DNA of 64,000 nt from Pseudomonas putida (lineage in GTDB: Bacteria > Pseudomonadota > Gammaproteobacteria > Pseudomonadales > Pseudomonadaceae). Numbering within the stretch: position 1 is the first letter of the stretch; the number at the start of each line of letters is the position of its first letter. Made by a program: the position numbers and the translations under genes. Shown here piece after piece: positions 1-64,000 of this stretch. Location of the stretch: NCBI RefSeq assembly GCF_005080685.1, contig NZ_CP039371.1:2604001-2668000 (forward strand), read 5' to 3'. The notes below the pieces were generated by a model that searched no databases, was not told the DNA's origin, and saw nothing but the letters and a program-made list of their open reading frames with translations.

Positions 1-223
1 CCTCGGCGCCCTCGGGCAGTAGCCCTGGCAGGCTGGCGGCGTTGTGCCCGCTCATGGTCGGCAGGAAGCGCACCGTGTCGCCTGGGGCAATGCGCAGGTG
101 ATCCGGCTCGTACACCATGGCGCCTGCCACCCCGCGATTGAGCATTTTCACTTCATGCACCTCGGCCAGCGCGGCAGGGGCGAAAAGGGCGCTGGCGAGC
201 AGCAGGGCGATGGGGCGCAACAT
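1..223 (-). CDS. Pseudoazurin-like blue copper protein (3' end beyond window)
   Basis: Reading leftward from an ATG at 223, 74 codons are open to the window edge. The product begins with a Sec signal peptide ending near ALA (residue 20), then EVHEVKMLNRGVAGAMVYEP, then PGDTVRFLPT and SGHNA. This matches the N-terminal half of pseudoazurins, periplasmic type 1 copper electron carriers; the His of GHN is the first copper ligand. The remaining Cys/His/Met ligands lie outside the window. An AGGAAG ribosome-binding site precedes the ATG. It follows the ABC ATPase gene by 17 bases on the same strand and may be the last gene of the riboswitch-controlled operon. Family call is good; physiological partner unknown. 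Confidence 0.8.
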   Translation of the reverse strand, partial: MLRPIALLLASALFAPAALAEVHEVKMLNRGVAGAMVYEPDHLRIAPGDTVRFLPTMSGHNAASLPGLLPEGAE

Positions 224-240
224 CGTGGCAACTTCCTGTT

Positions 241-1029
241 TCAAGGGGCGCGAAAACGCAGGATGCGCGCGCCGTCAAAAGGGTCGGTGAGATAGTGGGC
301 ATGCACGCCGAAGGTGCTCAGCAGGCGCTCGGGGGTGAGCACGTCCAGTGGTTTGCCCAGGGCCACCAGGCGGCCTTGGTCGAGCACCGCGAGACGGTCG
401 CAGGTCAGGGCCTGGTTGAGATCGTGCAGGGCCACCAGCGTAGTCACCGGCAGCGCCTGTACCTGACGAAGCAGGCCCAGTTGATGCTGGATGTCGAGAT
501 GGTTGGTCGGCTCGTCCAGCAACAGCACCTGGGGGCGCTGGGCCAGGGCGCGGGCGATATGCACGCGCTGGCGCTCGCCGCCGGACAACGAGCCCCAGAG
601 GCGTGCACGCAGGTGCAGGGCATTGGCATCGACCAGGGCCTGTTCGACGATGGCGCGGTCCTCCCTGGCGAACGGCGCCAGCGCCGACAGCCATGGTGTG
701 CGGCCAAGAGCGACGGCGTCGTACACGCTGATGGCATCGAGGGTGTCTGCCTGCTGCTCGACCAACGCCAGGGCCTGGGCGATGCGGCGCCGGGGCAGGC
801 TGGCCAGCGGTTCGCCGAGCAACTGCACATTGCCGCTGGTGGGCGTGCGCAAGCCTGCCAGAAGCTTGAGCAGTGAGGACTTGCCCGAGCCGTTGGGGCC
901 GACGATACCCAGGGTTTCGCCGGGGAACAGCGTCAGGTCGATGTCGCTCAGTACCGCTCGGCCGCCCAGCTGCAGGCCAAGACTGGCGCAGGCCAGGGGA
1001 GCGACGCCGAGGGTGGGCATGAGGGTCAT
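241..1029 (-). CDS. ABC transporter ATPase, BtuD/FecE-like
   Basis: A 262-residue ATPase of the iron-siderophore/vitamin B12 importer type. Walker A GPNGSGKSS lies at about residues 44-52, the signature LSGGERQR follows, and Walker B is LLLDEPTNHLD. The start at 1029 is preceded by AAGGAGG and overlaps the permease stop as ATGA, indicating translational coupling; a longer upstream reading frame has no homologous sequence and was discarded. It would power uptake through the adjacent FecCD-type permease. The riboswitch upstream of the operon points to a corrinoid (cobalamin or precursor) as cargo, but the ATPase itself does not reveal the substrate. Confidence 0.88.
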   Translation of the reverse strand: MTLMPTLGVAPLACASLGLQLGGRAVLSDIDLTLFPGETLGIVGPNGSGKSSLLKLLAGLRTPTSGNVQLLGEPLASLPRRRIAQALALVEQQADTLDAISVYDAVALGRTPWLSALAPFAREDRAIVEQALVDANALHLRARLWGSLSGGERQRVHIARALAQRPQVLLLDEPTNHLDIQHQLGLLRQVQALPVTTLVALHDLNQALTCDRLAVLDQGRLVALGKPLDVLTPERLLSTFGVHAHYLTDPFDGARILRFRAP

Positions 1030-2042
1030 GGCTGCCTCCTTCGACTGACCAGGATCAGGGCGAATACCGGTGCGCCTATCAATGCGGTGACTACGCCAAC
1101 CGGGATCACCTGGCCGGGGATCAACGTGCGCGACAGCACGTCGGCGGCAATCAGGAACAACGCACCGCCCAGCGCGCTTGCCGGAAGCAGGCGGCTGTGG
1201 CCGGGCCCCAGCAACAGGCGCAGGGCATGCGGGATGACCAGGCCGACGAAGCCGATGGCGCCGACGATCGACACCATCACCGCAGTGACCAGTGCCGCAC
1301 AACTGATCAGCAGCAGTTGCGTGCGGCGCACGGGAATGCCGAGCGAGGCGGCCGAATCGGCGCCGAAGGTGAAGGCGTCCAAGGCGCGGCGGTGCCACAG
1401 GCACACCAGCAAGCCACCCAGCGCCACTGGCAAGGCCAGCCATACCGACGGCCAGCGCACCCCGCTGAGGTTACCCAGCAACCAGAACAGAATGCCCCGG
1501 GCCTGCTCGGCGGTCGCCGACTTGGTGATAAGGAACGCGGTCAATGCGTTGAACAACTGCGAGCCGGCAATACCAGCGAGGATCACCTGGGCATTGTTGC
1601 TGCTGGGGCCGGCGGCGCGTGCCAGTACCAGCACCAGGATGAAGGCCGCCAGTGCGCCGATGAAGGCGCCCCCGGACAAGCTCAGGGCGATGCTGCCCCA
1701 GCCCAGCAGGCCGACCAGCACCGCACCGGTCGAGGCGCCAGCCGAGAGGCCCAGCAGGTACGGCTCGGCCAACGGGTTGCGCAGCAGTGCCTGGAGAATC
1801 ACCCCGCAGGTGGCAAGGCCAGCGCCGCAGGCCGCCGCGACCAGGGTGCGGGTGAGGCGGTAGTTCCAGACGATGCCGGCGTCGATCGGGTCGACCGGGT
1901 ACCCGGCCTGCCACAAGTGGTTGGCCAGCACGCGGTACACCACGTCGAACGAAAGGTTGCTCTCGCCGATGGCAGTGCCGGCCAGAAGCGCGCCGAGCAG
2001 TGCCAGCAATGCCAGGAAGCCGGTGGTCAGCGGGCGACTCAT
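1026..2042 (-). CDS. FecCD/BtuC-family ABC permease
   Basis: A 338-residue polytopic inner-membrane protein with about ten hydrophobic segments. It carries family landmarks such as LLRNPLAEPYLLGLSAGAS near residue 90 and GPGHSRLLPASAL near residue 275, where the cytoplasmic coupling loop contacts the ATPase. The ATG at 2042 overlaps the stop of the binding-protein gene (TGATG); a GTG at 2045 is also possible and changes little. It forms the membrane channel of an importer for iron chelates or corrinoids. It lies between the binding protein and ATPase genes in one operon under a cobalamin riboswitch. Confidence 0.9.
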   Translation of the reverse strand: MSRPLTTGFLALLALLGALLAGTAIGESNLSFDVVYRVLANHLWQAGYPVDPIDAGIVWNYRLTRTLVAAACGAGLATCGVILQALLRNPLAEPYLLGLSAGASTGAVLVGLLGWGSIALSLSGGAFIGALAAFILVLVLARAAGPSSNNAQVILAGIAGSQLFNALTAFLITKSATAEQARGILFWLLGNLSGVRWPSVWLALPVALGGLLVCLWHRRALDAFTFGADSAASLGIPVRRTQLLLISCAALVTAVMVSIVGAIGFVGLVIPHALRLLLGPGHSRLLPASALGGALFLIAADVLSRTLIPGQVIPVGVVTALIGAPVFALILVSRRRQP

Positions 2043-3052
2043 CACTGCGTCGCTTTACCGCTGGCGAAGGCCGAGGCGAGTGTCTGCAAGCCACGGAACA
2101 GGCGAATGCCCGCCTGCATGGCATCGGCGTCGAGGATGATGATGCGGTCGTTCTTCACCGCATCCATGTTGCGGGTGACCGGGTCGCTGCGAAGGAATTC
2201 GAGCTTCTTCTGGTAGTCGTCGGCAGGGAAGCGACGGCGGTCCATGCGCGCGATGATCAACCACGTCGGATTGGCCTTGGCCAGGGTTTCCCAGCTCACG
2301 GTCGGCCATTCCTCGGTCGACTCGACGACGTTGCGTACGCCAAGGGTGCGTAGCATGAAATCGGCCACGCCCTGGCGGCCGGCTACGTAGGGATCGATGT
2401 CGAGGTCGGCACTGGAGAACCAGAACAGCGCCGAGGTGTCGCTCAGGTCCTTGCCGGCCAGCTGCTGACGAGCGCTGGCCAGGCGGCCTTGCAGGTCGGC
2501 GTTGAGCGCCGCGCCACGTGCTTGCACATCGAAGATCTCGGCCAGTTGGCTGACGCTCTTGTAGATGCTGTCGACCTGGAATGCCTGCAGGCGGGTGCCG
2601 TCTGCGCCGACCAGGTTGTCCTTGCCTTCGCAGTCCGAGGGCAGCAGGTAGGTGGGGATGTGCAACTCGTCGAACTGCTCGCGGGTGGCGACTACGCCCT
2701 GGGCCCCGACCATCCACTCGAACTGCACCGTCACCAGCTGCGGGCGCTTGCCGACCACAGCCTCGAAGCTCGGGTCGTTGTCGGCCAGGCGCTCGACCTT
2801 GTCGTTCAGTGCCTGGTACTCGGGCAACACGTTGTTGAACCACAGCGAGGTGCCGACAAGCTTGTCGCCCAGGCCCAGCGCATACAGCATTTCGGTGCCG
2901 GCCTGGCCGATGGTGACCACGCGTTCGGGGGCCTGGGTGAAGACCTGCGTAGTGGTGCAGTTCTGCACGCTCAGCGGATAGTGGGTGGCGGCCGCCTGGG
3001 CCAGGCCGGTCAGGCTCAGGCCGGCGAGCAGGGTGGCGAAACGGGGCAGCAT
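2042..3052 (-). CDS. Periplasmic corrinoid/iron-chelate binding protein (BtuF-like)
   Basis: A 336-residue class III substrate-binding protein. Residues 1-20 form a Sec signal peptide ending LAQA. The PERVVTIGQAGTEMLYALGLGDKLVG stretch near residue 45 is typical of the BtuF/FepB fold, and NPTWLIIARMDRRRFPADD falls in the second lobe. The chosen ATG at 3052 gives a proper signal peptide; the reading frame upstream of it is riboswitch and leader sequence. It would deliver substrate to the permease and ATPase encoded downstream. Regulation by vitamin B12 is supported by the riboswitch 130 bases upstream. It is longer than E. coli BtuF, so the cargo may be a different corrinoid or a cobalt complex. 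Confidence 0.85.
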   Translation of the reverse strand: MLPRFATLLAGLSLTGLAQAAATHYPLSVQNCTTTQVFTQAPERVVTIGQAGTEMLYALGLGDKLVGTSLWFNNVLPEYQALNDKVERLADNDPSFEAVVGKRPQLVTVQFEWMVGAQGVVATREQFDELHIPTYLLPSDCEGKDNLVGADGTRLQAFQVDSIYKSVSQLAEIFDVQARGAALNADLQGRLASARQQLAGKDLSDTSALFWFSSADLDIDPYVAGRQGVADFMLRTLGVRNVVESTEEWPTVSWETLAKANPTWLIIARMDRRRFPADDYQKKLEFLRSDPVTRNMDAVKNDRIIILDADAMQAGIRLFRGLQTLASAFASGKATQ

Positions 3053-3177
3053 GCTGGTCGATCTCCTATCGGACAGTTCTCGGAGGAACCCACGGACAGG
3101 CATCGCCAGCGCCCGCGCGAAGGCGAACGGCACCGGTACAGATGGCCATCCCGGACACCCCGCCGGTTGGTGAATGT

Positions 3178-3362
3178 AGGCCGGCAGGTCTCCTGACTGG
3201 TGCGTCATGGCCCGGCTCCAGCCTTCCCGGATCGCAGATCCAGTGGCATCGATGGAGCGGGCTCGGCACCTACAGTTGCGGGGGCAGTTCCGTTTGGCTC
3301 GCCTGGGCGAGCCGGGGATTCCCTATTAATTCCGTGGTGGAAACCGGCGGGCCGCATGGTAG
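3178..3362 (-). ncRNA. Cobalamin riboswitch
   Basis: On the minus strand the region contains the conserved B12-box AGTCAGGAGACCTGCC (3183-3198), preceded by GGGAAGGCTGG, GCCACTGG and, further upstream, ACTGCCCCCGCAACTGTAGG and GGTGCCGAGC. These are the signature blocks of the AdoCbl riboswitch, in the correct order. It lies in the 5' leader of the ABC importer operon, so expression should fall when adenosylcobalamin is plentiful. Exact ends are approximate. Confidence 0.95.
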
Positions 3363-3391
3363 ACCATCCGGCCGCCAGGTGAAACGCATTT

Positions 3392-4558
3392 TCAGAAGTA
3401 CTTGAGCCAGCGGATATCGCGGCGGCGTGCCTTGAGCCGCGCGAAAGCGCGTATCGGCAGGTACAGCGCCGTCGCCAGCAGCACCGCGACCAGCCATACC
3501 GAGGCGATGCCATCGAAGCCGAAGTACTCGCCATGGTTCAGCCCGAACAGGGCCACGCAGGCCAGATACAGCAGCTTCAACACGTACAGGTGCAGCAGGT
3601 AGAAGAACATCGGCGCCGCACCGAATACCGCCAGCATGCCGATCCAGCGCGTGGCGCCTGCACGTTCGAAGGCGCGCAGCAGCAACAGCCCGCAGCTCAG
3701 TGTCAGGGCCAGGAACAACAGTGATGGCGGGTACTTGGTGATGTTCAAGAAGCTCATCGCGGTCAGGGTGAAGTCGGGCTGGACGCTCCAGGGCGCCTCG
3801 CCGTAACCGTTCAGCAGGCGCAGCACGAGGAAGCCGAGCAGGGCCACCAGGCCGGCGACCAGCAGCCGGTGCTGGCGCTGGTCGGCCGCGCTGCCACGGG
3901 CGAACCAGGGGCCCAGGCCATAGCCCAGGGCGATCACGCCGATCCAGGGCAGTACGGGGTAGGACGTGCGCAGGCGCATCGCTTCGGATACCTCGAGCCA
4001 GCCACGGTCATGCAGGATCGCCCATGGCACGTGCAGGGCCGACTCAGGGCCGAAGTGCAGGCCATCGAGCAAATTGTGGCCGGCCACGATCAGGGCGCCG
4101 ATTGCCACAAGCACGGGGCGCGGCAGCCACACCAGCAGCGACAGGGCGATCATGCTGATGCCGATGGCCCAGATCACCTGCAGGTAGATCACGCTGGGCG
4201 GTAGCTGGAACGTCCAGGCGAAGTTGACCAAGGTGAACTCCAGCACCACCAGGAACAGCCCGCGCTTGAACAGGAAGGCCGAGACATCGCTGCGTCCCTG
4301 GTGTTTCTCGCCATACAGCCACGCCGACAGCCCGGTGAGCAGGACGAATACCGGCGCGCACAAGTGCGCCAGGGTGCGACTGAAGAACAGCGAAGGCTCG
4401 GTGACGTCGATGGTCATCGGATCGCTGACCTGGCGATGCAGGAAAAAGGTTTCGCGGACGTGGTCCAGCAGCATGAACAGGATGACCAGGCCGCGCAGGG
4501 CATCGATGCTCTGCAGGCGTTGGGTGAGCAAGGTAGGCGTGGCTGAGGCGCTTGTCAT
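3392..4558 (-). CDS. DUF1624-type integral membrane protein (acyltransferase-like)
   Basis: A 388-residue inner-membrane protein with roughly ten hydrophobic helices. The N-terminus QRLQSIDALRGLVILFMLLDHVRE is the hallmark of the heparan-alpha-glucosaminide N-acetyltransferase-like (DUF1624) family and of related OpgC/acyltransferase-3 proteins, where the D-x-x-R-G and D-H residues of the first helix are conserved. No substrate can be deduced. The promoter region is shared with the divergent outer-membrane protein gene and contains a perfect CRP/Vfr-type palindrome. The start at 4558 puts the conserved helix about 20 residues in; no clear alternative is better. Confidence 0.8.
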   Translation of the reverse strand: MTSASATPTLLTQRLQSIDALRGLVILFMLLDHVRETFFLHRQVSDPMTIDVTEPSLFFSRTLAHLCAPVFVLLTGLSAWLYGEKHQGRSDVSAFLFKRGLFLVVLEFTLVNFAWTFQLPPSVIYLQVIWAIGISMIALSLLVWLPRPVLVAIGALIVAGHNLLDGLHFGPESALHVPWAILHDRGWLEVSEAMRLRTSYPVLPWIGVIALGYGLGPWFARGSAADQRQHRLLVAGLVALLGFLVLRLLNGYGEAPWSVQPDFTLTAMSFLNITKYPPSLLFLALTLSCGLLLLRAFERAGATRWIGMLAVFGAAPMFFYLLHLYVLKLLYLACVALFGLNHGEYFGFDGIASVWLVAVLLATALYLPIRAFARLKARRRDIRWLKYF

Positions 4559-4660
4559 GGATGGGGTCGCAGGCAGGAATGAATTTCAAATGAAACGTTA
4601 TCTTATAACTATTTTTAGGCGATGTGGTAGCGCAATTTGTACCGTTTGCACGTCTAAAAA

Positions 4661-4676
4661 TGTGAGTCAAATCACA
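4661..4676. promoter_or_regulatory. CRP/Vfr-type operator
   Basis: TGTGAGTCAAATCACA is a perfect TGTGA-N6-TCACA palindrome in the AT-rich 219-base divergent intergenic region. It matches the Vfr/CRP consensus of pseudomonads. It could serve either flanking gene; it lies 117 bases from the outer-membrane gene start and 103 from the membrane-protein start. Confidence 0.6.
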
Positions 4677-4777
4677 TCGTTCTGCGTTGTTAGTGAGTTT
4701 TTTTCGAACTTTCGCTTCGGCGGCTGTCTCGAAGCGCTCGTTCGTCATTCGTATTTCTGTCAAGGAGACTGCACGTA

Positions 4778-5524
4778 ATGTCCGCTCGTAACCTGCTGCG
4801 CCACACCTGCCTGTTCGCCCTGCTCGGCAGCCCCCTGCTGGCCACCGCCGCCCCCAGCACCGACCCGCTGTTCAGCGTCGGCCTGCTCGGCGCATACGAC
4901 AAGTTCAAGTTCGAAGGGGGGAGCGAGTCCGAGAAGGATCACATGGGCGAAGGGGGGGTATTCGCGACCTTTGGTAACAAGCTGACCGCCGAATCCGGCT
5001 TCATCTACCAGGTCGGTGCCGAAGCCAAGTACGGCAAGAAGAACGACAACAAGCTCAAGGAGGCCCAGGCCGACCTCGACCTCGGCTGGCGTGCGGCGCT
5101 GGATGCGCGCAACTTCGTCGATGTGATCGTCGGGGGTGGCTATAGCTGGTCGCGCTTCGAGCCTGAGATCAACGACCTGGACACCAAGCTTACCTACAAG
5201 TCGCCATTCGCCAAGGCCGCATTGGGTTACAACCACCAGTTCGATGCCTCGACCCTGCGCGTGGAAGTCGGTGCGCGCCGCAGCATCGATGGCCGTGCCC
5301 GGCTCAAGGTGGATGATTTTGGCAGCGACAGCGTGGACATGAAGGACCGCACCAACCCATACGCCGAGGTCACCTTGCTGATGAACCAGCAGGGCGGCAT
5401 GCCGGTGCAGGCCGGGGTGTACTACACCCGGACCGAGTACAAGCTCGATGAAGACTCGGAGGCCGCCGACAACACCAAGCTCAAGCGTGACGAGTTCGGC
5501 TTCAAGGTCGGCTTGGCGTTCTGA
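4778..5524 (+). CDS. Outer-membrane beta-barrel protein
   Basis: A 248-residue exported protein. A signal peptide of about 25 residues ends at TAAA. The mature part is built of alternating amphipathic strands rich in Gly, Lys, Asp and Tyr and ends in GFKVGLAF. A C-terminal Phe after alternating hydrophobic residues is the usual signal for BAM-mediated outer-membrane insertion. A strong AAGGAG site precedes the ATG. The function is unknown; the size suggests an 8-10-stranded barrel. It is divergent from the DUF1624-type gene and may be controlled by the intervening Vfr-like site. Confidence 0.75.
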   Translation: MSARNLLRHTCLFALLGSPLLATAAPSTDPLFSVGLLGAYDKFKFEGGSESEKDHMGEGGVFATFGNKLTAESGFIYQVGAEAKYGKKNDNKLKEAQADLDLGWRAALDARNFVDVIVGGGYSWSRFEPEINDLDTKLTYKSPFAKAALGYNHQFDASTLRVEVGARRSIDGRARLKVDDFGSDSVDMKDRTNPYAEVTLLMNQQGGMPVQAGVYYTRTEYKLDEDSEAADNTKLKRDEFGFKVGLAF

Positions 5525-5538
5525 GGTTGATTGACTGA

Positions 5539-5582
5539 CAGCGCCGGCCTCCGAGGGTAGACCCGCGAAGAGGCCGGTGCTG
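5539..5582. terminator. Inverted repeat, likely bidirectional terminator
   Basis: CAGCGCCGGCCT at 5539-5550 pairs with AGGCCGGTGCTG at 5571-5582 between two convergent genes. No T-run follows, so it may instead be a degenerate REP element. Confidence 0.4.
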
Positions 5583-5585
5583 CGA

Positions 5586-6155
5586 TCAGCGCCCGCGGCG
5601 GCGCGACACCCGCGCCTCGATGTTCTTGCGTCCGATCAGCAGCGGCGGCTTTTCCACCACGGGCTCATCGGCCAGCCACTTGTACATCACCAGGCAATCC
5701 ACCAGTCCCAGCCGGGCATGGCGAAACGCCTTGGGCAAGCGCCCGACCGTCTCGAAGCCGAGCTTGTGCCACAGCGCCACGGCCACTTCGTTGCTGGCCA
5801 CCACCGAATTGAACTGCAAGGCCAGGAAGCCCTCCTGGCGCGCCTGCTTTTGCGAGTGCTCGCACATCAGCCGTGCCACGCCGCGCCCACGGGCGGCTTC
5901 GCAGACCACGTAGCCGCAGTTGCCGACATGCCCACCGGGGCCTGCGGCGTTGGCCTTGAGGTAATAGGCGCCCAGCAGTTCGCCGTCCTGTTCGGCCACC
6001 CAGCTGTGCAGCGGCAGTTCGAGCCACAGCCGGCGAGCCTGTTCGATGCTCATGTCCGGGGCGAGCGCGTAGGTTTCACGGGCCTGAATCACGGCCTGGA
6101 AGGTCGGCCAGAACCGCTCGAAGTCGTCTGGGGTCATGGGGCGCAGAAGGGTCAT
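5586..6155 (-). CDS. GNAT-family N-acetyltransferase
   Basis: A 189-residue acetyltransferase-like protein. The acetyl-CoA binding signature reads CEAARGRGVARLMCEHSQ around residues 87-104, preceded by the strand NCGYVV and followed by SNEVAVALWHKLGFETVGRLP, all standard GNAT elements. The ATG at 6155 (MTLLRPMTPDD) was chosen because the family begins with the LRPMTPDD strand; the open frame further upstream is low-complexity intergenic sequence. The acceptor substrate is unknown. It ends convergently with the outer-membrane gene. Confidence 0.85.
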   Translation of the reverse strand: MTLLRPMTPDDFERFWPTFQAVIQARETYALAPDMSIEQARRLWLELPLHSWVAEQDGELLGAYYLKANAAGPGGHVGNCGYVVCEAARGRGVARLMCEHSQKQARQEGFLALQFNSVVASNEVAVALWHKLGFETVGRLPKAFRHARLGLVDCLVMYKWLADEPVVEKPPLLIGRKNIEARVSRRRGR

Positions 6156-6233
6156 GGCGTTACCTGCAATGGCTGGGCCGCCAAGTCTGGGTGGGCTGGC
6201 GCCGCCGCGCAAGGGCGGCGACGCCAATCAGGC

Positions 6234-6578
6234 TCAACCGTCGGCCTTGCCCACCGCGTCTAGGGCGCGCGCCGAATACACAAGCGCGGCGCCAGCGTTC
6301 ATCGCCACGGCCACGCCGAGGGCTTCGGCGATTTCTTCACGGGTGGCGCCGTGCCTGACGGCCTGCTGCGAATGCACGGCGATGCAGCCGTCGCAGCGGG
6401 TGGTCACTGCCACGGCCAGGGAGATCAGTTCGCGGGTCTTGGCGTCCAGGTTGTTGGTCTTGGCGCCGGCGCCGCTGGCGGTCATGTAGCCGGCGACGGT
6501 ATCGGGGGACAACTGCTTGAGATCGCCGATGCCGGCCATCAACTGCTTACGGTAGGCGTCCCAGTCCATCATGCTCAT
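6234..6578 (-). CDS. AhpD-like carboxymuconolactone decarboxylase-family protein
   Basis: A 114-residue helical protein with the AhpD-like redox motif TRCDGCIAVHSQQAVRHGAT (C-x-x-C followed by His). AKTRELISLAVAVTT precedes it, as in the peroxidase-type members. Such proteins form small trimers or hexamers and often act as alkylhydroperoxidases or thiol-dependent reductants. The ATG at 6578 is preceded by AAGGTGAAG; the open frame upstream lacks family features. It stands between lpxO and the GNAT gene with no clear functional link. Confidence 0.87.
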   Translation of the reverse strand: MSMMDWDAYRKQLMAGIGDLKQLSPDTVAGYMTASGAGAKTNNLDAKTRELISLAVAVTTRCDGCIAVHSQQAVRHGATREEIAEALGVAVAMNAGAALVYSARALDAVGKADG

Positions 6579-6656
6579 TGTCTTCACCTTACGAGGTTGG
6601 GGAGGGTGAGCTTTCAGGCTAGACGATAGCGGGCGGCGCAGCCGCCCGGGCAGCAC

Positions 6657-7556
6657 TCAGATGTAGATGAAGACCAGGACCAGTGCGGCGACCACGGCCC
6701 ACTTTTCCAGGTAGTAGCGGGTGCGGTTGCGCTTTTTCAGGGCCTTGCCGCGTTCGCGGATCTTGTAGATGCGGGTGAACAGGCGGTTGATGCCGCCAGT
6801 CTTGTCGTTGGCATCGTTGGGTGCGGCTGCCGCGGCCATCACGTTGCGGCTGAACCAGCGGTTGAAGGCGGTGGCCCAGTGGTACTTGAGCGGGCGCTCG
6901 ACGTCGCAGAACAGGATGATACGGTTGTGCTCGGTGGTGTTGGCGGCGTAGTGGATATACGTCTCGTCGAAGATCACCGCCTCACCGTCACGCCAGGAAT
7001 ACTTCTCGCCGTCCACATCGATGTAGCAACCGTCGTCGTTAGGCGTGTCCAGGCCCAGGTGATAGCGGTAGGAGCCGGCGTAGGGGTCGCGGTGGCGGAC
7101 CAGTTTGGCACCCGGGGGCAGGGTGGCAAACATCGCCGCCTTGACCGTGCCAATGCCTTGCAGCAGCTCGGTGGTGCGTGGGCACAGGTTCATCGCCGAA
7201 GGGTGGCTCTCGCCGTACCATTTCAGGTAGAAGCGCTTCCAGCCGGTCTTGAAGAACGAATTGAAGCCCACGTCGTCATAGTTGTCGGACTTCTTGATTT
7301 CGCCCACGTGCAGCAATTGCTGGGCTTCTTCACGGATCTCCTGCCAGTGGTCCTTGAGCGGTTGCAGCTCGGGGAAAGCCTCGACCGGCAGGTACGGCTT
7401 GGCCGGATGCCGGGAGAACAGATAGAGGAAGCTGTTGATCGGGGCGAGGAAACTGGAGTGGTCGCCGAGCTGGCGCGTCAGCTTGTGACGTACCCGACCG
7501 CGCAGGTGGACATAGGCGATCGAAGCGACGAAAAGAAGTACGAGTGCAATTTTCAT
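6657..7556 (-). CDS. lpxO: Lipid A 2-hydroxylase LpxO
   Basis: A 299-residue membrane-anchored Fe(II)/2-oxoglutarate dioxygenase of the aspartyl/asparaginyl beta-hydroxylase family. Both ends carry a hydrophobic anchor (residues 1-20 and the last ~18). The iron-binding His-x-Asp is in LVRHRDPYAGSYRYHLGL; EAVIFDETYIHYAANTTEHNR supplies the distal His and the 2-oxoglutarate-binding region. Length and order match Pseudomonas LpxO, which hydroxylates the secondary lauroyl chain of lipid A and alters membrane permeability and immune recognition. It appears monocistronic. Confidence 0.9.
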   Translation of the reverse strand: MKIALVLLFVASIAYVHLRGRVRHKLTRQLGDHSSFLAPINSFLYLFSRHPAKPYLPVEAFPELQPLKDHWQEIREEAQQLLHVGEIKKSDNYDDVGFNSFFKTGWKRFYLKWYGESHPSAMNLCPRTTELLQGIGTVKAAMFATLPPGAKLVRHRDPYAGSYRYHLGLDTPNDDGCYIDVDGEKYSWRDGEAVIFDETYIHYAANTTEHNRIILFCDVERPLKYHWATAFNRWFSRNVMAAAAAPNDANDKTGGINRLFTRIYKIRERGKALKKRNRTRYYLEKWAVVAALVLVFIYI

Positions 7557-7713
7557 GGACGTTTACTTGTCGAGAATGGCCATCTGACATGGCTTGAGCC
7601 CGCCAGCATAAACAATCATGGGGCGGGTTTGTACTGATTGTTGGCCCTGCTCCTGTCGACTTAGGTGTAACGTGCCAGATCAGACGCAAACGATTCACCT
7701 ACAAGGAGTGGAC

Positions 7714-8256
7714 ATGGCCGAGGATACACGCCCCACTGGCAGCCCCTTCAAACGGTTGTTCTTCGCCTTGCCGGTCACCGACGCGCAGCGCCGTGCCATC
7801 GGTCAGTGGCGCGGCGCGCTGGGCCTGCGCAGCGGCAAACCGGTGCCGCGCGAGAACTTTCACCTGACCCTGCTTTTTCTGGGCGATGTGGATGCCGTGC
7901 AAGTACCGGCGATTCAAGCGGCGGTCGATGCCCTGGCGCGCCCCGATGCGCCGTTGCGCCTGCGGCTCGATCGCCTGAGCGTATGGCCGCGCCCTGGCGC
8001 ACTGGTGCTCGAGCCGCAGTCCACGGCGGCGCCGCTGCGTCAGTTGGTGTATGCCCTGGAGCAGGCACTGCTGCCGCTGGGCATTGGCCAACAAAGCCGC
8101 GATTACCGACCGCACCTGACGCTGTCGCGGGGCTACCGTGGCCAGGCGCCGGAGGCATCGGTGGCGCCGGAGTTCTTCATCGCCGCCCGCCACTTCACCT
8201 TGTACGAATCACGCAAAGGGCGTTACTGGCCATTGGCCGAGTGGCCGTTGGCCTGA
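7714..8256 (+). CDS. thpR: RNA 2',3'-cyclic phosphodiesterase
   Basis: A 180-residue 2H phosphoesterase. The two catalytic H-x-T-x motifs are visible: NFHLTLLFLG near residue 48 and RPHLTLSRG near residue 135, about 87 residues apart as expected. RLFFALPV at the N-terminus is the first strand of the LigT/ThpR fold. The ATG at 7714 follows AAGGAG by 6 bases. Family members open 2',3'-cyclic phosphates at RNA ends to 2'-phosphomonoesters; the biological role in bacteria is unclear. Confidence 0.9.
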   Translation: MAEDTRPTGSPFKRLFFALPVTDAQRRAIGQWRGALGLRSGKPVPRENFHLTLLFLGDVDAVQVPAIQAAVDALARPDAPLRLRLDRLSVWPRPGALVLEPQSTAAPLRQLVYALEQALLPLGIGQQSRDYRPHLTLSRGYRGQAPEASVAPEFFIAARHFTLYESRKGRYWPLAEWPLA

Positions 8257-8260
8257 GCGG

Positions 8261-9166
8261 CTAGACCGGCAGGCTCTGGTAAGGCAGTTCGTCGCCCGGG
8301 CTGCGGGCGAATTGGCGCTTGTATTCGCGGCTGAACTGCGAGGTGCTCTGGTAGCCGACCCGGTGCGCGGTCTGCGCCACGCCCAGACCTTCGCCGATCA
8401 GCATCTGCTGCGCCTTGAGCAGGCGCAGGCGTTTCAGGTACTGCATCGGTGCAAGGTCGGTGCAGCGTTTGAAATGCTCGTGGAAGGTCGACACGCTCAT
8501 GTTGGCGCGGGCCGCCAGGTCCTCGACGCTGAGGGGGGCGGTGTAATGCTCGCGCAGATGGGCGAGGGCGGCGCCGATTCGGGCAAAGTGCCCCTGTTGT
8601 TCCACCAATGCCCGCAACACCCCGGCTTGCGGCCCTCGCAAGGCGGTATACAGCACCTCGCGTACGCGCGCCGGGCCCAGCACCTTGGCGTCCAGCGGGT
8701 CCTGCAGGCACTGCAACAGACGCTCGACGCTCTCGCGCATGGGCGCATCCAGCGCCGCGGAGGTCATCGATTGCGGCGTTTGCGCCTGCACCGCCGGGTC
8801 GGGGGGGAGGGCCATGTTCTGCACCAGTTCGCCCAGCACGGCGCGGTCGATGTCGACCGCCACGCCGAGCAGGGGCACCTCTTCGGTGGCGAAGGTCTCG
8901 CACATGAAGGGCACCGACAGTGCCTGCACCAGATAATGCCCGGCGCCGTATTCCAGCGTGCGCGGGCCCAGGCGCGCCAGCTTGCTGCCTTGGGCCAGGA
9001 TCATCAGACTGGGTTCGTAGATCTGCGGGCTGCTGGCCACGTAGTGGCCCCAGCTAAGTACCTGGACCTGCGGCAGGTGGGTGGGCACGAACCCAGGGCG
9101 TGTGGCCAGGTTGCGGATGAGCCCGCAGAGCGGGGCATTGGCATCGACGTGACGAGTCAGTTGCAT
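8261..9166 (-). CDS. AraC-family regulator, YqhC-like
   Basis: A 301-residue regulator with an AraC_N ligand domain (YEPSLMILAQGSKLARLG, GAGHYLVQALSVPF) in the first ~190 residues and a C-terminal double helix-turn-helix, including LSVEDLAARANMSVSTFHEHF and VAQTAHRVGYQSTSQFSREYKR. It is divergent from a zinc alcohol dehydrogenase gene 181 bases away. This matches the E. coli YqhC/YqhD arrangement, in which the regulator senses toxic aldehydes, so aldehyde-responsive control of the neighbour is a reasonable inference. The start at 9166 (MQLTRHVD) is preferred; an ATG at 9202 would add 12 residues. Confidence 0.83.
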   Translation of the reverse strand: MQLTRHVDANAPLCGLIRNLATRPGFVPTHLPQVQVLSWGHYVASSPQIYEPSLMILAQGSKLARLGPRTLEYGAGHYLVQALSVPFMCETFATEEVPLLGVAVDIDRAVLGELVQNMALPPDPAVQAQTPQSMTSAALDAPMRESVERLLQCLQDPLDAKVLGPARVREVLYTALRGPQAGVLRALVEQQGHFARIGAALAHLREHYTAPLSVEDLAARANMSVSTFHEHFKRCTDLAPMQYLKRLRLLKAQQMLIGEGLGVAQTAHRVGYQSTSQFSREYKRQFARSPGDELPYQSLPV

Positions 9167-9347
9167 GATGGACCAGGGCGGAGGATCAGACACTACAATC
9201 ATCGCAGATCGGAGGTCAGGCGCCAGGGGTGAGCGGGCAACTTCGGAGGATCAGGCATGCATGCCGGAGAATCAGCGGTAGGCGCTGCGGGGTTTGGGCG
9301 CGCAAAATGTGTCGGACTGAATCGTTTCACTCATTGCGAGGTCCTGC

Positions 9348-10400
9348 ATGTACACCGCCATCGGCTACGCCGCCCAAACTTCGACCAGCCCGCTCGCCCC
9401 CATGACCTTCGAGCGCCGCAGCCCGCGCCCGGACGACGTCGCCATCGAGATCCTGTATTGCGGCGTCTGCCACTCCGACATCCATCAGGCGCGCAATGAA
9501 TGGGGCATTGCCGTGTACCCGCTGATGCCTGGCCACGAGATCATCGGGCGGGTCACCGCCGTCGGCGACAAGGTGTCGGCGCACAAGGTCGGCGACCTGG
9601 TCGGCATCGGCTGCATGGTCGACTCCTGCCGCCATTGCGAGGCCTGTGCCAAGGACCTCGAGCAGTACTGCCTGGAAGGCCCTACCATGACCTACGCGAC
9701 CCCCGACCGGGTCGATGGCAGCAACACCATGGGCGGCTATTCCAGCAGCATCGTGGTCAACGAACACTTCGTGGTGCGCATCCCGGCCGGCATGGACCTG
9801 CCAAGCGCCGCGCCGATCCTCTGCGCCGGCATCACCACGTACTCGCCGCTCAAGCACCACGGCGTGGGCCCCGGCCACAAGGTGGGCATCCTTGGCATGG
9901 GTGGCCTGGGCCACATGGGCATCAAGCTGGCCAAGGCGCTGGGCGCCGAAGTGACGCTGTTCACCCGTTCCCAGGCCAAGGCCGAGGAAGCCCGCCGCCA
10001 GGGCGCCGACCACGTGATCGTGTCCACCGACCCCGAGCAGATGCAGGCCGCAGCCGGTCGCTTCGACTTCCTGCTCGACACCATTCCGGTTCAGCACGAC
10101 CTCAATCCGTACCTCGAAACCCTCAAGTTCGACGGCGTGCACATTCTGGTCGGCCTGATCGAACCGATCGACCCGGCGGTGCATGCGGCGAACCTGGTGC
10201 TCAAGCGCAGGGTACTGGCCGGCTCGTTGATTGGCGGTATCGCCGAGACTCAGGAAGTGCTGGATTTCTGCGCCGAGCACGATATCCGTTGTGATATCGA
10301 AATGCTGGATATCCGCAACATCAACCAGGCGTACGAGCGCATGATCGCCGGTGATGTGAAGTACCGCTTCGTGATCGACATGGCCACGCTCAAGGGCTGA
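9348..10400 (+). CDS. Zinc-dependent NADP alcohol dehydrogenase, YahK-like
   Basis: A 350-residue medium-chain dehydrogenase. The catalytic zinc ligands are in CGVCHSDIH (Cys, His) and PLMPGHEIIGRV (His-Glu), with the third Cys in ILCAGITTYSPLKH. The structural zinc site is in SCRHCEACAKDLEQYC. The NADP-binding GILGMGGLGHMGIKLAKALG lies near residue 180. These features fit the YahK/CAD-like aldehyde reductases. It is divergent from a YqhC-like AraC regulator, suggesting induction by and detoxification of reactive aldehydes. GCGAGG precedes the ATG. Confidence 0.9.
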   Translation: MYTAIGYAAQTSTSPLAPMTFERRSPRPDDVAIEILYCGVCHSDIHQARNEWGIAVYPLMPGHEIIGRVTAVGDKVSAHKVGDLVGIGCMVDSCRHCEACAKDLEQYCLEGPTMTYATPDRVDGSNTMGGYSSSIVVNEHFVVRIPAGMDLPSAAPILCAGITTYSPLKHHGVGPGHKVGILGMGGLGHMGIKLAKALGAEVTLFTRSQAKAEEARRQGADHVIVSTDPEQMQAAAGRFDFLLDTIPVQHDLNPYLETLKFDGVHILVGLIEPIDPAVHAANLVLKRRVLAGSLIGGIAETQEVLDFCAEHDIRCDIEMLDIRNINQAYERMIAGDVKYRFVIDMATLKG

Positions 10401-10448
10401 GTCCTCCGCCCTTTCGAGGGCAGTAGTGTGTCGCAGTGAAAACGTCGA

Positions 10449-10484
10449 CCCTGTGGGCGCGGGCAAGCCCGCTTCCACCAGGGC
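10449..10484. repeat. REP element
   Basis: A single copy of the Pseudomonas REP palindrome (GCGGGCAAGCCCGC core within a CCTGTGG...CCACCAGG frame), just downstream of the alcohol dehydrogenase gene. Confidence 0.7.
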
Positions 10485-10588
10485 GGCGAGTTACGACAGT
10501 CGATCTTACAAAATCCTCGCGCGCCAACGCCGGCAACGGTTGTGGCACCTCGCCGCGGCGCGTACCATGCCGGGCATTCCTCCAATAA

Positions 10589-11869
<1,281 letters not shown>

Positions 11870-11879
11870 TTGACAGGCC

Positions 11880-11921
11880 GGCTCCTACGCGCTTGTAGGA
11901 GCCGGCTTGCCGGCGATGGAG
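11880..11921. terminator. Inverted repeat / REP-like element after sotB
   Basis: GGCTCCTAC and GTAGGAGCC pair around a short loop, followed by GGCTTGCCGGCGAT, the usual flank of this Pseudomonas repeat type. It lies between convergent genes and could terminate both. Confidence 0.5.
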
Positions 11922-11942
11922 CCGCTGCGCATCACCGCGCAA

Positions 11943-12527
11943 TCACCTCACCATCGACGCCCACGCCGACACCAGCAACAACCCCGCCAGGGCGCGGTTG
12001 AACCACAACAACCGCCCCGGAGCCTGCAACCAACGCGTACTGCCCACACCCAATGCCGCCCACACCGCCATGCACGGCAGCGCGATCAGCAAGAACACCA
12101 ACGCCAAGTGCCATACCGGTAACGACGGTCCGGCGAACACGCCGATCACGGCCACCGCCATCAGCCAGACCTTGGGGTTGACCAGTTGCAGCGATGCCGC
12201 GCTGACCACCCCGAAGTGCCCCGCGCCCGGGTTATCCAGCGGCTCGCCTGCACCTCGCAGCATGCCCAGGGCCAGCCAGCTCAACCACAGCACACCGGCC
12301 CAACTCATCAGTTGCTGCGCCAGTGGATGGCGCACCAGCACCTCACCAAGCCCCAGCCCGACAGCCAGCACGATCGCCGCCGCCGCGCCACAGGCCGCCA
12401 GTATCGGCGCCAGGCTTGCGCGCAGGCCTTGGCGGGCGCCATGGGCGAGGATCAGCAGGTTGGTTGGCCCCGGGCTGATGCTGGCGACGAGCGCGAAGAG
12501 GATGAAGGGCATTAACGATTGCGACAT
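11943..12527 (-). CDS. LysE/RhtB-family amino-acid exporter
   Basis: A 194-residue, six-helix membrane protein. The N-terminal ASISPGPTNLLILAHGARQG is the LysE/RhtB signature, and LQLVNPKVWLMAVAVIGVF is the second conserved stretch (NPK motif). Members export amino acids such as homoserine, threonine or lysine. The AraC-family gene lying 50 bases upstream on the same strand may regulate it. The specific substrate cannot be read from the sequence. Confidence 0.87.
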   Translation of the reverse strand: MSQSLMPFILFALVASISPGPTNLLILAHGARQGLRASLAPILAACGAAAAIVLAVGLGLGEVLVRHPLAQQLMSWAGVLWLSWLALGMLRGAGEPLDNPGAGHFGVVSAASLQLVNPKVWLMAVAVIGVFAGPSLPVWHLALVFLLIALPCMAVWAALGVGSTRWLQAPGRLLWFNRALAGLLLVSAWASMVR

Positions 12528-12577
12528 GGCGAACGACTCCGGTTGATCAGAGTGCCATGTTCGCCGCCGGTCGGCGC

Positions 12578-13408
12578 CTAGTCTGGAAGGTTTGAGCAGC
12601 GCCTGCGGTAATCGGCCGGGGTCAGGCGATAAGCCCGGCGGAACCAGCGTCCGAGGTGGCTTTGGTCGGCAAAACCCAGGGCGACGGCGACTTCGGCAGG
12701 TGTCTGGCCCTGGGCCAGCAGGCGCCGAGCTCGCGCCAGTCGAAGCTGAATCAGATAGGCGTGTGGAGCCAGGCCGAAGGCGGCCTTGAACGCGCGGGTC
12801 AGGCGGAATCGGTCGACACCGCAGGCCAAAGCGACTTCTTCCAGGCTGATGTCGCGTTCCAGGTTCGCGTGCAGGTAGTCGCGCGCGCGCTGCGCGGTCA
12901 GGGGCAGTCGCGGGTCGGGGTTCAGGCGCTTGCGCCAGTGCAGGTGGCGGGTCAGGCAGCCAAGCAACTGGTCCATCGCGGTTTGCCGCACGATGCGCAG
13001 TTCCTGGTCATGCACGGCGCGAAAGGCCAGGGCCGTGGCACTGGCCAGTTGGGCGTCGCGGCACAGGGTATCGGCGAAGCTGGGCAGGTTGCCGCTGGGG
13101 GCCTGTTCGAACACCGAGCGCAGTTCGGCTTCGAGCCAGTTGGGCTGCAGATACAGCGTGGAGTAGGTGAAACCGTCTGCGGTTGGCGCATGGCCGTCGT
13201 GGATATCGCCAGGCTCGAGCAGGAACACCTGGCCCGGCGTGCTGTTGTGGCGCACCCGCCGGCAGTTGAATTGCTGCACGCCCTGTTCGGTGATACCGAC
13301 CAGAAAGCTGTCATGCCAGTGCGGGTCATAGGCATGGCCGATGAAATGCGCGCGGACCGACTCGATGCCGGTGTCGGCGTCCTGCTTGAGGTCGATCCAG
13401 TTGGTCAT
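12578..13408 (-). CDS. AraC-family regulator with cupin sensor domain
   Basis: A 276-residue regulator. The N-terminal half is an AraC-type cupin (YDPHWHDSFLVGITEQGVQQF, LLEPGDIHDGHAP). The C-terminal ~100 residues hold two helix-turn-helix units, ISLEEVALACGVDRFRLTRAF and PAEVAVALGFADQSHLGRWF. The ATG at 13408 (MTNWIDLKQD) was chosen over an upstream in-frame GTG/ATG region that lacks homology. It is followed on the same strand by the LysE-type exporter, a common pairing in pseudomonads, where it probably activates exporter expression. Confidence 0.85.
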   Translation of the reverse strand: MTNWIDLKQDADTGIESVRAHFIGHAYDPHWHDSFLVGITEQGVQQFNCRRVRHNSTPGQVFLLEPGDIHDGHAPTADGFTYSTLYLQPNWLEAELRSVFEQAPSGNLPSFADTLCRDAQLASATALAFRAVHDQELRIVRQTAMDQLLGCLTRHLHWRKRLNPDPRLPLTAQRARDYLHANLERDISLEEVALACGVDRFRLTRAFKAAFGLAPHAYLIQLRLARARRLLAQGQTPAEVAVALGFADQSHLGRWFRRAYRLTPADYRRRCSNLPD

Positions 13409-13466
13409 GAGGGGGGCTGCGGCTGGGTAAGGGCTGTTCACCTTAACGCACAAGCCCAGCCGTGGT

Positions 13467-14366
13467 TTAGAACAATTGTGCAGGCTCCAGCGCCGCAAAG
13501 CGCTCGCGCAGCCACAGGTGCAGGCGCGACACGGCAGGCGACAACTGCTTGCGGTGCGGGCAGGCCAAGGTCACCGGGGTGAGTTCGCCGGGGTGCTCGG
13601 GCAACAGCACTTCCAGCTCACCGCTCGCCACGTCGGCGCTGACATCCAGCCACGATTTGTAGGCAATGCCTTCACCGAGCAGCGCCCAACGCCTTACCAC
13701 GTCGGCGTCGTCGCTGAACAACGGGCCGGTGACCTGGACCATGCGGTTTCCCAGACGCCACTTGTCATAGATGCGCCCCAACTGCAGGTAGAGCAGGCAG
13801 GCATGCTGTTGCAGGTCATCGACGCTCTGTGGCCGGCCATGGCGGGCCAGGTAGCCGGGCGAAGCCACCAGCACGCGGCGATTCCAGGGGGCCAGGGGCA
13901 GGGCGATGTAGTTGGCTTCCTGGTTGATGCCATAGCGAATGGCGACATCTACCGGATCGCGGAACAGGTCGGCGATCTGGTCGGAGAGAAACAGACGCAG
14001 GCTCAGATCGGGGTGGTCGCGGCGGAAATCACTCAGCCAGGGCAGCAGGATATTGCGCCCCAGGTCCGATGGGGCCGACACCTGCAGCACGCCGCGCAAG
14101 CCGCTATGGGCGCCATGCAGGTTGTCACGGCCTTGGCGCAGGTTTTCCAGCACGTTCAGGGCGGTGGGCAAATACAACTCGCCTTCGGCAGTCAGGCGCA
14201 GGCTGCGCGTGGTGCGGGCGAACAGGCGCACGTCGAGGTCGCGCTCCAGACGCTTGATCGCAGCCGCGACCTGGCCGGGCAGCAGGTCGGCCTCACGGGC
14301 GGCAGCGGTGAAACTGCCCAATGCGCTGCTGCGCACGAACAGTTCGAGGTCATCCAGACGGAGCAT
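13467..14366 (-). CDS. LysR-family transcriptional regulator
   Basis: A 299-residue LysR protein. The winged helix is at residues 1-60 (LDDLELFVRSSALGSFTAAAREADLLPGQVAAAIKRLERDL), followed by a substrate-binding domain starting RGVLQVSAPSDLGRNILLPWL. It is divergent from nfsB with a 105-base intergenic region, so it is the likely regulator of that nitroreductase gene. The ATG at 14366 fixes the N-terminus three residues before the conserved DDLELF helix. The signal ligand is unknown. Confidence 0.88.
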   Translation of the reverse strand: MLRLDDLELFVRSSALGSFTAAAREADLLPGQVAAAIKRLERDLDVRLFARTTRSLRLTAEGELYLPTALNVLENLRQGRDNLHGAHSGLRGVLQVSAPSDLGRNILLPWLSDFRRDHPDLSLRLFLSDQIADLFRDPVDVAIRYGINQEANYIALPLAPWNRRVLVASPGYLARHGRPQSVDDLQQHACLLYLQLGRIYDKWRLGNRMVQVTGPLFSDDADVVRRWALLGEGIAYKSWLDVSADVASGELEVLLPEHPGELTPVTLACPHRKQLSPAVSRLHLWLRERFAALEPAQLF

Positions 14367-14471
14367 TTTCACTCCAAAGGTGAAAGTGTTGCTGCATTCT
14401 GCTGGTTTTTCTTCGCAGAAGGAAAGATAAGATGTGCTACGAATCCCGTCCCGCTTAATTGGAGTTGCAGC

Positions 14472-15125
14472 ATGGATACCGTCTTCCTGGCCAAGCGCCG
14501 CTACACCACCAAGGCCTACGATGCCGCCCGCAAGATCCCCCAGGCGACCATCGATGCCCTGCTCGAGCAGTTGCGCCACAGCCCGTCCTCGGTCAATTCG
14601 CAGCCCTGGCACTTCATCGTCGCCGACAGCGCCGAAGGCAAGGCCCGCCTGGCCAAGGCAACCGAGGGGCGCTTCGCCTACAACACGCCGAAAATCCTCG
14701 ATGCCTCGCACGTCATCGCCTTCTGCACCCGCACCGACATGACCGAAGCGCACCTCGATGCAGTACTCGACCAGGAGCAGCGCGACGGGCGCTTCCGCGA
14801 TGAGCAGGCCCGCGCCGGCCAGGACCTGACCCGCCGTGGCTACGCCGACCTGCATCGCTTCGATCTCAAGGACCTGCAGCACTGGATGGAAAAACAAACC
14901 TACCTGGCCCTGGGCACCGCATTGCTCGGCGCCGCCGCCCATGATCTGGACGCCACGCCGATCGAAGGTTTCGACAGCAAGGTCCTCGACGCCGAACTGG
15001 GCCTGCGCGAGCAGGGCTACACCAGCGTGGTGTTGCTGAGCCTGGGCTACCGCAGCGAGTCGGACTTCAACGCCGGGCTGAGCAAGTCGCGTCTGCCAGC
15101 TTCGACGGTGTTCACCTTCCTCTGA
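14472..15125 (+). CDS. nfsB: Oxygen-insensitive NAD(P)H nitroreductase NfsB
   Basis: A 217-residue FMN enzyme, the same length as E. coli NfsB. Shared blocks include KRRYTTKAYDA at the N-terminus (FMN phosphate binding), SPSSVNSQPWHFIVA, LDASHVIAFC, PIEGFDSKVLDAELGL and KSRLPAS. The enzyme reduces nitroaromatics and quinones by two-electron steps using NAD(P)H. It is expressed from a promoter region shared with a divergent LysR gene. GGAG lies 8 bases before the ATG. Confidence 0.92.
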   Translation: MDTVFLAKRRYTTKAYDAARKIPQATIDALLEQLRHSPSSVNSQPWHFIVADSAEGKARLAKATEGRFAYNTPKILDASHVIAFCTRTDMTEAHLDAVLDQEQRDGRFRDEQARAGQDLTRRGYADLHRFDLKDLQHWMEKQTYLALGTALLGAAAHDLDATPIEGFDSKVLDAELGLREQGYTSVVLLSLGYRSESDFNAGLSKSRLPASTVFTFL

Positions 15126-15131
15126 CCACCA

Positions 15132-16286
15132 CTACCAGAGGGCAGTCGATGCTGCCGCCAGCACCCGACGGAAGACCTCGATCGCTTGGTCGACTTCGGT
15201 CTCGGTAGTGAATCGCCCGATGCTCACGCGCACGCTACGGCGTGCGCGTGCTTCATCCAGGCCCAGCGCCAACAGCACGTGGGAAGCAGCATTGGCCGCG
15301 GAATTGCAGGCCGAGGTGGTCGACAGGGCCAGCTCGCTCGCCAGTGCCGCACTGTTGAAGCCCTGGGCCTCGATGCACAGGTTCAAGGTGTGTGCAATGC
15401 GTTGCGCCGGGCAGCCATTGAGCGTCACGCCGGGCAGGGCCAGCAGCCCCTCGCGCAGCCGGCGGGCAAGCCGTTCGGTGTGCTGGTAGTCGCTGTCACC
15501 CGGCTGCCCGGCCAGCGCGAAGGCAGTGCCCATGCCGACGATCTGATGAGTGGCCAGGGTGCCAGAGCGCAGCCCCTGTTCATGGCCGCCGCCGTGGATC
15601 TGCGCGCGCATCAGCGCATGCGCACGCGGGCCCACGTACAACGCGCCGATGCCCTTGGGGCCGTAGACCTTGTGCGCCGAGAACGACATCAGGTCCACTG
15701 CGGCCACGCCGAGATCGATCGGCAATTTACCGACAGCCTGGGCGGCATCGACGTGGAACAGGCCGCCATGGGCGCGCACCCGCTCACCGATGGCGGTGAA
15801 GTCGGTCACGGTGCCCAACTCGTTGTTGACGGCCATCAGCGACACCAGGCGGGTATCGGCGCGCAGCGCCGCTTGGACCATGTGCGGTTGTATCAGGCCC
15901 GCTGCGTCGGGGGCCAGACGGGTCACTTTCCAGCCCTGGCGCTCCAGTTCGGCCACGGTATCGAGCACCGCCTTGTGCTCCAGTTGGCTGGTGATCAGGT
16001 GCCCCGGCTCACCGATGCCTTGAGCGATGCCCTTGAGCGCAAGGTTGTTCGATTCGGTCGCCCCGGACGTCCAGATCAGCGCGTTCGCCGCGGCGCCGAC
16101 ACATTCGGCCACCTGCCGCCGAGCCTGCTCCACGAGTTCCCGCGCGGCCTGGCCGTAGGCGTGACCGCTGGAGGCCGGATTGCCGAAGTTGGCGTGGCGT
16201 CCGAGGCAGGCGAGCATGGTCTCGATGACCCGGTCGTCGACCGGGGTTGTGGCGGCGTAATCGAAATAGAGCGGGGCGCTTGGCAT
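15132..16286 (-). CDS. Cysteine desulfurase, IscS/NifS-like paralogue
   Basis: A 384-residue PLP enzyme. YFDYAATTPVDDRV opens the fold; the PLP lysine is in SFSAHKVYGPKG near residue 205; HGGGHEQGLRSGT is the conserved substrate loop; and the catalytic Cys lies in the ALSTTSACNSAANAAS loop near residue 327. The enzyme removes sulfur from cysteine as a protein persulfide for Fe-S clusters or tRNA thiolation. No isc or suf partner genes are adjacent, so this is a stand-alone paralogue whose acceptor is unknown. It ends convergently, 6 bases from nfsB. Confidence 0.87.
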   Translation of the reverse strand: MPSAPLYFDYAATTPVDDRVIETMLACLGRHANFGNPASSGHAYGQAARELVEQARRQVAECVGAAANALIWTSGATESNNLALKGIAQGIGEPGHLITSQLEHKAVLDTVAELERQGWKVTRLAPDAAGLIQPHMVQAALRADTRLVSLMAVNNELGTVTDFTAIGERVRAHGGLFHVDAAQAVGKLPIDLGVAAVDLMSFSAHKVYGPKGIGALYVGPRAHALMRAQIHGGGHEQGLRSGTLATHQIVGMGTAFALAGQPGDSDYQHTERLARRLREGLLALPGVTLNGCPAQRIAHTLNLCIEAQGFNSAALASELALSTTSACNSAANAASHVLLALGLDEARARRSVRVSIGRFTTETEVDQAIEVFRRVLAAASTALW

Positions 16287-16398
16287 GGGGCTGTTCCGTG
16301 CAGTGTCGTCGTGGAATCGGCGATCGATGCAGATAGCGTAACGCTGCCTTGGAGATGCTTTTTTCCAATTACCCTAGGAACCCAGTTCAGGTGAGAAA

Positions 16399-16438
16399 GA
16401 ATTCTCCTCCACGGCCTTGTTCGGAGAATTTTTTTTCG
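16399..16438 (-). terminator. Stem-loop between LysR gene and cysteine desulfurase gene
   Basis: AATTCTCC (16400-16407) pairs with GGAGAATT (16423-16430), followed on the plus strand by a run of eight T and flanked on the other side by TTCTTTCT in the minus-strand RNA. It most likely ends the LysR transcript. Confidence 0.6.
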
Positions 16439-16462
16439 AATCCCATGCTGCAAACGGTACGA

Positions 16463-17392
16463 TCAGGCGAGTTGGGGGACCTTTTGCTCTTCCTCCATTA
16501 CGACCCGTTCACACAATTCGATGATCTGCTCGCGCATCCAGCGATTGGCCGGGTCCTGATCGGTGCTTTCATGCCAGTACAGGTGGGTTTCCAGGGGGGC
16601 GACCTCCACCGGTAGCGGCTGGTAGCGCAATTGGTGGCGACGGGCGAAGCGTTCCGGCACGGTCATCACCATGTCGGTCTGCTGCAGCACCTGGGAAGCC
16701 ATCAGGTAGTGTTGCGAACGCAGGGCGATCTTGCGTTGCACACCCATCTTGCCCAAGGCCAGGTCCACATAGCCCAGCCCGTTGCGGCGGCTGGAGATGT
16801 GGATGTGGGTCATGCCTAGGTAATGCTCCAGCGTCAGCCGGGAATCGGCCAGCGGATGGCCCTGGCGCAAGGCGCAGACGAATCGATCCTGCATCAGCTT
16901 GACGTGGCGTACCTGCGGATCGGTGTTGAGCGGCGCGTCCACGGCGAAGTCCAGGCGTCCGGCGGCGAGTTCCTTGGTGGTTTCCCGGCGTTTGCACAGG
17001 AAGCTCTCGATCATCACTGCAGGAGCCAGGCGGCGCAGGCGCTGGAACAACGGCGGCAGCACCACCGCCTCGGTGAGGTCGGTCATGCTGATGCGGAAGG
17101 TCTTGCTGGCCTGCTGCGGGTTGAAGATGCGGCTTTCCTGCACCGAGGTGCGCAACAGCGCCAGGGCGTTACGCACCGGGCCGATGATGTTCTGCGCCAT
17201 GGGTGTGGGCACCATGCCCTGGGCCGTGCGCACGAACAACGGGTCGTTGAAGGTTTCCCGCAGCCGTGAGAGGGCGTTGGACACCGCCGGCTGGGTAATG
17301 CCGACGATCTGCCCGGCGCGGGTCAGGTTGGCTTCTGTGTAAATCGCGTCGAAGACGATGAAAAGGTTCAGGTCGACCTTGCTGAGGTTCAT
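16463..17392 (-). CDS. LysR-family regulator, NodD/LeuO-like subgroup
   Basis: A 309-residue regulator with KVDLNLFIVFDAIYTEANLTRAGQIVGITQPAVSNALSRLRETFNDPLFVR as the helix-turn-helix domain, diagnostic of the NodD-like subgroup. The substrate domain begins TFRISMTDLTEAVVLPPLF. It is divergent from the acyl-CoA dehydrogenase gene 138 bases away and probably regulates it. The intergenic region contains a direct repeat ATCGGT at 17415-17420 and 17430-17435, a plausible binding site. Confidence 0.87.
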   Translation of the reverse strand: MNLSKVDLNLFIVFDAIYTEANLTRAGQIVGITQPAVSNALSRLRETFNDPLFVRTAQGMVPTPMAQNIIGPVRNALALLRTSVQESRIFNPQQASKTFRISMTDLTEAVVLPPLFQRLRRLAPAVMIESFLCKRRETTKELAAGRLDFAVDAPLNTDPQVRHVKLMQDRFVCALRQGHPLADSRLTLEHYLGMTHIHISSRRNGLGYVDLALGKMGVQRKIALRSQHYLMASQVLQQTDMVMTVPERFARRHQLRYQPLPVEVAPLETHLYWHESTDQDPANRWMREQIIELCERVVMEEEQKVPQLA

Positions 17393-17530
17393 GGGCGCCG
17401 CTCTTATTGGAATTATCGGTCGATCATATATCGGTTATGAATGTTTATACACGTGGAAAATAGACTAGGTGGATGACTGGCCGGTGCTCTAGGCTCTGCC
17501 CATGTCTCTCGAATCGTGAAGGTAGCCCCG

Positions 17531-18763
17531 ATGGATTTCGCCTATTCGCCCAAGGTCCAGGCATTGCGCGAGCGTGTCAGTGCGTTCATGGATGCCCATG
17601 TGTACCCCGCCGAGCCGGTGTTCGAACGCCAGGTCGCCGAGGGTGACCGCTGGCAGCCCACCGCGATCATGGAGACGCTCAAGGCCAAGGCGCAGGCTGA
17701 AGGCCTGTGGAACCTGTTCCTGCCTGACTCGGAGTACGGCGCCGGCCTGAGCAATCTGGAATACGCACCACTGGCAGAGATCATGGGCCGTTCGTTGCTG
17801 GGGCCGGAGCCTTTCAACTGCTCGGCGCCGGATACTGGCAACATGGAGGTGCTGGTGCGCTACGGCAGCGAGGCGCAAAAGCGCCAGTGGCTGGAGCCAT
17901 TGCTGCGCGGCGAGATTCGCTCGGCATTCGCCATGACCGAGCCGGATGTGGCCTCGTCCGATGCCACCAACATGGCTGCCACCGCGCTGCGCGATGGCGA
18001 CGAGTGGGTGATCAACGGGCGCAAGTGGTGGACCTCCGGCGCGTGCGATCCGCGCTGCAAGGTCATGATCTTCATGGGCCTGTCCGACCCGCAGGCACCT
18101 CGTCATCAGCAGCACTCCATGGTGCTGGTGCCGACCGATGCGCCGGGCGTGAAGATTGTCCGGCCGTTGCCGGTATTCGGCTACGACGACGCGCCCCATG
18201 GGCATGCCGAGGTGCTGTTCGAGAACGTGCGCGTGCCCTACGAGAACGTGATTCTCGGCGAAGGCCGTGGATTCGAGATCGCCCAGGGGCGCCTCGGGCC
18301 AGGGCGTATCCACCATTGCATGCGGTCGATCGGCATGGCCGAGCGGGCGTTGGAGTTGATGTGCAAAAGGGCGGTGGCACGTACCGCGTTTGGCCGGCCA
18401 CTGGCACGACTGGGCGGCAACGTCGACAAGATCGCCGACTCGCGCATGGAGATCGACATGGCCCGGCTGTTGACGTTGAAGGCCGCGTACATGATGGATA
18501 CCGTCGGCAACAAGGTGGCACGCAGCGAGATCGCGCAGATCAAGGTGGTGGCGCCGAACGTGGCATTGAAGGTGATCGATCGGGCTATCCAGCTGCATGG
18601 TGGAGCAGGGGTGAGCGGGGATTTCCCGCTGGCCTACATGTATGCGATGCAGCGCACCCTGCGCCTGGCCGATGGACCGGACGAGGTGCACCGGGCGGCG
18701 ATTGGCAAATTTGAGATCGGCAAGTATGTGCCGGTGGAGATGTTGCGCGGCGGCAGAGGTTGA
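17531..18763 (+). CDS. Acyl-CoA dehydrogenase
   Basis: A 410-residue flavoprotein of the long-chain/FadE11-like group. [17 protein letters not shown] near residue 138 is the conserved FAD/substrate loop, [17 protein letters not shown] follows, and the C-terminal helical domain contains [14 protein letters not shown] and [36 protein letters not shown]. The start at 17531 (MDFAYSPK) has AAGGT upstream; an ATG at 17516 is weaker. Its final 117 bp (18641-18757) are repeated at 24046-24162 across the microcin-like island, so the gene's current 3' end may have been supplied by the incoming DNA. The regulator is probably the divergent LysR. Confidence 0.9.
18641..18757 (+). repeat. Island-flanking direct repeat, copy 1 (acyl-CoA dehydrogenase 3' end)
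   Basis: These 117 bp inside the acyl-CoA dehydrogenase gene match 24046-24162 with three mismatches that I can count. Between the copies lies the low-GC mcb-like island. Reading frame and stop position are retained in both copies. Confidence 0.9.
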
Positions 18764-18810
18764 GTTCAACGGTAATCAGAGGATTGCCAAAGTTAATTGC
18801 TCGTTGGGGC

Positions 18811-19512
18811 CTAGGTCGAAGCATGGACAAAGGCTTCATCAAGCGAAGCAGCTTGATGTCGAGCTAAAAATGCTTCTGTGCTTTTGAACTCCTCCAGTCG
18901 TGTTTTTGCAAGCATGTAAAAGCGATTGCAGTTGCTGGCGATTTCTTGGGTGTAATGCGAGGACACCAACACGCTTGCGCCCTCCCTGCACGCGTGTTTT
19001 ATGCCTAGCCATATGTAATGGCGGAGCTCGGGATCTACGCCTGCGGTGGGTTCGTCAAGAAGCACTAAGTCGCTATCCATCAATAGAAGCGTCAAGGTGA
19101 AGAAGCTTCGGATTTCACCATAGCTGCAAGTGGATGCTTTTTTGGTTGATAGTTGGGTGTATCTTTTTGCAAGGTCCGGAGACCACGTTGAAAGTCGTGC
19201 TGGGAAGTCCAGTGGGTCAAGGGCGGTGTGGGCGTTTAATTGCAGAATGAGTTCGGCGGCCTCGTTCATGCGTAATAGGGGGGGCGGGGTTAAAATCTGT
19301 GTCAGATAGGTTGGGCAGCGCGCTGCGTTGTTGATTGCACCATGGCAAACTTTCTTGGTTCCGCAGATAAGATCGAATAGTGTGGTTTTTCCTGCGCCGT
19401 TTATACCAAGAACTCCTACGATTTCGCCCTTGGCCAAATGTAGGTTTACCTCGTTCATTAGCGGGGTCCGATCATAGGAGAATGTGACGTCGCGCAATTG
19501 TAGTAGGCTCAT
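18811..19512 (-). CDS. mcbF: McbF-like ABC exporter ATPase
   Basis: A 233-residue ATPase. Walker A is GINGAGKTT at residues 36-44, and Walker B is LVLLDEPTAGVDP. The signature is an unusual CSYGE in place of LSGGQ. It is the last gene of the A-B-C-D-E-F order and overlaps the preceding permease gene by one base (TAATG); the ATG at 19512 was chosen for that coupling. In microcin B17, McbE and McbF export the mature peptide and give part of the producer's self-protection. GC content is well below the flanking chromosome. The gene stops 48 bases from the acyl-CoA dehydrogenase stop, convergently. Confidence 0.85.
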   Translation of the reverse strand: MSLLQLRDVTFSYDRTPLMNEVNLHLAKGEIVGVLGINGAGKTTLFDLICGTKKVCHGAINNAARCPTYLTQILTPPPLLRMNEAAELILQLNAHTALDPLDFPARLSTWSPDLAKRYTQLSTKKASTCSYGEIRSFFTLTLLLMDSDLVLLDEPTAGVDPELRHYIWLGIKHACREGASVLVSSHYTQEIASNCNRFYMLAKTRLEEFKSTEAFLARHQAASLDEAFVHAST

Positions 19513-20269
19513 TAGTATCTGCTCCAGATGGGCTGGATTCTGAAATATTTCCACGTCAAAAATAGCCCTGTGGATGCCCCGGCTACTGCAATTGGGAAGC
19601 TGAAGGTCAGGGGGATGTCCCCACTGAAAATCATTGTGGTCAAATAAATCGGGTTGATGGTAGACAAATATTTAATAGGGCTTGAGTTTTGCAGTGATCC
19701 CATATAGCCAGACAGAAGCATCCAGAATGAAAGTAGGGAAAAGAGTGTGTTCGCAGTGTTGAACTTCAAGGGCATTGCTACAATGACTAGGCCGGCACAC
19801 GAAAACAACAAATAACATGTGTAAAAGGACGCTGTAACTTGCAGGAACTCCAACGCTGAATAAGCGCCGTAGAATGGCTTGGTGACGAGGTAGAACAGCG
19901 TAGAGTAGGATAGGCTTATTAGTGAGTAACAAACAGTATGAGCGTGAAGGAAAATCTTGATTGCCATGGGTTTGTAAATGAAGGACCGTACAAATCCGCT
20001 TTCTCTTCTGCCGATGAGGTAGAAACTGAAGCCATAGAGGGCTGAGTTTGCTGCGATATACGAGTAAAACCATGCGGAGGATGAAGCGTAGTTCAACGTT
20101 TGGGGGCTTGCATCCAATTGCTCTGGATGAGAACGGTAAACATGATGCAGGGGGCTACCCCCGCCCATAAAATGGCTATTGGATCTCTGAAATGTTCTGT
20201 TAGTAAAATCTTGCTAATGATGAATGCTTTGGTCAGCGCGTGAGGTGGTTTGAAGATACTTGAGTTCAT
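19512..20269 (-). pseudogene. mcbE: McbE-like ABC exporter permease, frameshifted
   Basis: Two overlapping frames together make one ABC-2-type permease. From an ATG at 20269, which overlaps the mcbD stop as ATGA, the product runs 58 residues (including LTEHFRDPIAILWAGVAPCI, a typical first helix) to a TGA at 20093-20095. The frame one base back is open from 20168 to 19512 and encodes the other five or so helices (AWFYSYIAANSALYGF through GASTGLFLTWKYF). Restoring one base between about 20185 and 20118 would give a 252-residue protein, close to McbE size. The GGGGG and CCCCC runs there are likely sites. It may be a real mutation, programmed -1 frameshifting or a sequence error. Confidence 0.8.
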
Positions 20270-21465
20270 GGGAATGGCACCATTGTAGCTAGCCGGCTAG
20301 GGATGATTTCTCTAGAAAAATGTCCGGAGTAGAGGTTGTCGGTATTTAAGGCGAAAGAATTATTCATATGGAGAAATGTGTTTGGGGAGACGTACTTGCA
20401 AAAATAGAGAGTGGACTGTTTTGTCGGCATGGAGGTGAGGTACAGAAAACCATCAAGCTTGGTTGCTCGTATGTCATCAATAAGTGTTCGTGCAGTCAGT
20501 TGTTCGTTTTCTGAGCGGATTGATGCAGTGCTAGGGGGGAGGAGGTTGGTTGTGATGGTTTCATAGGTCTTGTAGTGATTGCACTCAATAAAGTGCTTTA
20601 GGTAGGGGTCTTTTATTTGATTGGGATAGGTGGCACCCAGTGAAAGCATGAAGCGAAAAGTCTGCCAGAGTTCGATTATGGATTTTTCCAAAGCCATGCA
20701 AAAATTGCTCGTGTATGCCATGCCTGCGCAATACTTTACTTTGGCAGCTGAGTCGTATGGATTGCCATAGCAAACTAAGAGGCAGGTGCCAGGGAATCTG
20801 GAGTCTGAAATATCTATCATGCACAATTTGCCTGAGTCATGAAGTTTCTGGAGTAATGGCAGGGCTTTGCTTTTTGATAGTATTTGGCAGGCACTGTTAT
20901 ATTCAGTGATTGTTGCGTGTTTGCTAGTGAGCCAAAAGCGAAGTAAAAATTGTCGCTCCAAGGCTTCCTTAAGTGCGCCGAGGATCGCGCTTTCTAAATG
21001 AGTGTGAGCGCTACATCCGCAAGTGTCCCGCATAGGGTAGATCTGGTTATCGATTGGGTTTCGGCATGGGGAGATTGAGACGCAGGCTGTTGGTATTTTG
21101 CAAGGGGTAAAGTCACTAATTCTATATGCATTAGTGAGGTCGAATGCGTGCGAATGAATTTCTTCAGAGGGGAGGTGGCTGGAGGTTTGTACTAGTGCGT
21201 TGACAAAAGCAGTGGTTTCTTCGGAATTTAATGTGCTGCTCAAAGTGCCCGTTGCGTGCACCGGGACGTCCAGATAGAAGTGTTTCCTCTCAAAGTACTC
21301 ACCTCCTGCCGACCTCGTTAGGTCAGATGTCCAACCACTACTGGAACCATAAGTTTCCCACCGACTTCCGCACTCCATGCTATGAGGGAGATAGGATACT
21401 GCGCTGGGTCGCAGAAACTCGAAATCACTGAATGCAGGTGTATGTATTTCATTGTATGTATTCAT
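20266..21465 (-). CDS. mcbD: YcaO cyclodehydratase, McbD-like
   Basis: A 399-residue YcaO-domain protein, nearly the length of McbD. ATP/Mg-binding elements are SAGGEYFER at residues 52-60 and HLESAILGALKEALER at 156-171; the C-terminus ends VPFP, resembling the proline-rich tails of cyclodehydrating YcaO proteins. In microcin B17 synthesis McbD, with McbB, uses ATP to cyclise Ser and Cys side chains onto the backbone, forming oxazolines and thiazolines. The gene begins 3 bases after mcbC and its stop overlaps the mcbE start as ATGA. Low GC and different codon use mark it as acquired DNA. Confidence 0.9.
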   Translation of the reverse strand: MNTYNEIHTPAFSDFEFLRPSAVSYLPHSMECGSRWETYGSSSGWTSDLTRSAGGEYFERKHFYLDVPVHATGTLSSTLNSEETTAFVNALVQTSSHLPSEEIHSHAFDLTNAYRISDFTPCKIPTACVSISPCRNPIDNQIYPMRDTCGCSAHTHLESAILGALKEALERQFLLRFWLTSKHATITEYNSACQILSKSKALPLLQKLHDSGKLCMIDISDSRFPGTCLLVCYGNPYDSAAKVKYCAGMAYTSNFCMALEKSIIELWQTFRFMLSLGATYPNQIKDPYLKHFIECNHYKTYETITTNLLPPSTASIRSENEQLTARTLIDDIRATKLDGFLYLTSMPTKQSTLYFCKYVSPNTFLHMNNSFALNTDNLYSGHFSREIIPSRLATMVPFP

Positions 21466-21468
21466 GAT

Positions 21469-22260
21469 TCACCCTATCAGTTGGACGCATGCGGGTAGAA
21501 AGAGTGTCGGGTTTAGGTCCAGATTTTTTATCAACTGGTGATCCGTGAAGCCCGACCAGATCCTGCTGTTTAGGTTTAGTTCTTTGCATCGTAAGTCCAT
21601 GAGCATGTACATTGAGCCGGCTTCTAACAAGGCGAGGCGGTACCCTCTGTAGCGATATTTGAAAACTGCTTTCGGTAGGTATAGGCAGTACACGAGCGCT
21701 AACGTTGGACTTCCGATGTTTTCATTTTCTGGAGTGATTGACTGCGATAGTTTATGGGTGTTGATATTTGGGCTGTGGGCCTCGAGTTTTCGAGATCCGG
21801 GGAGTAGATGGAGTGCGTCGGATGACGCGGGCCAGTTTTTAACCTTCTTTTCTATGTTTATGCAAAAGACTTCTATCGGGTAGATGGCCCCTCCGCTGGG
21901 ATAGCCTCTTCTATAGTTGGAGTCTTCTTTTCTAAGAAGCGGAGATAGCAATTCCTGGACGGTGCTGAAGTGCAATGGTCTGTGCGTGAAGGAGGTGCAC
22001 GAGTTGTTTCTGTTTAAATGATGGTTGAGTTGAAGTTGCTCAAGTCTGGCGGCGGCTTGGTCGTGTGGGTTGCTGAATATATCTAGTTTTAGTTCTTGGC
22101 CTGTCAGGCTTTCGAGTGCCTCTGTTGGGATGTTGTGCAGCGTACTGCAATGCTGAGTCGCCCGATGGATGGTATAGTTTCCCTTGGCGTGAAAAGCTAA
22201 GGTTTCATCAATGACATCGTGGGGCGTGAAATAGAGATATTGGTCATGAATAATACTCAT
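21469..22260 (-). CDS. mcbC: McbC-like azoline dehydrogenase
   Basis: A 263-residue FMN-dependent SagB/McbC-type oxidoreductase. RRGYPSGGAIYPIEVF at residues 117-132 is the conserved flavin-binding stretch. A Lys-Tyr pair (K201-Y202, in VFKYRYRGYRLALLEAG) corresponds to the catalytic KY motif of azoline dehydrogenases, and LEAGSMYMLMDL follows. It would oxidise azolines to aromatic thiazoles and oxazoles on the precursor peptide. The ATG at 22260 overlaps the mcbB stop as ATGA; an in-frame ATG at 22284 is less likely for that reason. Confidence 0.9.
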   Translation of the reverse strand: MSIIHDQYLYFTPHDVIDETLAFHAKGNYTIHRATQHCSTLHNIPTEALESLTGQELKLDIFSNPHDQAAARLEQLQLNHHLNRNNSCTSFTHRPLHFSTVQELLSPLLRKEDSNYRRGYPSGGAIYPIEVFCINIEKKVKNWPASSDALHLLPGSRKLEAHSPNINTHKLSQSITPENENIGSPTLALVYCLYLPKAVFKYRYRGYRLALLEAGSMYMLMDLRCKELNLNSRIWSGFTDHQLIKNLDLNPTLFLPACVQLIG

Positions 22261-23123
22261 ATTTTCGCTCCGAGACACTTGCAAAATGGCCAGTGAACAC
22301 TGCTGTCTTCAGTGAGTGCACCATTGGCTAGATTAAGGGTTCTAGACGCCAGTACTTGATCCTGAGTTGACAGGCGCTTGGCAGGCTTTGTGAGCTTATT
22401 GGTGAAAGAGATTATTGCCCCCAGAATCAATAGGCATTGTAGTTCATCAATATCGGCTTTCGGCAGGTCGAGTTTTGCTGATCGGCAGAATGACCAGACT
22501 TTGCTCCAGTGATGGTTGCTGCCCCGAATCGTTTCGTAGTAAGCGATACGGTCCAGCGTGCAGTATGCGCAAGGGTTACCAATGGCAGGAATATGTACTT
22601 CAGTAAGATGGAAGTCATTTCCGCTAACAAACCCAATGCTTGCGCCATTCTCGGGGTTATTATCCAAGATTTTTGTATAAGCCTCCCTAAGTGCTTCCGG
22701 GCTGATTTTCATATAGGCAAAAATCGTTAGCGTCGGGTGAGCTGTAGCAATGGGTTCTCTCGGCAGCACTGGGCTGATTTTCAGTTTGCCATCATATTTA
22801 TTTGTTAAAAATTCTCTGTGCGATTCGGGAATATTAAGGTCGGTATAAATGGTTGTGTCGTTAAAATGCGGTCTTTGTATCTCCTCGCCAATGACGCATA
22901 TTGATTTAAGGAAGTCGATCGCGGTATTGGGTTCCAGTTTTTCGTTTTTAAGTATTTGTTCTAGCTCATCCTGTTGCAGATGCTCTGGGCTACTTCCTTT
23001 GATGCGTTTGAGGACGTTGCTCATTTGTTTATTTGTAATTTTAGTGAGTCCCGCGCTTGTGTATAGGATGGGGTCCGATTCAAAATTAAGTATTTCGTAA
23101 TTGTAAATCTTAAGTGTTTTCAT
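22257..23123 (-). CDS. mcbB: McbB-like E1-related leader-binding protein
   Basis: A 288-residue protein resembling E. coli McbB. Zinc ligands are visible as C185-x2-C188 (GNPCAYC) and C281-x-C283 near the end (HWPFCKC), the same spacing pattern as McbB (PCHFC and HWQACSC). Residues between include WSKVWSFCRSAKLDLP and LILGAIISFTNKL, aligning with the McbB helical part. Such proteins bind the leader of McbA and present it to the YcaO partner. The gene lies downstream of the precursor gene, separated by a 10-bp hairpin, and is coupled to mcbC by ATGA. Confidence 0.88.
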   Translation of the reverse strand: MKTLKIYNYEILNFESDPILYTSAGLTKITNKQMSNVLKRIKGSSPEHLQQDELEQILKNEKLEPNTAIDFLKSICVIGEEIQRPHFNDTTIYTDLNIPESHREFLTNKYDGKLKISPVLPREPIATAHPTLTIFAYMKISPEALREAYTKILDNNPENGASIGFVSGNDFHLTEVHIPAIGNPCAYCTLDRIAYYETIRGSNHHWSKVWSFCRSAKLDLPKADIDELQCLLILGAIISFTNKLTKPAKRLSTQDQVLASRTLNLANGALTEDSSVHWPFCKCLGAKI

Positions 23124-23144
23124 GATGATTGCCTGCGTTCAAGT

Positions 23145-23172
23145 GAGTGCCGTCTAGGTGCTGACGGCACTC
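23145..23172 (-). promoter_or_regulatory. Hairpin between precursor gene and mcbB
   Basis: GAGTGCCGTC (23145-23154) and GACGGCACTC (23163-23172) form a perfect 10-bp stem with an 8-base loop, without a following U-run. It could act as an attenuator or a 3'-stabilising stem that raises precursor mRNA over enzyme mRNA. Confidence 0.55.
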
Positions 23173-23181
23173 TGTTACAAC

Positions 23182-23391
23182 TTAACAGTGGGGTTGCTCA
23201 TTGTTCTCTACGGCATTTCCGCCGCTACCACCACTTCCCCCACTTCCCCCACTGCAGCCTCCACCGCCACCGCAACCACCACTTCCGCCGCAGCCGCCTT
23301 GGCCTCCGGATCCCCCAAAGAATCCCGCTTCGAGTACAGTGGTGTTGTCTATTGGAAGTTCCAAGATGCTGACACCAAACTGCTTGTCCAT
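23182..23391 (-). CDS. mcbA: Microcin B17-like precursor peptide
   Basis: A 69-residue peptide, exactly the length of E. coli McbA. The leader starts MDKQFGVSILELPIDN; FGVSIL resembles the FGVVLS of the McbA leader recognised by McbB. The core from about residue 26 is Gly-rich with Ser at 28, 37, 47, 50, 53, 56 and Cys at 34, 40, 46, with a C46-S47 pair, followed by a non-repetitive tail NAVENNEQPHC ending in Cys69. Such Ser/Cys are converted to oxazoles/thiazoles. The ATG at 23391 has GGAGA 7 bases upstream; a longer frame to 23472 lacks this. Mature microcin B17 inhibits DNA gyrase; the target here is unproven. Confidence 0.9.
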   Translation of the reverse strand: MDKQFGVSILELPIDNTTVLEAGFFGGSGGQGGCGGSGGCGGGGGCSGGSGGSGGSGGNAVENNEQPHC

Positions 23392-24045
23392 AGTAGCTCT
23401 CCAATTATGTAATTCCTCTCCGGTGCAGAGAGGTAGTACAGGTTTAGGTGGAGATCTGTCCTCGGTCAACACTGCTTTTTATGGCTAAGTTAGTTTGGGT
23501 AAGGTTCGGGTGTTTATATATTTCGTGGCGCTGTCAGAAGAGGCCTAAGAAATGTTTTTGGCGCGTGCGTATTAGTTGGATTGACCTGGTTGTTTTGAGG
23601 GAATTGTCCTAGCTGTCTGTAGGAAGATTTTTCATTTTATGGAGTGGTTAGATTTTGTAAGACTTTTCGGTTAAAGATAAACAATGTTTCTAAATGTAAA
23701 GCAGAGGGAGTGGCGCGGATAACTAAGGTGCCGCCTATCGCTATCAAAGCGATTCCGTAGCGTTGAGATGGACCACGTCAAGGAACGGCATGCGGTTTGC
23801 GCATTGGGATGGGTCGGGGGGAGTTAGCGGTGCCAGGGGTTCTTTGGAAAGTGGCGCATTAAGAAAGTGTCAGCGACAGAAGCCGGACAATATCCGTGCC
23901 CGTCGTGGAGACGGCGTCGGTACAGAGGTAGAGCAACGCCTGAGCGAAGCTTCCATGTGAAAGTCGCAGTGCCGTTGAAAGCGAGCGCCGCCTGCACGGT
24001 GCATTGCGAACTTCGTCGGGGCGCCGAGCCTACTTCCCGCTAGCG
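23392..24045. other. Non-coding or degraded stretch upstream of the mcb-like operon
   Basis: The first ~370 bases are AT-rich and presumably hold the promoter of the minus-strand operon; I could not assign convincing -35/-10 boxes. From about 23760 the composition becomes GC-rich. The short open frames there (for example 23763-23960) have no recognisable features. I found no integrase, transposase, tRNA or pentapeptide immunity gene. It may be scrambled remnant DNA from the insertion event. Confidence 0.5.
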
Positions 24046-24165
24046 TATGCGATGCAGCGCACCCTGCGGCTGGCCGATGGACCGGACGAGGTGCACCGGG
24101 CGGCGATTGGCAAGTTTGAGATCGGCAAGTATGTGCCGGTGGAGATGTTGCGCAGCGGCAGATAA
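24031..24165 (+). pseudogene. Duplicated 3' remnant of the acyl-CoA dehydrogenase gene
   Basis: The plus strand encodes [19 protein letters not shown] and onward to a TAA at 24163-24165, repeating the last ~40 codons of the acyl-CoA dehydrogenase at 17531-18763. The 117-bp core (24046-24162) has three mismatches; upstream similarity continues briefly (TTCCCGCT) with two codons missing, then ends. It ends in SGR-stop where the upstream copy ends GGRG-stop. A strong hairpin directly follows. This looks like the displaced original 3' end of the gene. Confidence 0.85.
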
Positions 24166-24178
24166 GCGCAAGCCGTCT

Positions 24179-24212
24179 CGACCTCTTCGTGAGCTAACCG
24201 GCGAAGAGGTCG
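24179..24212 (+). terminator. Hairpin after the acyl-CoA dehydrogenase remnant
   Basis: CGACCTCTTCG (24179-24189) pairs with CGAAGAGGTCG (24202-24212). Its position 13 bases after the remnant's stop suggests it was the native terminator before the island arrived. Confidence 0.55.
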
Positions 24213-24220
24213 CGGCGGAG

Positions 24221-25573
24221 TCATTGTGTTTTCAGGTCCACCACCAAATCCTGGGCTGCCTTGGTGGCCAACACGCTCATCAGTTTGCTCATTTCGTCCT
24301 GGCGTCCAACGCCCGTGTCGGCACTGCCCATCATCACGTTCGGCACAGGCGCCCGGGCAGCGGCATCGGCCCATGCCCGGTTTATCTCGACGAGCGCCTC
24401 TAGCTTGGTCTGCAGCGCGCCATCGGCCTTGAGTTGCGCTTCACGAGCATACGCTTCGGCATCGGCGGAGATCTTGGTGGCTTCGGCGTTGACTCGCGCG
24501 GTATCGCGCAGTAACTCGGCGGTTTGCTTATCGATCTCGGCTCGGCGATTTTCCCGCTCCGCGTTGATCAAGGTAAGCTGCTTCTCCGTTTCAGCCTCGG
24601 TGGTACGCTCAATCTGCTGGCGTAGGCTTTCCTGTCGTTTAGCTTCGACATCTTTTGCGCCGCGAGCGGAAACGAGTTCTTTCTCCTCTTCTTCCTTTAA
24701 CCGATTTTGACGAGCCACCGCCAGTTCCGCCTGGGCTTGTTGCACGCGTACCATACGCTCCTGAAACTGCGGATTAGGGTTGATATGGGTAACGCGAGCA
24801 TCAACGACTTCCACACCGAACAGGCGGAATTGCTGCGGTTTGCGCAGCTCCTGGCCATTTTTGTCTAGCCGCTTCTCGATCACGAAGCGGGTTGCGGTAT
24901 TGTCACCGAAGCTACCTTGGTTGGTGCCGGACTGTAGGATGGCGGTTTGGGACGGCAGGTGGTCTCGGCTGATGCGAATTTCTTTGCGACTGGTCAGGTA
25001 AAGCCCGTTGCGCAATTGATTTTCGAATTCCGCCCCAAAGTGACTACGGTTGCCCGAATAGTAATCATCGGCGCTCATCAGCGAGGCGGTTGCTTGCAGG
25101 GTTTCCTTCACGGCAGGGAGCAATGCTCGTTGCAAGAAGTTTTCCGGCGTTCGGTATTCCTGCGCAATTTTCAGGAACGCTTCGTTTGACGGTAGACGAA
25201 ACTGTGTGCTGAATTCAGCCTTTGCATCCACATTGCCGAGAAATACGATCGGTAGGTTGTCCAGCACGGCGGAGTGTAGTAATCCTGGTGCGCCTTGCTG
25301 GTCATCCGTCTGCAGTGATGATTGAACGCCTATTGTCCGTCGCCAGGCAGTGCTGCGACCGAACCATTTGGTGGCGTAACCTACATCCTCTACCACCTTC
25401 TCTTCCCCGAAAATTGTCCGTACGTGGGCCATTTGCCCCGCTTCGTTGTAGAAGAAGACCTCATCGAACAGCAAGGCAGAGCCTCCGCCGATTACGAGTG
25501 GTAGAGCGATCATCATCACCAGCTTCCTGCTGACGCGCAGTTTGCTGAAATCCGGCTTGGATAGTTCTTGCAT
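24221..25573 (-). CDS. SPFH/band-7 domain membrane protein
   Basis: A 450-residue protein with an N-terminal membrane anchor (residues ~18-37, LVMMIALPLVIGGGSALLF). A prohibitin/stomatin-like SPFH domain follows, including FGVEVVDARVTHINPNPQFQERM near residue 255. A long charged coiled coil (about 265-385) is rich in Ala, Glu, Arg and Lys. Such proteins form large membrane-bound rings with chaperone or protease-partner roles. No NfeD partner is adjacent. GC content appears lower than the flanking chromosome though higher than the mcb island, so it may be separately acquired. Function unknown. Confidence 0.75.
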   Translation of the reverse strand: MQELSKPDFSKLRVSRKLVMMIALPLVIGGGSALLFDEVFFYNEAGQMAHVRTIFGEEKVVEDVGYATKWFGRSTAWRRTIGVQSSLQTDDQQGAPGLLHSAVLDNLPIVFLGNVDAKAEFSTQFRLPSNEAFLKIAQEYRTPENFLQRALLPAVKETLQATASLMSADDYYSGNRSHFGAEFENQLRNGLYLTSRKEIRISRDHLPSQTAILQSGTNQGSFGDNTATRFVIEKRLDKNGQELRKPQQFRLFGVEVVDARVTHINPNPQFQERMVRVQQAQAELAVARQNRLKEEEEKELVSARGAKDVEAKRQESLRQQIERTTEAETEKQLTLINAERENRRAEIDKQTAELLRDTARVNAEATKISADAEAYAREAQLKADGALQTKLEALVEINRAWADAAARAPVPNVMMGSADTGVGRQDEMSKLMSVLATKAAQDLVVDLKTQ

Positions 25574-25734
25574 AGGGCACTCCTTGTGTGGGGTACCTAT
25601 GCTCGCTATCTGGAGAACGCATCTGCAATCGGATTGATCAGCTGACGATGTAGGACGGTGATATCAAGCAAATACAGACGTTTCGTTATCTCAAAGGTTA
25701 TGAATGCGATCATCGCCGGCCCCGGTAGCGCTAC

Positions 25735-25790
25735 GAAAAACCACCGGCTGCGTCGGTGTTCGCGGCTGAAGCCGCACCGACAAGGTGTGT
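25735..25790. repeat. REP-like palindrome
   Basis: Contains GGTGTTCGCGGCTGAAGCCGC and neighbouring CGGTG/CACCG arms, a common Pseudomonas intergenic repeat type, between the SPFH and TerC genes. Confidence 0.45.
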
Positions 25791-25802
25791 TTGCGGTCAT
25801 TC

Positions 25803-26810
25803 TTACAGCTCGTTCGTGGCTTTCGTTGCCGCCGCTTTTTCTCCTCGCGTCTTGACCAACGAAACCACCACCCCACCCAACAGCAACCCGAACGTCACAC
25901 CCAGCGATAGCAGCGCAGGCACCTTGCCGATCATGCCGTGGTAGAAGATCTTGCAACCGATGAAGATCAGCACCATCGCCAGCGCGTACTTGAGGTAGAC
26001 GAACCGGTGCATCAGTGCCGAGAGGGCGAAGTACAACGAGCGCAGGCCGAGGATGGCGAAGATGTTCGAGGTGTAGACGATGAACGGGTCCTGGGTTATG
26101 GCGAAGATCGCCGGTACGCTGTCGACGGCGAATACCAGGTCGGCGAGCTCGATCAGTACCAGGGCCAGGAACAAGGGCGTTGCGTAGCGGATCGCCTTGC
26201 TCTCGCCGGGTGGTGTCAGGCGCACGAAGAAATGCGAACCGTGGATGTCGTCGGTCACGCGCATGTGCCGGCGGACGAAGCGGATCACCGGGTTGTTGGC
26301 CAGGTCCGGGTGGCTGTCTTCCTTGGACAGGGCCATCTTCACCCCGGTGAACAGCAGGAAGGCCCCGAAGATGTACAGTACCCAGGTAAAGTGCTGCACC
26401 AGCGCAGCGCCCACCCCGATCATGATCGCGCGCAGCAGCACGACGCCGAGGATGCCCCAGAACAGCACCCTGTGCTGGTAGCGACGGGGGATGGAGAAGT
26501 AGCCGAAGATCATCGCCATGACGAACACGTTGTCCATCGACAGCGATTGCTCCACCAGGAAACCGGTGTAGAACTCCAGTGCCGACTGCGCGCCCAGTTC
26601 ATGCCAGACCCAGGCGCCAAAGAGTACGCCCACGCTGAAATAGCCCGTGTACAAGAGCAGGCTTTCGCGCATTTCGATTTCACGGTCTTCGCGGTGCAGC
26701 ACGCCGAGGTCGAGCACCAGCAGCCCGATGACGATGGCCATGAATACCAGCCAAAGCCAGGTGCTGGTACCGAGAAATGGGGTGGTGAGGAATGTCTGTA
26801 GAGCCGTCAT
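25803..26810 (-). CDS. TerC/Alx-family membrane protein
   Basis: A 335-residue polytopic protein. Diagnostic stretches are VEQSLSMDNVFVMAMIF near residue 85 and ELADLVFAVDSVPAIFAIT near residue 215, whose Asp residues in membrane helices are typical of TerC/Alx metal exporters (manganese efflux is shown for some). The ATG at 26810 follows GGAGGGG; the frame upstream of it is not conserved-looking. No tellurite operon genes are adjacent, so it is the stand-alone Alx-like type. Confidence 0.87.
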   Translation of the reverse strand: MTALQTFLTTPFLGTSTWLWLVFMAIVIGLLVLDLGVLHREDREIEMRESLLLYTGYFSVGVLFGAWVWHELGAQSALEFYTGFLVEQSLSMDNVFVMAMIFGYFSIPRRYQHRVLFWGILGVVLLRAIMIGVGAALVQHFTWVLYIFGAFLLFTGVKMALSKEDSHPDLANNPVIRFVRRHMRVTDDIHGSHFFVRLTPPGESKAIRYATPLFLALVLIELADLVFAVDSVPAIFAITQDPFIVYTSNIFAILGLRSLYFALSALMHRFVYLKYALAMVLIFIGCKIFYHGMIGKVPALLSLGVTFGLLLGGVVVSLVKTRGEKAAATKATNEL

Positions 26811-26959
26811 GAGCCCCTCCTTGATGGTCGACGTTGCATGGCAACAGTGATCCGACATCACGGCTTGGCAGCCGTCAGAGGGGCCCGGTATCACATGACA
26901 TTGAGCCTAGACCCTTTTGCCGATGACGCCGAATGGAGGGGTGTTACAAGTTTTTGCTT

Positions 26960-28267
26960 TCAGTACACCCATACTTCCACCCGGCGATTACGCAGCCGGC
27001 CTTGCTCCAGATCGTTACCGGCTACTGGCAATTCGTCCCCCATGCCCGCCACCTCCAGCACCTCGACGCCGTCGCGGGCCAGCTCGCGGCGCACCGCCAG
27101 CGCCCGCAGGCGCGACAGCAGGGCGGCGCGCCCAGGCGTTTCCTTGGGGTCGCCAAAGCCGACCAACACCGCCTTGCTCTGCAACTTGCCGGCCTGGCGC
27201 AGGTAATCGACTACTCGCTGCACGTCGCGCAGGGCCTTGTTGTCGAGGCTGGCGCTGCCTTCCTGGAAGCGGAAGTTGACGCTCAAGCGTTGCGCCTGTT
27301 GTGCCAGGCTGCGATAGCGTGGCGGCATGTCGGCCTGGGCCGGTACCGGTTGGGCGTTGATCTGCTGCGAGACGAAGCCCTGCTCGGCGACGATCGCCTG
27401 CCCGGCCGGGCTCTGGGCGAATTCCACCAAGGCCCTGGCCTGGGGCTTGGCATTGGCCGGCAGGTAGAAGTACAGCCGCCGTGACAAGGGGTAGTCTTCG
27501 CTGGCGACCAGGCTGCGCGCTGGGAGCATCGCCGGGGCATCGCCCTCGGCCACAGCCAGCACCTTGGCCCCGTGCACCGAAGCCAGGCTACTGAAGCCAA
27601 TGGCCTGGCGATCGGCGCCGACCCGCGTGGCCAGCTCGTCGCTGGACTCGAAGCGCTGCGCCTGGGACGCGAGCTCGGCATGCTGCGGCTCCAGCACCAG
27701 GGCCTTGAAGGTTTCGAAGGTGCCGGAGCGGTCGTCGCGGGCATACAGGTGGATGGGCCCGCTGGAGGCGCCCAGTTGCTCCCAGCGGTCTATTTGCCCT
27801 GAAAAAATCAGCGCCAGCTGGGCAGTGGTCAGCTGCGGTAGCGGGTTGTCCGGGTGCACGATCACCGCCACGCCATCCAGGCCGATGATCTGCTCGGACG
27901 TGGCTGCGCGCAGGTCACCGAGTGCACGCAGTTGCTGCAGCTCGGCGTCGTTGATTGGCCGCGAGGCTGCGGCGAGGTCGGCCGCGCCGCGGCCGAGCGC
28001 GGTGAAGCCTGTGCTCGAGCCATGGGCGGCGATGTCGATACGTAGTGTCTGGCCCTTGGCATCTTGCGCCGTGACCATGGTCTCGTTGGCTTGCGCGCCA
28101 GGCTGCTGGGCGATGCCTTGGGCGTGCTGCGCCCGCAGCAGACCCTTGGCGAGGGCGGGGAGCAGGGCCGCGCCGATGGTATTGGAGCCCTGCACACGCA
28201 GTTGCGTGGGTTCGGCCACGGCCAGGCCGGGCAACAGGGCAATCAGCAGGAAAAGCACGCGAGGCAT
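26960..28267 (-). CDS. PstS-like phosphate-binding domain fused to OmpA C-terminal domain
   Basis: A 435-residue exported protein. A signal peptide ends AVA (about residue 18). A PstS/PBP-like domain follows: VQGSNTIGAALLPALAKGL, AHGSSTGFTAL, ARDDRSGTFETFK. From ~310 an OmpA-like peptidoglycan-binding domain is seen (LSVNFRFQEGSASLDNKAL, VLVGFGDPKETPGRAALLSRLRA, QGRLRNRRVEVWVY). The combination suggests a cell-wall-tethered phosphate or anion binder rather than a mobile ABC component. The ATG at 28267 has AAGGTT upstream; a TTG three codons earlier is unlikely. No pst genes are adjacent. Confidence 0.82.
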   Translation of the reverse strand: MPRVLFLLIALLPGLAVAEPTQLRVQGSNTIGAALLPALAKGLLRAQHAQGIAQQPGAQANETMVTAQDAKGQTLRIDIAAHGSSTGFTALGRGAADLAAASRPINDAELQQLRALGDLRAATSEQIIGLDGVAVIVHPDNPLPQLTTAQLALIFSGQIDRWEQLGASSGPIHLYARDDRSGTFETFKALVLEPQHAELASQAQRFESSDELATRVGADRQAIGFSSLASVHGAKVLAVAEGDAPAMLPARSLVASEDYPLSRRLYFYLPANAKPQARALVEFAQSPAGQAIVAEQGFVSQQINAQPVPAQADMPPRYRSLAQQAQRLSVNFRFQEGSASLDNKALRDVQRVVDYLRQAGKLQSKAVLVGFGDPKETPGRAALLSRLRALAVRRELARDGVEVLEVAGMGDELPVAGNDLEQGRLRNRRVEVWVY

Positions 28268-28372
28268 GCCGGGCAACCTTGTGACATAGCGTTGCCCGGC
28301 AGATTACGACGATGGCGTGACCGAAATGTGACAGCTACCTTTTGGACGAGAATGTGACTGCACCGCTGCGGC

Positions 28373-29521
28373 TCAATGCGCACCCGCCGATTTGCTCAGG
28401 TCACTTTCCGCCCATTCGGTGTAGATACAGGCATCGGCCACGGCCCAGCGGACCTTCACGGTATCCCCCGGCTGCATCGGCATGCCGGCAGCGGACAGCG
28501 CCTTGACCGTCAGTTCGGTGCCGCCGGCCGTGACAACATGGCAGGTCTGGCTTTCACCGAGGAACAGCACCTCCGCGACCTTGGCGCTGACTTCGTTCCA
28601 GCCCGCCGGCAGTGGCTCGCGCGCGGCTTGCTCGGCACTCAGGGCGAGGGCTTTTTCCGGCCGTACCATGATCAATGCATCCTGCTCTGGCGAAAGGCCC
28701 GGTGTCAGGCGAATGGCCACCGGCTGACCTTCGAAACTCCCGGCGCCATGACCGTTGGCCTTGATTCGCAGGAAGTTGGAGTTGCCCAGGAACGAGGCGA
28801 CGAAGGCATTCGGCGGGTTCTGGTAGAGGTCGTAGCCGCTGCCCAGGCCGACGATCTTGCCGTGGCTGAAAATCGCGATGCGCTGGGACAGGCGCATCGC
28901 CTCTTCCTGGTCGTGGGTCACGTAGACGATGGTGATTCCCAGCCGGCGGTGCAACTGGCGCAGTTCGTCCTGGAGGTCTTCGCGCAGTTTCTTGTCCAGC
29001 GCACCGAGCGGTTCGTCCATCAGCAGGATGCGTGGTTCGTACACCAGCGCCCTGGCGATCGCCACGCGTTGCTGTTGGCCGCCCGACATCTGCGAAGGTT
29101 TGCGGTGGGCGAACTTCTCCAGTTGTACCAGCTTGAGCATGGCATCGACGCGCTTGTTGGTCTCGGCGGCGCCAAGCTTACGGATGGCCAGAGGAAAGGC
29201 GATGTTGTCGCGCACGCTCAGGTGCGGGAACAGCGAATAACGCTGGAACACCATGCCGATATCACGCTTGTGCGGTGGCACCTGCACCAGCGAGCGGCCT
29301 TCGACCAGGATCTCGCCGCTGCTCGGCGTCTCGAAACCGGCCAGCATCGACAGGGTGGTGGACTTGCCCGAGCCGCTGGAGCCCAGGAAAGTGAGGAACT
29401 CGCCGTCCTGAATTTCCAGGTCGAGATTGTCCACGGCGGTGAAGTCGCCGTAGTGCTTGTTCAGGCCACGCAGGCTGACCAGGGTCTTGTTGTGCGCGTT
29501 GTCTTTGATCACAGCACTCAT
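28373..29521 (-). CDS. Polyamine-type ABC importer ATPase (PotA-like)
   Basis: A 382-residue ATPase. Walker A GSSGSGKST near residue 49, MSGGQQQRVAIARAL as the signature and LLMDEPLGALD as Walker B are all present. A C-terminal TOBE regulatory domain (IMVRPEKALAL and after) follows. The length and TOBE domain fit the spermidine/putrescine class. It is the last gene of a four-gene operon (binding protein, two permeases, ATPase). The ATG at 29521 is 19 bases after the permease stop. Confidence 0.88.
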   Translation of the reverse strand: MSAVIKDNAHNKTLVSLRGLNKHYGDFTAVDNLDLEIQDGEFLTFLGSSGSGKSTTLSMLAGFETPSSGEILVEGRSLVQVPPHKRDIGMVFQRYSLFPHLSVRDNIAFPLAIRKLGAAETNKRVDAMLKLVQLEKFAHRKPSQMSGGQQQRVAIARALVYEPRILLMDEPLGALDKKLREDLQDELRQLHRRLGITIVYVTHDQEEAMRLSQRIAIFSHGKIVGLGSGYDLYQNPPNAFVASFLGNSNFLRIKANGHGAGSFEGQPVAIRLTPGLSPEQDALIMVRPEKALALSAEQAAREPLPAGWNEVSAKVAEVLFLGESQTCHVVTAGGTELTVKALSAAGMPMQPGDTVKVRWAVADACIYTEWAESDLSKSAGAH

Positions 29522-29540
29522 CGTTGTTGTCTCCGGGCAC

Positions 29541-30350
29541 TCAGGCGTTGACTTCGGTGCGCCGGCGCAGGGCGGCGGCAATGAACATGACCAACAGCGA
29601 CAGGCCGATCAGCAGCGTCGAGGCGACGGCGATCACCGGGCTCAGGTCCTGGCGCAGGGTGGTCCACATCTTGACCGGCAAGGTCTGCAGGTCGGGGCTC
29701 GCCATCATCACGCTGAGCACCACCTCGTCCCACGAGACGAGGAAGGCGAACAGGCCGCCGGCGATCATGCCCGGGCGAATCGCCGGGAAGGTCACCTTGC
29801 GGATCGCCTGCAAGCGCGAGGCTCCGCAGATGACCGCGGCATCCTCGATCGACTGGTCGAACAGCTTCAGCGAGTTGATGATCGAAATGATGGTGAAGGG
29901 CAGGGCGACGATGACATGGCTGACCACGAAGGCGAACAGCGTGCCGGTATAGCCCAGCTTGAGGAACAGCGCGTATACCGCCACGGCGATGATCACCAGC
30001 GGCACGATCATCGGCATGGTGAACAGGCCATAGAGCATCTCGCGGCCAGGGAAGCGACCACGCACCAGGGCGAAGGCGGTGGGCAGGCCCAGCAGCACGG
30101 ACGCGATGGTGGTCAGCACGGCGACCTTGAGGCTGGCCAGGGCGGCCTCCATCCACTCGGGGTTGGAAAAGAACTGGCCGTACCATTTGAAGGTCCAGCC
30201 CGGTGGCGGGAACACCAGCCACTGCGAGGAGCCGAACGACAGCAGAACGATGAACACCACCGGCAGCAGCAGGAAGGCCGCGATGACGCCAGTGGTCAGG
30301 TACAAGCCCGTGCGCAGCGGGCGGCCCATGGCATTGGGGGACAGGAGCAT
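29541..30350 (-). CDS. Polyamine-type ABC permease (PotC-like)
   Basis: A 269-residue, six-helix permease. The EAA-type coupling loop reads EDAAVICGASRLQAIRKVTFPAIRPGMIAGG near residue 180. It is the second permease of the importer and lies 6 bases after the first. Substrate specificity cannot be read from it; the operon resembles putrescine/spermidine systems of pseudomonads. Confidence 0.88.
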   Translation of the reverse strand: MLLSPNAMGRPLRTGLYLTTGVIAAFLLLPVVFIVLLSFGSSQWLVFPPPGWTFKWYGQFFSNPEWMEAALASLKVAVLTTIASVLLGLPTAFALVRGRFPGREMLYGLFTMPMIVPLVIIAVAVYALFLKLGYTGTLFAFVVSHVIVALPFTIISIINSLKLFDQSIEDAAVICGASRLQAIRKVTFPAIRPGMIAGGLFAFLVSWDEVVLSVMMASPDLQTLPVKMWTTLRQDLSPVIAVASTLLIGLSLLVMFIAAALRRRTEVNA

Positions 30351-30356
30351 GGCGAT

Positions 30357-31274
30357 TTACCTCGCGTTGCCGACCGGGGATTCCGGTTGCAGCTTCAGGT
30401 ACAGGTAGAAGAGCACCAGGGTGATCACCACCAGCAGTGCTGCGGCAGCGCTGGCCAGGCCCCAGTTGAGGAACGACTGCACCTGCTGGATGATGAATTC
30501 AGGCAGCATCATGTTCTGCGCTCCGCCCAGCAAGGCCGGGGTGACGTAGTAACCGAGCGACATGACGAAGACCATCAATGCCCCGGAGAACAGCCCCGAG
30601 CGGCACAGTGGCAGGAACACCTTCCAGAAATTGGTCCAGGGACTGGCGCCACAGATGGAGCCGGCCTGCAGCACCATCGGGTCGATGGCGTGCATGGTCG
30701 CCTGCAGCGGCAGGACGATGAACGGGATCATGATGTAGCTCATGCCGATGACCACGCCGGTCAGGTTGTGCACCAGTTCCAGCGGGGTATCGATGATGCC
30801 CAGTGCCATCAACGCCTTGTTGATCACGCCCGAACCCTGCAACAGCACCAGCCAGGAATAGGTACGCGCGAGCAGGCTGGTCCACATCGACAGCAGCACG
30901 ATGTTCAGCAACCAGCGGCCCCAGCCCTTGGGCACCAGGGTGATCGCCCAGGCCAGCGGGAAGCCCAGCAACACGCTGATCAGCGTTACCAGGCCGGCCA
31001 CCGAGAAGGTGTTGAACAACACCCGCGCATACGCCGAGTTGGCGAACAGCTGCTCGTAGTTGCCTAGCCCCGGCACCGGCTCCAGCACGCCGCGCAACAA
31101 CAGACCGATCAATGGCGCGAAGAAGAACAGGCCGAGGAACAGCAGCGCCGGCAGCAGGTTGCGGCTGCCTTTCCAGCGCTGGCTCAGGCCTACGCGGCGG
31201 CTGGCCGCTCCTGGGGCGCCGGTGCCCGTGGGGGCACCTTGGGCGTTATGCAGGGCGTTGAGGGCGACTTTCAT
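30357..31274 (-). CDS. Polyamine-type ABC permease (PotB-like)
   Basis: A 305-residue permease with a polar N-terminal extension of ~40 residues, then six helices. The coupling loop is LQAGSICGASPWTNFWKVFLPLCRSGLFSG. The ATG at 31274 overlaps the binding-protein stop as ATGA, so translation is coupled; an upstream in-frame start at 31286 is less likely. It pairs with the downstream PotC-like permease. Confidence 0.88.
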   Translation of the reverse strand: MKVALNALHNAQGAPTGTGAPGAASRRVGLSQRWKGSRNLLPALLFLGLFFFAPLIGLLLRGVLEPVPGLGNYEQLFANSAYARVLFNTFSVAGLVTLISVLLGFPLAWAITLVPKGWGRWLLNIVLLSMWTSLLARTYSWLVLLQGSGVINKALMALGIIDTPLELVHNLTGVVIGMSYIMIPFIVLPLQATMHAIDPMVLQAGSICGASPWTNFWKVFLPLCRSGLFSGALMVFVMSLGYYVTPALLGGAQNMMLPEFIIQQVQSFLNWGLASAAAALLVVITLVLFYLYLKLQPESPVGNAR

Positions 31275-32296
31275 TTGACCAACCACTCATTCCAGCGCGC
31301 GGCGATGGCCTGGCCGTTCTTGGCCCAGTAGGCGAAGTCCAGCGTCACCTGGTCCTGGGCGTAGGCGGTCGGCAGGTTCGGTGCCAGGTCCTTGTCCAGC
31401 TTGGCCACGCTGTCGACGTTGACCGGGGCGTAGGCGGTAAGGTTGGCGAACTGGGCCTGGCCTTCTGCGGCACTGGCGTTGGCCAGGAATTTCATGGCCG
31501 CGTCCTTGTTCTTGGCGCCTTTGGGGATGACCAGGAAGTCGGCCATGACCAGGTTCTGCTTCCAGCTCACGCCCACCGGTGCACCGTCTTTTTGCAGGGC
31601 ATAGACGCGGCCGTTCCAGAACTGGCCGAGCGAGGCCTCACCGGAGGCCAGCAGTTGCTGCGACTGGGCGCCGCCGCCCCACCAGACGATGTCTTTCTTG
31701 ATGGTGTCGAGCTTCTTGAAGGCGCGGTCGAGGTCCAGTGGATAGAGCTTGTCGGGGGCTACGCCATCGGCCAGCAGGGCGAGTTCAAGCACGCCGGGGC
31801 TGGGCCATTTGTACAGGGCGCGTTTGCCGGGGTAGGTCTTGGTGTCGAACAGCGCGGTCCAGTCGCCGGGCTTGTTGGCACCGAGCTTGCCTTCGTTGTA
31901 GCCGAGCACGAAGGAGAAGAAGAACGAGCCGACGCCGTGGTCGGAGACGAAGCGCGGATCGATCTTGTCGCGCTGAATGGTGTTGAAATCGAGGGGCTCG
32001 AGCAGGCCTTCGCTGGCGGCGCGCAGGGCGAAGTCAGCTTCGACGTCGACCACGTCCCACTGCACGTTGCCGCTCTCGACCATGGCTTTGAGTTTGCCGT
32101 AGTCGGTAGGGCCGTCCTGGACGACTTTGATGTTGGTCGATTGGGTAAAGGGAGCGGCCCATGCTTCTTTCTGGGCGTCCTGGGTGGTACCGCCCCAGCT
32201 GACGAAGTTGAGGCTGTCGGCGGCCTGGGCGGCCTGACATGCCAGGGTCAGCAGGCTGGCGGACAGCACTGCGGTTACACGTTTGCTCAACAGCAT
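31271..32296 (-). CDS. Polyamine-type periplasmic binding protein
   Basis: A 341-residue exported protein with a signal peptide ending AQAA (about residue 25). DSLNFVSWGGTTQDAQKEAW starts the mature domain, typical of the PotD/PotF-like class, and IVWWGGGAQSQQLLASGEAS is in the ligand cleft. It would capture a polyamine or related cation for the downstream permeases. The 5' flank carries an imperfect match to the TGGTATACCA palindrome found in front of the ribBA paralogue, hinting at shared control. Confidence 0.87.
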   Translation of the reverse strand: MLLSKRVTAVLSASLLTLACQAAQAADSLNFVSWGGTTQDAQKEAWAAPFTQSTNIKVVQDGPTDYGKLKAMVESGNVQWDVVDVEADFALRAASEGLLEPLDFNTIQRDKIDPRFVSDHGVGSFFFSFVLGYNEGKLGANKPGDWTALFDTKTYPGKRALYKWPSPGVLELALLADGVAPDKLYPLDLDRAFKKLDTIKKDIVWWGGGAQSQQLLASGEASLGQFWNGRVYALQKDGAPVGVSWKQNLVMADFLVIPKGAKNKDAAMKFLANASAAEGQAQFANLTAYAPVNVDSVAKLDKDLAPNLPTAYAQDQVTLDFAYWAKNGQAIAARWNEWLVK

Positions 32297-32654
32297 GGTT
32301 ACGCCCTCGTTGCTTTTGTTATTCGAGGCGGGGCTATTTGTCTTGCGCCCGCCAACTGTGTTCGGGGAGCAGCTTTTACAAAGTGTTTTTGGCCGTTTGT
32401 GATTGTAGGTGCCGGCCTGCAGTTTTAAGGTTTACGGGATATCATATTATGGTATTCCAAACTTTTCGCAAGAGGCAGGAGGCGACCGGCCATCACTCTG
32501 CGACAGGTTGGGTCGATCTAACCCTGTGGGAGCGGCCTTGTGTCGCGAAAGGGCCGCAAAGCGGCCCCGACAATTTCGGTAGTAATGCATAGCTGGCTGG
32601 GGCCGCGCTGCGGCCCTTTCGCGACACAAGGCCGCTCCCACAGGTTCCGCTACC
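32297..32654. other. Intergenic region with promoter and REPIN
   Basis: Between the ribBA paralogue stop and the binding-protein start. It contains an AT-rich stretch at 32440-32462 (ATATCATATTATGGTATTCC), likely promoter/operator DNA, and a large REPIN at 32523-32644. No gene is seen. Confidence 0.6.
32523..32644. repeat. REPIN (paired inverted REP elements)
   Basis: Two 35-bp arms (32523-32557 and 32610-32644) are perfect reverse complements; each contains GGGAGCGGCC next to TGTGTCGCGAAAGGGCCGC. The spacer has further pairing (GGGGCCGC). This is a typical doublet spread by RAYT transposases. Confidence 0.9.
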
Positions 32655-33725
32655 TCAACCCAGGAGATTCGGCTCGAACGGAATGCTCTGCACCACCTGC
32701 AGTTCATACCCGGCCAGGCCTGCGTATTTCAGCGGTGGGCCGAGATGGCGCAGCTTGCCCACGCCCAGGTCCTGGAGTATCTGCGCCCCAGTGCCCACTT
32801 CCGAATACACCTTCGATTGCCCGCGCTGGTAGGGGCGTACTGGCTGGGTCAGTTGCGGCACCCGCTCCAGCAGCGCCTGGGACGACTCGTGGTTGGCCAG
32901 GATAACCACCACGCCAGTGCCTTCCTCGGCCACTTTCTGCAAGGCCGCCCACAACGTCCAGTTGGCCGGGCCGGCATACTCGGCGCCGACCAGGTCGCGC
33001 AGTGGGTCGATCACGTGCACGCGCACCAGGGTCGGCTGCTCGCGGCGGATGTCGCCCATGACCATGGCCATGTGCACGCCGCCTTCGATGCGGTCCTCGT
33101 AGGTGACCAGACGGAAAGTGCCGTGCACGGTCGGCAGCTCGCGCTCGCCGATACGCTTGATGGTCTGCTCGTTGCTCAGGCGATAGTGGATCAGGTCGGC
33201 GATGGTGCCGATCTTGATGCCATGCTGGGCGGCGAAGACTTCCAGGTCCGGGCGACGGGCCATGGTGCCGTCGTCGTTGAGCACCTCGACGATCACCGAG
33301 GCCGGGCTGAAACCGGCCAGGCGCGCCAGGTCGCAACCGGCCTCGGTATGCCCGGCACGGGTCAGCACGCCGCCTTCACGGGCGCGCAGGGGGAAGATAT
33401 GGCCAGGCTGCACCAGGTCTTCCGGACGAGCGTCGGGCGCCATCGCAGCGGCCACGGTACGCGCCCGGTCGGCTGCGGAAATACCGGTGGTGACGCCGCT
33501 GGCCGCTTCGATCGACACGGTGAAGGCGGTGCTGAACGCGCTGCCATTGGCCGGCACCATCTGCTCCAGTCCCAGTCGCTGACAGTGCTCGTCGGTCAGG
33601 GTCAGGCAGATCAGGCCACGCGCCTCGCGGGCCATGAAGTTGATGGCCTGGGCGTCACAGCGCTCGGCGGCGATCAACAGGTCGCCTTCGTTTTCCCGGT
33701 CCTCGTCGTCCACCAGCAGCACCAT
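32655..33725 (-). CDS. RibBA-type DHBP synthase / GTP cyclohydrolase II-like paralogue
   Basis: A bifunctional-type protein of at least 356 residues. The DHBP synthase part has [21 protein letters not shown] and [16 protein letters not shown]; the C-terminal part resembles RibA but degenerately. It would make the four-carbon riboflavin precursor from ribulose 5-phosphate. The ATG at 33725 is the first standard start, but 17 more codons upstream ([16 protein letters not shown]) match the family N-terminus and begin at a CTG (33774-33776) where homologues have ATG. Whether CTG is used is unknown. It lies upstream of the polyamine-type importer and opposite a DUF1330 gene. Confidence 0.83.
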
Positions 33726-33810
33726 CTTGCCTTGCCGGTAGTCCTCGAGAAGTTCTTCGATGCTGTTGAATGCCAGGTTGCACGCTCACTGTGGTGAAGT
33801 GGTTTTTGTG

Positions 33811-33820
33811 GTATACCATC
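33811..33820. promoter_or_regulatory. Palindromic operator TGGTATACCA
   Basis: A perfect 10-bp palindrome between the divergent ribBA paralogue and DUF1330 gene, 35 bases upstream of the latter. It resembles operators of FadR-type GntR regulators. A related TATGGTATTCC lies upstream of the binding-protein gene at about 32450. Confidence 0.45.
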
Positions 33821-33854
33821 ATACACAAATATGCCAATCCCAGGAGAGCAGCGG

Positions 33855-34148
33855 ATGAAAGCCTATTGGATCGCCCACGTCGACGTCACCGACCCCGAGC
33901 AGTACTTGCAGTACACCCAACGAGCGCCTGCGGCCTTCCAGGCATTCGGAGGTCGTTTCCTGGCGCGGGGCGGGCGTAGCGAGGCGATGGAAGGGCGGCC
34001 AACGCCGCAGCGTAGTGTGGTGATCGAATTCGATTCGTATGAGCAGGCGCTGGATTGCTATCGCTCGGCGTTGTATCAGGAGGCGTGCAGCCATCGCCAG
34101 GGTGTGGCGAAGGCTGAGGTGATCATCGTCGAGGGATGCAAGCCTTGA
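33855..34148 (+). CDS. DUF1330 family protein
   Basis: A 97-residue ferredoxin-like-fold protein: KAYWIAHVDVTDPEQYLQYTQRAPAAF at the start, RFLARGG, and VVIEFDSYEQALDCYRSALYQEA are all family hallmarks. AGGAGA lies 8 bases before the ATG at 33855. The biochemical role is unknown; members are dimeric and related to antibiotic-monooxygenase folds. Its divergent partner is the ribBA paralogue, with a shared palindromic operator. Confidence 0.87.
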   Translation: MKAYWIAHVDVTDPEQYLQYTQRAPAAFQAFGGRFLARGGRSEAMEGRPTPQRSVVIEFDSYEQALDCYRSALYQEACSHRQGVAKAEVIIVEGCKP

Positions 34149-34155
34149 GGTGTCG

Positions 34156-34214
34156 CTGATCGCCGGCAAGCCGGCTCCTGCAAGTATCAGGGGAGCCGGC
34201 TTGCTGGCGATCGA
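34156..34214. terminator. Inverted repeat / REP-like terminator
   Basis: GATCGCCGGCAAGCCGGCTCC and GGAGCCGGCTTGCTGGCGATC are near-perfect complements separated by ~17 bases, between convergent genes. One mismatch (C/T). Confidence 0.6.
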
Positions 34215-34236
34215 GCTATCAGGAGCCACACCACAA

Positions 34237-34959
34237 TCACGGCATCCCAGGCAGTTCATGGGGCCGCAGGTCGAACACCAGCACCTCGGCATCCACGCCG
34301 TTGGCAAGCTCCAGCACCTGCTCCTCACGCATCCGCACCCCATCGCCTTCATTCAGCACCTGCCCATTGAGCTCGATGCTGCCCCGCGCCACATGCACAT
34401 AGGCATGGCGGTTGTCCGGCAGGCGCAGGGTGGCCTGTTCAGCCCCATCGAAAAGCCCGGCGTAGACGCGCGCGTTCTGCCTTACCTGCAGTGACCCGTC
34501 GCTGCCGTCCGGCGAAATGATCAGGCGCAATTTGCCGCGCTTTTCATCGTTGCTGAAGTGCTGCTGCTGGTAACGCGGAGTCGCCCCGCGGACGTTTGGC
34601 ACGATCCAGATTTGCAAGAAGTGCACCGGCTGCGTCTGGCTGTGGTTGAACTCGCTGTGCGCCACGCCGTGGCCTGCGCTCATCAGTTGGACGTCGCCTG
34701 GGCGGATCACCGAACCGGTGCCCAGCGTGTCTTTGTGTTCCAGCGCGCCTTCGAGCACGTAGGAAAAAATCTCCATATCCCGGTGTGGGTGTTCGCCAAA
34801 TCCTTTGCCGGCGATGACACGGTCATCGTTGATCACCAGCAGATCGGAGAAGCCCTGTTCCTGTGGGTTGCGGTAATGGCCGAAGGAGAAGGTGTGGAAC
34901 GATTTCAACCAACCATGGAAGGCCATGCCACGGTCTTGTGCGTTACGAACGGTGAGCAT
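34237..34959 (-). CDS. Pirin-family protein, YhhW-like
   Basis: A 240-residue bicupin. The N-terminal cupin has the metal-binding HPHRDMEIFSYVLEGALEHKD and GHGVAHSEFNHS, where His and Glu coordinate iron. HFLQIWIVPN and YAGLFDGAEQATLRL lie in the second half. YhhW members can act as quercetin 2,3-dioxygenases in vitro; the natural role is uncertain. The ATG at 34959 is preceded by GAGGAG. Confidence 0.88.
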   Translation of the reverse strand: MLTVRNAQDRGMAFHGWLKSFHTFSFGHYRNPQEQGFSDLLVINDDRVIAGKGFGEHPHRDMEIFSYVLEGALEHKDTLGTGSVIRPGDVQLMSAGHGVAHSEFNHSQTQPVHFLQIWIVPNVRGATPRYQQQHFSNDEKRGKLRLIISPDGSDGSLQVRQNARVYAGLFDGAEQATLRLPDNRHAYVHVARGSIELNGQVLNEGDGVRMREEQVLELANGVDAEVLVFDLRPHELPGMP

Positions 34960-34983
34960 GTTGAGTCTCCTCGATGAGGTGAA

Positions 34984-35001
34984 GACCCGCATAAGCGGGT
35001 C
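34984..35001 (-). terminator. Hairpin after esterase gene
   Basis: GACCCGC / GCGGGTC with a four-base loop lies 18 bases beyond the esterase stop, in the correct orientation; the U-tract is weak. Confidence 0.5.
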
Positions 35002-35018
35002 TTTCGAATGGGCGATGG

Positions 35019-36041
35019 TTACTGCAGGTGCACCTTCAACTCCGCAGCCGCCTGACGCATCGCGGCCTTCACTGCCGGCACCTGGCTCAACGGGTTCAAC
35101 AAGCCATAGTCGTGAATCATCCCGTTGTAGCGCACCGAGGTCACCGTTACGCCGGCTGCATCGAGCTTGCGTGCATAGGCCTCGCCTTCATCGCGCAGCA
35201 CATCGAACTCGGCCGTTTGCACCAGCGCCGGCGGCAGGCCCTTGAGCTGTTCGCTGCTCGCCCGCAGCGGCGAGGCGTAGATCTGTGCCCGGGCGTTGGC
35301 ATCGGTGGTGTAGCTGTCCCAGAACCACTTCATCATCCCGGTGGTGAGGAAGTGGCCTTCGGCGAACTGCTTGTACGAGCCGGTCTCGAAGCTGGCATCG
35401 GTCACCGGCCACAGCAGCAGCTGGAAGCGCAGGGCAGGGGTACCGGCCTCCTTGGCCTTGAGCGCGACCACCGCTGCCATGTTGCCGCCGACGCTGTTAC
35501 CGGCCACGGCCAGGCGCTTGCCGTCCACGCCGATCTCCTTGCCGTGCTCGGCCACCCAGCGGGTCGCGGCGTAGGCCTGGTCGATCGCGGTGGGATAGTG
35601 GGCTTCGGGCGAAGGCGTGTAGTCCACGTAGACCGCCACCGCGCCGGAACCGACCACCAGGTCGCGGATCAGCCGTTGGTGGGTCGGGAAGTCGCCCAGT
35701 ACCCAGCCGCCGCCGTGGAAGAACATGAACACCGGCAGATCGCCTTTGACCTTGGCCGGGCGTACGACCTGCAGCTTGATCGACTCGCCATTGACCTGGA
35801 TGACGCGTTCCTTCACCTCGATGCCGGACAGGTCGACCTTCACCGAGGCCTGGGCACCGGTCAGTACGGCGCGGGCGTCTTTCGGGCTGAGTTGTTCCAG
35901 TGGCTTGCCGCCGCCTTGCTCCAGGGCTTCGAGGAAGGCCTGGGTGTGCTGCTCGACACCAGGGCTGCCAGCGGCGAAGGCGTTGGAGATGGACAATGCG
36001 AGCACGCTGGCGGTGAGGGCTTTGTGGATCGAGCATGACAT
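35019..36041 (-). CDS. Exported HSL-family alpha/beta hydrolase (esterase)
   Basis: A 340-residue hydrolase with a signal peptide (residues ~1-24, ending AFAA). The oxyanion motif is FFHGGGWVLGD, the nucleophile elbow is GNSVGGN, and the acid and His are in FDVLRDEGEAYARKL and NGMIHDYG. These place it in the hormone-sensitive-lipase family (short-chain ester hydrolysis). The start at 36041 lies at the junction with a truncated LysR gene on the other strand and has no ribosome-binding site, so the natural 5' end and promoter were probably deleted. Expression is doubtful. Confidence 0.8.
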   Translation of the reverse strand: MSCSIHKALTASVLALSISNAFAAGSPGVEQHTQAFLEALEQGGGKPLEQLSPKDARAVLTGAQASVKVDLSGIEVKERVIQVNGESIKLQVVRPAKVKGDLPVFMFFHGGGWVLGDFPTHQRLIRDLVVGSGAVAVYVDYTPSPEAHYPTAIDQAYAATRWVAEHGKEIGVDGKRLAVAGNSVGGNMAAVVALKAKEAGTPALRFQLLLWPVTDASFETGSYKQFAEGHFLTTGMMKWFWDSYTTDANARAQIYASPLRASSEQLKGLPPALVQTAEFDVLRDEGEAYARKLDAAGVTVTSVRYNGMIHDYGLLNPLSQVPAVKAAMRQAAAELKVHLQ

Positions 36042-36678
36042 CAGCGGCCAGGCCCAGGCCTTGCGAGGCACCTTGCGCCTGAGCGCACCGCTGTCGTTCG
36101 CCATGGCGCACCTGAGCTGCCTGCTGACCGAGTTCCTGCGGCTGCACCCGCAGGTGGATGTGGAGGTCGACCTCAGCGACCGTGCCGTGGACCTGATCGG
36201 CGAGGGCTATGACCTGGCGCTGCGTATTGGAGCGCTGGAGGACTCCAGCCTGATCGCCCGGCGCATCGCCAATGTCGAGCGGGTGTATTGCGCAAGCCCT
36301 GCTTATCTCGAGGCGCGGGGTATGCCGAGCTGCCCAGAGCAGCTGATCGAGCACGATTGCCTGCCTTATGGGCATTCACGGCAGGTGCAGTGGCAGTTCA
36401 GGCAGGCTGGCAAGGTTCAGTCGATTCAGGTCACCGGGCGCATGCGTGCGAACAACGGCGAGATGCTACGGGACGCGGCGGTTGCCGGGATGGGGGTGAC
36501 CTACCTGCCGACATTCATCGTCGGCAAGGCATTGGCGCAGGGGCGACTGGTTCCGGTGTTGGCGGAGTGGGCGCCGCCGGCGCTGCAGTTGTCGGCGGTT
36601 TATCCGCAGCATCGGCAGGTGGCGCGGCCGGTGCAGGGGTTCGTCGAGTTTTTGCGTGAGCGGTTGGCGCAGCTTTGA
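36042..36678 (+). pseudogene. LysR-family regulator, N-terminal half deleted
   Basis: The plus strand encodes the substrate-binding half of a LysR regulator: RGTLRLSAPLSFAMAHLSC, LTEFLRLHPQVDVEVDLSD, RIGALEDSSLIARRIA and on to a normal C-terminus RLAQL. The first ~85 residues, including the helix-turn-helix, are absent; upstream sequence is the antisense of the esterase signal peptide. The frame remains open through that antisense, but the protein could not bind DNA. It was probably the divergent regulator of the esterase gene before a deletion joined them. Confidence 0.85.
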
Positions 36679-36690
36679 TTGTGTGAGCTA

Positions 36691-36720
36691 GGGCCTCTTC
36701 GCGGGCAAGCCCGCTCCAGG
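36691..36720. repeat. REP element
   Basis: GGCCTCTTCGCGGGCAAGCC followed by CGCTCCAGG, the same repeat family as at 50628-50720. Confidence 0.75.
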
Positions 36721-36815
36721 TATTGCGCTATTCGCCACGGGCGCCGGTCCATCAAACATCTATGTCGATAATTCCTACGGATATTTAGGACGCCCGTGGC
36801 TGCTCCGTGAAGCGC

Positions 36816-36864
36816 TTCCTCGCTAGTGTTCAGGTCTCAGGCCCCCATGCCTTTTAGCGAGGAA
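36816..36864 (+). promoter_or_regulatory. Stem sequestering the effector ribosome-binding site
   Basis: TTCCTCGCTA (36816-36825) is the exact complement of TAGCGAGGAA (36855-36864), and the latter contains the Shine-Dalgarno of the effector gene starting at 36872. In mRNA this stem would hide the ribosome-binding site. Confidence 0.5.
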
Positions 36865-36871
36865 CCTTGTT

Positions 36872-39800
36872 ATGGGCATCAGCAAAGCCATCCATATCGC
36901 CATGCAGGAGGAAATCCCCAATCCGTATGGCACCTGCAATGCCTGCGAACGTTCAGGGCTGCCTATCCTGCTCTTGCGTGAGGCCTATGCCCCGAATCCT
37001 CGCGATACCACATCTTATCTGGTGGCACATGGCAGCGAGATCACTCATGTCCCGATGCTGAATAACCAGCTGCGTACCCTACGCCAGGGCTATGTGTATG
37101 TCCTGCTCGACCAGGAGATCTGGCAGGCCTATCAGGTCACGCCGGAAGGCGCGCTGCGGCGGTTCCCGGTTTCCCAGCCACCACTGGCACCCGGCAGATC
37201 GCTAGCGCAAGTGTGTCGTACGCAAAACCACGACGTCATTGCGTCTTTCATCAACATCAATACTGCGCTCTACCAGAAAGCCTGGATCGCCTTCGCCAAC
37301 GACCCCTGGCCCCGCGATGTGCTCGACCGCTACCGGGAGGGTATCGCCAACCAGCGCCCCGACTTCATCGACCGCTTCGTCGAACTGGATCTGAATACCG
37401 CCCGCAACGACCCTGCCAGCGTCGGCATCGCCATGACCGAAAGCGATCTTGGCCTGGGTGAAGTTCTGGAATATGCGGCGGCCTACCCCGGCAAGTTCAC
37501 CAGCGCCCATGGCTTCTATCCGCGCATGAGCCGCTTGCCCGCAACGCGTAATTTCGTACGCACCACGGTTCTGAACGAGCAGTTGCCCAACGGCGTGCTG
37601 GCCCTCACCGTCCCCGACCCGGTCGGCCTGGTGATGGAAGCCAACGCCCAGCGCACCCTCTGGTTCCAACGGATGCAGGAATGGCGGGCCGAACCGCAGC
37701 GGCACTTCGAATATTTCACTTCCCAGGCCTTGCTGGGAATCCGGGAACTGAACGAGGCTAGGGCGGCGGCCCAGGCTGTCGAGGATACAGCCGAGGAAGT
37801 CCGCCAGCGGGAGCAATGGAACAACAGCGCAATACGTTTCAAGGCGCCGCGCCCGGCTGTGGACGTCGAAGCTCACGCACAGCGTACGACCGAGCGTAAA
37901 CAGCAAGAAGCCAGGGAGCGGCTGGAAGAGCGCTACGACGAGAAGGCGAGGGCCGCCTTTCAGGCTGGCTACGACCGCGAGGTGAAGCATTGGCAAACGA
38001 TGATCGACAAAGTGGGAGAACTCTATGCCATTCACTATGGCCATCGCTCGTTTCAGCGTATCGGCTACTTCGATTACAGCGCCACCAGCCCTCTGTCGGT
38101 CAACTACTTCATCAAGATGCTGTCCGCCTGTCTGGCGGGTGGCCCGACCGAAAGATTGCCCGAGGAAGACGCGCCACTCGGTCCCACCCAATACCTATGG
38201 CAGCAGCTACTGGAAGATCCCAACAGCCTGCTGTACCAGGCCTTGACGGCCAAGAACCAAAGCCTGCGGCAGCAATTGGTGAAGGCTCTGTCGAGCAATG
38301 ACCTGACCCAGGTCTATCACGCGGTCAAAGCCATCGCCACCAGCTCGGAAGGCGAACGGCTGATGATCGAGCCGGTGCAAGACGCCATCGGCCAACTCCT
38401 CGCCGCCACGGCCAGTGGCGGCAATGCGCTTGGAGCGCGAATCACCGAACGAACGCGCGCTTTGATCGGTCATGTGCATAGCACAGCGTTCCTGCTCTAT
38501 GCCGGCCAGCCAATCACCCAAGTCAGGCTTTCGCTCACTTTGGGTGAGTACATGAGCTTACTCAACGAGGCGCTACAGGAACGTACCGACGCCTTCCTCG
38601 GGCAATTGGACAAGCACTTTCGAAGACCTGCCGGGCGCAAGGTACGGGCCATGGTGCTCAGTGGGGCGATCCATCTGGCGGCGGCGGGGAATCGCAGTCA
38701 AATGGTGGAGGTAATGATATGGACACTGGAGAGTGCTGAGCGTCTGCAAGCCAAGTTGACGCAGTTGCGCGACAGTGCGGCCGAGGGAGCGGGGGCGCTG
38801 GTACGCAACGCCTCAATCGGAGCAGATACCCTGCGGCTCAATATGAGGTCTGCAGCCGATGATTTGAAAATTGGCGCAGCGGCAGCACGCACCGTAGCAG
38901 GGGATGGACTGCGTAGTCTTCGTACGGCGGCTTCCAGTCCTGGCAGCGCGAATATGCTCTTGGCATTGGGAGGATTATGGTTCCAGCAGGATAGCCTGAT
39001 AAGAAATATCGATGCGCTGCGACAAAGCAGTGTGGGCAATCCTGAAACGCTCGCCGCAGTTTGGTCCTCCTCATTAGGCTTGCTGGGGGCAAGTGTCGAA
39101 TCCACCGGATTTTCGCTGGGCTTGGTCCAGCACAAAGTGCCACTGGCGGGCATGCCCATCTCGCTAAGTTTAGGAGAGAAGATCGCGCGAGTCGGCGGGG
39201 CTCTGGTTGCAATTGCTGGGTTGCTGGACGCTGTGCAGTATTACCTAGCTGCAAAAAGAGCTGGGCGACAGGATGATGAAGAATCTGTCTTGGCGTATGG
39301 TTTTTCGAGCGCAGCCATGGTTTTGGGTGCCTACTATGGGGTTAGGGCAGCTCTTGGTTCTGCATCTCTATTCGGTCCCTTGGGGCTGGCTATTATCTTA
39401 GTGGCGGTAGCGTACGGATTTGCGGCTTGGGCGAAGAGTAAAGAGTCTTCGCCGCTAGAGCTATGGGCAAAGGGGACTCGGTGGGGCCTGCCGTTAAGCG
39501 GTCGCCGCTGGGGCGAATCGATTGACTACGATGCTGCTGTAGCGGCACTCAACGTTGCTGTAGTTGGTATGGAAGCCAAAGCCGGAATTGAGATCTCGGT
39601 TGATCACGATCAGCGCTCACGAATGAGCGAGCCCGGTGGAACAATTCTGTTGGGGGATACATCGGTTGCATATAGCTACACCCTAGCTTATTCAATGTCG
39701 TTGCCAGGTTATTATAAAGATGCTTCTCGCTACGAATGGGAGCTGGTGATTCAGCACGCCAGGACTAATGGTGAAGCTGTCGTATTAACCGGAGGTAGTG

Positions 39801-40054
39801 CGAGGCCATTCGAGGGGCAGGCTTCAGGGTGTATCGGTTTTCTTGATTCCATTGAGGCCAACGCACCTAGGGTAAACCTCAACGATGAAACCGCCACGCT
39901 CAATGTGGAAGGAGTCCACTTGCTTAAAGAAAACCACTCGATAGGCTCGTTTGAGTTGACACTGCATTATTGGCCAGATGCTGCTGATGAATCAGGCTGC
40001 GCATGTTTAATAATTAAAGAAGACAAAATCAGTTCGTTGCGGGAGGCGTTCTGA
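36872..40054 (+). CDS. VasX-like type VI secretion effector (pore-forming type)
   Basis: A 1060-residue protein. The N-terminus has the VasX_N pattern: CNACERSGLPILLLREAYAP, then LRTLRQGYVYVLLDQEIWQAY and TPEGALRRFPV, as in VasX and BTH_I2691-type effectors. The middle is helical and charged (residues ~300-380). Hydrophobic segments around 690-710, 770-795 and 815-855 (FGPLGLAIILVAVAYGFAAW) could insert into target membranes; a ~200-residue soluble tail follows. No hcp, vgrG or sheath gene is nearby, so it must use a system elsewhere. GC falls towards the 3' end, suggesting exchange of the toxin end. The stop overlaps the next gene by one base. Confidence 0.82.
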   Translation: MGISKAIHIAMQEEIPNPYGTCNACERSGLPILLLREAYAPNPRDTTSYLVAHGSEITHVPMLNNQLRTLRQGYVYVLLDQEIWQAYQVTPEGALRRFPVSQPPLAPGRSLAQVCRTQNHDVIASFININTALYQKAWIAFANDPWPRDVLDRYREGIANQRPDFIDRFVELDLNTARNDPASVGIAMTESDLGLGEVLEYAAAYPGKFTSAHGFYPRMSRLPATRNFVRTTVLNEQLPNGVLALTVPDPVGLVMEANAQRTLWFQRMQEWRAEPQRHFEYFTSQALLGIRELNEARAAAQAVEDTAEEVRQREQWNNSAIRFKAPRPAVDVEAHAQRTTERKQQEARERLEERYDEKARAAFQAGYDREVKHWQTMIDKVGELYAIHYGHRSFQRIGYFDYSATSPLSVNYFIKMLSACLAGGPTERLPEEDAPLGPTQYLWQQLLEDPNSLLYQALTAKNQSLRQQLVKALSSNDLTQVYHAVKAIATSSEGERLMIEPVQDAIGQLLAATASGGNALGARITERTRALIGHVHSTAFLLYAGQPITQVRLSLTLGEYMSLLNEALQERTDAFLGQLDKHFRRPAGRKVRAMVLSGAIHLAAAGNRSQMVEVMIWTLESAERLQAKLTQLRDSAAEGAGALVRNASIGADTLRLNMRSAADDLKIGAAAARTVAGDGLRSLRTAASSPGSANMLLALGGLWFQQDSLIRNIDALRQSSVGNPETLAAVWSSSLGLLGASVESTGFSLGLVQHKVPLAGMPISLSLGEKIARVGGALVAIAGLLDAVQYYLAAKRAGRQDDEESVLAYGFSSAAMVLGAYYGVRAALGSASLFGPLGLAIILVAVAYGFAAWAKSKESSPLELWAKGTRWGLPLSGRRWGESIDYDAAVAALNVAVVGMEAKAGIEISVDHDQRSRMSEPGGTILLGDTSVAYSYTLAYSMSLPGYYKDASRYEWELVIQHARTNGEAVVLTGGSARPFEGQASGCIGFLDSIEANAPRVNLNDETATLNVEGVHLLKENHSIGSFELTLHYWPDAADESGCACLIIKEDKISSLREAF

Positions 40055-40824
40055 TGCCGCGTCCACTGTTGAAGCCTCCTTGCACAAGCTGGACAAAGGA
40101 TCTGTCTCGCCTTTATCCGCCATCAGTCGTGATAGAAGGTGTTCGTGAAAAGCCACCCAATTATCTGGATGATATCTATCTTGAAATTCCCCGGGCGTCT
40201 CTCGCGATGCGGGGATTAACTTCCCTGATGGCGGTTCCTGTTGTACTTTTCACCGGTTACGCGCCTGTCATGATTGCAGATAGTATCAGGCTTGGCAGTG
40301 TTGGATTGGCTTTTATAGGGCTATTGATATTCCTGTTGGGGGTGTGTGCAGTTCTGGTAACTATCAGGACCGACATTGTAGCGCCAAGAGACGAGCCCAT
40401 CCGATTCAATCGATTGCGGCAAAAAATATATGTTTACAATTTTCGCGATAGTTGGTGGAATCCTTTTATAGCGTGGCGGGTTGTGCCGGTGGCTTATGAC
40501 TGGTCTCAAGTTTATGCAGAACACTGGTCGCAGAAAGGAGTGCTTCCCAATGGCGGTGTGATATTCAAATGGGGCGTTACGCTTTCTATCGTGGCGCCGG
40601 GTACGTATGACGTCATTGATCGTTTCAACTTGAGTTCAATGAATGCCGATGAGCAGACATGGGCGTACATCTGTGCCTATATGCAGGGCGGTCCTTCAGC
40701 GCTACCCCCTCCAGCCCCTCCCAAAGACCACAATGATCTTCTGTGGTACCAGTTCGCTCTCCGCCTGGCCCCTAAGGTGGTTTGGCCAGCTGATATGGAC
40801 CTGGAGTCAAGGACCGCACCTTAA
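40054..40824 (+). CDS. DUF6708-like immunity protein
   Basis: A 256-residue protein with two adjacent transmembrane segments (residues ~52-72 and ~83-105), then a soluble domain containing RTDIVAPRDEPIRFNRLRQKIYVYNFRDSW. That stretch resembles DUF6708 proteins encoded beside VasX-like effectors. Overlap with the effector stop (TGATG) and membrane location fit protection against a pore-forming toxin. Low GC, like the effector's 3' end, implies they moved together. Immunity is inferred from position and family. Confidence 0.75.
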   Translation: MPRPLLKPPCTSWTKDLSRLYPPSVVIEGVREKPPNYLDDIYLEIPRASLAMRGLTSLMAVPVVLFTGYAPVMIADSIRLGSVGLAFIGLLIFLLGVCAVLVTIRTDIVAPRDEPIRFNRLRQKIYVYNFRDSWWNPFIAWRVVPVAYDWSQVYAEHWSQKGVLPNGGVIFKWGVTLSIVAPGTYDVIDRFNLSSMNADEQTWAYICAYMQGGPSALPPPAPPKDHNDLLWYQFALRLAPKVVWPADMDLESRTAP

Positions 40825-40830
40825 CGCTAC

Positions 40831-40909
40831 CGGCAAGCCTGCTCCAGATCGTCCTGATTGAATTGAAGTCAGAAGGGAGACCCGGAGCGGGCTTGCCCGC
40901 GAAGAGGCC
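40831..40909. repeat. REP pair, degenerate
   Basis: CGGCAAGCCTGCTCC at 40831-40845 faces GGAGCGGGCTTGCCCGCGAA beginning at 40884; the left copy is decayed. It separates the immunity gene from the convergent sox operon. Confidence 0.6.
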
Positions 40910-40917
40910 AGTACAGA

Positions 40918-41523
40918 TCAACGCATCAATTCATCCACCCCAACCCACCCCCCTTCGAACTCATCCATCGCATCGAGCATCGCATCACGGAAGTACGCCA
41001 GCGAAGCGCGGTCGAACAGCAGGTACAACGCAGGCAACGTCTCGTTCCCGACATTCACCACGATCACGTTGATCCGCGCCGCCGACGTCTGTGCCACGGC
41101 CCCCACCGGGAAGGCCTGGGCGCGCAGGTCGACACCGCATAACTTGGCCATCACCGCACTGCACTGCTGCCCGGACAATTGCAGCCAGGCATGGCTGTCC
41201 TGGCGTGGTAGCAAGTAGTTGCGCGATACGTCTTGCAGCCACTGGGTCTCCTCGGCGGCCACTCCTGCGCCCACATCGGCGAGGCTGCCTAGCAGCAGGT
41301 ACTCGCTGGCAGACAGGCGCGCCACCCAGGCACCGTCGTCCTGGCGCAAGGCCTGGTTCGGCTGCGCAGGCAGGCGGTAACCCCGCTGTTGCAGGTAGGC
41401 GGCACTGTCGCCACCGCGAAAACCGACCCGCGCAAGCTCCGTCAGGTCGCTCAACGCGCAGGTCTGCAGCAGCTCGGCACGCGGGCTGCGGGGGATGTAG
41501 GCTTCGGCTTTCAGGCTGGTCAT
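40918..41523 (-). CDS. soxG: Sarcosine oxidase gamma subunit
   Basis: A 201-residue protein. SPRAELLQTCALSDLTELARVGFRGGDSAAYL opens the SoxG fold, and DSHAWLQLSGQQCSAVMAKLCGVDL is conserved in the family, which relates to the GcvT/YgfZ type. It is the last gene of the purU-folD-soxBDAG operon and starts 2 bases after soxA. The subunit contributes to the heterotetrameric oxidase and helps form the folate side of the channel. Confidence 0.88.
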   Translation of the reverse strand: MTSLKAEAYIPRSPRAELLQTCALSDLTELARVGFRGGDSAAYLQQRGYRLPAQPNQALRQDDGAWVARLSASEYLLLGSLADVGAGVAAEETQWLQDVSRNYLLPRQDSHAWLQLSGQQCSAVMAKLCGVDLRAQAFPVGAVAQTSAARINVIVVNVGNETLPALYLLFDRASLAYFRDAMLDAMDEFEGGWVGVDELMR

Positions 41524-41525
41524 GC

Positions 41526-44429
41526 TCAGAGCTCCTGGCGCGAGTTGTCGGGATCGAAGAAGGGCAGTTGCACCACCTTGGCATTGACCATCGCGCCGCC
41601 TTCCACGCGGATCGGAATGTGCATGCCGGGCGTGGCCTGGTGGGCGCCGGCATAGGCCAGACCGATGATCTGCCCCAGGGTCTGGGAGTACTCGCAGGAG
41701 GTGACGTTGCCAGAGATGTCCGCACCGTCGAGCACTAGGTGACCTTCCAGGGGCTGCGCGCTGCCCTTGGGCAGGGTGAAGCCGACCAGCTTGCGCTTGA
41801 GTGGTTGTGCCTCGAGGATCTCGATGGAGCGCTTGCCGACGAAGAATGGCTTCTTGCGGCCGATGGCCCACTGCATGTCGATTTCCGCCGGGTGGGTCAT
41901 GCCATCGGTGTCCTGGCTGATGATCACATGGCCCTTTTCCAGGCGCAGCAGGCGCTGGGTCTCGACCCCGAACGGGCGGATGCCCAGGCCAGCGCCGGCT
42001 TGCATCAGCGCATCCCACAGGCGCTCGGCATGGCGTGCCGGCACGTGCACCTCGTAGCCCAGTTCACCGACGAAGCCGACCCGCAGGATGCGCGCGGCAA
42101 TGCCTGCCACCTTGCCCAGGCGCACGCCCAGGTAGGGGAAGGCCTCGGCCGACAGGTCCACACCTTCGCAAACCTTGGCCAGCACCTGGCGCGACAGCGG
42201 TCCGGCGAGGTTGACGGCAGCCAGGGCAGCGGTGACGTTGGTGATGTCGACGTCCAGGCGCCACTGGGCGTTCCACTTGAGCATCTGCTGGTAGATACGA
42301 TCGACGCCACTGGTGGTGGCAGTGACATAGAAGTGCTGCTCTGCCAGGCGGGCGCAGACGCCGTCGTCGATCACCACGCCGTGTTCGTTGGTCATCAGCG
42401 CATAGCGGGTGCGGCCGACGGCCAGCTTGGCGAAGCCGAAGGTGTACAGGCGCTCGAGCAGCTCGGCGGCATCGGGGCCGCGCACATCCAGGCCGCCGAG
42501 GGTGGACACATCGATCAGGCCGACTTTTTCCCGCACATGCCGGGCCTCTTCCTGCATGCAGCGCTCGCGTTGGTCGGCAGCGCCATAGTACGCCGGGCGT
42601 TGCCAGATACCGGCGGGCATCATCTTCGCCCCTGCCTGCACGTGACGCTGGTGCATCGGCGTCTGCCGGTAGGGGTCGAAGGCACGTCCGGCGACATGCG
42701 CGAGCTTTTCCGCCTGGAACGGCGGGCGTGCCGTGGTCACGCCGGTTTCACCGATGCTGCGGCCAGTGGCCTGGGCCACCAGGCGCGCGGTCGGCAGGGC
42801 CGAGTGGCGGCCCTGGGATGGGCCCATGCCGACCGTGGAGAAACGCTTGACCAGTTGCACGTCCCGATAGCCACTGCGGGTGGCGTTGACGATGTCGCGT
42901 ACTTGCAGGTCTTCGTCGAAGTCGACGAAATCCTTGCCCTTGGGGTGGGGGAAGATCGGCCACGGGAAGTTGACCCTGGCCTCGGCGCCGAGCGTCGGCA
43001 CTTCCGGGGCCTGCAAGCCCAGGGCGGTCAATGCCTGCGCGGCGCCACGGGCGGCGTCGGCGAGGACGTTGTCGAGCTGGTGGTGGCCGTTCACGGAGCC
43101 TGCGATATCCAGCCCTGCGGGCAGGTTGGCGAGGGTGAATTCGTCGCGGTTGACGTCGTAGGCGAGCTTGCCGCCCGCCTGGCACAGCAACTGATAGACC
43201 GGCATGTAGCCGGCCGACATGCACAGCAGGTCGCAAGCCAGGCGCAGGCCATGCTCGCCGACCTTGCCTTGGCCGGTGATCGGGCGGATGTCGACGCCGC
43301 TGACATGGCGCATGCCAGCTTCATGCAGGGCTTCGTACACCGTGCTGCCCAGGTGCAGGGGAATGTCGCGGCGCTTGAGCTCGCTGGCCAGCGCGCTGTC
43401 AGCGGGGGCGGCGCGCATGTCGACCAGGGCGGCGATAGCCACGCCTTGCTCCTGCAGGTCGAGCGCTGCCAGGTAGCCGTCATCGTGACCGGTGAGGATC
43501 ACCGCGCGTTGGCCAGGTTTGACCGCGTACAGTTTCATCAGGCGCTGGGCGGCGCTGGTCAGCATCACCCCAGGCAGGTCGTTGTTGCGAAACACCACCG
43601 GCTGGTCGAACGAGCCTGCGGCCACCAGGCAGCGTGTGGCGCGCACCTTGTACATGCGCCGGTGCTGGATCACCGGCAGGTAGTTGTCGGTGAACCAGCC
43701 ATTGCAGGTGGCTTCCAGCAAGACCTGGATGTTCGGATGGCCCTCGACCTCCGCCAGCAGTCGCTCGCGCAACTGGCCAGCGCGGGTGCCGGCGATGTCG
43801 AAGCGGGCGTAGGTGAGCGAGCCGCCGAGCACTGGCTGCTGCTCGACCAGCAGCACCTTGGCCCCGGCGTTGGCTGCATCCAATGCGGCGCGCAGGCCAG
43901 CAGGGCCTGCGCCGATCACGGCGACATCGACGAACAGATAGGCCTTGTCGTGATACTGCGGCTTGAAGGTCAGGTCGAGTACACCGAGGCCGGCCTTCTT
44001 GCGGATCAGCGGCTCCCACACCTTCCACATGCCCTTGGGCTTGTAGAACGACCGGTAGTAGAAGCCAACCGGCATGAAGCGCGAGAACTTGCCCAGGTAG
44101 GCATCGCGGTCGTTGGCCAGGCTGCCATTGAAGTTCTGCCCTTCGACCACCTGGCCATCGCAAGCGGCCTGCATGTCGGCCAGTACGTTGGGTTCGTCGG
44201 GCAGTTGCACCAGGGTATTGGCGTCCTGCCCGGCGAGGCTCAGCGGACCGCGTGGGCGGTGGTACTTGAACGAGCGCGACAGCAGCCAGCGGCCATTGCC
44301 GAGCAGGGCACTGGCGATGCTGTCACCGGTATAGCCCTGGCAAGGCTGGCCGTCGAAGGAAAACTGCACGGGCCGCTCGCGGTCGATCAGCAGGCCCATG
44401 GGCGCAGGGAGGCGGGTAAGGCTGTTCAT
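41526..44429 (-). CDS. soxA: Sarcosine oxidase alpha subunit
   Basis: A 967-residue subunit. The N-terminus has a 2Fe-2S ferredoxin-like fold remnant (VQFSFDGQPCQGYTGDSIASALL). An NAD-binding Rossmann domain follows (DVAVIGAGPAGLRAALDAANAGAKVLLVEQQPVLGG), and the C-terminal ~400 residues form a GcvT-like tetrahydrofolate domain (VGLIDVSTLGGLDVRG, GYEVHVPARHAERLW). With SoxB it oxidises N-methyl amines and passes the methyl carbon to THF as 5,10-methylene-THF. The ATG at 44429 overlaps the soxD stop as ATGA. Confidence 0.92.
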   Translation of the reverse strand: MNSLTRLPAPMGLLIDRERPVQFSFDGQPCQGYTGDSIASALLGNGRWLLSRSFKYHRPRGPLSLAGQDANTLVQLPDEPNVLADMQAACDGQVVEGQNFNGSLANDRDAYLGKFSRFMPVGFYYRSFYKPKGMWKVWEPLIRKKAGLGVLDLTFKPQYHDKAYLFVDVAVIGAGPAGLRAALDAANAGAKVLLVEQQPVLGGSLTYARFDIAGTRAGQLRERLLAEVEGHPNIQVLLEATCNGWFTDNYLPVIQHRRMYKVRATRCLVAAGSFDQPVVFRNNDLPGVMLTSAAQRLMKLYAVKPGQRAVILTGHDDGYLAALDLQEQGVAIAALVDMRAAPADSALASELKRRDIPLHLGSTVYEALHEAGMRHVSGVDIRPITGQGKVGEHGLRLACDLLCMSAGYMPVYQLLCQAGGKLAYDVNRDEFTLANLPAGLDIAGSVNGHHQLDNVLADAARGAAQALTALGLQAPEVPTLGAEARVNFPWPIFPHPKGKDFVDFDEDLQVRDIVNATRSGYRDVQLVKRFSTVGMGPSQGRHSALPTARLVAQATGRSIGETGVTTARPPFQAEKLAHVAGRAFDPYRQTPMHQRHVQAGAKMMPAGIWQRPAYYGAADQRERCMQEEARHVREKVGLIDVSTLGGLDVRGPDAAELLERLYTFGFAKLAVGRTRYALMTNEHGVVIDDGVCARLAEQHFYVTATTSGVDRIYQQMLKWNAQWRLDVDITNVTAALAAVNLAGPLSRQVLAKVCEGVDLSAEAFPYLGVRLGKVAGIAARILRVGFVGELGYEVHVPARHAERLWDALMQAGAGLGIRPFGVETQRLLRLEKGHVIISQDTDGMTHPAEIDMQWAIGRKKPFFVGKRSIEILEAQPLKRKLVGFTLPKGSAQPLEGHLVLDGADISGNVTSCEYSQTLGQIIGLAYAGAHQATPGMHIPIRVEGGAMVNAKVVQLPFFDPDNSRQEL

Positions 44430-44731
44430 CCGGCGATCTCCGGTGTGGCGGCGGGGGCGAAGTCGACGCGCTGGTCGAACACTTCCTTGGGGTCGAAGGT
44501 GCGCAGCACCTTGTCGCTGACGGTGTGGCGCTCGGCCAGGAACCAGTAGCTCGAGGCGTTGTGCAGCCACCATTCGATGACGGTGCCGGCCTGGTTGTCG
44601 CTGTTGAACACATAGTCGGCCCACTCGGCATCGCTGCAGGTAGCAGGGTCGGGCATGTGCTTGAACTCGCCGCCGTAGGAAAACTCGCTGATGTTGCGCG
44701 GGCCGTTCAAGGGGCAGGTCAGGATCTTCAT
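44426..44731 (-). CDS. soxD: Sarcosine oxidase delta subunit, divergent type
   Basis: A 101-residue subunit. CPLNGPRNISEFSYGGEFKH and DAEWADYVFNSDN match SoxD, as does EWWLHNASSYWFLAERHTVSD. In classical SoxD a zinc is held by C-x-x-C plus a His and Cys; here the second Cys is Asn (CPLN) and the Cys after the His is replaced, so the zinc site looks lost. This fits a distinct clade of the family. ATGA overlap with soxA; starts 12 bases after soxB. Confidence 0.88.
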   Translation of the reverse strand: MKILTCPLNGPRNISEFSYGGEFKHMPDPATCSDAEWADYVFNSDNQAGTVIEWWLHNASSYWFLAERHTVSDKVLRTFDPKEVFDQRVDFAPAATPEIAG

Positions 44732-44742
44732 CGTGCAGTCCT

Positions 44743-45984
44743 CTAGTGGCTGGCCGCGGTGGCGCCCATTTCGTTGACTTGCTGGAAGCGGCTGAAACGC
44801 TCCAGGGCGAAGGGGGCGATCATTTCCGGCACCTTGCCGCCACTGGCTACCAGTTCGGCCATGGTCTTGCCGCAGATGGGCGTGGCCTTGAAGCCCCAGG
44901 TGCCCCAGCCGGCGTCGAGGTAGTAGTTCTCGACCGGGGACAGGCCCATGATCGGGCTGTAGTCCGGGGTCATGTCGGTGATCCCCGCCCACTGGCGCAT
45001 CAGCTTGGCGTTGGCCATGAACGGGAACATCTCGATGGCATGGGCCAGCAGGCTTTCCTTGAGGTCCAGGGTCGAGCGGGTGTTGTACAGCGGGTAGGGG
45101 TCGGAGCCTCCGCCGAAGACGATCTCGCCGCGGCTGGTCTGCTGCACGTAGCAGTGCAGCGCCGAGGAACTGACCAATGGATCGAGGAACGGTTTGAACG
45201 GCTGGGTGACCATGGCCTGCAGCGGGTAGGTGTGGATCGGTGCTCGAATGCCGGCCTTGGCCATCAACAGCGAACTGGCCCCGGCCACTGCTTGCACCAC
45301 GCAGCCGCACTGTACGGTGCCACGGTTGGTCTTGACCGCTTCGATACGGCCGCCGCGAATTACCAGGTCCTGCACTTCGGTGAGTTGATGGATCTCCACG
45401 CCGCGCTTGGCCGCCTGCTTGGCGTAGCCCCAGGCGACGGCATCGTGGCGCGCGGTGGCGCCGTCGATGTGCCAGAGCCCGGCCAGCACCGGCAAATGGC
45501 CGGGGTCCAGATTCAGGCTGGGTACCAGTTCGCGGATCTGCTGGCGATCGATCATCTCGGTTCGTCCGCCGAAGTGCTTGTTGACCTCGGCCCGTTGGCG
45601 AAACGCGCGGACGGTGGCATCGGTGTGCGCCAGGGTGAGTTGACCACGCTCGGAATACATGATGTTGAAGTCGAATTCGTTGGACAGGTTCTGGAACATC
45701 CGCACCGACTCGGCGTAGAAGCGCACGCCCTCGCTGGTGAGGTAGTTGGAGCGAATCACCGCGGTGTTGCGCGCGGTGTTGCCACCGCCCAGATAGGCTT
45801 TCTCCAGCACAGCGATGTTGCTCACGCCGTGGTACTTGGCCAGGTAATAGGCCGTGGCCAGGCCATGGCCGCCACCGCCTATGATCACCACGTCATAGCG
45901 CGGCTTGAGTTCGCAGGGTGGCGGCAGGTCGACCTCCACCGGGTAGTCGGCGCTCAGGCCGTATTTCAGCAGGGCGAAAGGCAT
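44743..45984 (-). CDS. soxB: Sarcosine oxidase beta subunit
   Basis: A 413-residue flavoprotein of the DAO family. [23 protein letters not shown] binds [20 protein letters not shown] carries the conserved loop around the flavin, and GGWGTWGF-like ([13 protein letters not shown]) ends the FAD site. It oxidises the N-methyl amine substrate; sarcosine is the default assumption. The ATG at 45984 has AGGAG upstream and overlaps the end of folD by 19 bases. Sequence differs enough from classical SoxB that the substrate could be another N-methyl amino acid. Confidence 0.9.
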
Positions 45985-46877
45985 GCGGTGCGCTCCTGGT
46001 GGGTGGCCTGTTGTTGCAGGTCGAGGGCGATCAAGGTGTTCTTCATCAGGTAGGCGATGGTCATCGGCCCCACGCCACCGGGGACCGGCGTGATGGCCGC
46101 GACCTGAGGCAGGGCGGACGCGAAATCGACGTCGCCGACCAGGCGGCTGTGCCCGCCTTCATCGATACGGTTGATGCCGACGTCGATCACCACCGCTCCG
46201 GGTTTGAGCCAGTCAGCGCCGATCAGACGCGGTTTGCCGACGGCGGCCACGAGGATGTCCGCCTGGCGGCACAAGGCCGGCAGGTCGCGGCTACGCGAGT
46301 GCACTACGGTAACCGTGCAGTCCGCTTGCAGCAGCAGTGCAGCCATTGGCTTGCCGACGATGTTCGAGCGGCCCACCACCACCGCATGCTTGCCGCTGAG
46401 TTCGCCACAGGCTTCGCGCAGCAGGCGCATGCAGGCGCTCGGCGTGCACGGCGTTAGCACATCGCGGCCCTGGGCCAGGCCGCCGACGTTCTCGCTGTGA
46501 AAGCCGTCCACGTCCTTGAGCGGGTCGATCGCCTGCAGAATACGGTGCTCGTCGATGTGCGCCGGCAGTGGCAGTTGCACGAGGATGCCGTTGACAGCCG
46601 GGTCGCGGTTGAGCCGGTCGATCAAGGTCAGCAGCTCGGCCTGGGTGGTGTCGCTCGGCAGGCGGTGCTCCAGCGACCGGATGCCCACTTCTTCGGCGCG
46701 CAGCACCTTGTTGCGCACGTACACCTGGCTGGCCGCATCCATGCCCACCAGCACCACCGCCAGGCCCGGTTGCACGTCGCGCTGGTGCAGGGCCTGGACC
46801 TGTTCGCGGACCTCGGCCAGCACCCGCGTGGCGGTGGCCTTGCCATCGATCAGCTTGATGTTGGGGGTGGCGTTCAT
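45966..46877 (-). CDS. folD: Methylene-THF dehydrogenase/cyclohydrolase FolD
   Basis: A 303-residue bifunctional enzyme. The catalytic Lys lies in [23 protein letters not shown] and [11 protein letters not shown] are conserved, and the NADP site is [18 protein letters not shown] with [15 protein letters not shown] near the end. It oxidises methylene-THF made by sarcosine oxidase to 10-formyl-THF. Embedded in the sox operon, it is likely a dedicated paralogue. ATGA overlap with purU. Confidence 0.92.
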
Positions 46878-47740
46878 TTGAAGATCACCGTGCGGTCGTG
46901 GTTGAGGAACACCCGGTGCTCGAGGTGGTACTTCACGGCGCGGGACAGTGCGATGGTTTCGGTGTCACGGCCGATCGCCACCAGGTCGTCGGGGGCGTAG
47001 GCATGGTCCACGCGCTGCACTTCCTGCTCGATGATCGGGCCTTCGTCGAGGTCGCAGGTTACGTAGTGCGCTGTGGCGCCGATCAGTTTCACGCCGCGCT
47101 GATAGGCTTGGTGGTAGGGCTTGGCACCCTTGAAGCCTGGCAGGAAGGAATGGTGGATATTGATCGCCCGGCCCGACAGCTGGCGGCACAGGTCATCGGA
47201 GAGGATCTGCATGTAGCGCGCCAGCACCACCAGCTCGGTGCCGGTTTCTTCGACGATGCGCATCAGCGCGGCTTCCTGCTCGGCCTTGGTTTCCTTGGTC
47301 ACCGGCAGGTAGACGAAGCGAATGCCCTGACGTTCGGCCATGGGGCGCAGGTCGAGGTGGTTGGACACCACGGCGGTGATCTGCATGTCCAGCTCGCCCT
47401 TGGCGTGGCGGTAGAGCAGGTCGGACAGGCAGTGGTCGAACTTGCTGACCATCAGCAGCACGCGCATGGGGCGGGCGCTGCTGTGCAGGCTCCAGTCCAT
47501 GTCGAAACGCTGGGCCACGTCGGCGAAGCCGGCTTGCAGCTGCGCAGTGTCGCCCGTGCAACCGGTGTTGTAGCGGAATACGGCACGCATGAAGAAGCGG
47601 CTGTTGTCCTCGTCGTCGAACTGCGCCATTTCACTGATGTAGCAACCTTGCTCGGCCAGGTAGGTGGTCACCGCGGCGACGATGCCGGAAACGGCGGGGC
47701 AGCTGACGCGCAGGATGAAGTGGTCGGGAGCGGGATGCAT
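46874..47740 (-). CDS. purU: Formyltetrahydrofolate deformylase
   Basis: A 288-residue enzyme: an N-terminal ACT-type domain ([25 protein letters not shown]) and a C-terminal formyltransferase fold with [40 protein letters not shown]. It hydrolyses 10-formyl-THF to formate and THF. First gene of the operon; with FolD it regenerates THF for the oxidase. The ATG at 47740 begins at the ACT domain; a longer frame upstream is not conserved. Confidence 0.92.
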
Positions 47741-47962
47741 GTCGGGGGCCTCGTGGTGAAGTAGGGCAGGTCGGCACAAGGGCGAAAAGCTTCGCGGGCG
47801 GCGAAGGATGTTTCTTGTTAGGAATATAAATTTCCTTTAGGCGATTTATAGGCGAAGACAAGGGTGGCGGTCTAGGGGTTTGTGAAAATTTTTTACTTGG
47901 GAGGAATATTCACCCAGCTAGCAGGGGTCGGCGATAGGGCCGGGAACGGCTATGCTTGGCCC

Positions 47963-48364
47963 ATGAGCACACCTCTTCCTTGGCGTCAGCCCTGTCCTCC
48001 GGGTGCGTGTGATTGCGGCCGTGACGAGTTGGCCGAACAATCGCCGTCGGCCCAGCGCATCCTCCTGCTGACCCGCCAGGAGGAAAAACGCCTGCTCGAG
48101 CGCCTGGAAAACCTCCAGGACCTAGAGGACCTGCAACGGCTGCAAATGCGCATGTTCGAGAACCTCGGTATCCGCGTGCACATCACCCCCGGCTACAACG
48201 AAGTGCGCACCATGCGTGGCATCGTCATCGAGCTCGAAGCCCAGCCGGGCCTGTGTCGCAGGACCCGACAATCGATCCCCGCCGCCATCCGCCGGGGGCT
48301 GGAGCGCAATCCCCAGGTCGCCTATCGCTTGCTGGATGCCCACGACCTGTTGCGCGATGCCTGA
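47963..48364 (+). CDS. Conserved hypothetical Cys-rich-N-terminus protein
   Basis: A 133-residue protein I do not recognise. The N-terminus has three cysteines in CPPGACDCGRDEL, which might bind a metal. Residues ~35-70 form a charged coiled coil rich in Leu/Glu/Arg (QEEKRLLERLENLQDLEDLQRL), and the C-terminus has IRVHITPGYNEVRTMRGIVIELE. The ATG at 47963 was chosen because the upstream frame looks non-coding. It stands between purU and the pyoverdine genes. Confidence 0.6.
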   Translation: MSTPLPWRQPCPPGACDCGRDELAEQSPSAQRILLLTRQEEKRLLERLENLQDLEDLQRLQMRMFENLGIRVHITPGYNEVRTMRGIVIELEAQPGLCRRTRQSIPAAIRRGLERNPQVAYRLLDAHDLLRDA

Positions 48365-48382
48365 CGGCCAAGGCTAACGTAC

Positions 48383-48406
48383 TAATTTTTCCTATCTGTC
48401 CTACGT
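48383..48406 (+). promoter_or_regulatory. PvdS-type iron-starvation promoter (mbtH)
   Basis: TAATT-N16-CGT, one mismatch from the TAAAT-N16/17-CGT iron-starvation box recognised by PvdS-type sigma factors, 62 bases upstream of mbtH. Confidence 0.6.
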
Positions 48407-48467
48407 CTACTTGAGAGCCTTCCTACACCAAGCGTGTGTCGGCATCTTTCACTCAAGGAGACAGGCA

Positions 48468-48689
48468 ATGACTTCCGTTTTCGACCGCGACGATATCCAG
48501 TTCCAGGTAGTGGTCAACCACGAAGAGCAATATTCCATCTGGCCCGACTATAAGACGATTCCCAATGGCTGGCGCGCCGTGGGCAAGAGCGGACTGAAGA
48601 AGGAGTGTCTGGCCTATATCGACGAGGTCTGGACCGACATGCGCCCGCTCAGCCTGCGCAAGAAGATGGCAGAAGCCGCGGCGCAGTGA
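48468..48689 (+). CDS. MbtH-like NRPS accessory protein
   Basis: A 73-residue protein with the complete MbtH signature: [25 protein letters not shown], and W-x-x-MRPLSLR. MbtH proteins bind and activate adenylation domains of NRPSs; here the pyoverdine synthetases are the likely clients. AAGGAG precedes the ATG, and a PvdS-type promoter lies upstream. In P. aeruginosa the equivalent gene (PA2412) also sits beside the thioesterase and fpv genes. The stop overlaps the next gene. Confidence 0.93.
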
Positions 48690-49405
48690 GCACGCTGAAC
48701 CTGCTGTGCCTGCCTTACTCCGGTGCCAGCGCCATGGTCTACAGCCGCTGGCGGCGCAAGCTGCCGGCCTGGGTGCAAGTGCGTCCGGTAGAGCTGCCTG
48801 GGCGCGGCGTGCGCATGGGCGAGCCGTTGCAGACCGACATGCGGGCGCTGGCCCGGCAACTGGCCGGCGAGCAGCGTCTGGCAGCGAGTACGCCCTATGC
48901 CGTGTTGGGGCATAGCCTCGGTGCGCTGCTGGCGTTCGAGCTGGCGCACGAGCTGCAAGCCTTGGGCTGCCCGCCACCACGGGCGCTGTTCGCCTGTGGC
49001 ACGGCAGCGCCAACCCGTCGCGAAGACTACGATGGCGCTCAGTGGCGTGAGCCCAAGACCGATCAGCAACTGGTCGGCGACCTGCGCGAGTTGGGCGGCA
49101 CCCGGGAGGAAGTGCTCGGCAATGCCGAGCTGATGGAGTTGACCCTGCCTATCCTGCGCGCCGACTTTCTCCTCTGTGGCCGCTACGCCTATCGCCAGCG
49201 CTCGCCCTTGCAATGCCCGCTGCATGTATTGGCTGGCCAGACGGACCGGGCCAGCGAGGCGCAGTTGCTGGCCTGGCGCCAGGAGAGCCAGGGCGCGTTT
49301 TCGCTGCATTGGTTCCCGGGAGGACACTTCTTCATCCACGAGCACGAGGATCGCGTGCTGGGCATTCTTGCCGGCGCATTGGAACCGCTGCGCTTGAGTG
49401 CTTGA
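48686..49405 (+). CDS. Type II thioesterase of pyoverdine synthesis
   Basis: A 239-residue alpha/beta hydrolase. [15 protein letters not shown] at the start, the nucleophile [12 protein letters not shown] near residue 74, [13 protein letters not shown] and the catalytic His in [11 protein letters not shown] are all typical of RifR/GrsT type II thioesterases that clear stalled NRPS carriers. The GTG start overlaps the mbtH stop (GTGA), so the two are coupled. Corresponds in position to PA2411 of P. aeruginosa. Confidence 0.88.
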
Positions 49406-49416
49406 TTGACGTCTTC

Positions 49417-49450
49417 GCCTGCCTGGGGGAGGCTAGACGCTTTCCCAGGC
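49417..49450 (+). terminator. Stem-loop after thioesterase gene
   Basis: GCCTGGG and CCCAGGC pair around ~16 bases just after the thioesterase stop; no strong U-run. Confidence 0.35.
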
Positions 49451-49462
49451 AAGGGGCAGGCA

Positions 49463-49531
49463 ATGCTGATCGTTCCACACAAGGCCACGCGGCTGACCGT
49501 CGACACCCATCTGCTCGGTGAGCAGCCCTGA
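49463..49531 (+). CDS. 22-residue open frame ahead of the DUF1615 gene
   Basis: ATG at 49463 with AAGGGGC upstream opens a 22-codon frame (MLIVPHKATRLTVDTHLLGE, then two residues) ending in a TGA that overlaps the CTG of the next gene. It may be a leader peptide coupling translation or the relic of a longer gene. Not recognised. Confidence 0.35.
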   Translation: MLIVPHKATRLTVDTHLLGEQP

Positions 49532-50610
49532 ACGGCCGGCTACTGGCGCTCGGCCTGCTGGGCCTGGCGTTGTTGCAAGGGTGTGCCGGACGCCACGAGG
49601 AGGAGCCCGAGGCAGATCCTGCCAAGGTGCGTGCCCAGCTGATGCGTCTGTTGCCGGCCCAGGCCAAGGACCGCGCCGGTTGGGCCAAGGATATCCAGGT
49701 GGCGTTCGAAGCCCAGCGTATCGCGCCGAGCAAGAGCAATCTGTGCGCGGTGCTGGCGGTGACCGAGCAGGAGTCGACGTTCAGTGCCGACCCCCAGGTG
49801 CCCGGGCTGGGGCGTATCGCCCGCGAGGAAATCGACCGACGCGCCGCACGCCTGCACATCCCGCGGATAGTGGTCGATGGTGCCCTGAAAACGCCCTCGG
49901 GCAACGGCCAGACCTACCAGCAGCGCCTGCTGGCCGTACGCAGCGAGAAAGAGTTGAGCGCACTGTACGACGAATTCATTGCCCGGCTACCCCTGGGCAA
50001 GACGCTGCTCGACGGCCTCAACCCGGTGCATACCGGAGGGCCGATGCAGGTGAGCATCGACTTTGCGCAAAAGCACGCCAAGGACTACCCGTACACCTAC
50101 GGCGGCACCCTTCGCCAGGAAGTCTTCACTCGGCGCGGTGGCATGTATTTCGGCATCGCGCACTTGCTCGGCTATCCCGCTAACTACGAACGTCAGCTCT
50201 ATCGCTTCGCCGACTTCAATGCGGGCTGGTACGCCAGCCGCAATGCGGCGTTCCAGGCGGCCTTGAGCAAGGTGACTGGAGCCGATCTAGCGTTGGATGG
50301 CGACCTGATAGCGCCTGGCGCGATCCTGCCAGGTACGACCGAGCGGGCGGCGCGGAGCCTGGGCGAGAAGCTGGGGCTGCGCAATCCGCAGATCCGCAAC
50401 CAGCTGGAGCTGGGTGAAAGCTTGGTATTCGAGGACAGCAAGCTGTACAGCGGAGTGTTCGCCCTGGCCGATGGGGCGGCTGGCAAGCCGGTGCCGCGAG
50501 CGGTGCTGCCTGGGATCGAGCTGCAGAGCCCGAAGATCACGCGCAAGCTGACCACGGCGTGGTTTGCGGGGAGGGTGGATGAGCGGTATCAGCGGTGCAT
50601 GAAGCGGTAA
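49528..50610 (+). CDS. DUF1615-type lipoprotein
   Basis: About 360 residues. The frame from CTG 49528 gives a lipoprotein signal NGRLLALGLLGLALLQGC with the lipobox Cys, then a mature domain with PGLGRIAREEIDRRA, PVHTGGPMQVSIDFAQKH and RGGMYFGIAHLLGYPA, matching DUF1615 proteins as I know them. There is no ATG, GTG or TTG before the signal peptide: a TGA lies three codons before the CTG. A TTG at 49570 would lose most of the signal. CTG initiation coupled to the 22-codon frame is the best reading, or an ATG-to-CTG change. Function unknown. Confidence 0.7.
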   Translation: MNGRLLALGLLGLALLQGCAGRHEEEPEADPAKVRAQLMRLLPAQAKDRAGWAKDIQVAFEAQRIAPSKSNLCAVLAVTEQESTFSADPQVPGLGRIAREEIDRRAARLHIPRIVVDGALKTPSGNGQTYQQRLLAVRSEKELSALYDEFIARLPLGKTLLDGLNPVHTGGPMQVSIDFAQKHAKDYPYTYGGTLRQEVFTRRGGMYFGIAHLLGYPANYERQLYRFADFNAGWYASRNAAFQAALSKVTGADLALDGDLIAPGAILPGTTERAARSLGEKLGLRNPQIRNQLELGESLVFEDSKLYSGVFALADGAAGKPVPRAVLPGIELQSPKITRKLTTAWFAGRVDERYQRCMKR

Positions 50611-50627
50611 TTTCGGCTGGCTGTCAT

Positions 50628-50720
50628 GGCCTCTTCGCGGGCAAGCCCGCTCCCACAGGTACAGCACAGGTTTCGAAGCTGCACGATCCCTGTGGGAGCG
50701 GGCTTGCCCGCGAAGAGGCC
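50628..50720. repeat. REPIN (paired inverted REP elements)
   Basis: Two 32-bp arms, 50628-50659 and 50689-50720, are perfect reverse complements containing GCGGGCAAGCCCGC, separated by 29 bases. They lie between convergent genes. Confidence 0.9.
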
Positions 50721-50733
50721 ATAACGGCCATCC

Positions 50734-51603
50734 TCAACGCTTGGTCAATGCCCCGACAATCAGCCCGACACTGGCCTTGAGCCCCGCCAGCGCGTCCTCC
50801 GGGTCGCTTTCCACCACGACCAGCTTCACCCCGGCCGCCTTGATCACCTCAGCCACCGCCGCATCCGGCTGGCGATGGTCGATGACCAGCGCGACATCCT
50901 GGGTTTTCAGGTTCTCGCCCAGCGCCTCGAGCGTCGCCTTGTCCCACTTGCCGTCGGCAGGCAGCGGCGGGTCCACCACATCCAGGTTCATCCCGCTGGC
51001 CAGGTAGCCAAGGCGTTCGGACAGGCTGACCACGGTCAGGTTATCGACCTCGGCCAAACGGGTCTGGCTGCTGGCGCTGAGCTCCAGCAACTGGCGCTTG
51101 ATCCCTGCCAGGTTACCCTGGATTTTCGCCTTGTCGGCAGGCGCCAGACGCTCCAGGTCATTGGCGAGCACGTCTGCCATGCGCCCGAGGTTGGTCGGGT
51201 TCAGCCACGGAAACGCCTCGTAGGCATCGTCGCCGCTCACCGCGATGCCGGGCAATGCACCATCTACCGGACGCGCCGCATCGATTTCGACGATGCGGAT
51301 GTTGCTGCGCCGCGCCATGGGGTACAGCGGATCGTCACGCCAGATCGAGCGTACGCCGATCACGGCGTCGGCCTGGGTGGCCGCCTTGGCCAGGCTGGCA
51401 CCGCCACGGCTGCTGAAGTACGACGGCTGGCGGCTGGCCGGCAGATTGGCCGGGGCGGCGCGCTTGAGTTCCACCGAGGTGCCGTCGAGCAGCGTACTGG
51501 CCAGGCTATGCGTGACCGGCAGGGTGGTCAGCACCTGGGTGGCGAAGGTCAGGGACGGCAGGCCGGCCAGGGCCAGCGCCAGGGTAAGGCGTTTGAGGTT
51601 CAT
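50734..51603 (-). CDS. fpvF: Periplasmic metal-binding protein FpvF
   Basis: A 289-residue exported protein, signal peptide ending TFA (about 21). It resembles ZnuA-like metal binders (VLTTLPVTHSLASTLLDGTSVEL; DVALVIDHRQPDAAVAEVIKAAGVKLVVV) but is atypical. By operon order (fpvGHJKCDEF) it corresponds to FpvF, which with FpvC binds ferripyoverdine or iron in the periplasm and aids release. The ATG at 51603 overlaps fpvE (ATGA). Last gene of the operon. Confidence 0.85.
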   Translation of the reverse strand: MNLKRLTLALALAGLPSLTFATQVLTTLPVTHSLASTLLDGTSVELKRAAPANLPASRQPSYFSSRGGASLAKAATQADAVIGVRSIWRDDPLYPMARRSNIRIVEIDAARPVDGALPGIAVSGDDAYEAFPWLNPTNLGRMADVLANDLERLAPADKAKIQGNLAGIKRQLLELSASSQTRLAEVDNLTVVSLSERLGYLASGMNLDVVDPPLPADGKWDKATLEALGENLKTQDVALVIDHRQPDAAVAEVIKAAGVKLVVVESDPEDALAGLKASVGLIVGALTKR

Positions 51604-52499
51604 GCCGGGTTTCCTTGCAGGCGTGGAACGAGGGCGCGGGCCAGGGCGGCGAGGGCGAAACAGATGCCAGCGACCAGGATGATCGCTGCACCCGAGGGTA
51701 CCGGAAGGTCGAGGGTGATCGGCAGCAGGATGCCCAGCAGGGTGCTGACGGTGGCGATTGCGACCGACGTGAAGAAAAAGCCTTTGAGCGACTGGCTGAC
51801 CAGGCGTGCAGCGGCGGCGGGTATCACCAGCAGGGCGCCGACCAGAATGGCACCGATCACCTTGACCGAGGCCACGGTCACCAGGGTCACCAGCACCACG
51901 AACAGGTAGTCCAGCGTTTTCACCGCCACTGCGCGCACGGCGGCCAGTTGTGGGTTGAAGCTGGCCAGCATGATGCGATTGAAAAGCGGCAGGGCCAGCG
52001 CCAGCACCAGCACCGCGACGACGCCGAGCACCACCAGGTCCTGGCCGCTGACGGTCAGCACCGAGCCGAACAGCACGTTCTCGAGAATGTGCACGTTGAT
52101 CTTGCCGGCCAGCATCAGCAGCAGGCTGGCCCCGAGGGCCAGGGACACCGAGAGGAACACGCCGATCAGCGTGTCCGGCGAAAGCCCGGTGCGATTGCGC
52201 AGGAAGTTGAGCAGGATGCCGAACAGTAGGCAGTAGCCGAACAGGCTGCCGTAGGGGCCGGTATAGGGCTCGCCGAGCAGGATGCCGATCGCTACCCCGG
52301 TCAGGGCGGCATGGCCGACGGCTTCGGAGAAGAAGGCAAAGCGCTTGACCACCACCAAGGTGCCCAGGCCGCCCAGTACCGGGCCGATCATCAGGCCAGC
52401 GAGCAGGGCGTTGATCACGAAACCGTAGGCCAGGGCCTCGGGCAGGTAGCCAGCGCCGGCCCATTCCTGGACCCACTGGCGGAATGCTTCATAAGTCAT
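51600..52499 (-). CDS. fpvE: ABC permease FpvE
   Basis: A 299-residue ABC-3 family permease: PVLGGLGTLVVVKRFAFFSEAVGHAALTGVAIG carries the coupling region, and VKVIGAILVGALLVIPAAAARL the later helix. Such permeases move Mn, Zn or Fe ions; here inferred to carry iron freed from pyoverdine into the cytoplasm with FpvD. Start overlaps the fpvD stop by one base. Confidence 0.88.
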   Translation of the reverse strand: MTYEAFRQWVQEWAGAGYLPEALAYGFVINALLAGLMIGPVLGGLGTLVVVKRFAFFSEAVGHAALTGVAIGILLGEPYTGPYGSLFGYCLLFGILLNFLRNRTGLSPDTLIGVFLSVSLALGASLLLMLAGKINVHILENVLFGSVLTVSGQDLVVLGVVAVLVLALALPLFNRIMLASFNPQLAAVRAVAVKTLDYLFVVLVTLVTVASVKVIGAILVGALLVIPAAAARLVSQSLKGFFFTSVAIATVSTLLGILLPITLDLPVPSGAAIILVAGICFALAALARALVPRLQGNPA

Positions 52500-53245
52500 C
52501 AGGCGAGGCTCTCGCTGCGCGGGTGGACGGAAAACAGGCTGAGCAGGCGCTCCGGGGTCAGGGCCTGGGCAGGCGGGGCGTCGAACAGCACTCGGCGGCT
52601 CAGGCCGGTGACGCGGTCGGCCAGGCGCAACACGGCGGCCAGGTCGTGCTCGATCCAAAGCACCGTGGTGCCGGCCTGGCGCCAGCCCTGCAGCAGTTGC
52701 TCGAATACCTGAATGCCGGCTTCATCAAGCGCCGACATCGGTTCGTCCAGCACCAGCAGTTGAGGCGCCGGGATCAGCCCCTGGGCCAGCAGCACGCGCT
52801 GACGCTCGCCACCGGACAACGCGCCCATGCGGCGCTTGCGCTTGTCGAGCATGCCGACCTGTGCCAGCGCTGCGTCGATTGCCGGTTGCGTGCGGCGCGA
52901 CAGGCCAAGGAAGGCCGGGCGCTGCTGGCACATGGCGGCCATGAAGTCGTCCACGGTCATTGGCAGGCCGCGGTCGAACTCCAGGGCCTGGGGTACGTAG
53001 CCGATCACCTGTCGCTCGCCGGGCCAGTGCAGGGTCAACCGGCCGTGGTGCGGCATCTGCCCGAGCAGGGTCTTGATCAGCGAACTTTTGCCGCCGCCGT
53101 TGGGGCCGACGATGGCGTGCACGCTGCCGGCGGTCACGCTGAAGTCGACCTGTTCGAGGATGCGGGTGCGGCCCAGGGTCAGGTCGATCCCGGCAAAGTC
53201 GATGCGTGGCCCGCTGGCGGTCGCCAGGTTGGCGGCGGCGGTCAT
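52499..53245 (-). CDS. fpvD: ABC ATPase FpvD
   Basis: A 248-residue ATPase with Walker A GPNGGGKSS near residue 49, LSGGERQRVLLAQGL signature and LLVLDEPMSALDEAG Walker B. It belongs to the ZnuC-like group and would energise FpvE. ATGA overlap with fpvC. Confidence 0.9.
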   Translation of the reverse strand: MTAAANLATASGPRIDFAGIDLTLGRTRILEQVDFSVTAGSVHAIVGPNGGGKSSLIKTLLGQMPHHGRLTLHWPGERQVIGYVPQALEFDRGLPMTVDDFMAAMCQQRPAFLGLSRRTQPAIDAALAQVGMLDKRKRRMGALSGGERQRVLLAQGLIPAPQLLVLDEPMSALDEAGIQVFEQLLQGWRQAGTTVLWIEHDLAAVLRLADRVTGLSRRVLFDAPPAQALTPERLLSLFSVHPRSESLA

Positions 53246-54144
53246 GCGCGATTCTCCTGGATGGCACGTACCACGGTATCCAGGTTGCGCTTCATCTCGA
53301 CCTCGTACTTGTCCTTGGTGTATTCGCCATAGGAAATGTGCGTCAGCGGATACAGGCGCACGCCCGATTCGCGCTGGATGGTTTCGACGTAGGCAGAAGG
53401 AAAGTCCATTTCCGAGAAGATCACTTTCACGTCCAGCGCCTTGAGCTGGTCGATGGTTTTCTTTAACTGCGCGGGGCTTGGCTCGATGCCATGGGCCGGT
53501 TCCACCACCGCCGTGACCTCCAGGCCGAAATCGCGTACCAGATAGTCGTAGGCGGCGTGGATGGTCGCCACGCGGAAGTTGGCACCCGGCGCCTCGGTCA
53601 CCTTGGCCAGGGCCTCGGCACGCAGGGCGCGCAGCCGCTTGGCGTAGGCGCGGGCGTTCTGCGTGTAGAACTTGGCGTTTTCGGGGTCGAGCTTGCCCAG
53701 TTCGCGGGCGATGTTGTTGACCTGGGCGATGGTGGTGCTGATCGACAGGAAGGTGTGCGGGTTGACGACCTTGCCGGCGCCGCGGGCGGCAATGCCGGTG
53801 GCCGCCAGCAACGGCACGTTCTGGTTGGCCTCGATGGTCTTGATATCGGGTTTTTCGCTGGCGGCGATCATGCGGTCGGCGAAGTCGTCGTGACCTACGC
53901 CGTTGAGCACCACCACGTCGAGGGTGCCAATGCGCTTGATGTCCTCGGCGCGCGGCTCGTAGGCGTGGGGGTTGAAGCCAGCCGGGATCAGCGGCACCAC
54001 TTCGGCCTTGTCGCCGACGATGTTGCTCACGTAGCTGTAATAGGGGTGCAGGGTGATGCCGATGCGCAGGGGCTTGCCGTTGTCGGCCATGGCCAGCGCG
54101 GGCAGGGCGCAGGCCAGAAGCAGGGCGAGGGCGGTGCGGAACAT
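53242..54144 (-). CDS. fpvC: Periplasmic iron-binding protein FpvC
   Basis: A 300-residue ZnuA/PsaA-type binding protein, signal peptide ending AMA (about 19). Metal ligands are visible in LHPYYSYVSNIVGD, GFNPHAYEP, VVNPHTFLS and VATIHAAYDY (His) with SEMDFPSAY late in the protein. In P. aeruginosa FpvC chelates the iron released from pyoverdine. The ATG at 54144 gives the proper signal peptide. It follows fpvK by 17 bases. Confidence 0.9.
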   Translation of the reverse strand: MFRTALALLLACALPALAMADNGKPLRIGITLHPYYSYVSNIVGDKAEVVPLIPAGFNPHAYEPRAEDIKRIGTLDVVVLNGVGHDDFADRMIAASEKPDIKTIEANQNVPLLAATGIAARGAGKVVNPHTFLSISTTIAQVNNIARELGKLDPENAKFYTQNARAYAKRLRALRAEALAKVTEAPGANFRVATIHAAYDYLVRDFGLEVTAVVEPAHGIEPSPAQLKKTIDQLKALDVKVIFSEMDFPSAYVETIQRESGVRLYPLTHISYGEYTKDKYEVEMKRNLDTVVRAIQENRA

Positions 54145-54161
54145 GGAAGGAGTCCTTGGGT

Positions 54162-54746
54162 TCAATGACGGTGTTCGCGGGTGACCCCGGCGTCGTAATG
54201 GCTGACCACCTGGCGCCAGCCGGTGGCGATCAGGGCTTCGGCGTCCAGGCTGGCGGGAATGGCCACGGCGCTGTCGCGGCGCAGCCACACGTCGGCCTGG
54301 CCGTCAGGCGCTGTGGGTAGAAGCAGCAGGAAGCTGCCGGCGACATCGCTGTCCTGGCTGCTGCCGAGGTACGCGCCCGCCTGCAACCATTGCCATCGAT
54401 GGGCGCCACGGCTCTGGCTGCCGGCGTCATCGACGAATGGCGGCAAGCCTTCTTCGGCCAGCGCTGCCACCTCGGGGACGGTGTCGTTCTCCTCACGCAG
54501 CAGTTGGATCTCGTCGAAGGCCACCCGCAGGTCGGTATAGATGCCCTGTTCGGCGGCAGTCAGGTCGCGGCGCGCATCGATCTGGTGACTGGCAATGGCC
54601 TGTTCATCCTCGCGTTCGCCACGCAGCAGCACCACGCTGGCAGCCAGGGCGACGATCAGCAGGCTGATCAGCAGCACGTAGAGCGTTTCGTGCCCGGCGC
54701 CGGCCGGGCGTACTACCTGTGTACGGCTCGGATTGGCGCTACTCAT
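54162..54746 (-). CDS. fpvK: Inner-membrane protein FpvK
   Basis: A 194-residue protein with one N-terminal transmembrane helix (residues ~22-42, LYVLLISLLIVALAASVVLL) and a periplasmic alpha-beta domain. It is the DUF6162-like protein placed fourth in the fpvGHJK order; in P. aeruginosa these four form the reductase complex that frees iron from pyoverdine. ATGA overlap with fpvJ. Confidence 0.83.
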   Translation of the reverse strand: MSSANPSRTQVVRPAGAGHETLYVLLISLLIVALAASVVLLRGEREDEQAIASHQIDARRDLTAAEQGIYTDLRVAFDEIQLLREENDTVPEVAALAEEGLPPFVDDAGSQSRGAHRWQWLQAGAYLGSSQDSDVAGSFLLLLPTAPDGQADVWLRRDSAVAIPASLDAEALIATGWRQVVSHYDAGVTREHRH

Positions 54747-55063
54747 GGTTGGGCGATATCGGCATGGTCGACTTCCACCACATGGCCAGGGCCTGCGTCG
54801 AACAGCACATAGAACTCGCCATCGGGGCGCTTGAAGGTCAGCGTCGAATCATCGCCGAGCTTGCCGCCGACCAGCACTTGTTCGTCGTAGCCGATCACGT
54901 CCAGGGTCACGCCGGGGGCGCCGCTGCCGTCGGAAAAACCGCCGGTGCACTTGACCTGGTCGCCAGCGACCTCCTGGCATTCGCACATCGGGTTGTGGGC
55001 CAAGGCGGGGCCTGCGGTCAATGCCAGCAGGGGCAGGGCGAGCCTGCGTATCAGGTGCTTCAT
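54743..55063 (-). CDS. fpvJ: Small periplasmic protein FpvJ
   Basis: A 106-residue protein with a signal peptide ending ALA (about 22), then HNPMCECQEV with paired cysteines and GVTLDVIGYDEQVLVGGKL. Position between fpvH and fpvK identifies it as FpvJ, which helps the FpvG reductase in vivo. ATGA overlaps on both sides. Confidence 0.83.
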   Translation of the reverse strand: MKHLIRRLALPLLALTAGPALAHNPMCECQEVAGDQVKCTGGFSDGSGAPGVTLDVIGYDEQVLVGGKLGDDSTLTFKRPDGEFYVLFDAGPGHVVEVDHADIAQP

Positions 55064-55598
55064 TTCTTGCCTCCTTGTTGCTCGAGCCAGGCCGCGGTGG
55101 CCGGCGATGCCTGGGCCAGGGCGACGGCGCCCTGGTGCATGCTGCCGTCCCAGCCTTCGATGGTGATCCAGATCTGTGCGTCCGGGCGGGTGCGCGGCGG
55201 CACTGGCAGGTTGGTGATCATGCGGTAGGGGGCACCGAAGAAGATGGTGCCCGCAGCGCGAAGGCTGCGTGGCTTGCCGATGCGCAGATAAACCGCCTTG
55301 ACCTCGCCGATGCAGCTCTTGCACAAGGCCGCATTGAAACTCTTGAAGTAGCCGGCCGGGCCGTCGGCACGAGGCGCTTCGGCACGTAGCTCGGCGAGGT
55401 CGACGGTATAGGGCCGACCTGGATGCCGCTCTGGATATTTGCGCCAAGGCCTGCGTCGCCGCGGAACAACTTGGCGTCGGCGAAGTATTTGGGCATGAAG
55501 CCCAGGGGGATGAGGATCAGCAGGATGTTCAGGTGGAAGCGCCACTTCAGCCAGAATTGCTTCAAGGCGCTTGGCGGCAAGGCGTGTGCGTGGCTCAT
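55060..55598 (-). pseudogene. fpvH: FpvH, frameshifted
   Basis: From ATG 55598 (ATGA overlap with fpvG) the frame encodes HAHALPPSALKQFWLKWRF, one transmembrane helix and GANIQSGIQVGP, then leaves the conserved sequence at about 55411. The other frame continues YTVDLAELRAEAP, ALCKSCIGEVKAVYLRIG, and IWITIEGWDGSMHQGAV to a stop at 55060 that overlaps fpvJ (ATGA). Adding one C to the CCC run (GGG at 55411-55413) gives a clean 179-residue protein. Everything else about the operon looks intact, so a sequence error is as likely as a true mutation. Confidence 0.85.
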
Positions 55599-56794
55599 GG
55601 TTGGACCTCCAGCGGGTTGTCGGCGCTCACCTGACGTATCCGGCTACCACGCTCGCTGCGTTTGAGGGCGGCTGCAGTGGCTTGGGCGGTACGCTTGGTC
55701 CAGATCAGCAGACCGCTGAATACCATCAGGGTGAGCACCAGGCCGAAGAAGAACCAGATCAACTTGATCGGCAGGCCGCCAAAGTCTCCGGTGTGCAGCG
55801 GGCGCATGGACTCGGTGACGAACTCCAGGGATGAGCGGTCGCTGATCACGAACTGGCTGTCGACCTCGCGGGTGTAAGGGTTGACGGCTGCGCTCTGGAA
55901 CATCAATGGGTACCAGCCGCGCCCGCCCATGTCGATGTGGCTGTAGGCGGTAGCGGGCATCGAGATGAAGGTGATCTCGAGCCCCGGAATCGCCAGGCCG
56001 GCGATGCGTGCTGCCTCGTCCAGGTCGATGCGCGGTGCCGGGCTGCCATCTTCGCTTTGCGGCACGTCCTCGCGGGCGATCACCGGCACGATCGGCCGGC
56101 TGGAGATGGTGATGTGGTTGTCGGCCAGGATCGCCTGGATCAGGAACCAGGTTCCGGTGATGGAAATGACCGCGATGAACCAGATCGACCAGACCCCGGC
56201 CAGGCGATGCAGGTCACCCCAGAAAATCCGCGAGCCATGGCCGGTACGCACCGGCTTGAAGAACCCCCTCCAGAACTTCTTGTAGACCACCAGCCCGGTC
56301 ACCAGCGAGGCCAGCATCGGCAGGCCCAGCAGCGACACCAGGTACCAGCCCCAGCTGAAACCGTTGGTGAAGGGCACCAGCCACCAGCCGTGCAGGGCGC
56401 GGGTGAAGCCTTCGAAGTTGAAGTCGGGTTGCTTGCCCTGGATCGCCCCGGTGTAGGGGTTGACGTAGAGCGTCGGGCTGGTGCCGTCGGGGAAGGTGAC
56501 CGAGGCATTGATCGCGAAGTGCGAGCCATCGGGTTGGCTCAGCGAACGTACGACCATATCGGGTTCGGCCTTGTGCAAGGCATCGATTACCTGCTGGAAG
56601 CTCAGGCGTTCGGCGTCGCCGTCGGGCTTGCTGGCACGCACGTCGGGGTTGGCCAGCCAGACGATTTCCTGGCTGACCACGGCGAGCATGCCGGTGAAAC
56701 AGACGATCAGCACGAAGAACCAGATGGGCAGTGCCAGCCAGCTGTGGACCAGGAACCACAGCTTGGACTTGGATTTTTTCGGTGATTGGGCCAT
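55595..56794 (-). CDS. fpvG: PepSY-family ferripyoverdine reductase FpvG
   Basis: A 399-residue inner-membrane protein with four transmembrane helices: near residues 14-36, 160-185, 207-230 and 350-375. PepSY-type elements include FHAL-like LHKAEPDMVVRSLSQPDGS, YVNPYTGAIQG, FWGDLHRLAGVWSIWF and MRPLHTGDFGG; His residues in the helices likely bind haem. In P. aeruginosa FpvG reduces Fe(III)-pyoverdine so that iron is released in the periplasm. First gene of fpvGHJKCDEF; the ATG at 56794 avoids an unconserved upstream extension. A Fur-like site lies ~75 bases upstream. Confidence 0.9.
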   Translation of the reverse strand: MAQSPKKSKSKLWFLVHSWLALPIWFFVLIVCFTGMLAVVSQEIVWLANPDVRASKPDGDAERLSFQQVIDALHKAEPDMVVRSLSQPDGSHFAINASVTFPDGTSPTLYVNPYTGAIQGKQPDFNFEGFTRALHGWWLVPFTNGFSWGWYLVSLLGLPMLASLVTGLVVYKKFWRGFFKPVRTGHGSRIFWGDLHRLAGVWSIWFIAVISITGTWFLIQAILADNHITISSRPIVPVIAREDVPQSEDGSPAPRIDLDEAARIAGLAIPGLEITFISMPATAYSHIDMGGRGWYPLMFQSAAVNPYTREVDSQFVISDRSSLEFVTESMRPLHTGDFGGLPIKLIWFFFGLVLTLMVFSGLLIWTKRTAQATAAALKRSERGSRIRQVSADNPLEVQP

Positions 56795-56865
56795 GGGGTC
56801 ATTCTTCTGAAAATGAGTGGTCGAGACTAAGCCAGTCGAGACTAAGCCCAACCATGAGGGCTGCA

Positions 56866-56896
56866 TTGATAAAGACGAATGAGAATGGAAATCCTG
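56866..56896 (-). promoter_or_regulatory. Possible Fur site upstream of fpvG
   Basis: TTGATAAAGACGAATGAGAA followed by TGGAAATC contains AATGAGAAT, a good half-match to Pseudomonas Fur boxes. No TAAAT-N16-CGT box was found here. Confidence 0.4.
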
Positions 56897-56987
56897 CTGG
56901 TTTATATGCAAGCAAATGTTTCAGAAAGCACAAGCCGACAGGCGCACATCAGGCGCCATGCCGGCTTGGAAGAGGCGGGGGTGTTTG

Positions 56988-58322
56988 TCAGGCGTGGGTC
57001 AAGGCGACAGCCGGTTGGCTACGGTCCTGCTGGCGGGCGAGGTCACGGTAAAGCGCCTGGGTGATTTCCGCAGCGCGCGAGGGCAGTACCGACAGCAAGG
57101 TGTCGCTGAGGCCGTGGCTGTTCTCGCAGAAGCCCTGCAGGTAAACCGAGGCTTGCAAGTCATCGCTGGCCAGCACCCGATAGTTGCGGTCGACGCTGAA
57201 GTCCTCGAGGTAACCCGCCAGCGGTGCCAGCAGGTCGCGATGCGAGCGGCGTTCGTAGCCCGTGGCGAGGATCACGGCATCGTAGCGGTGGGTCTGCTGC
57301 TGCCCGGTGGCCAGGTCGCGCAAGGTCAGTTCGATGCCATCGCGGGTGGCGACCACGGCTTCCACCTGGCGGCGGCACAGTACGTTGTGGCGGAACTGGT
57401 GCGCCACCTTCTGCCGATAGAGGATGCCGTAGATGCGTTCGATCAGGTCGAGGTCGACCACCGAGTAGTTGGTGTTGTGGTATTCGCCCAGCAGCTTGCT
57501 ACGTTGGTCGGCCGGCTCGTTGTAGACCAGGTCGGTGTAGTCGGGGGAGAAGATCTCGTTGACGAACGGGCTGTCGTCGGCCGGTTTCAGCGCCGAACCG
57601 CGCAGCACCATGTCGACTTTCACCGATGGATAGCTGTCGTTGAGATCGATGAACGCCTCGGCGGCGCTCTGGCCTGAGCCGATCACTGCGATGCGCATCG
57701 GCTTGCCCTCGGTGCAGGGCAGTTTTTTCAGGCTGCTGAGGTACTGGGAGTGGTGGAAGACCCGGGGATCGTCCTTGAATGCACCGAATTTTTCGGGGAT
57801 TTTTGGCGTGCCGCCGCTGCCCACCACGACCGAACGGGTGCGTCGGCTGTATTCGCGGCCCTGCTGGTCGCGCGAGACCAGCCGCAGGTGTTCGATGCGC
57901 CCGTTGTGCAGTTCCGGTTCGATGCGCAGCACCTCTTCGCCATACACCGCCTGGTTGGCGAAGTGTTCGGCGGCCCAGCGCAGGTAATCGTTGTATTCCA
58001 GGCGGCAGGGATAGAAAGTGCCGAGGTTGATGAAGTCGGCCAGGCGTTGTTTCTGGTGTAAATAGTTGACGAAGCTGTAGGGGCTGGTGGGGTTGCGCAA
58101 GGAGACCAGGTCCTTGAGGAAGGAGATCTGCAACTCGCTCTGGGTGGCCAGGGTTTCGCCGTGCCAGCGGTACTCTTTCTGTTTGTCGATGAACAGTGCG
58201 TCGAGTGCATGGCCGTGGTTCTGGGCGTGTTCTTCCAGGGCGATGGCCAAGGCTAGATTGGAAGGGCCGAAGCCCACGCCGATCAGGTCTTTGATAGTTT
58301 CCGTGTTTGAAGGCTGGCTCAT
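56988..58322 (-). CDS. pvdA: L-ornithine N5-monooxygenase PvdA
   Basis: A 444-residue flavoenzyme, one residue longer than P. aeruginosa PvdA. FAD binding is GVGFGPSNLALA near residues 16-27, NADPH binding is IAVIGSGQSAAEAF near 215, and the ATGYERR motif and LQGFCENSHGLSDTLLS lie late. It hydroxylates ornithine for the hydroxamate of pyoverdine. A perfect PvdS box lies 74 bases upstream. The ATG at 58322 places the FAD motif normally. Confidence 0.95.
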   Translation of the reverse strand: MSQPSNTETIKDLIGVGFGPSNLALAIALEEHAQNHGHALDALFIDKQKEYRWHGETLATQSELQISFLKDLVSLRNPTSPYSFVNYLHQKQRLADFINLGTFYPCRLEYNDYLRWAAEHFANQAVYGEEVLRIEPELHNGRIEHLRLVSRDQQGREYSRRTRSVVVGSGGTPKIPEKFGAFKDDPRVFHHSQYLSSLKKLPCTEGKPMRIAVIGSGQSAAEAFIDLNDSYPSVKVDMVLRGSALKPADDSPFVNEIFSPDYTDLVYNEPADQRSKLLGEYHNTNYSVVDLDLIERIYGILYRQKVAHQFRHNVLCRRQVEAVVATRDGIELTLRDLATGQQQTHRYDAVILATGYERRSHRDLLAPLAGYLEDFSVDRNYRVLASDDLQASVYLQGFCENSHGLSDTLLSVLPSRAAEITQALYRDLARQQDRSQPAVALTHA

Positions 58323-58395
58323 GGCTGCGATTCCATAATGGTCGAATGAGGACGCCCGCCGGGGCTCCGGCTCCTGCGCAAGTACATTTTTTGTA

Positions 58396-58419
58396 ACGAG
58401 CCAGGGGACGGGGAATTTA
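58396..58419 (-). promoter_or_regulatory. PvdS iron-starvation box (pvdA)
   Basis: On the minus strand TAAAT-N16-CGT, an exact match to the consensus for PvdS/PfrI-type sigma factors, upstream of pvdA. Confidence 0.85.
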
Positions 58420-58663
58420 CCGGGGTGTTTTGCAGCTCTGAGGCGATTGGGGTTGATCAATGGCTCTTCACGGATTATTGGGGGCTGGGGTTTGGGCTTT
58501 GGGATTGGGTGGTTGATCCGAGGTGTAGCGACGCTACACACAATGGATCCGCTCACGATCTAAATGCCAAGCCCCCCGACAATCCGTGAAGAACCTAAAG
58601 AATTGTGTTCCTCGGTCGATAGAGGGGATAGGTCAAAATCCCATGGACGTGCGTCAGGTAGGT

Positions 58664-59125
58664 ATGAAGATGGTAGGAATCAGTTCGGTCACGATCCACA
58701 CGGCAGCGAGCCAGACACAGGTCGCGAGCACCGATGTGGCAGCCAGCGAGGCCACCGAAGACAGTGCTGCGGCAGGTCAAGCCAGCACCTCGACCACCAC
58801 CCAGGCTACTGGCCAGGCGCAGGGCGCGGGCGGGGCGGCAGGCAGCGGCAGTAGCAGCAGCGACAGCAGCGAGTCGTCCGCAGTCAGTGAACTCAAGGAG
58901 ATGATCAAGGAACTGCAGAAGCAATTGGCCGAGCAGCAGAAGCAACTGGCCGCGCTGCAAGCCAAGAACATGGACGAATCGGCCAAGGCCGCGGCAGTGA
59001 GCGCCAAGCAGGCCAGCATCGCCACGCTCAGTGGCCAGATCCAGGCAGCGACCGCCCAGTTGCTGCAGCTGTTGACCGAAGAGGGTGGCAGCGCCTCCGG
59101 CAGTATCGTCAGCACCCAGGCCTGA
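58664..59125 (+). CDS. FlxA-like coiled-coil protein
   Basis: A 153-residue protein. The first ~75 residues are rich in Ser, Thr, Ala and Gly and look disordered; residues ~75-105 form a regular coiled coil (ELKEMIKELQKQLAEQQKQL), then an Ala/Gln-rich helix (SGQIQAATAQLLQLL). This is the FlxA-like pattern. Function unknown; in E. coli flxA is flagellar-regulated. Starts at 58643, 58664 and 58670 are all possible; 58664 has AGGTAGGT just upstream. Confidence 0.7.
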   Translation: MKMVGISSVTIHTAASQTQVASTDVAASEATEDSAAAGQASTSTTTQATGQAQGAGGAAGSGSSSSDSSESSAVSELKEMIKELQKQLAEQQKQLAALQAKNMDESAKAAAVSAKQASIATLSGQIQAATAQLLQLLTEEGGSASGSIVSTQA

Positions 59126-59166
59126 GGGGCCGCAGCAGGCCCCCAGGCGTTCAGCGAACGGTCCGC

Positions 59167-60105
59167 TTACTCCGAAGCCAGGCGGGCCTTGTTCTGGCGG
59201 TCGGACTTGTACTGCATCGCCACTGCCGGTGCAGGCTTGGCTGCGCCGGTTTCCAGCCACTGGCGCATGCGGCTGGCATCGGCGAAGTGGGTGTACTTGC
59301 CGTAGGCGTCGAGGATCACCATGGCCACCGGGCGGTTGTCCATCCTGGTCAGCAGAACCAGGCAGTGGCCCGCTTCATTGGTGAAGCCGGTCTTGGTCAG
59401 CTTGATGTCCCAGTTGCTCTTGTTCACCAGATGGTCGGTGTTACGGAAGCCCAGGGTGTAGTTGGGCTTGCGGAAGGCTACGGTCTTTTCTCGGGTGGTC
59501 GACAGCTCGCTGAGCATCGGGTACTTGCGCGAAGCCATCAGCAGCTTGGCGAGGTCACGGGCGGTGGACACGTTCTGCGTCGACAGGCCGGTAGGCTCGA
59601 CATAGCGCGTGTGCGCCATGCCCAGGGCGCGGGCCTTGGCGTTCATGGCCTTGATGAACGCCGGATAGCCGCCGGGGTAGTGGTTGGCCAAGGTGTTGGC
59701 AGCGCGGTTCTCCGAGGACATCAGAGTAATCAGCAGGGTTTCCCGGCGGTCGAGCTGGCTGCCAAGTCGTACCCGCGAATACACGCCTTTCATTTCCGGG
59801 TTGCCGGCGATGGTCATGGTCAGCATTTCGTCCATGGGCTGCTTGGCGTCCAGCACCACCATCGCCGTCATCAGCTTGGTCACCGAGGCAATGGGCACCA
59901 CGCGGTCGGCGTGGCTCGAATACAGTTCCTGGTTGGTGTTCAGGTCGATCAGCAGGGCGCTGCCGGAAGCCAGGTGCAGCTTGGAAGGGTCGGTCTTCAC
60001 CTGGGATGGGGGTTGTGCAGCAGCGGTCGACGGAAGGGTCGCGGTACCTGTGAGCAACAGCAGCAGGCTGAGGATGGACAGGGATGTTTTCACGTTGAGG
60101 CTCAC
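59167..60105 (-). CDS. pbpG: D-alanyl-D-alanine endopeptidase PbpG (PBP7)
   Basis: A 312-residue exported penicillin-binding protein, signal peptide ending AAA (about 30). Active-site motifs: S74-V-T-K77, S131-E-N133 and K238-T-G240. It cleaves D-Ala-meso-DAP crosslinks in peptidoglycan. Size and motif spacing match low-molecular-mass class C PBP7. It is convergent with the FlxA-like gene. Confidence 0.92.
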
Positions 60106-60276
60106 TAAAAGTTGGTATGTCGTTGGCTGTGCAAGGGTTTTCCCCCTCGAAACCGTTGCATTCTGGAGTATGGCTCAAGCGCTGTCGATTGCTCGTTGTG
60201 TGCAGCTCTGGATATGAAAAAACCTTCATGCTGGAACGGTTTTGCGGCTTCCGTTCGTCGGTCGGCGGCCAAAGCA

Positions 60277-60298
60277 AAGCCCGCCGAGGGGCGGGCTT
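60277..60298 (-). terminator. Rho-independent terminator
   Basis: AAGCCCGCC / GGCGGGCTT hairpin with a four-base loop, followed on the minus strand by TTTGCTTT, 25 bases beyond the Pro/Tyr-rich protein gene. Confidence 0.8.
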
Positions 60299-60323
60299 CG
60301 TGGTGATGGCTCTGGCTCGGGGC

Positions 60324-60659
60324 TTACCAGCGCGGCGGGCCGTAGTACACCGGTGGTGGGCCGTAGTAGCGGTAACCCGGAGGCGGCGGTGCCGGCGCAT
60401 AGACCGGCTGGTAGTAGACCGGCGGCGGGGGTGCCTGCACATACACGGGCGCCGGTGGATAATAGACGGGCTGGGGTTGCACGTAGACGGTGCGGTCACG
60501 CCCGCCATACACCGCCGCGCCCACCACTGCCCCGACCACGGCCGCGCCGAGTACGGGGCCGGCACCATACCAACCACCGCCGCCGCCATGGGCGGACGCT
60601 TGCCCGCTGACGGCCAGGGCGCCGACCAGCAGGGCGATTCCGGGGATAAGACGGTTCAT
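60324..60659 (-). CDS. Small exported Pro/Tyr/Gly-rich protein
   Basis: A 111-residue protein. A signal peptide (MNRLIPGIALLVGALAVSGQ, cleavage after ASA) is followed by a Gly-rich glycine-zipper-like helix (LGAAVVGAVVGAAVYGG) and then a long tail of Tyr-Pro-Pro repeats (PVYYPPAPVYVQAPPPPVYY). Such envelope proteins are common in pseudomonads; function unknown. The ATG at 60659 has GAGGA upstream. Confidence 0.75.
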   Translation of the reverse strand: MNRLIPGIALLVGALAVSGQASAHGGGGGWYGAGPVLGAAVVGAVVGAAVYGGRDRTVYVQPQPVYYPPAPVYVQAPPPPVYYQPVYAPAPPPPGYRYYGPPPVYYGPPRW

Positions 60660-60818
60660 GGAAAGTCCTCGCAAATGACCCCGCGTTTGGGGTCCTAATA
60701 CTATGACTGCGTGGACTGTCAGTGGAGCACAGGGGAAGGGTAAAGGTTGTGTAAGGACGACCAGCGGCGACCTCTGGTACGCTGCACAAACGTTTCAGTA
60801 GCGACGAAGGAGCAGGTC

Positions 60819-61640
60819 ATGGCGACAACCCCAAGCAGAGACACCGTGCTGTGCATTTCCCTGGCGGGTCGGCCCGGTACGTTTGGCGTGCGCTTTCATA
60901 ACCACCTCTACCAACAGTTGGGCCTGGATTACTACTACAAGGCGATGACGACCCAGGACCTGCCAGCGGCGGTGGCGGGTATTCGCGCATTGGGTATCCG
61001 TGGCTGTGGGGTGTCGATGCCCTACAAGGAAGCCTGCATGGCGCTGGTCGACGAGATCGATCCCTCGGCGGCGGCCATCGACTCGGTCAACACCCTGGTC
61101 AACGACGGTGGCTGGTTGAAGGCCTACAACACCGACTACCTGGCGGTACGCCAGTTGCTGGAGCAGCATCAGGTCGATCCCGGCACTGCGTTCGCCCTGC
61201 GCGGCAGTGGCGGCATGGCCAAGGCCGTGGCCAGTGCGTTTCGCGATGCAGGTTTTGCCGAGGGCGTTGTCGTTGCGCGCAACGAGCAGGCAGGGCGTCA
61301 GCTGGCTGATATGTGCGGTTACCGTTGGGTCGCCGAGCTGGGGGATCTGTGTCCACCGATGCTGGTCAATGTCACGCCGATCGGCATGGCAGGAGGGCCG
61401 GAGGCCGATCATCTGGCGTTTTCAGAAAACGCCATCGATGCTGCCGAGCGCGTCTTCGACGTGGTGGCGATGCCGGCGCGCACACCGCTGATCCGTCGTG
61501 CCGAGTCGCAAGGCAAGCCGGTGATCACCGGACTGGACGTGATCGCCTTGCAGGCGCTGGAGCAATTCGTGTTGTACACCGGGGTGCGACCGACGCGGGC
61601 ACAGGTGGATGCTGCGGTGGCGTATGCGCGGGGCGACTAG
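60819..61640 (+). CDS. Shikimate 5-dehydrogenase-like protein
   Basis: A 273-residue AroE-fold protein. The shikimate-binding Lys is in GVSMPYKEACMAL and the partner Asp in AYNTDYLAV; the cofactor loop is ALRGSGGMAKAVASAF and the NVTPIGMAGG block is conserved. The substrate pocket start (CISLAGRPGTFGVRFHN) differs from AroE (usually GNPI-x-HS-x-S-P), which suggests a paralogue such as the SdhL/HI0607 type with an undefined substrate. GAAGGAG precedes the ATG. Confidence 0.83.
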   Translation: MATTPSRDTVLCISLAGRPGTFGVRFHNHLYQQLGLDYYYKAMTTQDLPAAVAGIRALGIRGCGVSMPYKEACMALVDEIDPSAAAIDSVNTLVNDGGWLKAYNTDYLAVRQLLEQHQVDPGTAFALRGSGGMAKAVASAFRDAGFAEGVVVARNEQAGRQLADMCGYRWVAELGDLCPPMLVNVTPIGMAGGPEADHLAFSENAIDAAERVFDVVAMPARTPLIRRAESQGKPVITGLDVIALQALEQFVLYTGVRPTRAQVDAAVAYARGD

Positions 61641-61656
61641 ACATTGGTAGCGGCCC

Positions 61657-61712
61657 TATCGCCGGCAAGTCGGCTCCTACAGGATGCGTAGGGGCCGGCT
61701 TGCCGGCGATAA
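61657..61712. terminator. Inverted repeat / REP-like terminator
   Basis: TATCGCCGGCAAGTCGGCTC... and ...GGGGCCGGCTTGCCGGCGATA form an imperfect long stem between convergent genes. Confidence 0.6.
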
Positions 61713-61724
61713 GTGCCACTTAAT

Positions 61725-61967
61725 TCAGAAAGCCTTGTGCCCTTTGTCCAACTGCTCGTCGACCAGCGCCCGACCGTGGGCCAGGGACACATGCTGGGCA
61801 TTATCCAGGTCGGAGAAGAACTTCATCGGCATCGAGATGCGCTTGCTGGTATGCCCTTCGGGGTCGGTGATCATGCAGCCGGCGGCATAGGGCAGGGGGG
61901 AGTCAGGATGGGGCATCACACTGGCGGTGATGGTGTGGTCGCGGTATTCACAGTGAAGAGTTTGCAT
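61725..61967 (-). CDS. Small conserved hypothetical protein
   Basis: An 80-residue acidic protein starting MQTLHCEYRDHTITASVMPH, with SKRISMPMKFFSDLDNAQ and ending LDKGHKAF. I do not recognise a family. Strand-rich N-terminus and helical C-terminus; no membrane segment. A GTAAGGACG ribosome-binding site lies just upstream, supporting it as a real gene. Confidence 0.6.
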   Translation of the reverse strand: MQTLHCEYRDHTITASVMPHPDSPLPYAAGCMITDPEGHTSKRISMPMKFFSDLDNAQHVSLAHGRALVDEQLDKGHKAF

Positions 61968-62062
61968 CGTCCTTACCTCGCTGTGGTGTGAAAGCTGTTA
62001 CTTCCATATACCACAGCGGGGGGCCGGGAGTTCCCGGCCCGACGAATGCGACAGGCTTGCGG

Positions 62063-62590
62063 TCAGCCTTTGAGCTCGGCTGGCTGGATCACTTCGACCC
62101 AATAGCCGTCCGGGTCCTTGACGAAGGCCAGGTGGTTCATGCGGCCATCCTGCAGGCGCTTCTGGAAGGGCACGCCCAAGGCTTCGAAGCGCGCGCAGGC
62201 TACCCGTACGTCCGGTACCGAGATGCAGATGTGGCCGAAGCCACGCGGGTCGGTGTTGCCATTGTGGTAGGCGAAGTCCGCGTCGTGTTCGGTGCCGTGG
62301 TTATGGGTCAGTTCCAGTACGCCGGGGATCGATTTCATCCACTGGTGGCGTTCGGCGTCGTCGGCCGGAATCTGCGCGGGGTCGACCAGGGCCAGGAAGT
62401 ACAGGCTGAACGCGGCTTCCGGGAAATCACGCTTGTCGACCAGGCGGAAGCCTAGAACGCGGGTATAGAAGTCCAGCGATTTCTCGATGTCCTTGACCCG
62501 CAGCATGGTGTGGTTGAAGACGAATTGTGCAGTGGCGGTGTCCGGCTGTGCGGTAACGCCAGGCAGGGTTTGCAGATCGTGCAGGCTCAT
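62063..62590 (-). CDS. gloA: Lactoylglutathione lyase GloA
   Basis: A 175-residue glyoxalase I of the long (zinc-type) class. Metal ligands sit in NHTMLRVKD (His), LELTHNHG (Glu), GFGHICIS (His) and YWVEVIQP (Glu). It converts the methylglyoxal-glutathione hemithioacetal to S-lactoylglutathione. The insertion SLYFLALVDPAQIPADDAER is typical of the zinc-dependent form. Single gene between two hairpins. Confidence 0.93.
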   Translation of the reverse strand: MSLHDLQTLPGVTAQPDTATAQFVFNHTMLRVKDIEKSLDFYTRVLGFRLVDKRDFPEAAFSLYFLALVDPAQIPADDAERHQWMKSIPGVLELTHNHGTEHDADFAYHNGNTDPRGFGHICISVPDVRVACARFEALGVPFQKRLQDGRMNHLAFVKDPDGYWVEVIQPAELKG

Positions 62591-62674
62591 GGATGCTCCA
62601 TCAACGGGGCCGGAGCGCTAGGCTCCGGCGAAAAAGACAGGCGGATCATGATACGGCAGTGAAGCGATTGCGCA

Positions 62675-62705
62675 AATGAAAGCGCCCTGCACGAGGCAGG
62701 GCGCT
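62675..62705 (-). terminator. Rho-independent terminator of the mvaT-like gene
   Basis: AGCGCCCTGC / GCAGGGCGCT (62681-62705) forms a 10-bp stem, followed on the minus strand by TTTCATTT. A second small hairpin (GCCCGC/GCGGGC) lies at 62715-62730. Confidence 0.75.
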
Positions 62706-62815
62706 GGAAGAGAGGCCCGCATGTGCGGGCGCGTGATGGGGTCGCTAGTCCTTTAGCTGTCTCGATACTGCCCAGGCCCTTGTGAAAAAAGTGTGAAGCA
62801 TGCGTTGACGTTTCA

Positions 62816-63175
62816 TCAGCGCACCCAACTTTCCACCGTGCTGGCGCCGTACTGTTCCTTCCAGGCCTTGAGGCCACGGTGGTTGCCGCCCTTGGTTTCG
62901 ATCAGTTCGCCGGTGTGCGGGTTTTCGTAAACCTTCACCACCCGTGGGCGTCGCTGTTGCTTGGCGGGCGCAGCGGACACTTTCGAAACAGCCTTGGGGT
63001 CGAGTATGGCGATGATATCGCGCAGGCTCTTGTCATAGCTTTTCATCAGGCCGACTAGTTTCTGCTCGAATTCGATTTCGCGTTTGAGGCCGGAATCCTT
63101 TTTCAGCGCCTCCAGTTGCGCGATCTGTTCCTGGAGCGCTTTTTCGGCAGCACGAAACTCTGCAAGTCTGGACAC
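62816..63175 (-). CDS. MvaT-family H-NS-like nucleoid protein (TurB/MvaU type)
   Basis: A 119-residue xenogeneic silencer. The N-terminal coiled coil (SRLAEFRAAEKALQEQIAQL) mediates oligomerisation; EFEQKLVGLMKSYDKSLRDIIAILDP is conserved; the C-terminal AT-hook-like DNA-binding domain reads VKVYENPHTGELIETKGGNHRGLKAWK. It starts at a GTG (63175) with AGGAG upstream, giving SRLAEF directly after the start as in TurB/MvaU proteins. Such proteins coat AT-rich acquired DNA, for example the mcb-like island here. Confidence 0.92.
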   Translation of the reverse strand: MSRLAEFRAAEKALQEQIAQLEALKKDSGLKREIEFEQKLVGLMKSYDKSLRDIIAILDPKAVSKVSAAPAKQQRRPRVVKVYENPHTGELIETKGGNHRGLKAWKEQYGASTVESWVR

Positions 63176-63520
63176 TGTAATCACTCCTGTCTGTCGTCCG
63201 TGGCATGGCGTGACGAACATTGAAGAGAATAAACGCCGGCCACGCGGGTGGGTGAGGCTGTTCGCTAAGAACGAGTGTAGTCGTTGAACTAGATCGGGTA
63301 AACCGCAACTTTTTATATGTAAGGTTGGAACTTTACAAGTTTCCCGAGCGGTAGTTTCAAGCTCTTTCCGAGGTCGTGGATGCTGCGCTAGACCAATGTC
63401 CAATGGTGCATGCCAGAGCCGTTGCGGGATGATTTCAGATGATGGTCGGCTGTTTCTCGATCCTGTCGTCTCGGCGCGACCGATTCTCGGTGGTGCAGTG
63501 TTTTTTTGCCTTTTATCTGG
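63176..63520. other. Intergenic region, divergent promoters
   Basis: 345 bases between the divergent mvaT-like and oprD-like genes. It is AT-rich near 63310-63340 with a short inverted repeat (GTAAGGTT / AACTTTAC). I see no gene or recognisable operator. Confidence 0.5.
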
Positions 63521-64000
63521 ATGTTCCCTCGCATGTTTGCCCCTTTTCCTCCTCTTCCAGGCCGCCGTGTTGCAGGCTTGTTGCTGTTGTGTGCCGGCGC
63601 CCAGGCCCAGGCCAGCGGTTTTATCGAAGACAGCAGCGCCAAGCTCGAGGCGCGCACGATCTACTTCAATCGCGACTTCCGCGATGGCCATAGCAGTTCC
63701 AGCCAAGGGGCATCCAAGCGTGAGGAGGCGGCGCAGGGTTTCATCCTCAATGTGCAGTCGGGTTATACCCAGGGGCCGGTGGGGTTTGGCGTGGACGCGC
63801 TGGGCATGATCGGCTTCAAGCTCGACTCCAGCCCGGCCGATAGCAACAGCGGCCTGTTGCCGTCTTCGGGGCACGGCCCGCGCGGTTCGGCTGACCAGTA
63901 CGCGAAGATGGGGCTGGCGGCCAAGGTCAAGGTGTCCAACACCGTGCTCAAATACGGCTCGATGATGCCCGATGTGCCGCTGCTCAAATACAACGACGGT
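63521..64000 (+). CDS. OprD-family outer-membrane porin (3' end beyond window)
   Basis: 160 codons are open to the window end. A signal peptide is followed by SGFIEDSSAKLEARTIYFNR, the classic N-terminus of OprD/OccD-OccK porins, then FILNVQSGYTQGPVGFGVDA, IGFKLDSSP, YAKMGLAAKVKVSNTVLKYG and MPDVPLLKYNDG. These 18-stranded channels take up amino acids, aromatic acids or other small carboxylates; the substrate cannot be told from this part. The start is ATG 63521 or 63533. Confidence 0.9.
   Translation, partial: MFPRMFAPFPPLPGRRVAGLLLLCAGAQAQASGFIEDSSAKLEARTIYFNRDFRDGHSSSSQGASKREEAAQGFILNVQSGYTQGPVGFGVDALGMIGFKLDSSPADSNSGLLPSSGHGPRGSADQYAKMGLAAKVKVSNTVLKYGSMMPDVPLLKYNDG

Follow-up and report, generated by a model that had tools for sequence, protein, structure and literature searches.

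A microcin-B17-type gene cluster with a split mcbE gene in Pseudomonas putida

Does the Pseudomonas putida chromosome considered here encode a complete and novel producer of a microcin B17-like peptide, or does it carry a further copy of a cluster kind already known in Pseudomonas, and is such a copy likely to work? The locus in question lies on the minus strand, from 23391 to 18811, of a 64,000-nucleotide stretch of contig NZ_CP039371.1 (positions 2,604,001 to 2,668,000; hereafter the window). A first-pass annotation had placed a complete microcin B17-type cluster there and proposed it as a candidate new variant on account of its core, its tail and the lack of McbG.

Gene content of the cluster and its family matches

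The genes of the window cluster, all on the minus strand, follow one another in the order A-B-C-D-E-F and are coupled or nearly so, as the first-pass annotation had said in likening them to E. coli mcb: B/C, D/E and E/F overlap, a few bases separate C from D, and the spacing between A and B is 58 nt. The mcbA-like precursor (23182..23391) is indeed the Gly/Ser/Cys peptide of 69 residues described earlier, with 25 Gly, 7 Ser and 4 Cys; it comprises a leader, a Gly-rich core holding 6 of the Ser and 3 of the Cys, and the tail NAVENNEQPHC. Its assignment as the precursor was made by position, length and similarity. It matches a Klebsiella microcin B17 precursor at 51% over 63 residues and has 49 database relatives, and its score with NCBIfam NF041037 is 16.7 bits, below the cut-off of 70.

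The three putative synthetase subunits resemble those of the solved E. coli microcin B17 synthetase, 6GOS. The McbB-like protein (22257..23123, 288 aa) has the two Cys pairs that had been noticed, C185xxC188 and C281xC283; it scores 140.2 bits with TIGR04424 in the NCBIfam scan, against a curated cut-off of 65, and 6GOS is its only PDB sequence match at E ≤ 0.001 (E 1.2e-9). For the McbC-like dehydrogenase (21469..22260, 263 aa), 6GOS_C is the best of five PDB matches at the same threshold (E 1.6e-40), and the Lys201-Tyr202 motif, correctly singled out before, falls in a stretch, FKYRYRGYR, that aligns with the same one in E. coli McbC. Two models left this protein below cut-off, PF00881 (22 bits, cut-off 23.5) and the SagB model (62.1, cut-off 78.4); in the Pfam and NCBIfam scans McbC began two codons after its ATG, while the PDB search had the full-length protein. 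The McbD-like protein (20266..21465, 399 aa) is a YcaO protein, as proposed: it scores 54.4 bits with PF02624 in Pfam (cut-off 25.7), so that McbB and the YcaO protein, which were among the five proteins proposed for an HMM check, both have family matches over cut-off. Its only PDB sequence match at E ≤ 0.001 is 6GOS_D (E 1.8e-51), and it ends in Pro, as E. coli McbD does; the NCBIfam YcaO models TIGR00702 and TIGR03604 stayed below their cut-offs.

Of the permease and ATPase read from the sequence earlier, the ATPase stands. The McbF-like ABC ATPase (18811..19512, 233 aa) scores 54.2 bits with PF00005 in Pfam (cut-off 25) and is 31% identical to Klebsiella McbF. The permease gene, by contrast, is two overlapping open frames: a first piece of 58 aa (20093..20269), which matches the McbE N-termini of relatives, and a second open frame of 218 aa (19512..20168), inside whose stop the mcbF start falls. 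No permease model in the Pfam and NCBIfam scans matched either piece. Since the precursor, McbC and NCBIfam YcaO models remained under cut-off and no permease model matched, position and pairwise similarity carry those assignments; the E-values of the family and structure matches of the cluster are far beyond chance.

Judged from its sequence, the locus is a microcin-B17-type linear azol(in)e peptide cluster with a broken mcbE. The assignment as a thiazole/oxazole-peptide locus is supported by the family models, by the solved synthetase and by the gene order in 24 related loci. A, B, C, D and F are all open frames, but for this assembly the claim of completeness is refuted by the frame break in mcbE. 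Of the pair for export and self-protection, McbF is open and mcbE lies in two frames.

Core type, McbG and the known relatives

Compared with the mcbABCDEFG operon of E. coli and Klebsiella, our yardstick, the window cluster is alike in the order of A to F, the 69-aa precursor, the homology of McbB, McbC and McbD, the Lys201-Tyr202 motif and the tight junctions. It differs in that no mcbG was found and mcbE is frame-broken, and two features of the E. coli/Klebsiella core, the first Ser-Cys pair and the GGQGGGCGGC stretch, are missing from its own. Its McbB to McbF are 23-34% identical to those of Klebsiella.

Cores were compared across 76 rows of precursors, made up of 49 database hits, 26 loci and the window; the rows are not independent, because some loci repeat database hits. 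Counted so as to permit a single substitution at one position (the case of L050), the core type GGCGGSGGCGGGGGC is found in 71 of them; one row has the E. coli type and four have neither. GGCGGSGGCGGGGGC is the prevailing type among the Pseudomonas loci and database relatives examined, including a database precursor labelled P. syringae (P0146). Of the 71 cores, 42 have Ser after the third Cys, 21 have Asn and 8 have Lys, and the window core keeps the Cys-Ser pair at this place. In full, the 33-residue window core occurs in no other row, L047 being one residue off. The C-terminal Cys of the window tail is also present in P0121, a precursor labelled P. guariconensis, and in the L052 precursor, which is identical to it.

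The absence of McbG, also part of the first-pass annotation, was borne out by the two queries used. In the window, Klebsiella McbG found no counterpart, its best hit (E 1.6) lying away from the cluster and none behind mcbF; in the genome, neither PF00805 nor Klebsiella McbG found a match, which sets the locus apart from the seven-gene operon of the E. coli type. Among the 29 genomes with an McbB match, Klebsiella McbG has a match at E ≤ 0.001 in five, a good one only in G317 (E 2.4e-15). There the McbG-like gene follows the end of an mcbF-like gene on the same contig, and the G317 precursor, at locus L032 on another contig, has the only E. coli-type core of the 76 rows. That the only good McbG match coincides with the sole genome having this core would fit a link between core type and the need for McbG, although a single genome is no proof. 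Klebsiella McbG had no match in any of the 28 loci taken from other Pseudomonas genomes, and a home-made pentapeptide pattern, for which there was no positive control, found nothing in these loci or in the window stretch. Pfam pentapeptide proteins occur in 27 of the 29 genomes, none of them at the cluster among the matches listed.

A resistant gyrase was considered as another means of protection. GyrB of this genome keeps the Trp in NPDQLWETT, which we take to be W751 of the E. coli resistance work, so at this residue, the only one looked at, the strain is unchanged.

Microcin B-like compounds of P. syringae were reportedly described by Metelev et al. in 2013. The window cluster shares with them a microcin-B-type operon in Pseudomonas and, through P0146, the core type. 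According to the portion of PMC8719888 available to us, P. syringae microcin B-like clusters do have McbG, while a McbG homologue is encoded in none of the strains of that study, whose microcin B17-like clusters comprise McbA to McbF. By this description the window cluster is alike in having McbA to McbF and no McbG in a Pseudomonas genome, with a reservation on mcbE, which is split in the window. Excerpts of PMC4603692 place such clusters in P. syringae, P. putida and P. fluorescens and call Pseudomonas precursors considerably more divergent, and an excerpt of PMC3390384 reports a related region in strain A506. Given these precedents, the locus is a further member of a McbG-less Pseudomonas microcin-B kind already in print. 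The proposal of a new variant is therefore not supported: the core type is the common one, the C-terminal Cys recurs elsewhere, and McbG-less Pseudomonas clusters are described in the part of PMC8719888 considered here.

The mcbE break, the related loci and the genomic island

The split of mcbE is unusual among relatives. With an McbE relative as query, the whole genome gave two places only, which adjoin each other in different frames and are the two mcbE pieces; no second McbE was found in this search. In all 24 related loci that match B to F, mcbE is one open frame of 242-292 aa, and programmed frameshifting was for this reason thought unlikely. A public 1,439-base contig holds an intact McbE relative of 252 aa (P0001), 98% identical to the larger window piece over 91% of that piece; as it is in one frame, mcbE does have intact copies. 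The assembly, in 2 contigs, has a completeness rating of 100%. Comparison with relatives showed a single frame for each of twelve apparent flanking genes, which were chosen by eye; two further comparisons, antisense to two of them, gave mixed frames and were left out of account. This speaks against a generally poor assembly and leaves room for one isolated error. According to the portions of PMC10912980 and PMC3622597 available to us, McbE and McbF export the peptide and protect its maker. As the frame break splits mcbE in this assembly, the cluster has probably lost export and self-protection or has them in reduced form, unless the break is a sequencing error; this copy is an ordinary one, perhaps without function.

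Of 398 Pseudomonas genomes sampled, including that of the window, 29 have an McbB match at E ≤ 0.001, and 26 of these score over the curated cut-off. Of the 28 loci fetched from the other genomes, 24 match B, C, D, E and F; L032 stops at a contig edge, and L056, L057 and L058 are remnants. Each of the 24 keeps the order B to F and has a precursor-like frame ahead of B. The closest loci, L050, L052, L053 and L054, show 49-66% identity in B, C, D and F and have the same core type (with the one substitution in L050) but, unlike the window cluster, an unbroken mcbE frame. A tree built from B+C+D of 22 clusters (the window, Klebsiella and 20 relatives, after four relatives with broken or split genes were dropped) groups the window with L050 and L053 at support 0.945; L052 and L054 join more weakly (0.708 and 0.826), and L051 joins with 1.000. 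The McbB scan of genome contigs also returned one remote Bacteroidia locus, L002, at 40% over 49 residues. At the DNA level, a plasmid search with the whole island as query gave no match.

Decay in the related loci takes a different course. B or D is broken in 4 of the 24 (an internal stop in B of L034 and in D of L042; D in two frames in L041 and L049), and C, E and F are open in all. In the remnants L056 and L058 a fragment of B is accompanied by E- and F-like genes, with a short E of 217 aa in L056, as if self-protection had outlived synthesis; L057 has a B fragment only. L058 further contains a precursor-like frame, though not with the usual core. Relatives thus appear to lose synthesis genes while E and F mostly stay; the window cluster shows the opposite pattern, with synthesis genes that look intact and self-protection that looks impaired.

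The cluster occupies a stretch of GC content 0.474 (18764-24044), against 0.635 in the rest of the window, and this stretch is flanked by a 118-bp direct repeat. The left copy (18640..18757) forms the 3' end of a gene for an acyl-CoA dehydrogenase that has a match in 118 of 119 genomes of the genus, and the right copy (24045..24162) is 97% identical to the left one. In L082, the dehydrogenase gene is followed by a short spacer and then by the sequence found in the window from 25836 on. The right repeat copy aligns into this spacer, the alignment running on to 24212, and L082 has neither the mcb genes nor the gene found in the window at 24221-25573 at this place. From these features the mcb cluster was probably acquired horizontally. 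Since no acyl-CoA dehydrogenase gene is found within the fetched stretch of any of the 28 mcb loci, the site is not common to them. Behind this gene L080, L081 and L084 also differ from L082 and L083, so the site looks variable.

The gene at 24221-25573, between the right repeat copy and the L082-shared sequence, encodes 450 aa; 2 of 37 other genomes have a match covering most of it, and L081 has the gene as well. Just inside the right end of the island, at 23959-24011, lies a short REP-like sequence, roughly 35-50 bp long, that recurs at 18 other places in the genome. The window stretches 32522-32647 and 50618-50736 gave short matches to the flanking loci of relatives on both strands and are probably inverted repeats. 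No tRNA was found in the 64-kb window; a promoter scan gave 6 against 6.2 expected, and terminators numbered 8 against 5.6, counts that are uninformative.

Competing readings and their implications

We are quite confident that the locus is a McbG-less Pseudomonas microcin-B-type azol(in)e cluster, probably of horizontal origin, with a split mcbE and most likely silent or decaying, unless the break is a sequencing error. In such a cluster, going by family and conserved residues, McbB, McbC and McbD would convert Ser and Cys of the Gly-rich McbA core to oxazoles and thiazoles. Chromosomal TldD/TldE-type proteases would remove the leader; three PF01523 places of the TldD/PmbA family score over cut-off in the genome as candidates. 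By analogy with microcin B17, McbE and McbF would export the peptide and protect its maker, and the peptide would poison the DNA gyrase of related bacteria; the frame break would probably abolish or reduce export and self-protection, leaving the locus most likely silent or decaying. The matches, the conserved residues, the B-F order with a precursor-like frame ahead of B, the tree, the TldD places, the split mcbE beside a near relative in one frame, the lack of a second McbE and of PF00805 or Klebsiella McbG matches in the genome, the GC content and the repeat all argue for this account. Against it count the precursor model and the two McbC-type models under their cut-offs, and the open frames of A, B, C, D and F, which are odd for a dead cluster.

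Those open frames would be expected if the break were a sequencing or assembly error in a fully working cluster, a reading that would exclude only the decay part of the account just given and to which we allow a substantial, though less than even, chance. It gains from the relatives, all 24 of whose loci have E open, including those with a broken B or D, so that a maker without E would be unexpected, and from the single frame of the relative 98% identical to the larger mcbE piece; the twelve unbroken flanking genes and the completeness of the two-contig genome speak against it. Should the break be real, the peptide might still be made by a strain protected otherwise, through low gyrase sensitivity, lack of uptake or another exporter. 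This seems unlikely to us. The synthesis genes are open, the core is unlike the E. coli one, and the one SbmA/BacA-domain gene found in the genome lies in a 622-aa open frame, longer than E. coli SbmA, so uptake may be poor; but the GyrB Trp is kept, and with mcbF starting inside the mcbE stop the break may also lower McbF. It is quite improbable that the product is a different azole peptide, distantly microcin B17-like, with another target such as the ribosome or the membrane. The missing first Ser-Cys pair, the Asn or Lys in place of Ser after the third Cys in 29 of the 71 cores and the missed cut-off of the precursor family model would suit such a peptide, but the E. coli synthetase is the only or the best solved relative of B, C and D, and the window core retains its Cys-Ser pair.

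With the silent or decaying cluster as our preferred reading, the picture of a complete, new variant is corrected to a known cluster kind with a broken exporter/self-protection gene. We give very little credence to the boldest view, that of a genuine break in a strain producing a Pseudomonas-type microcin B with neither McbG nor a whole McbE. If such a maker were real, its self-protection would be independent of the known pair of exporter and gyrase shield. The common Pseudomonas core, without the first Ser-Cys pair and, in those 29 rows, without Cys-Ser at the third Cys, might differ from E. coli microcin B17 in potency or site. A living maker in which the split mcbE proved genuine would allow a direct test of self-protection against McbG-less microcin B peptides.
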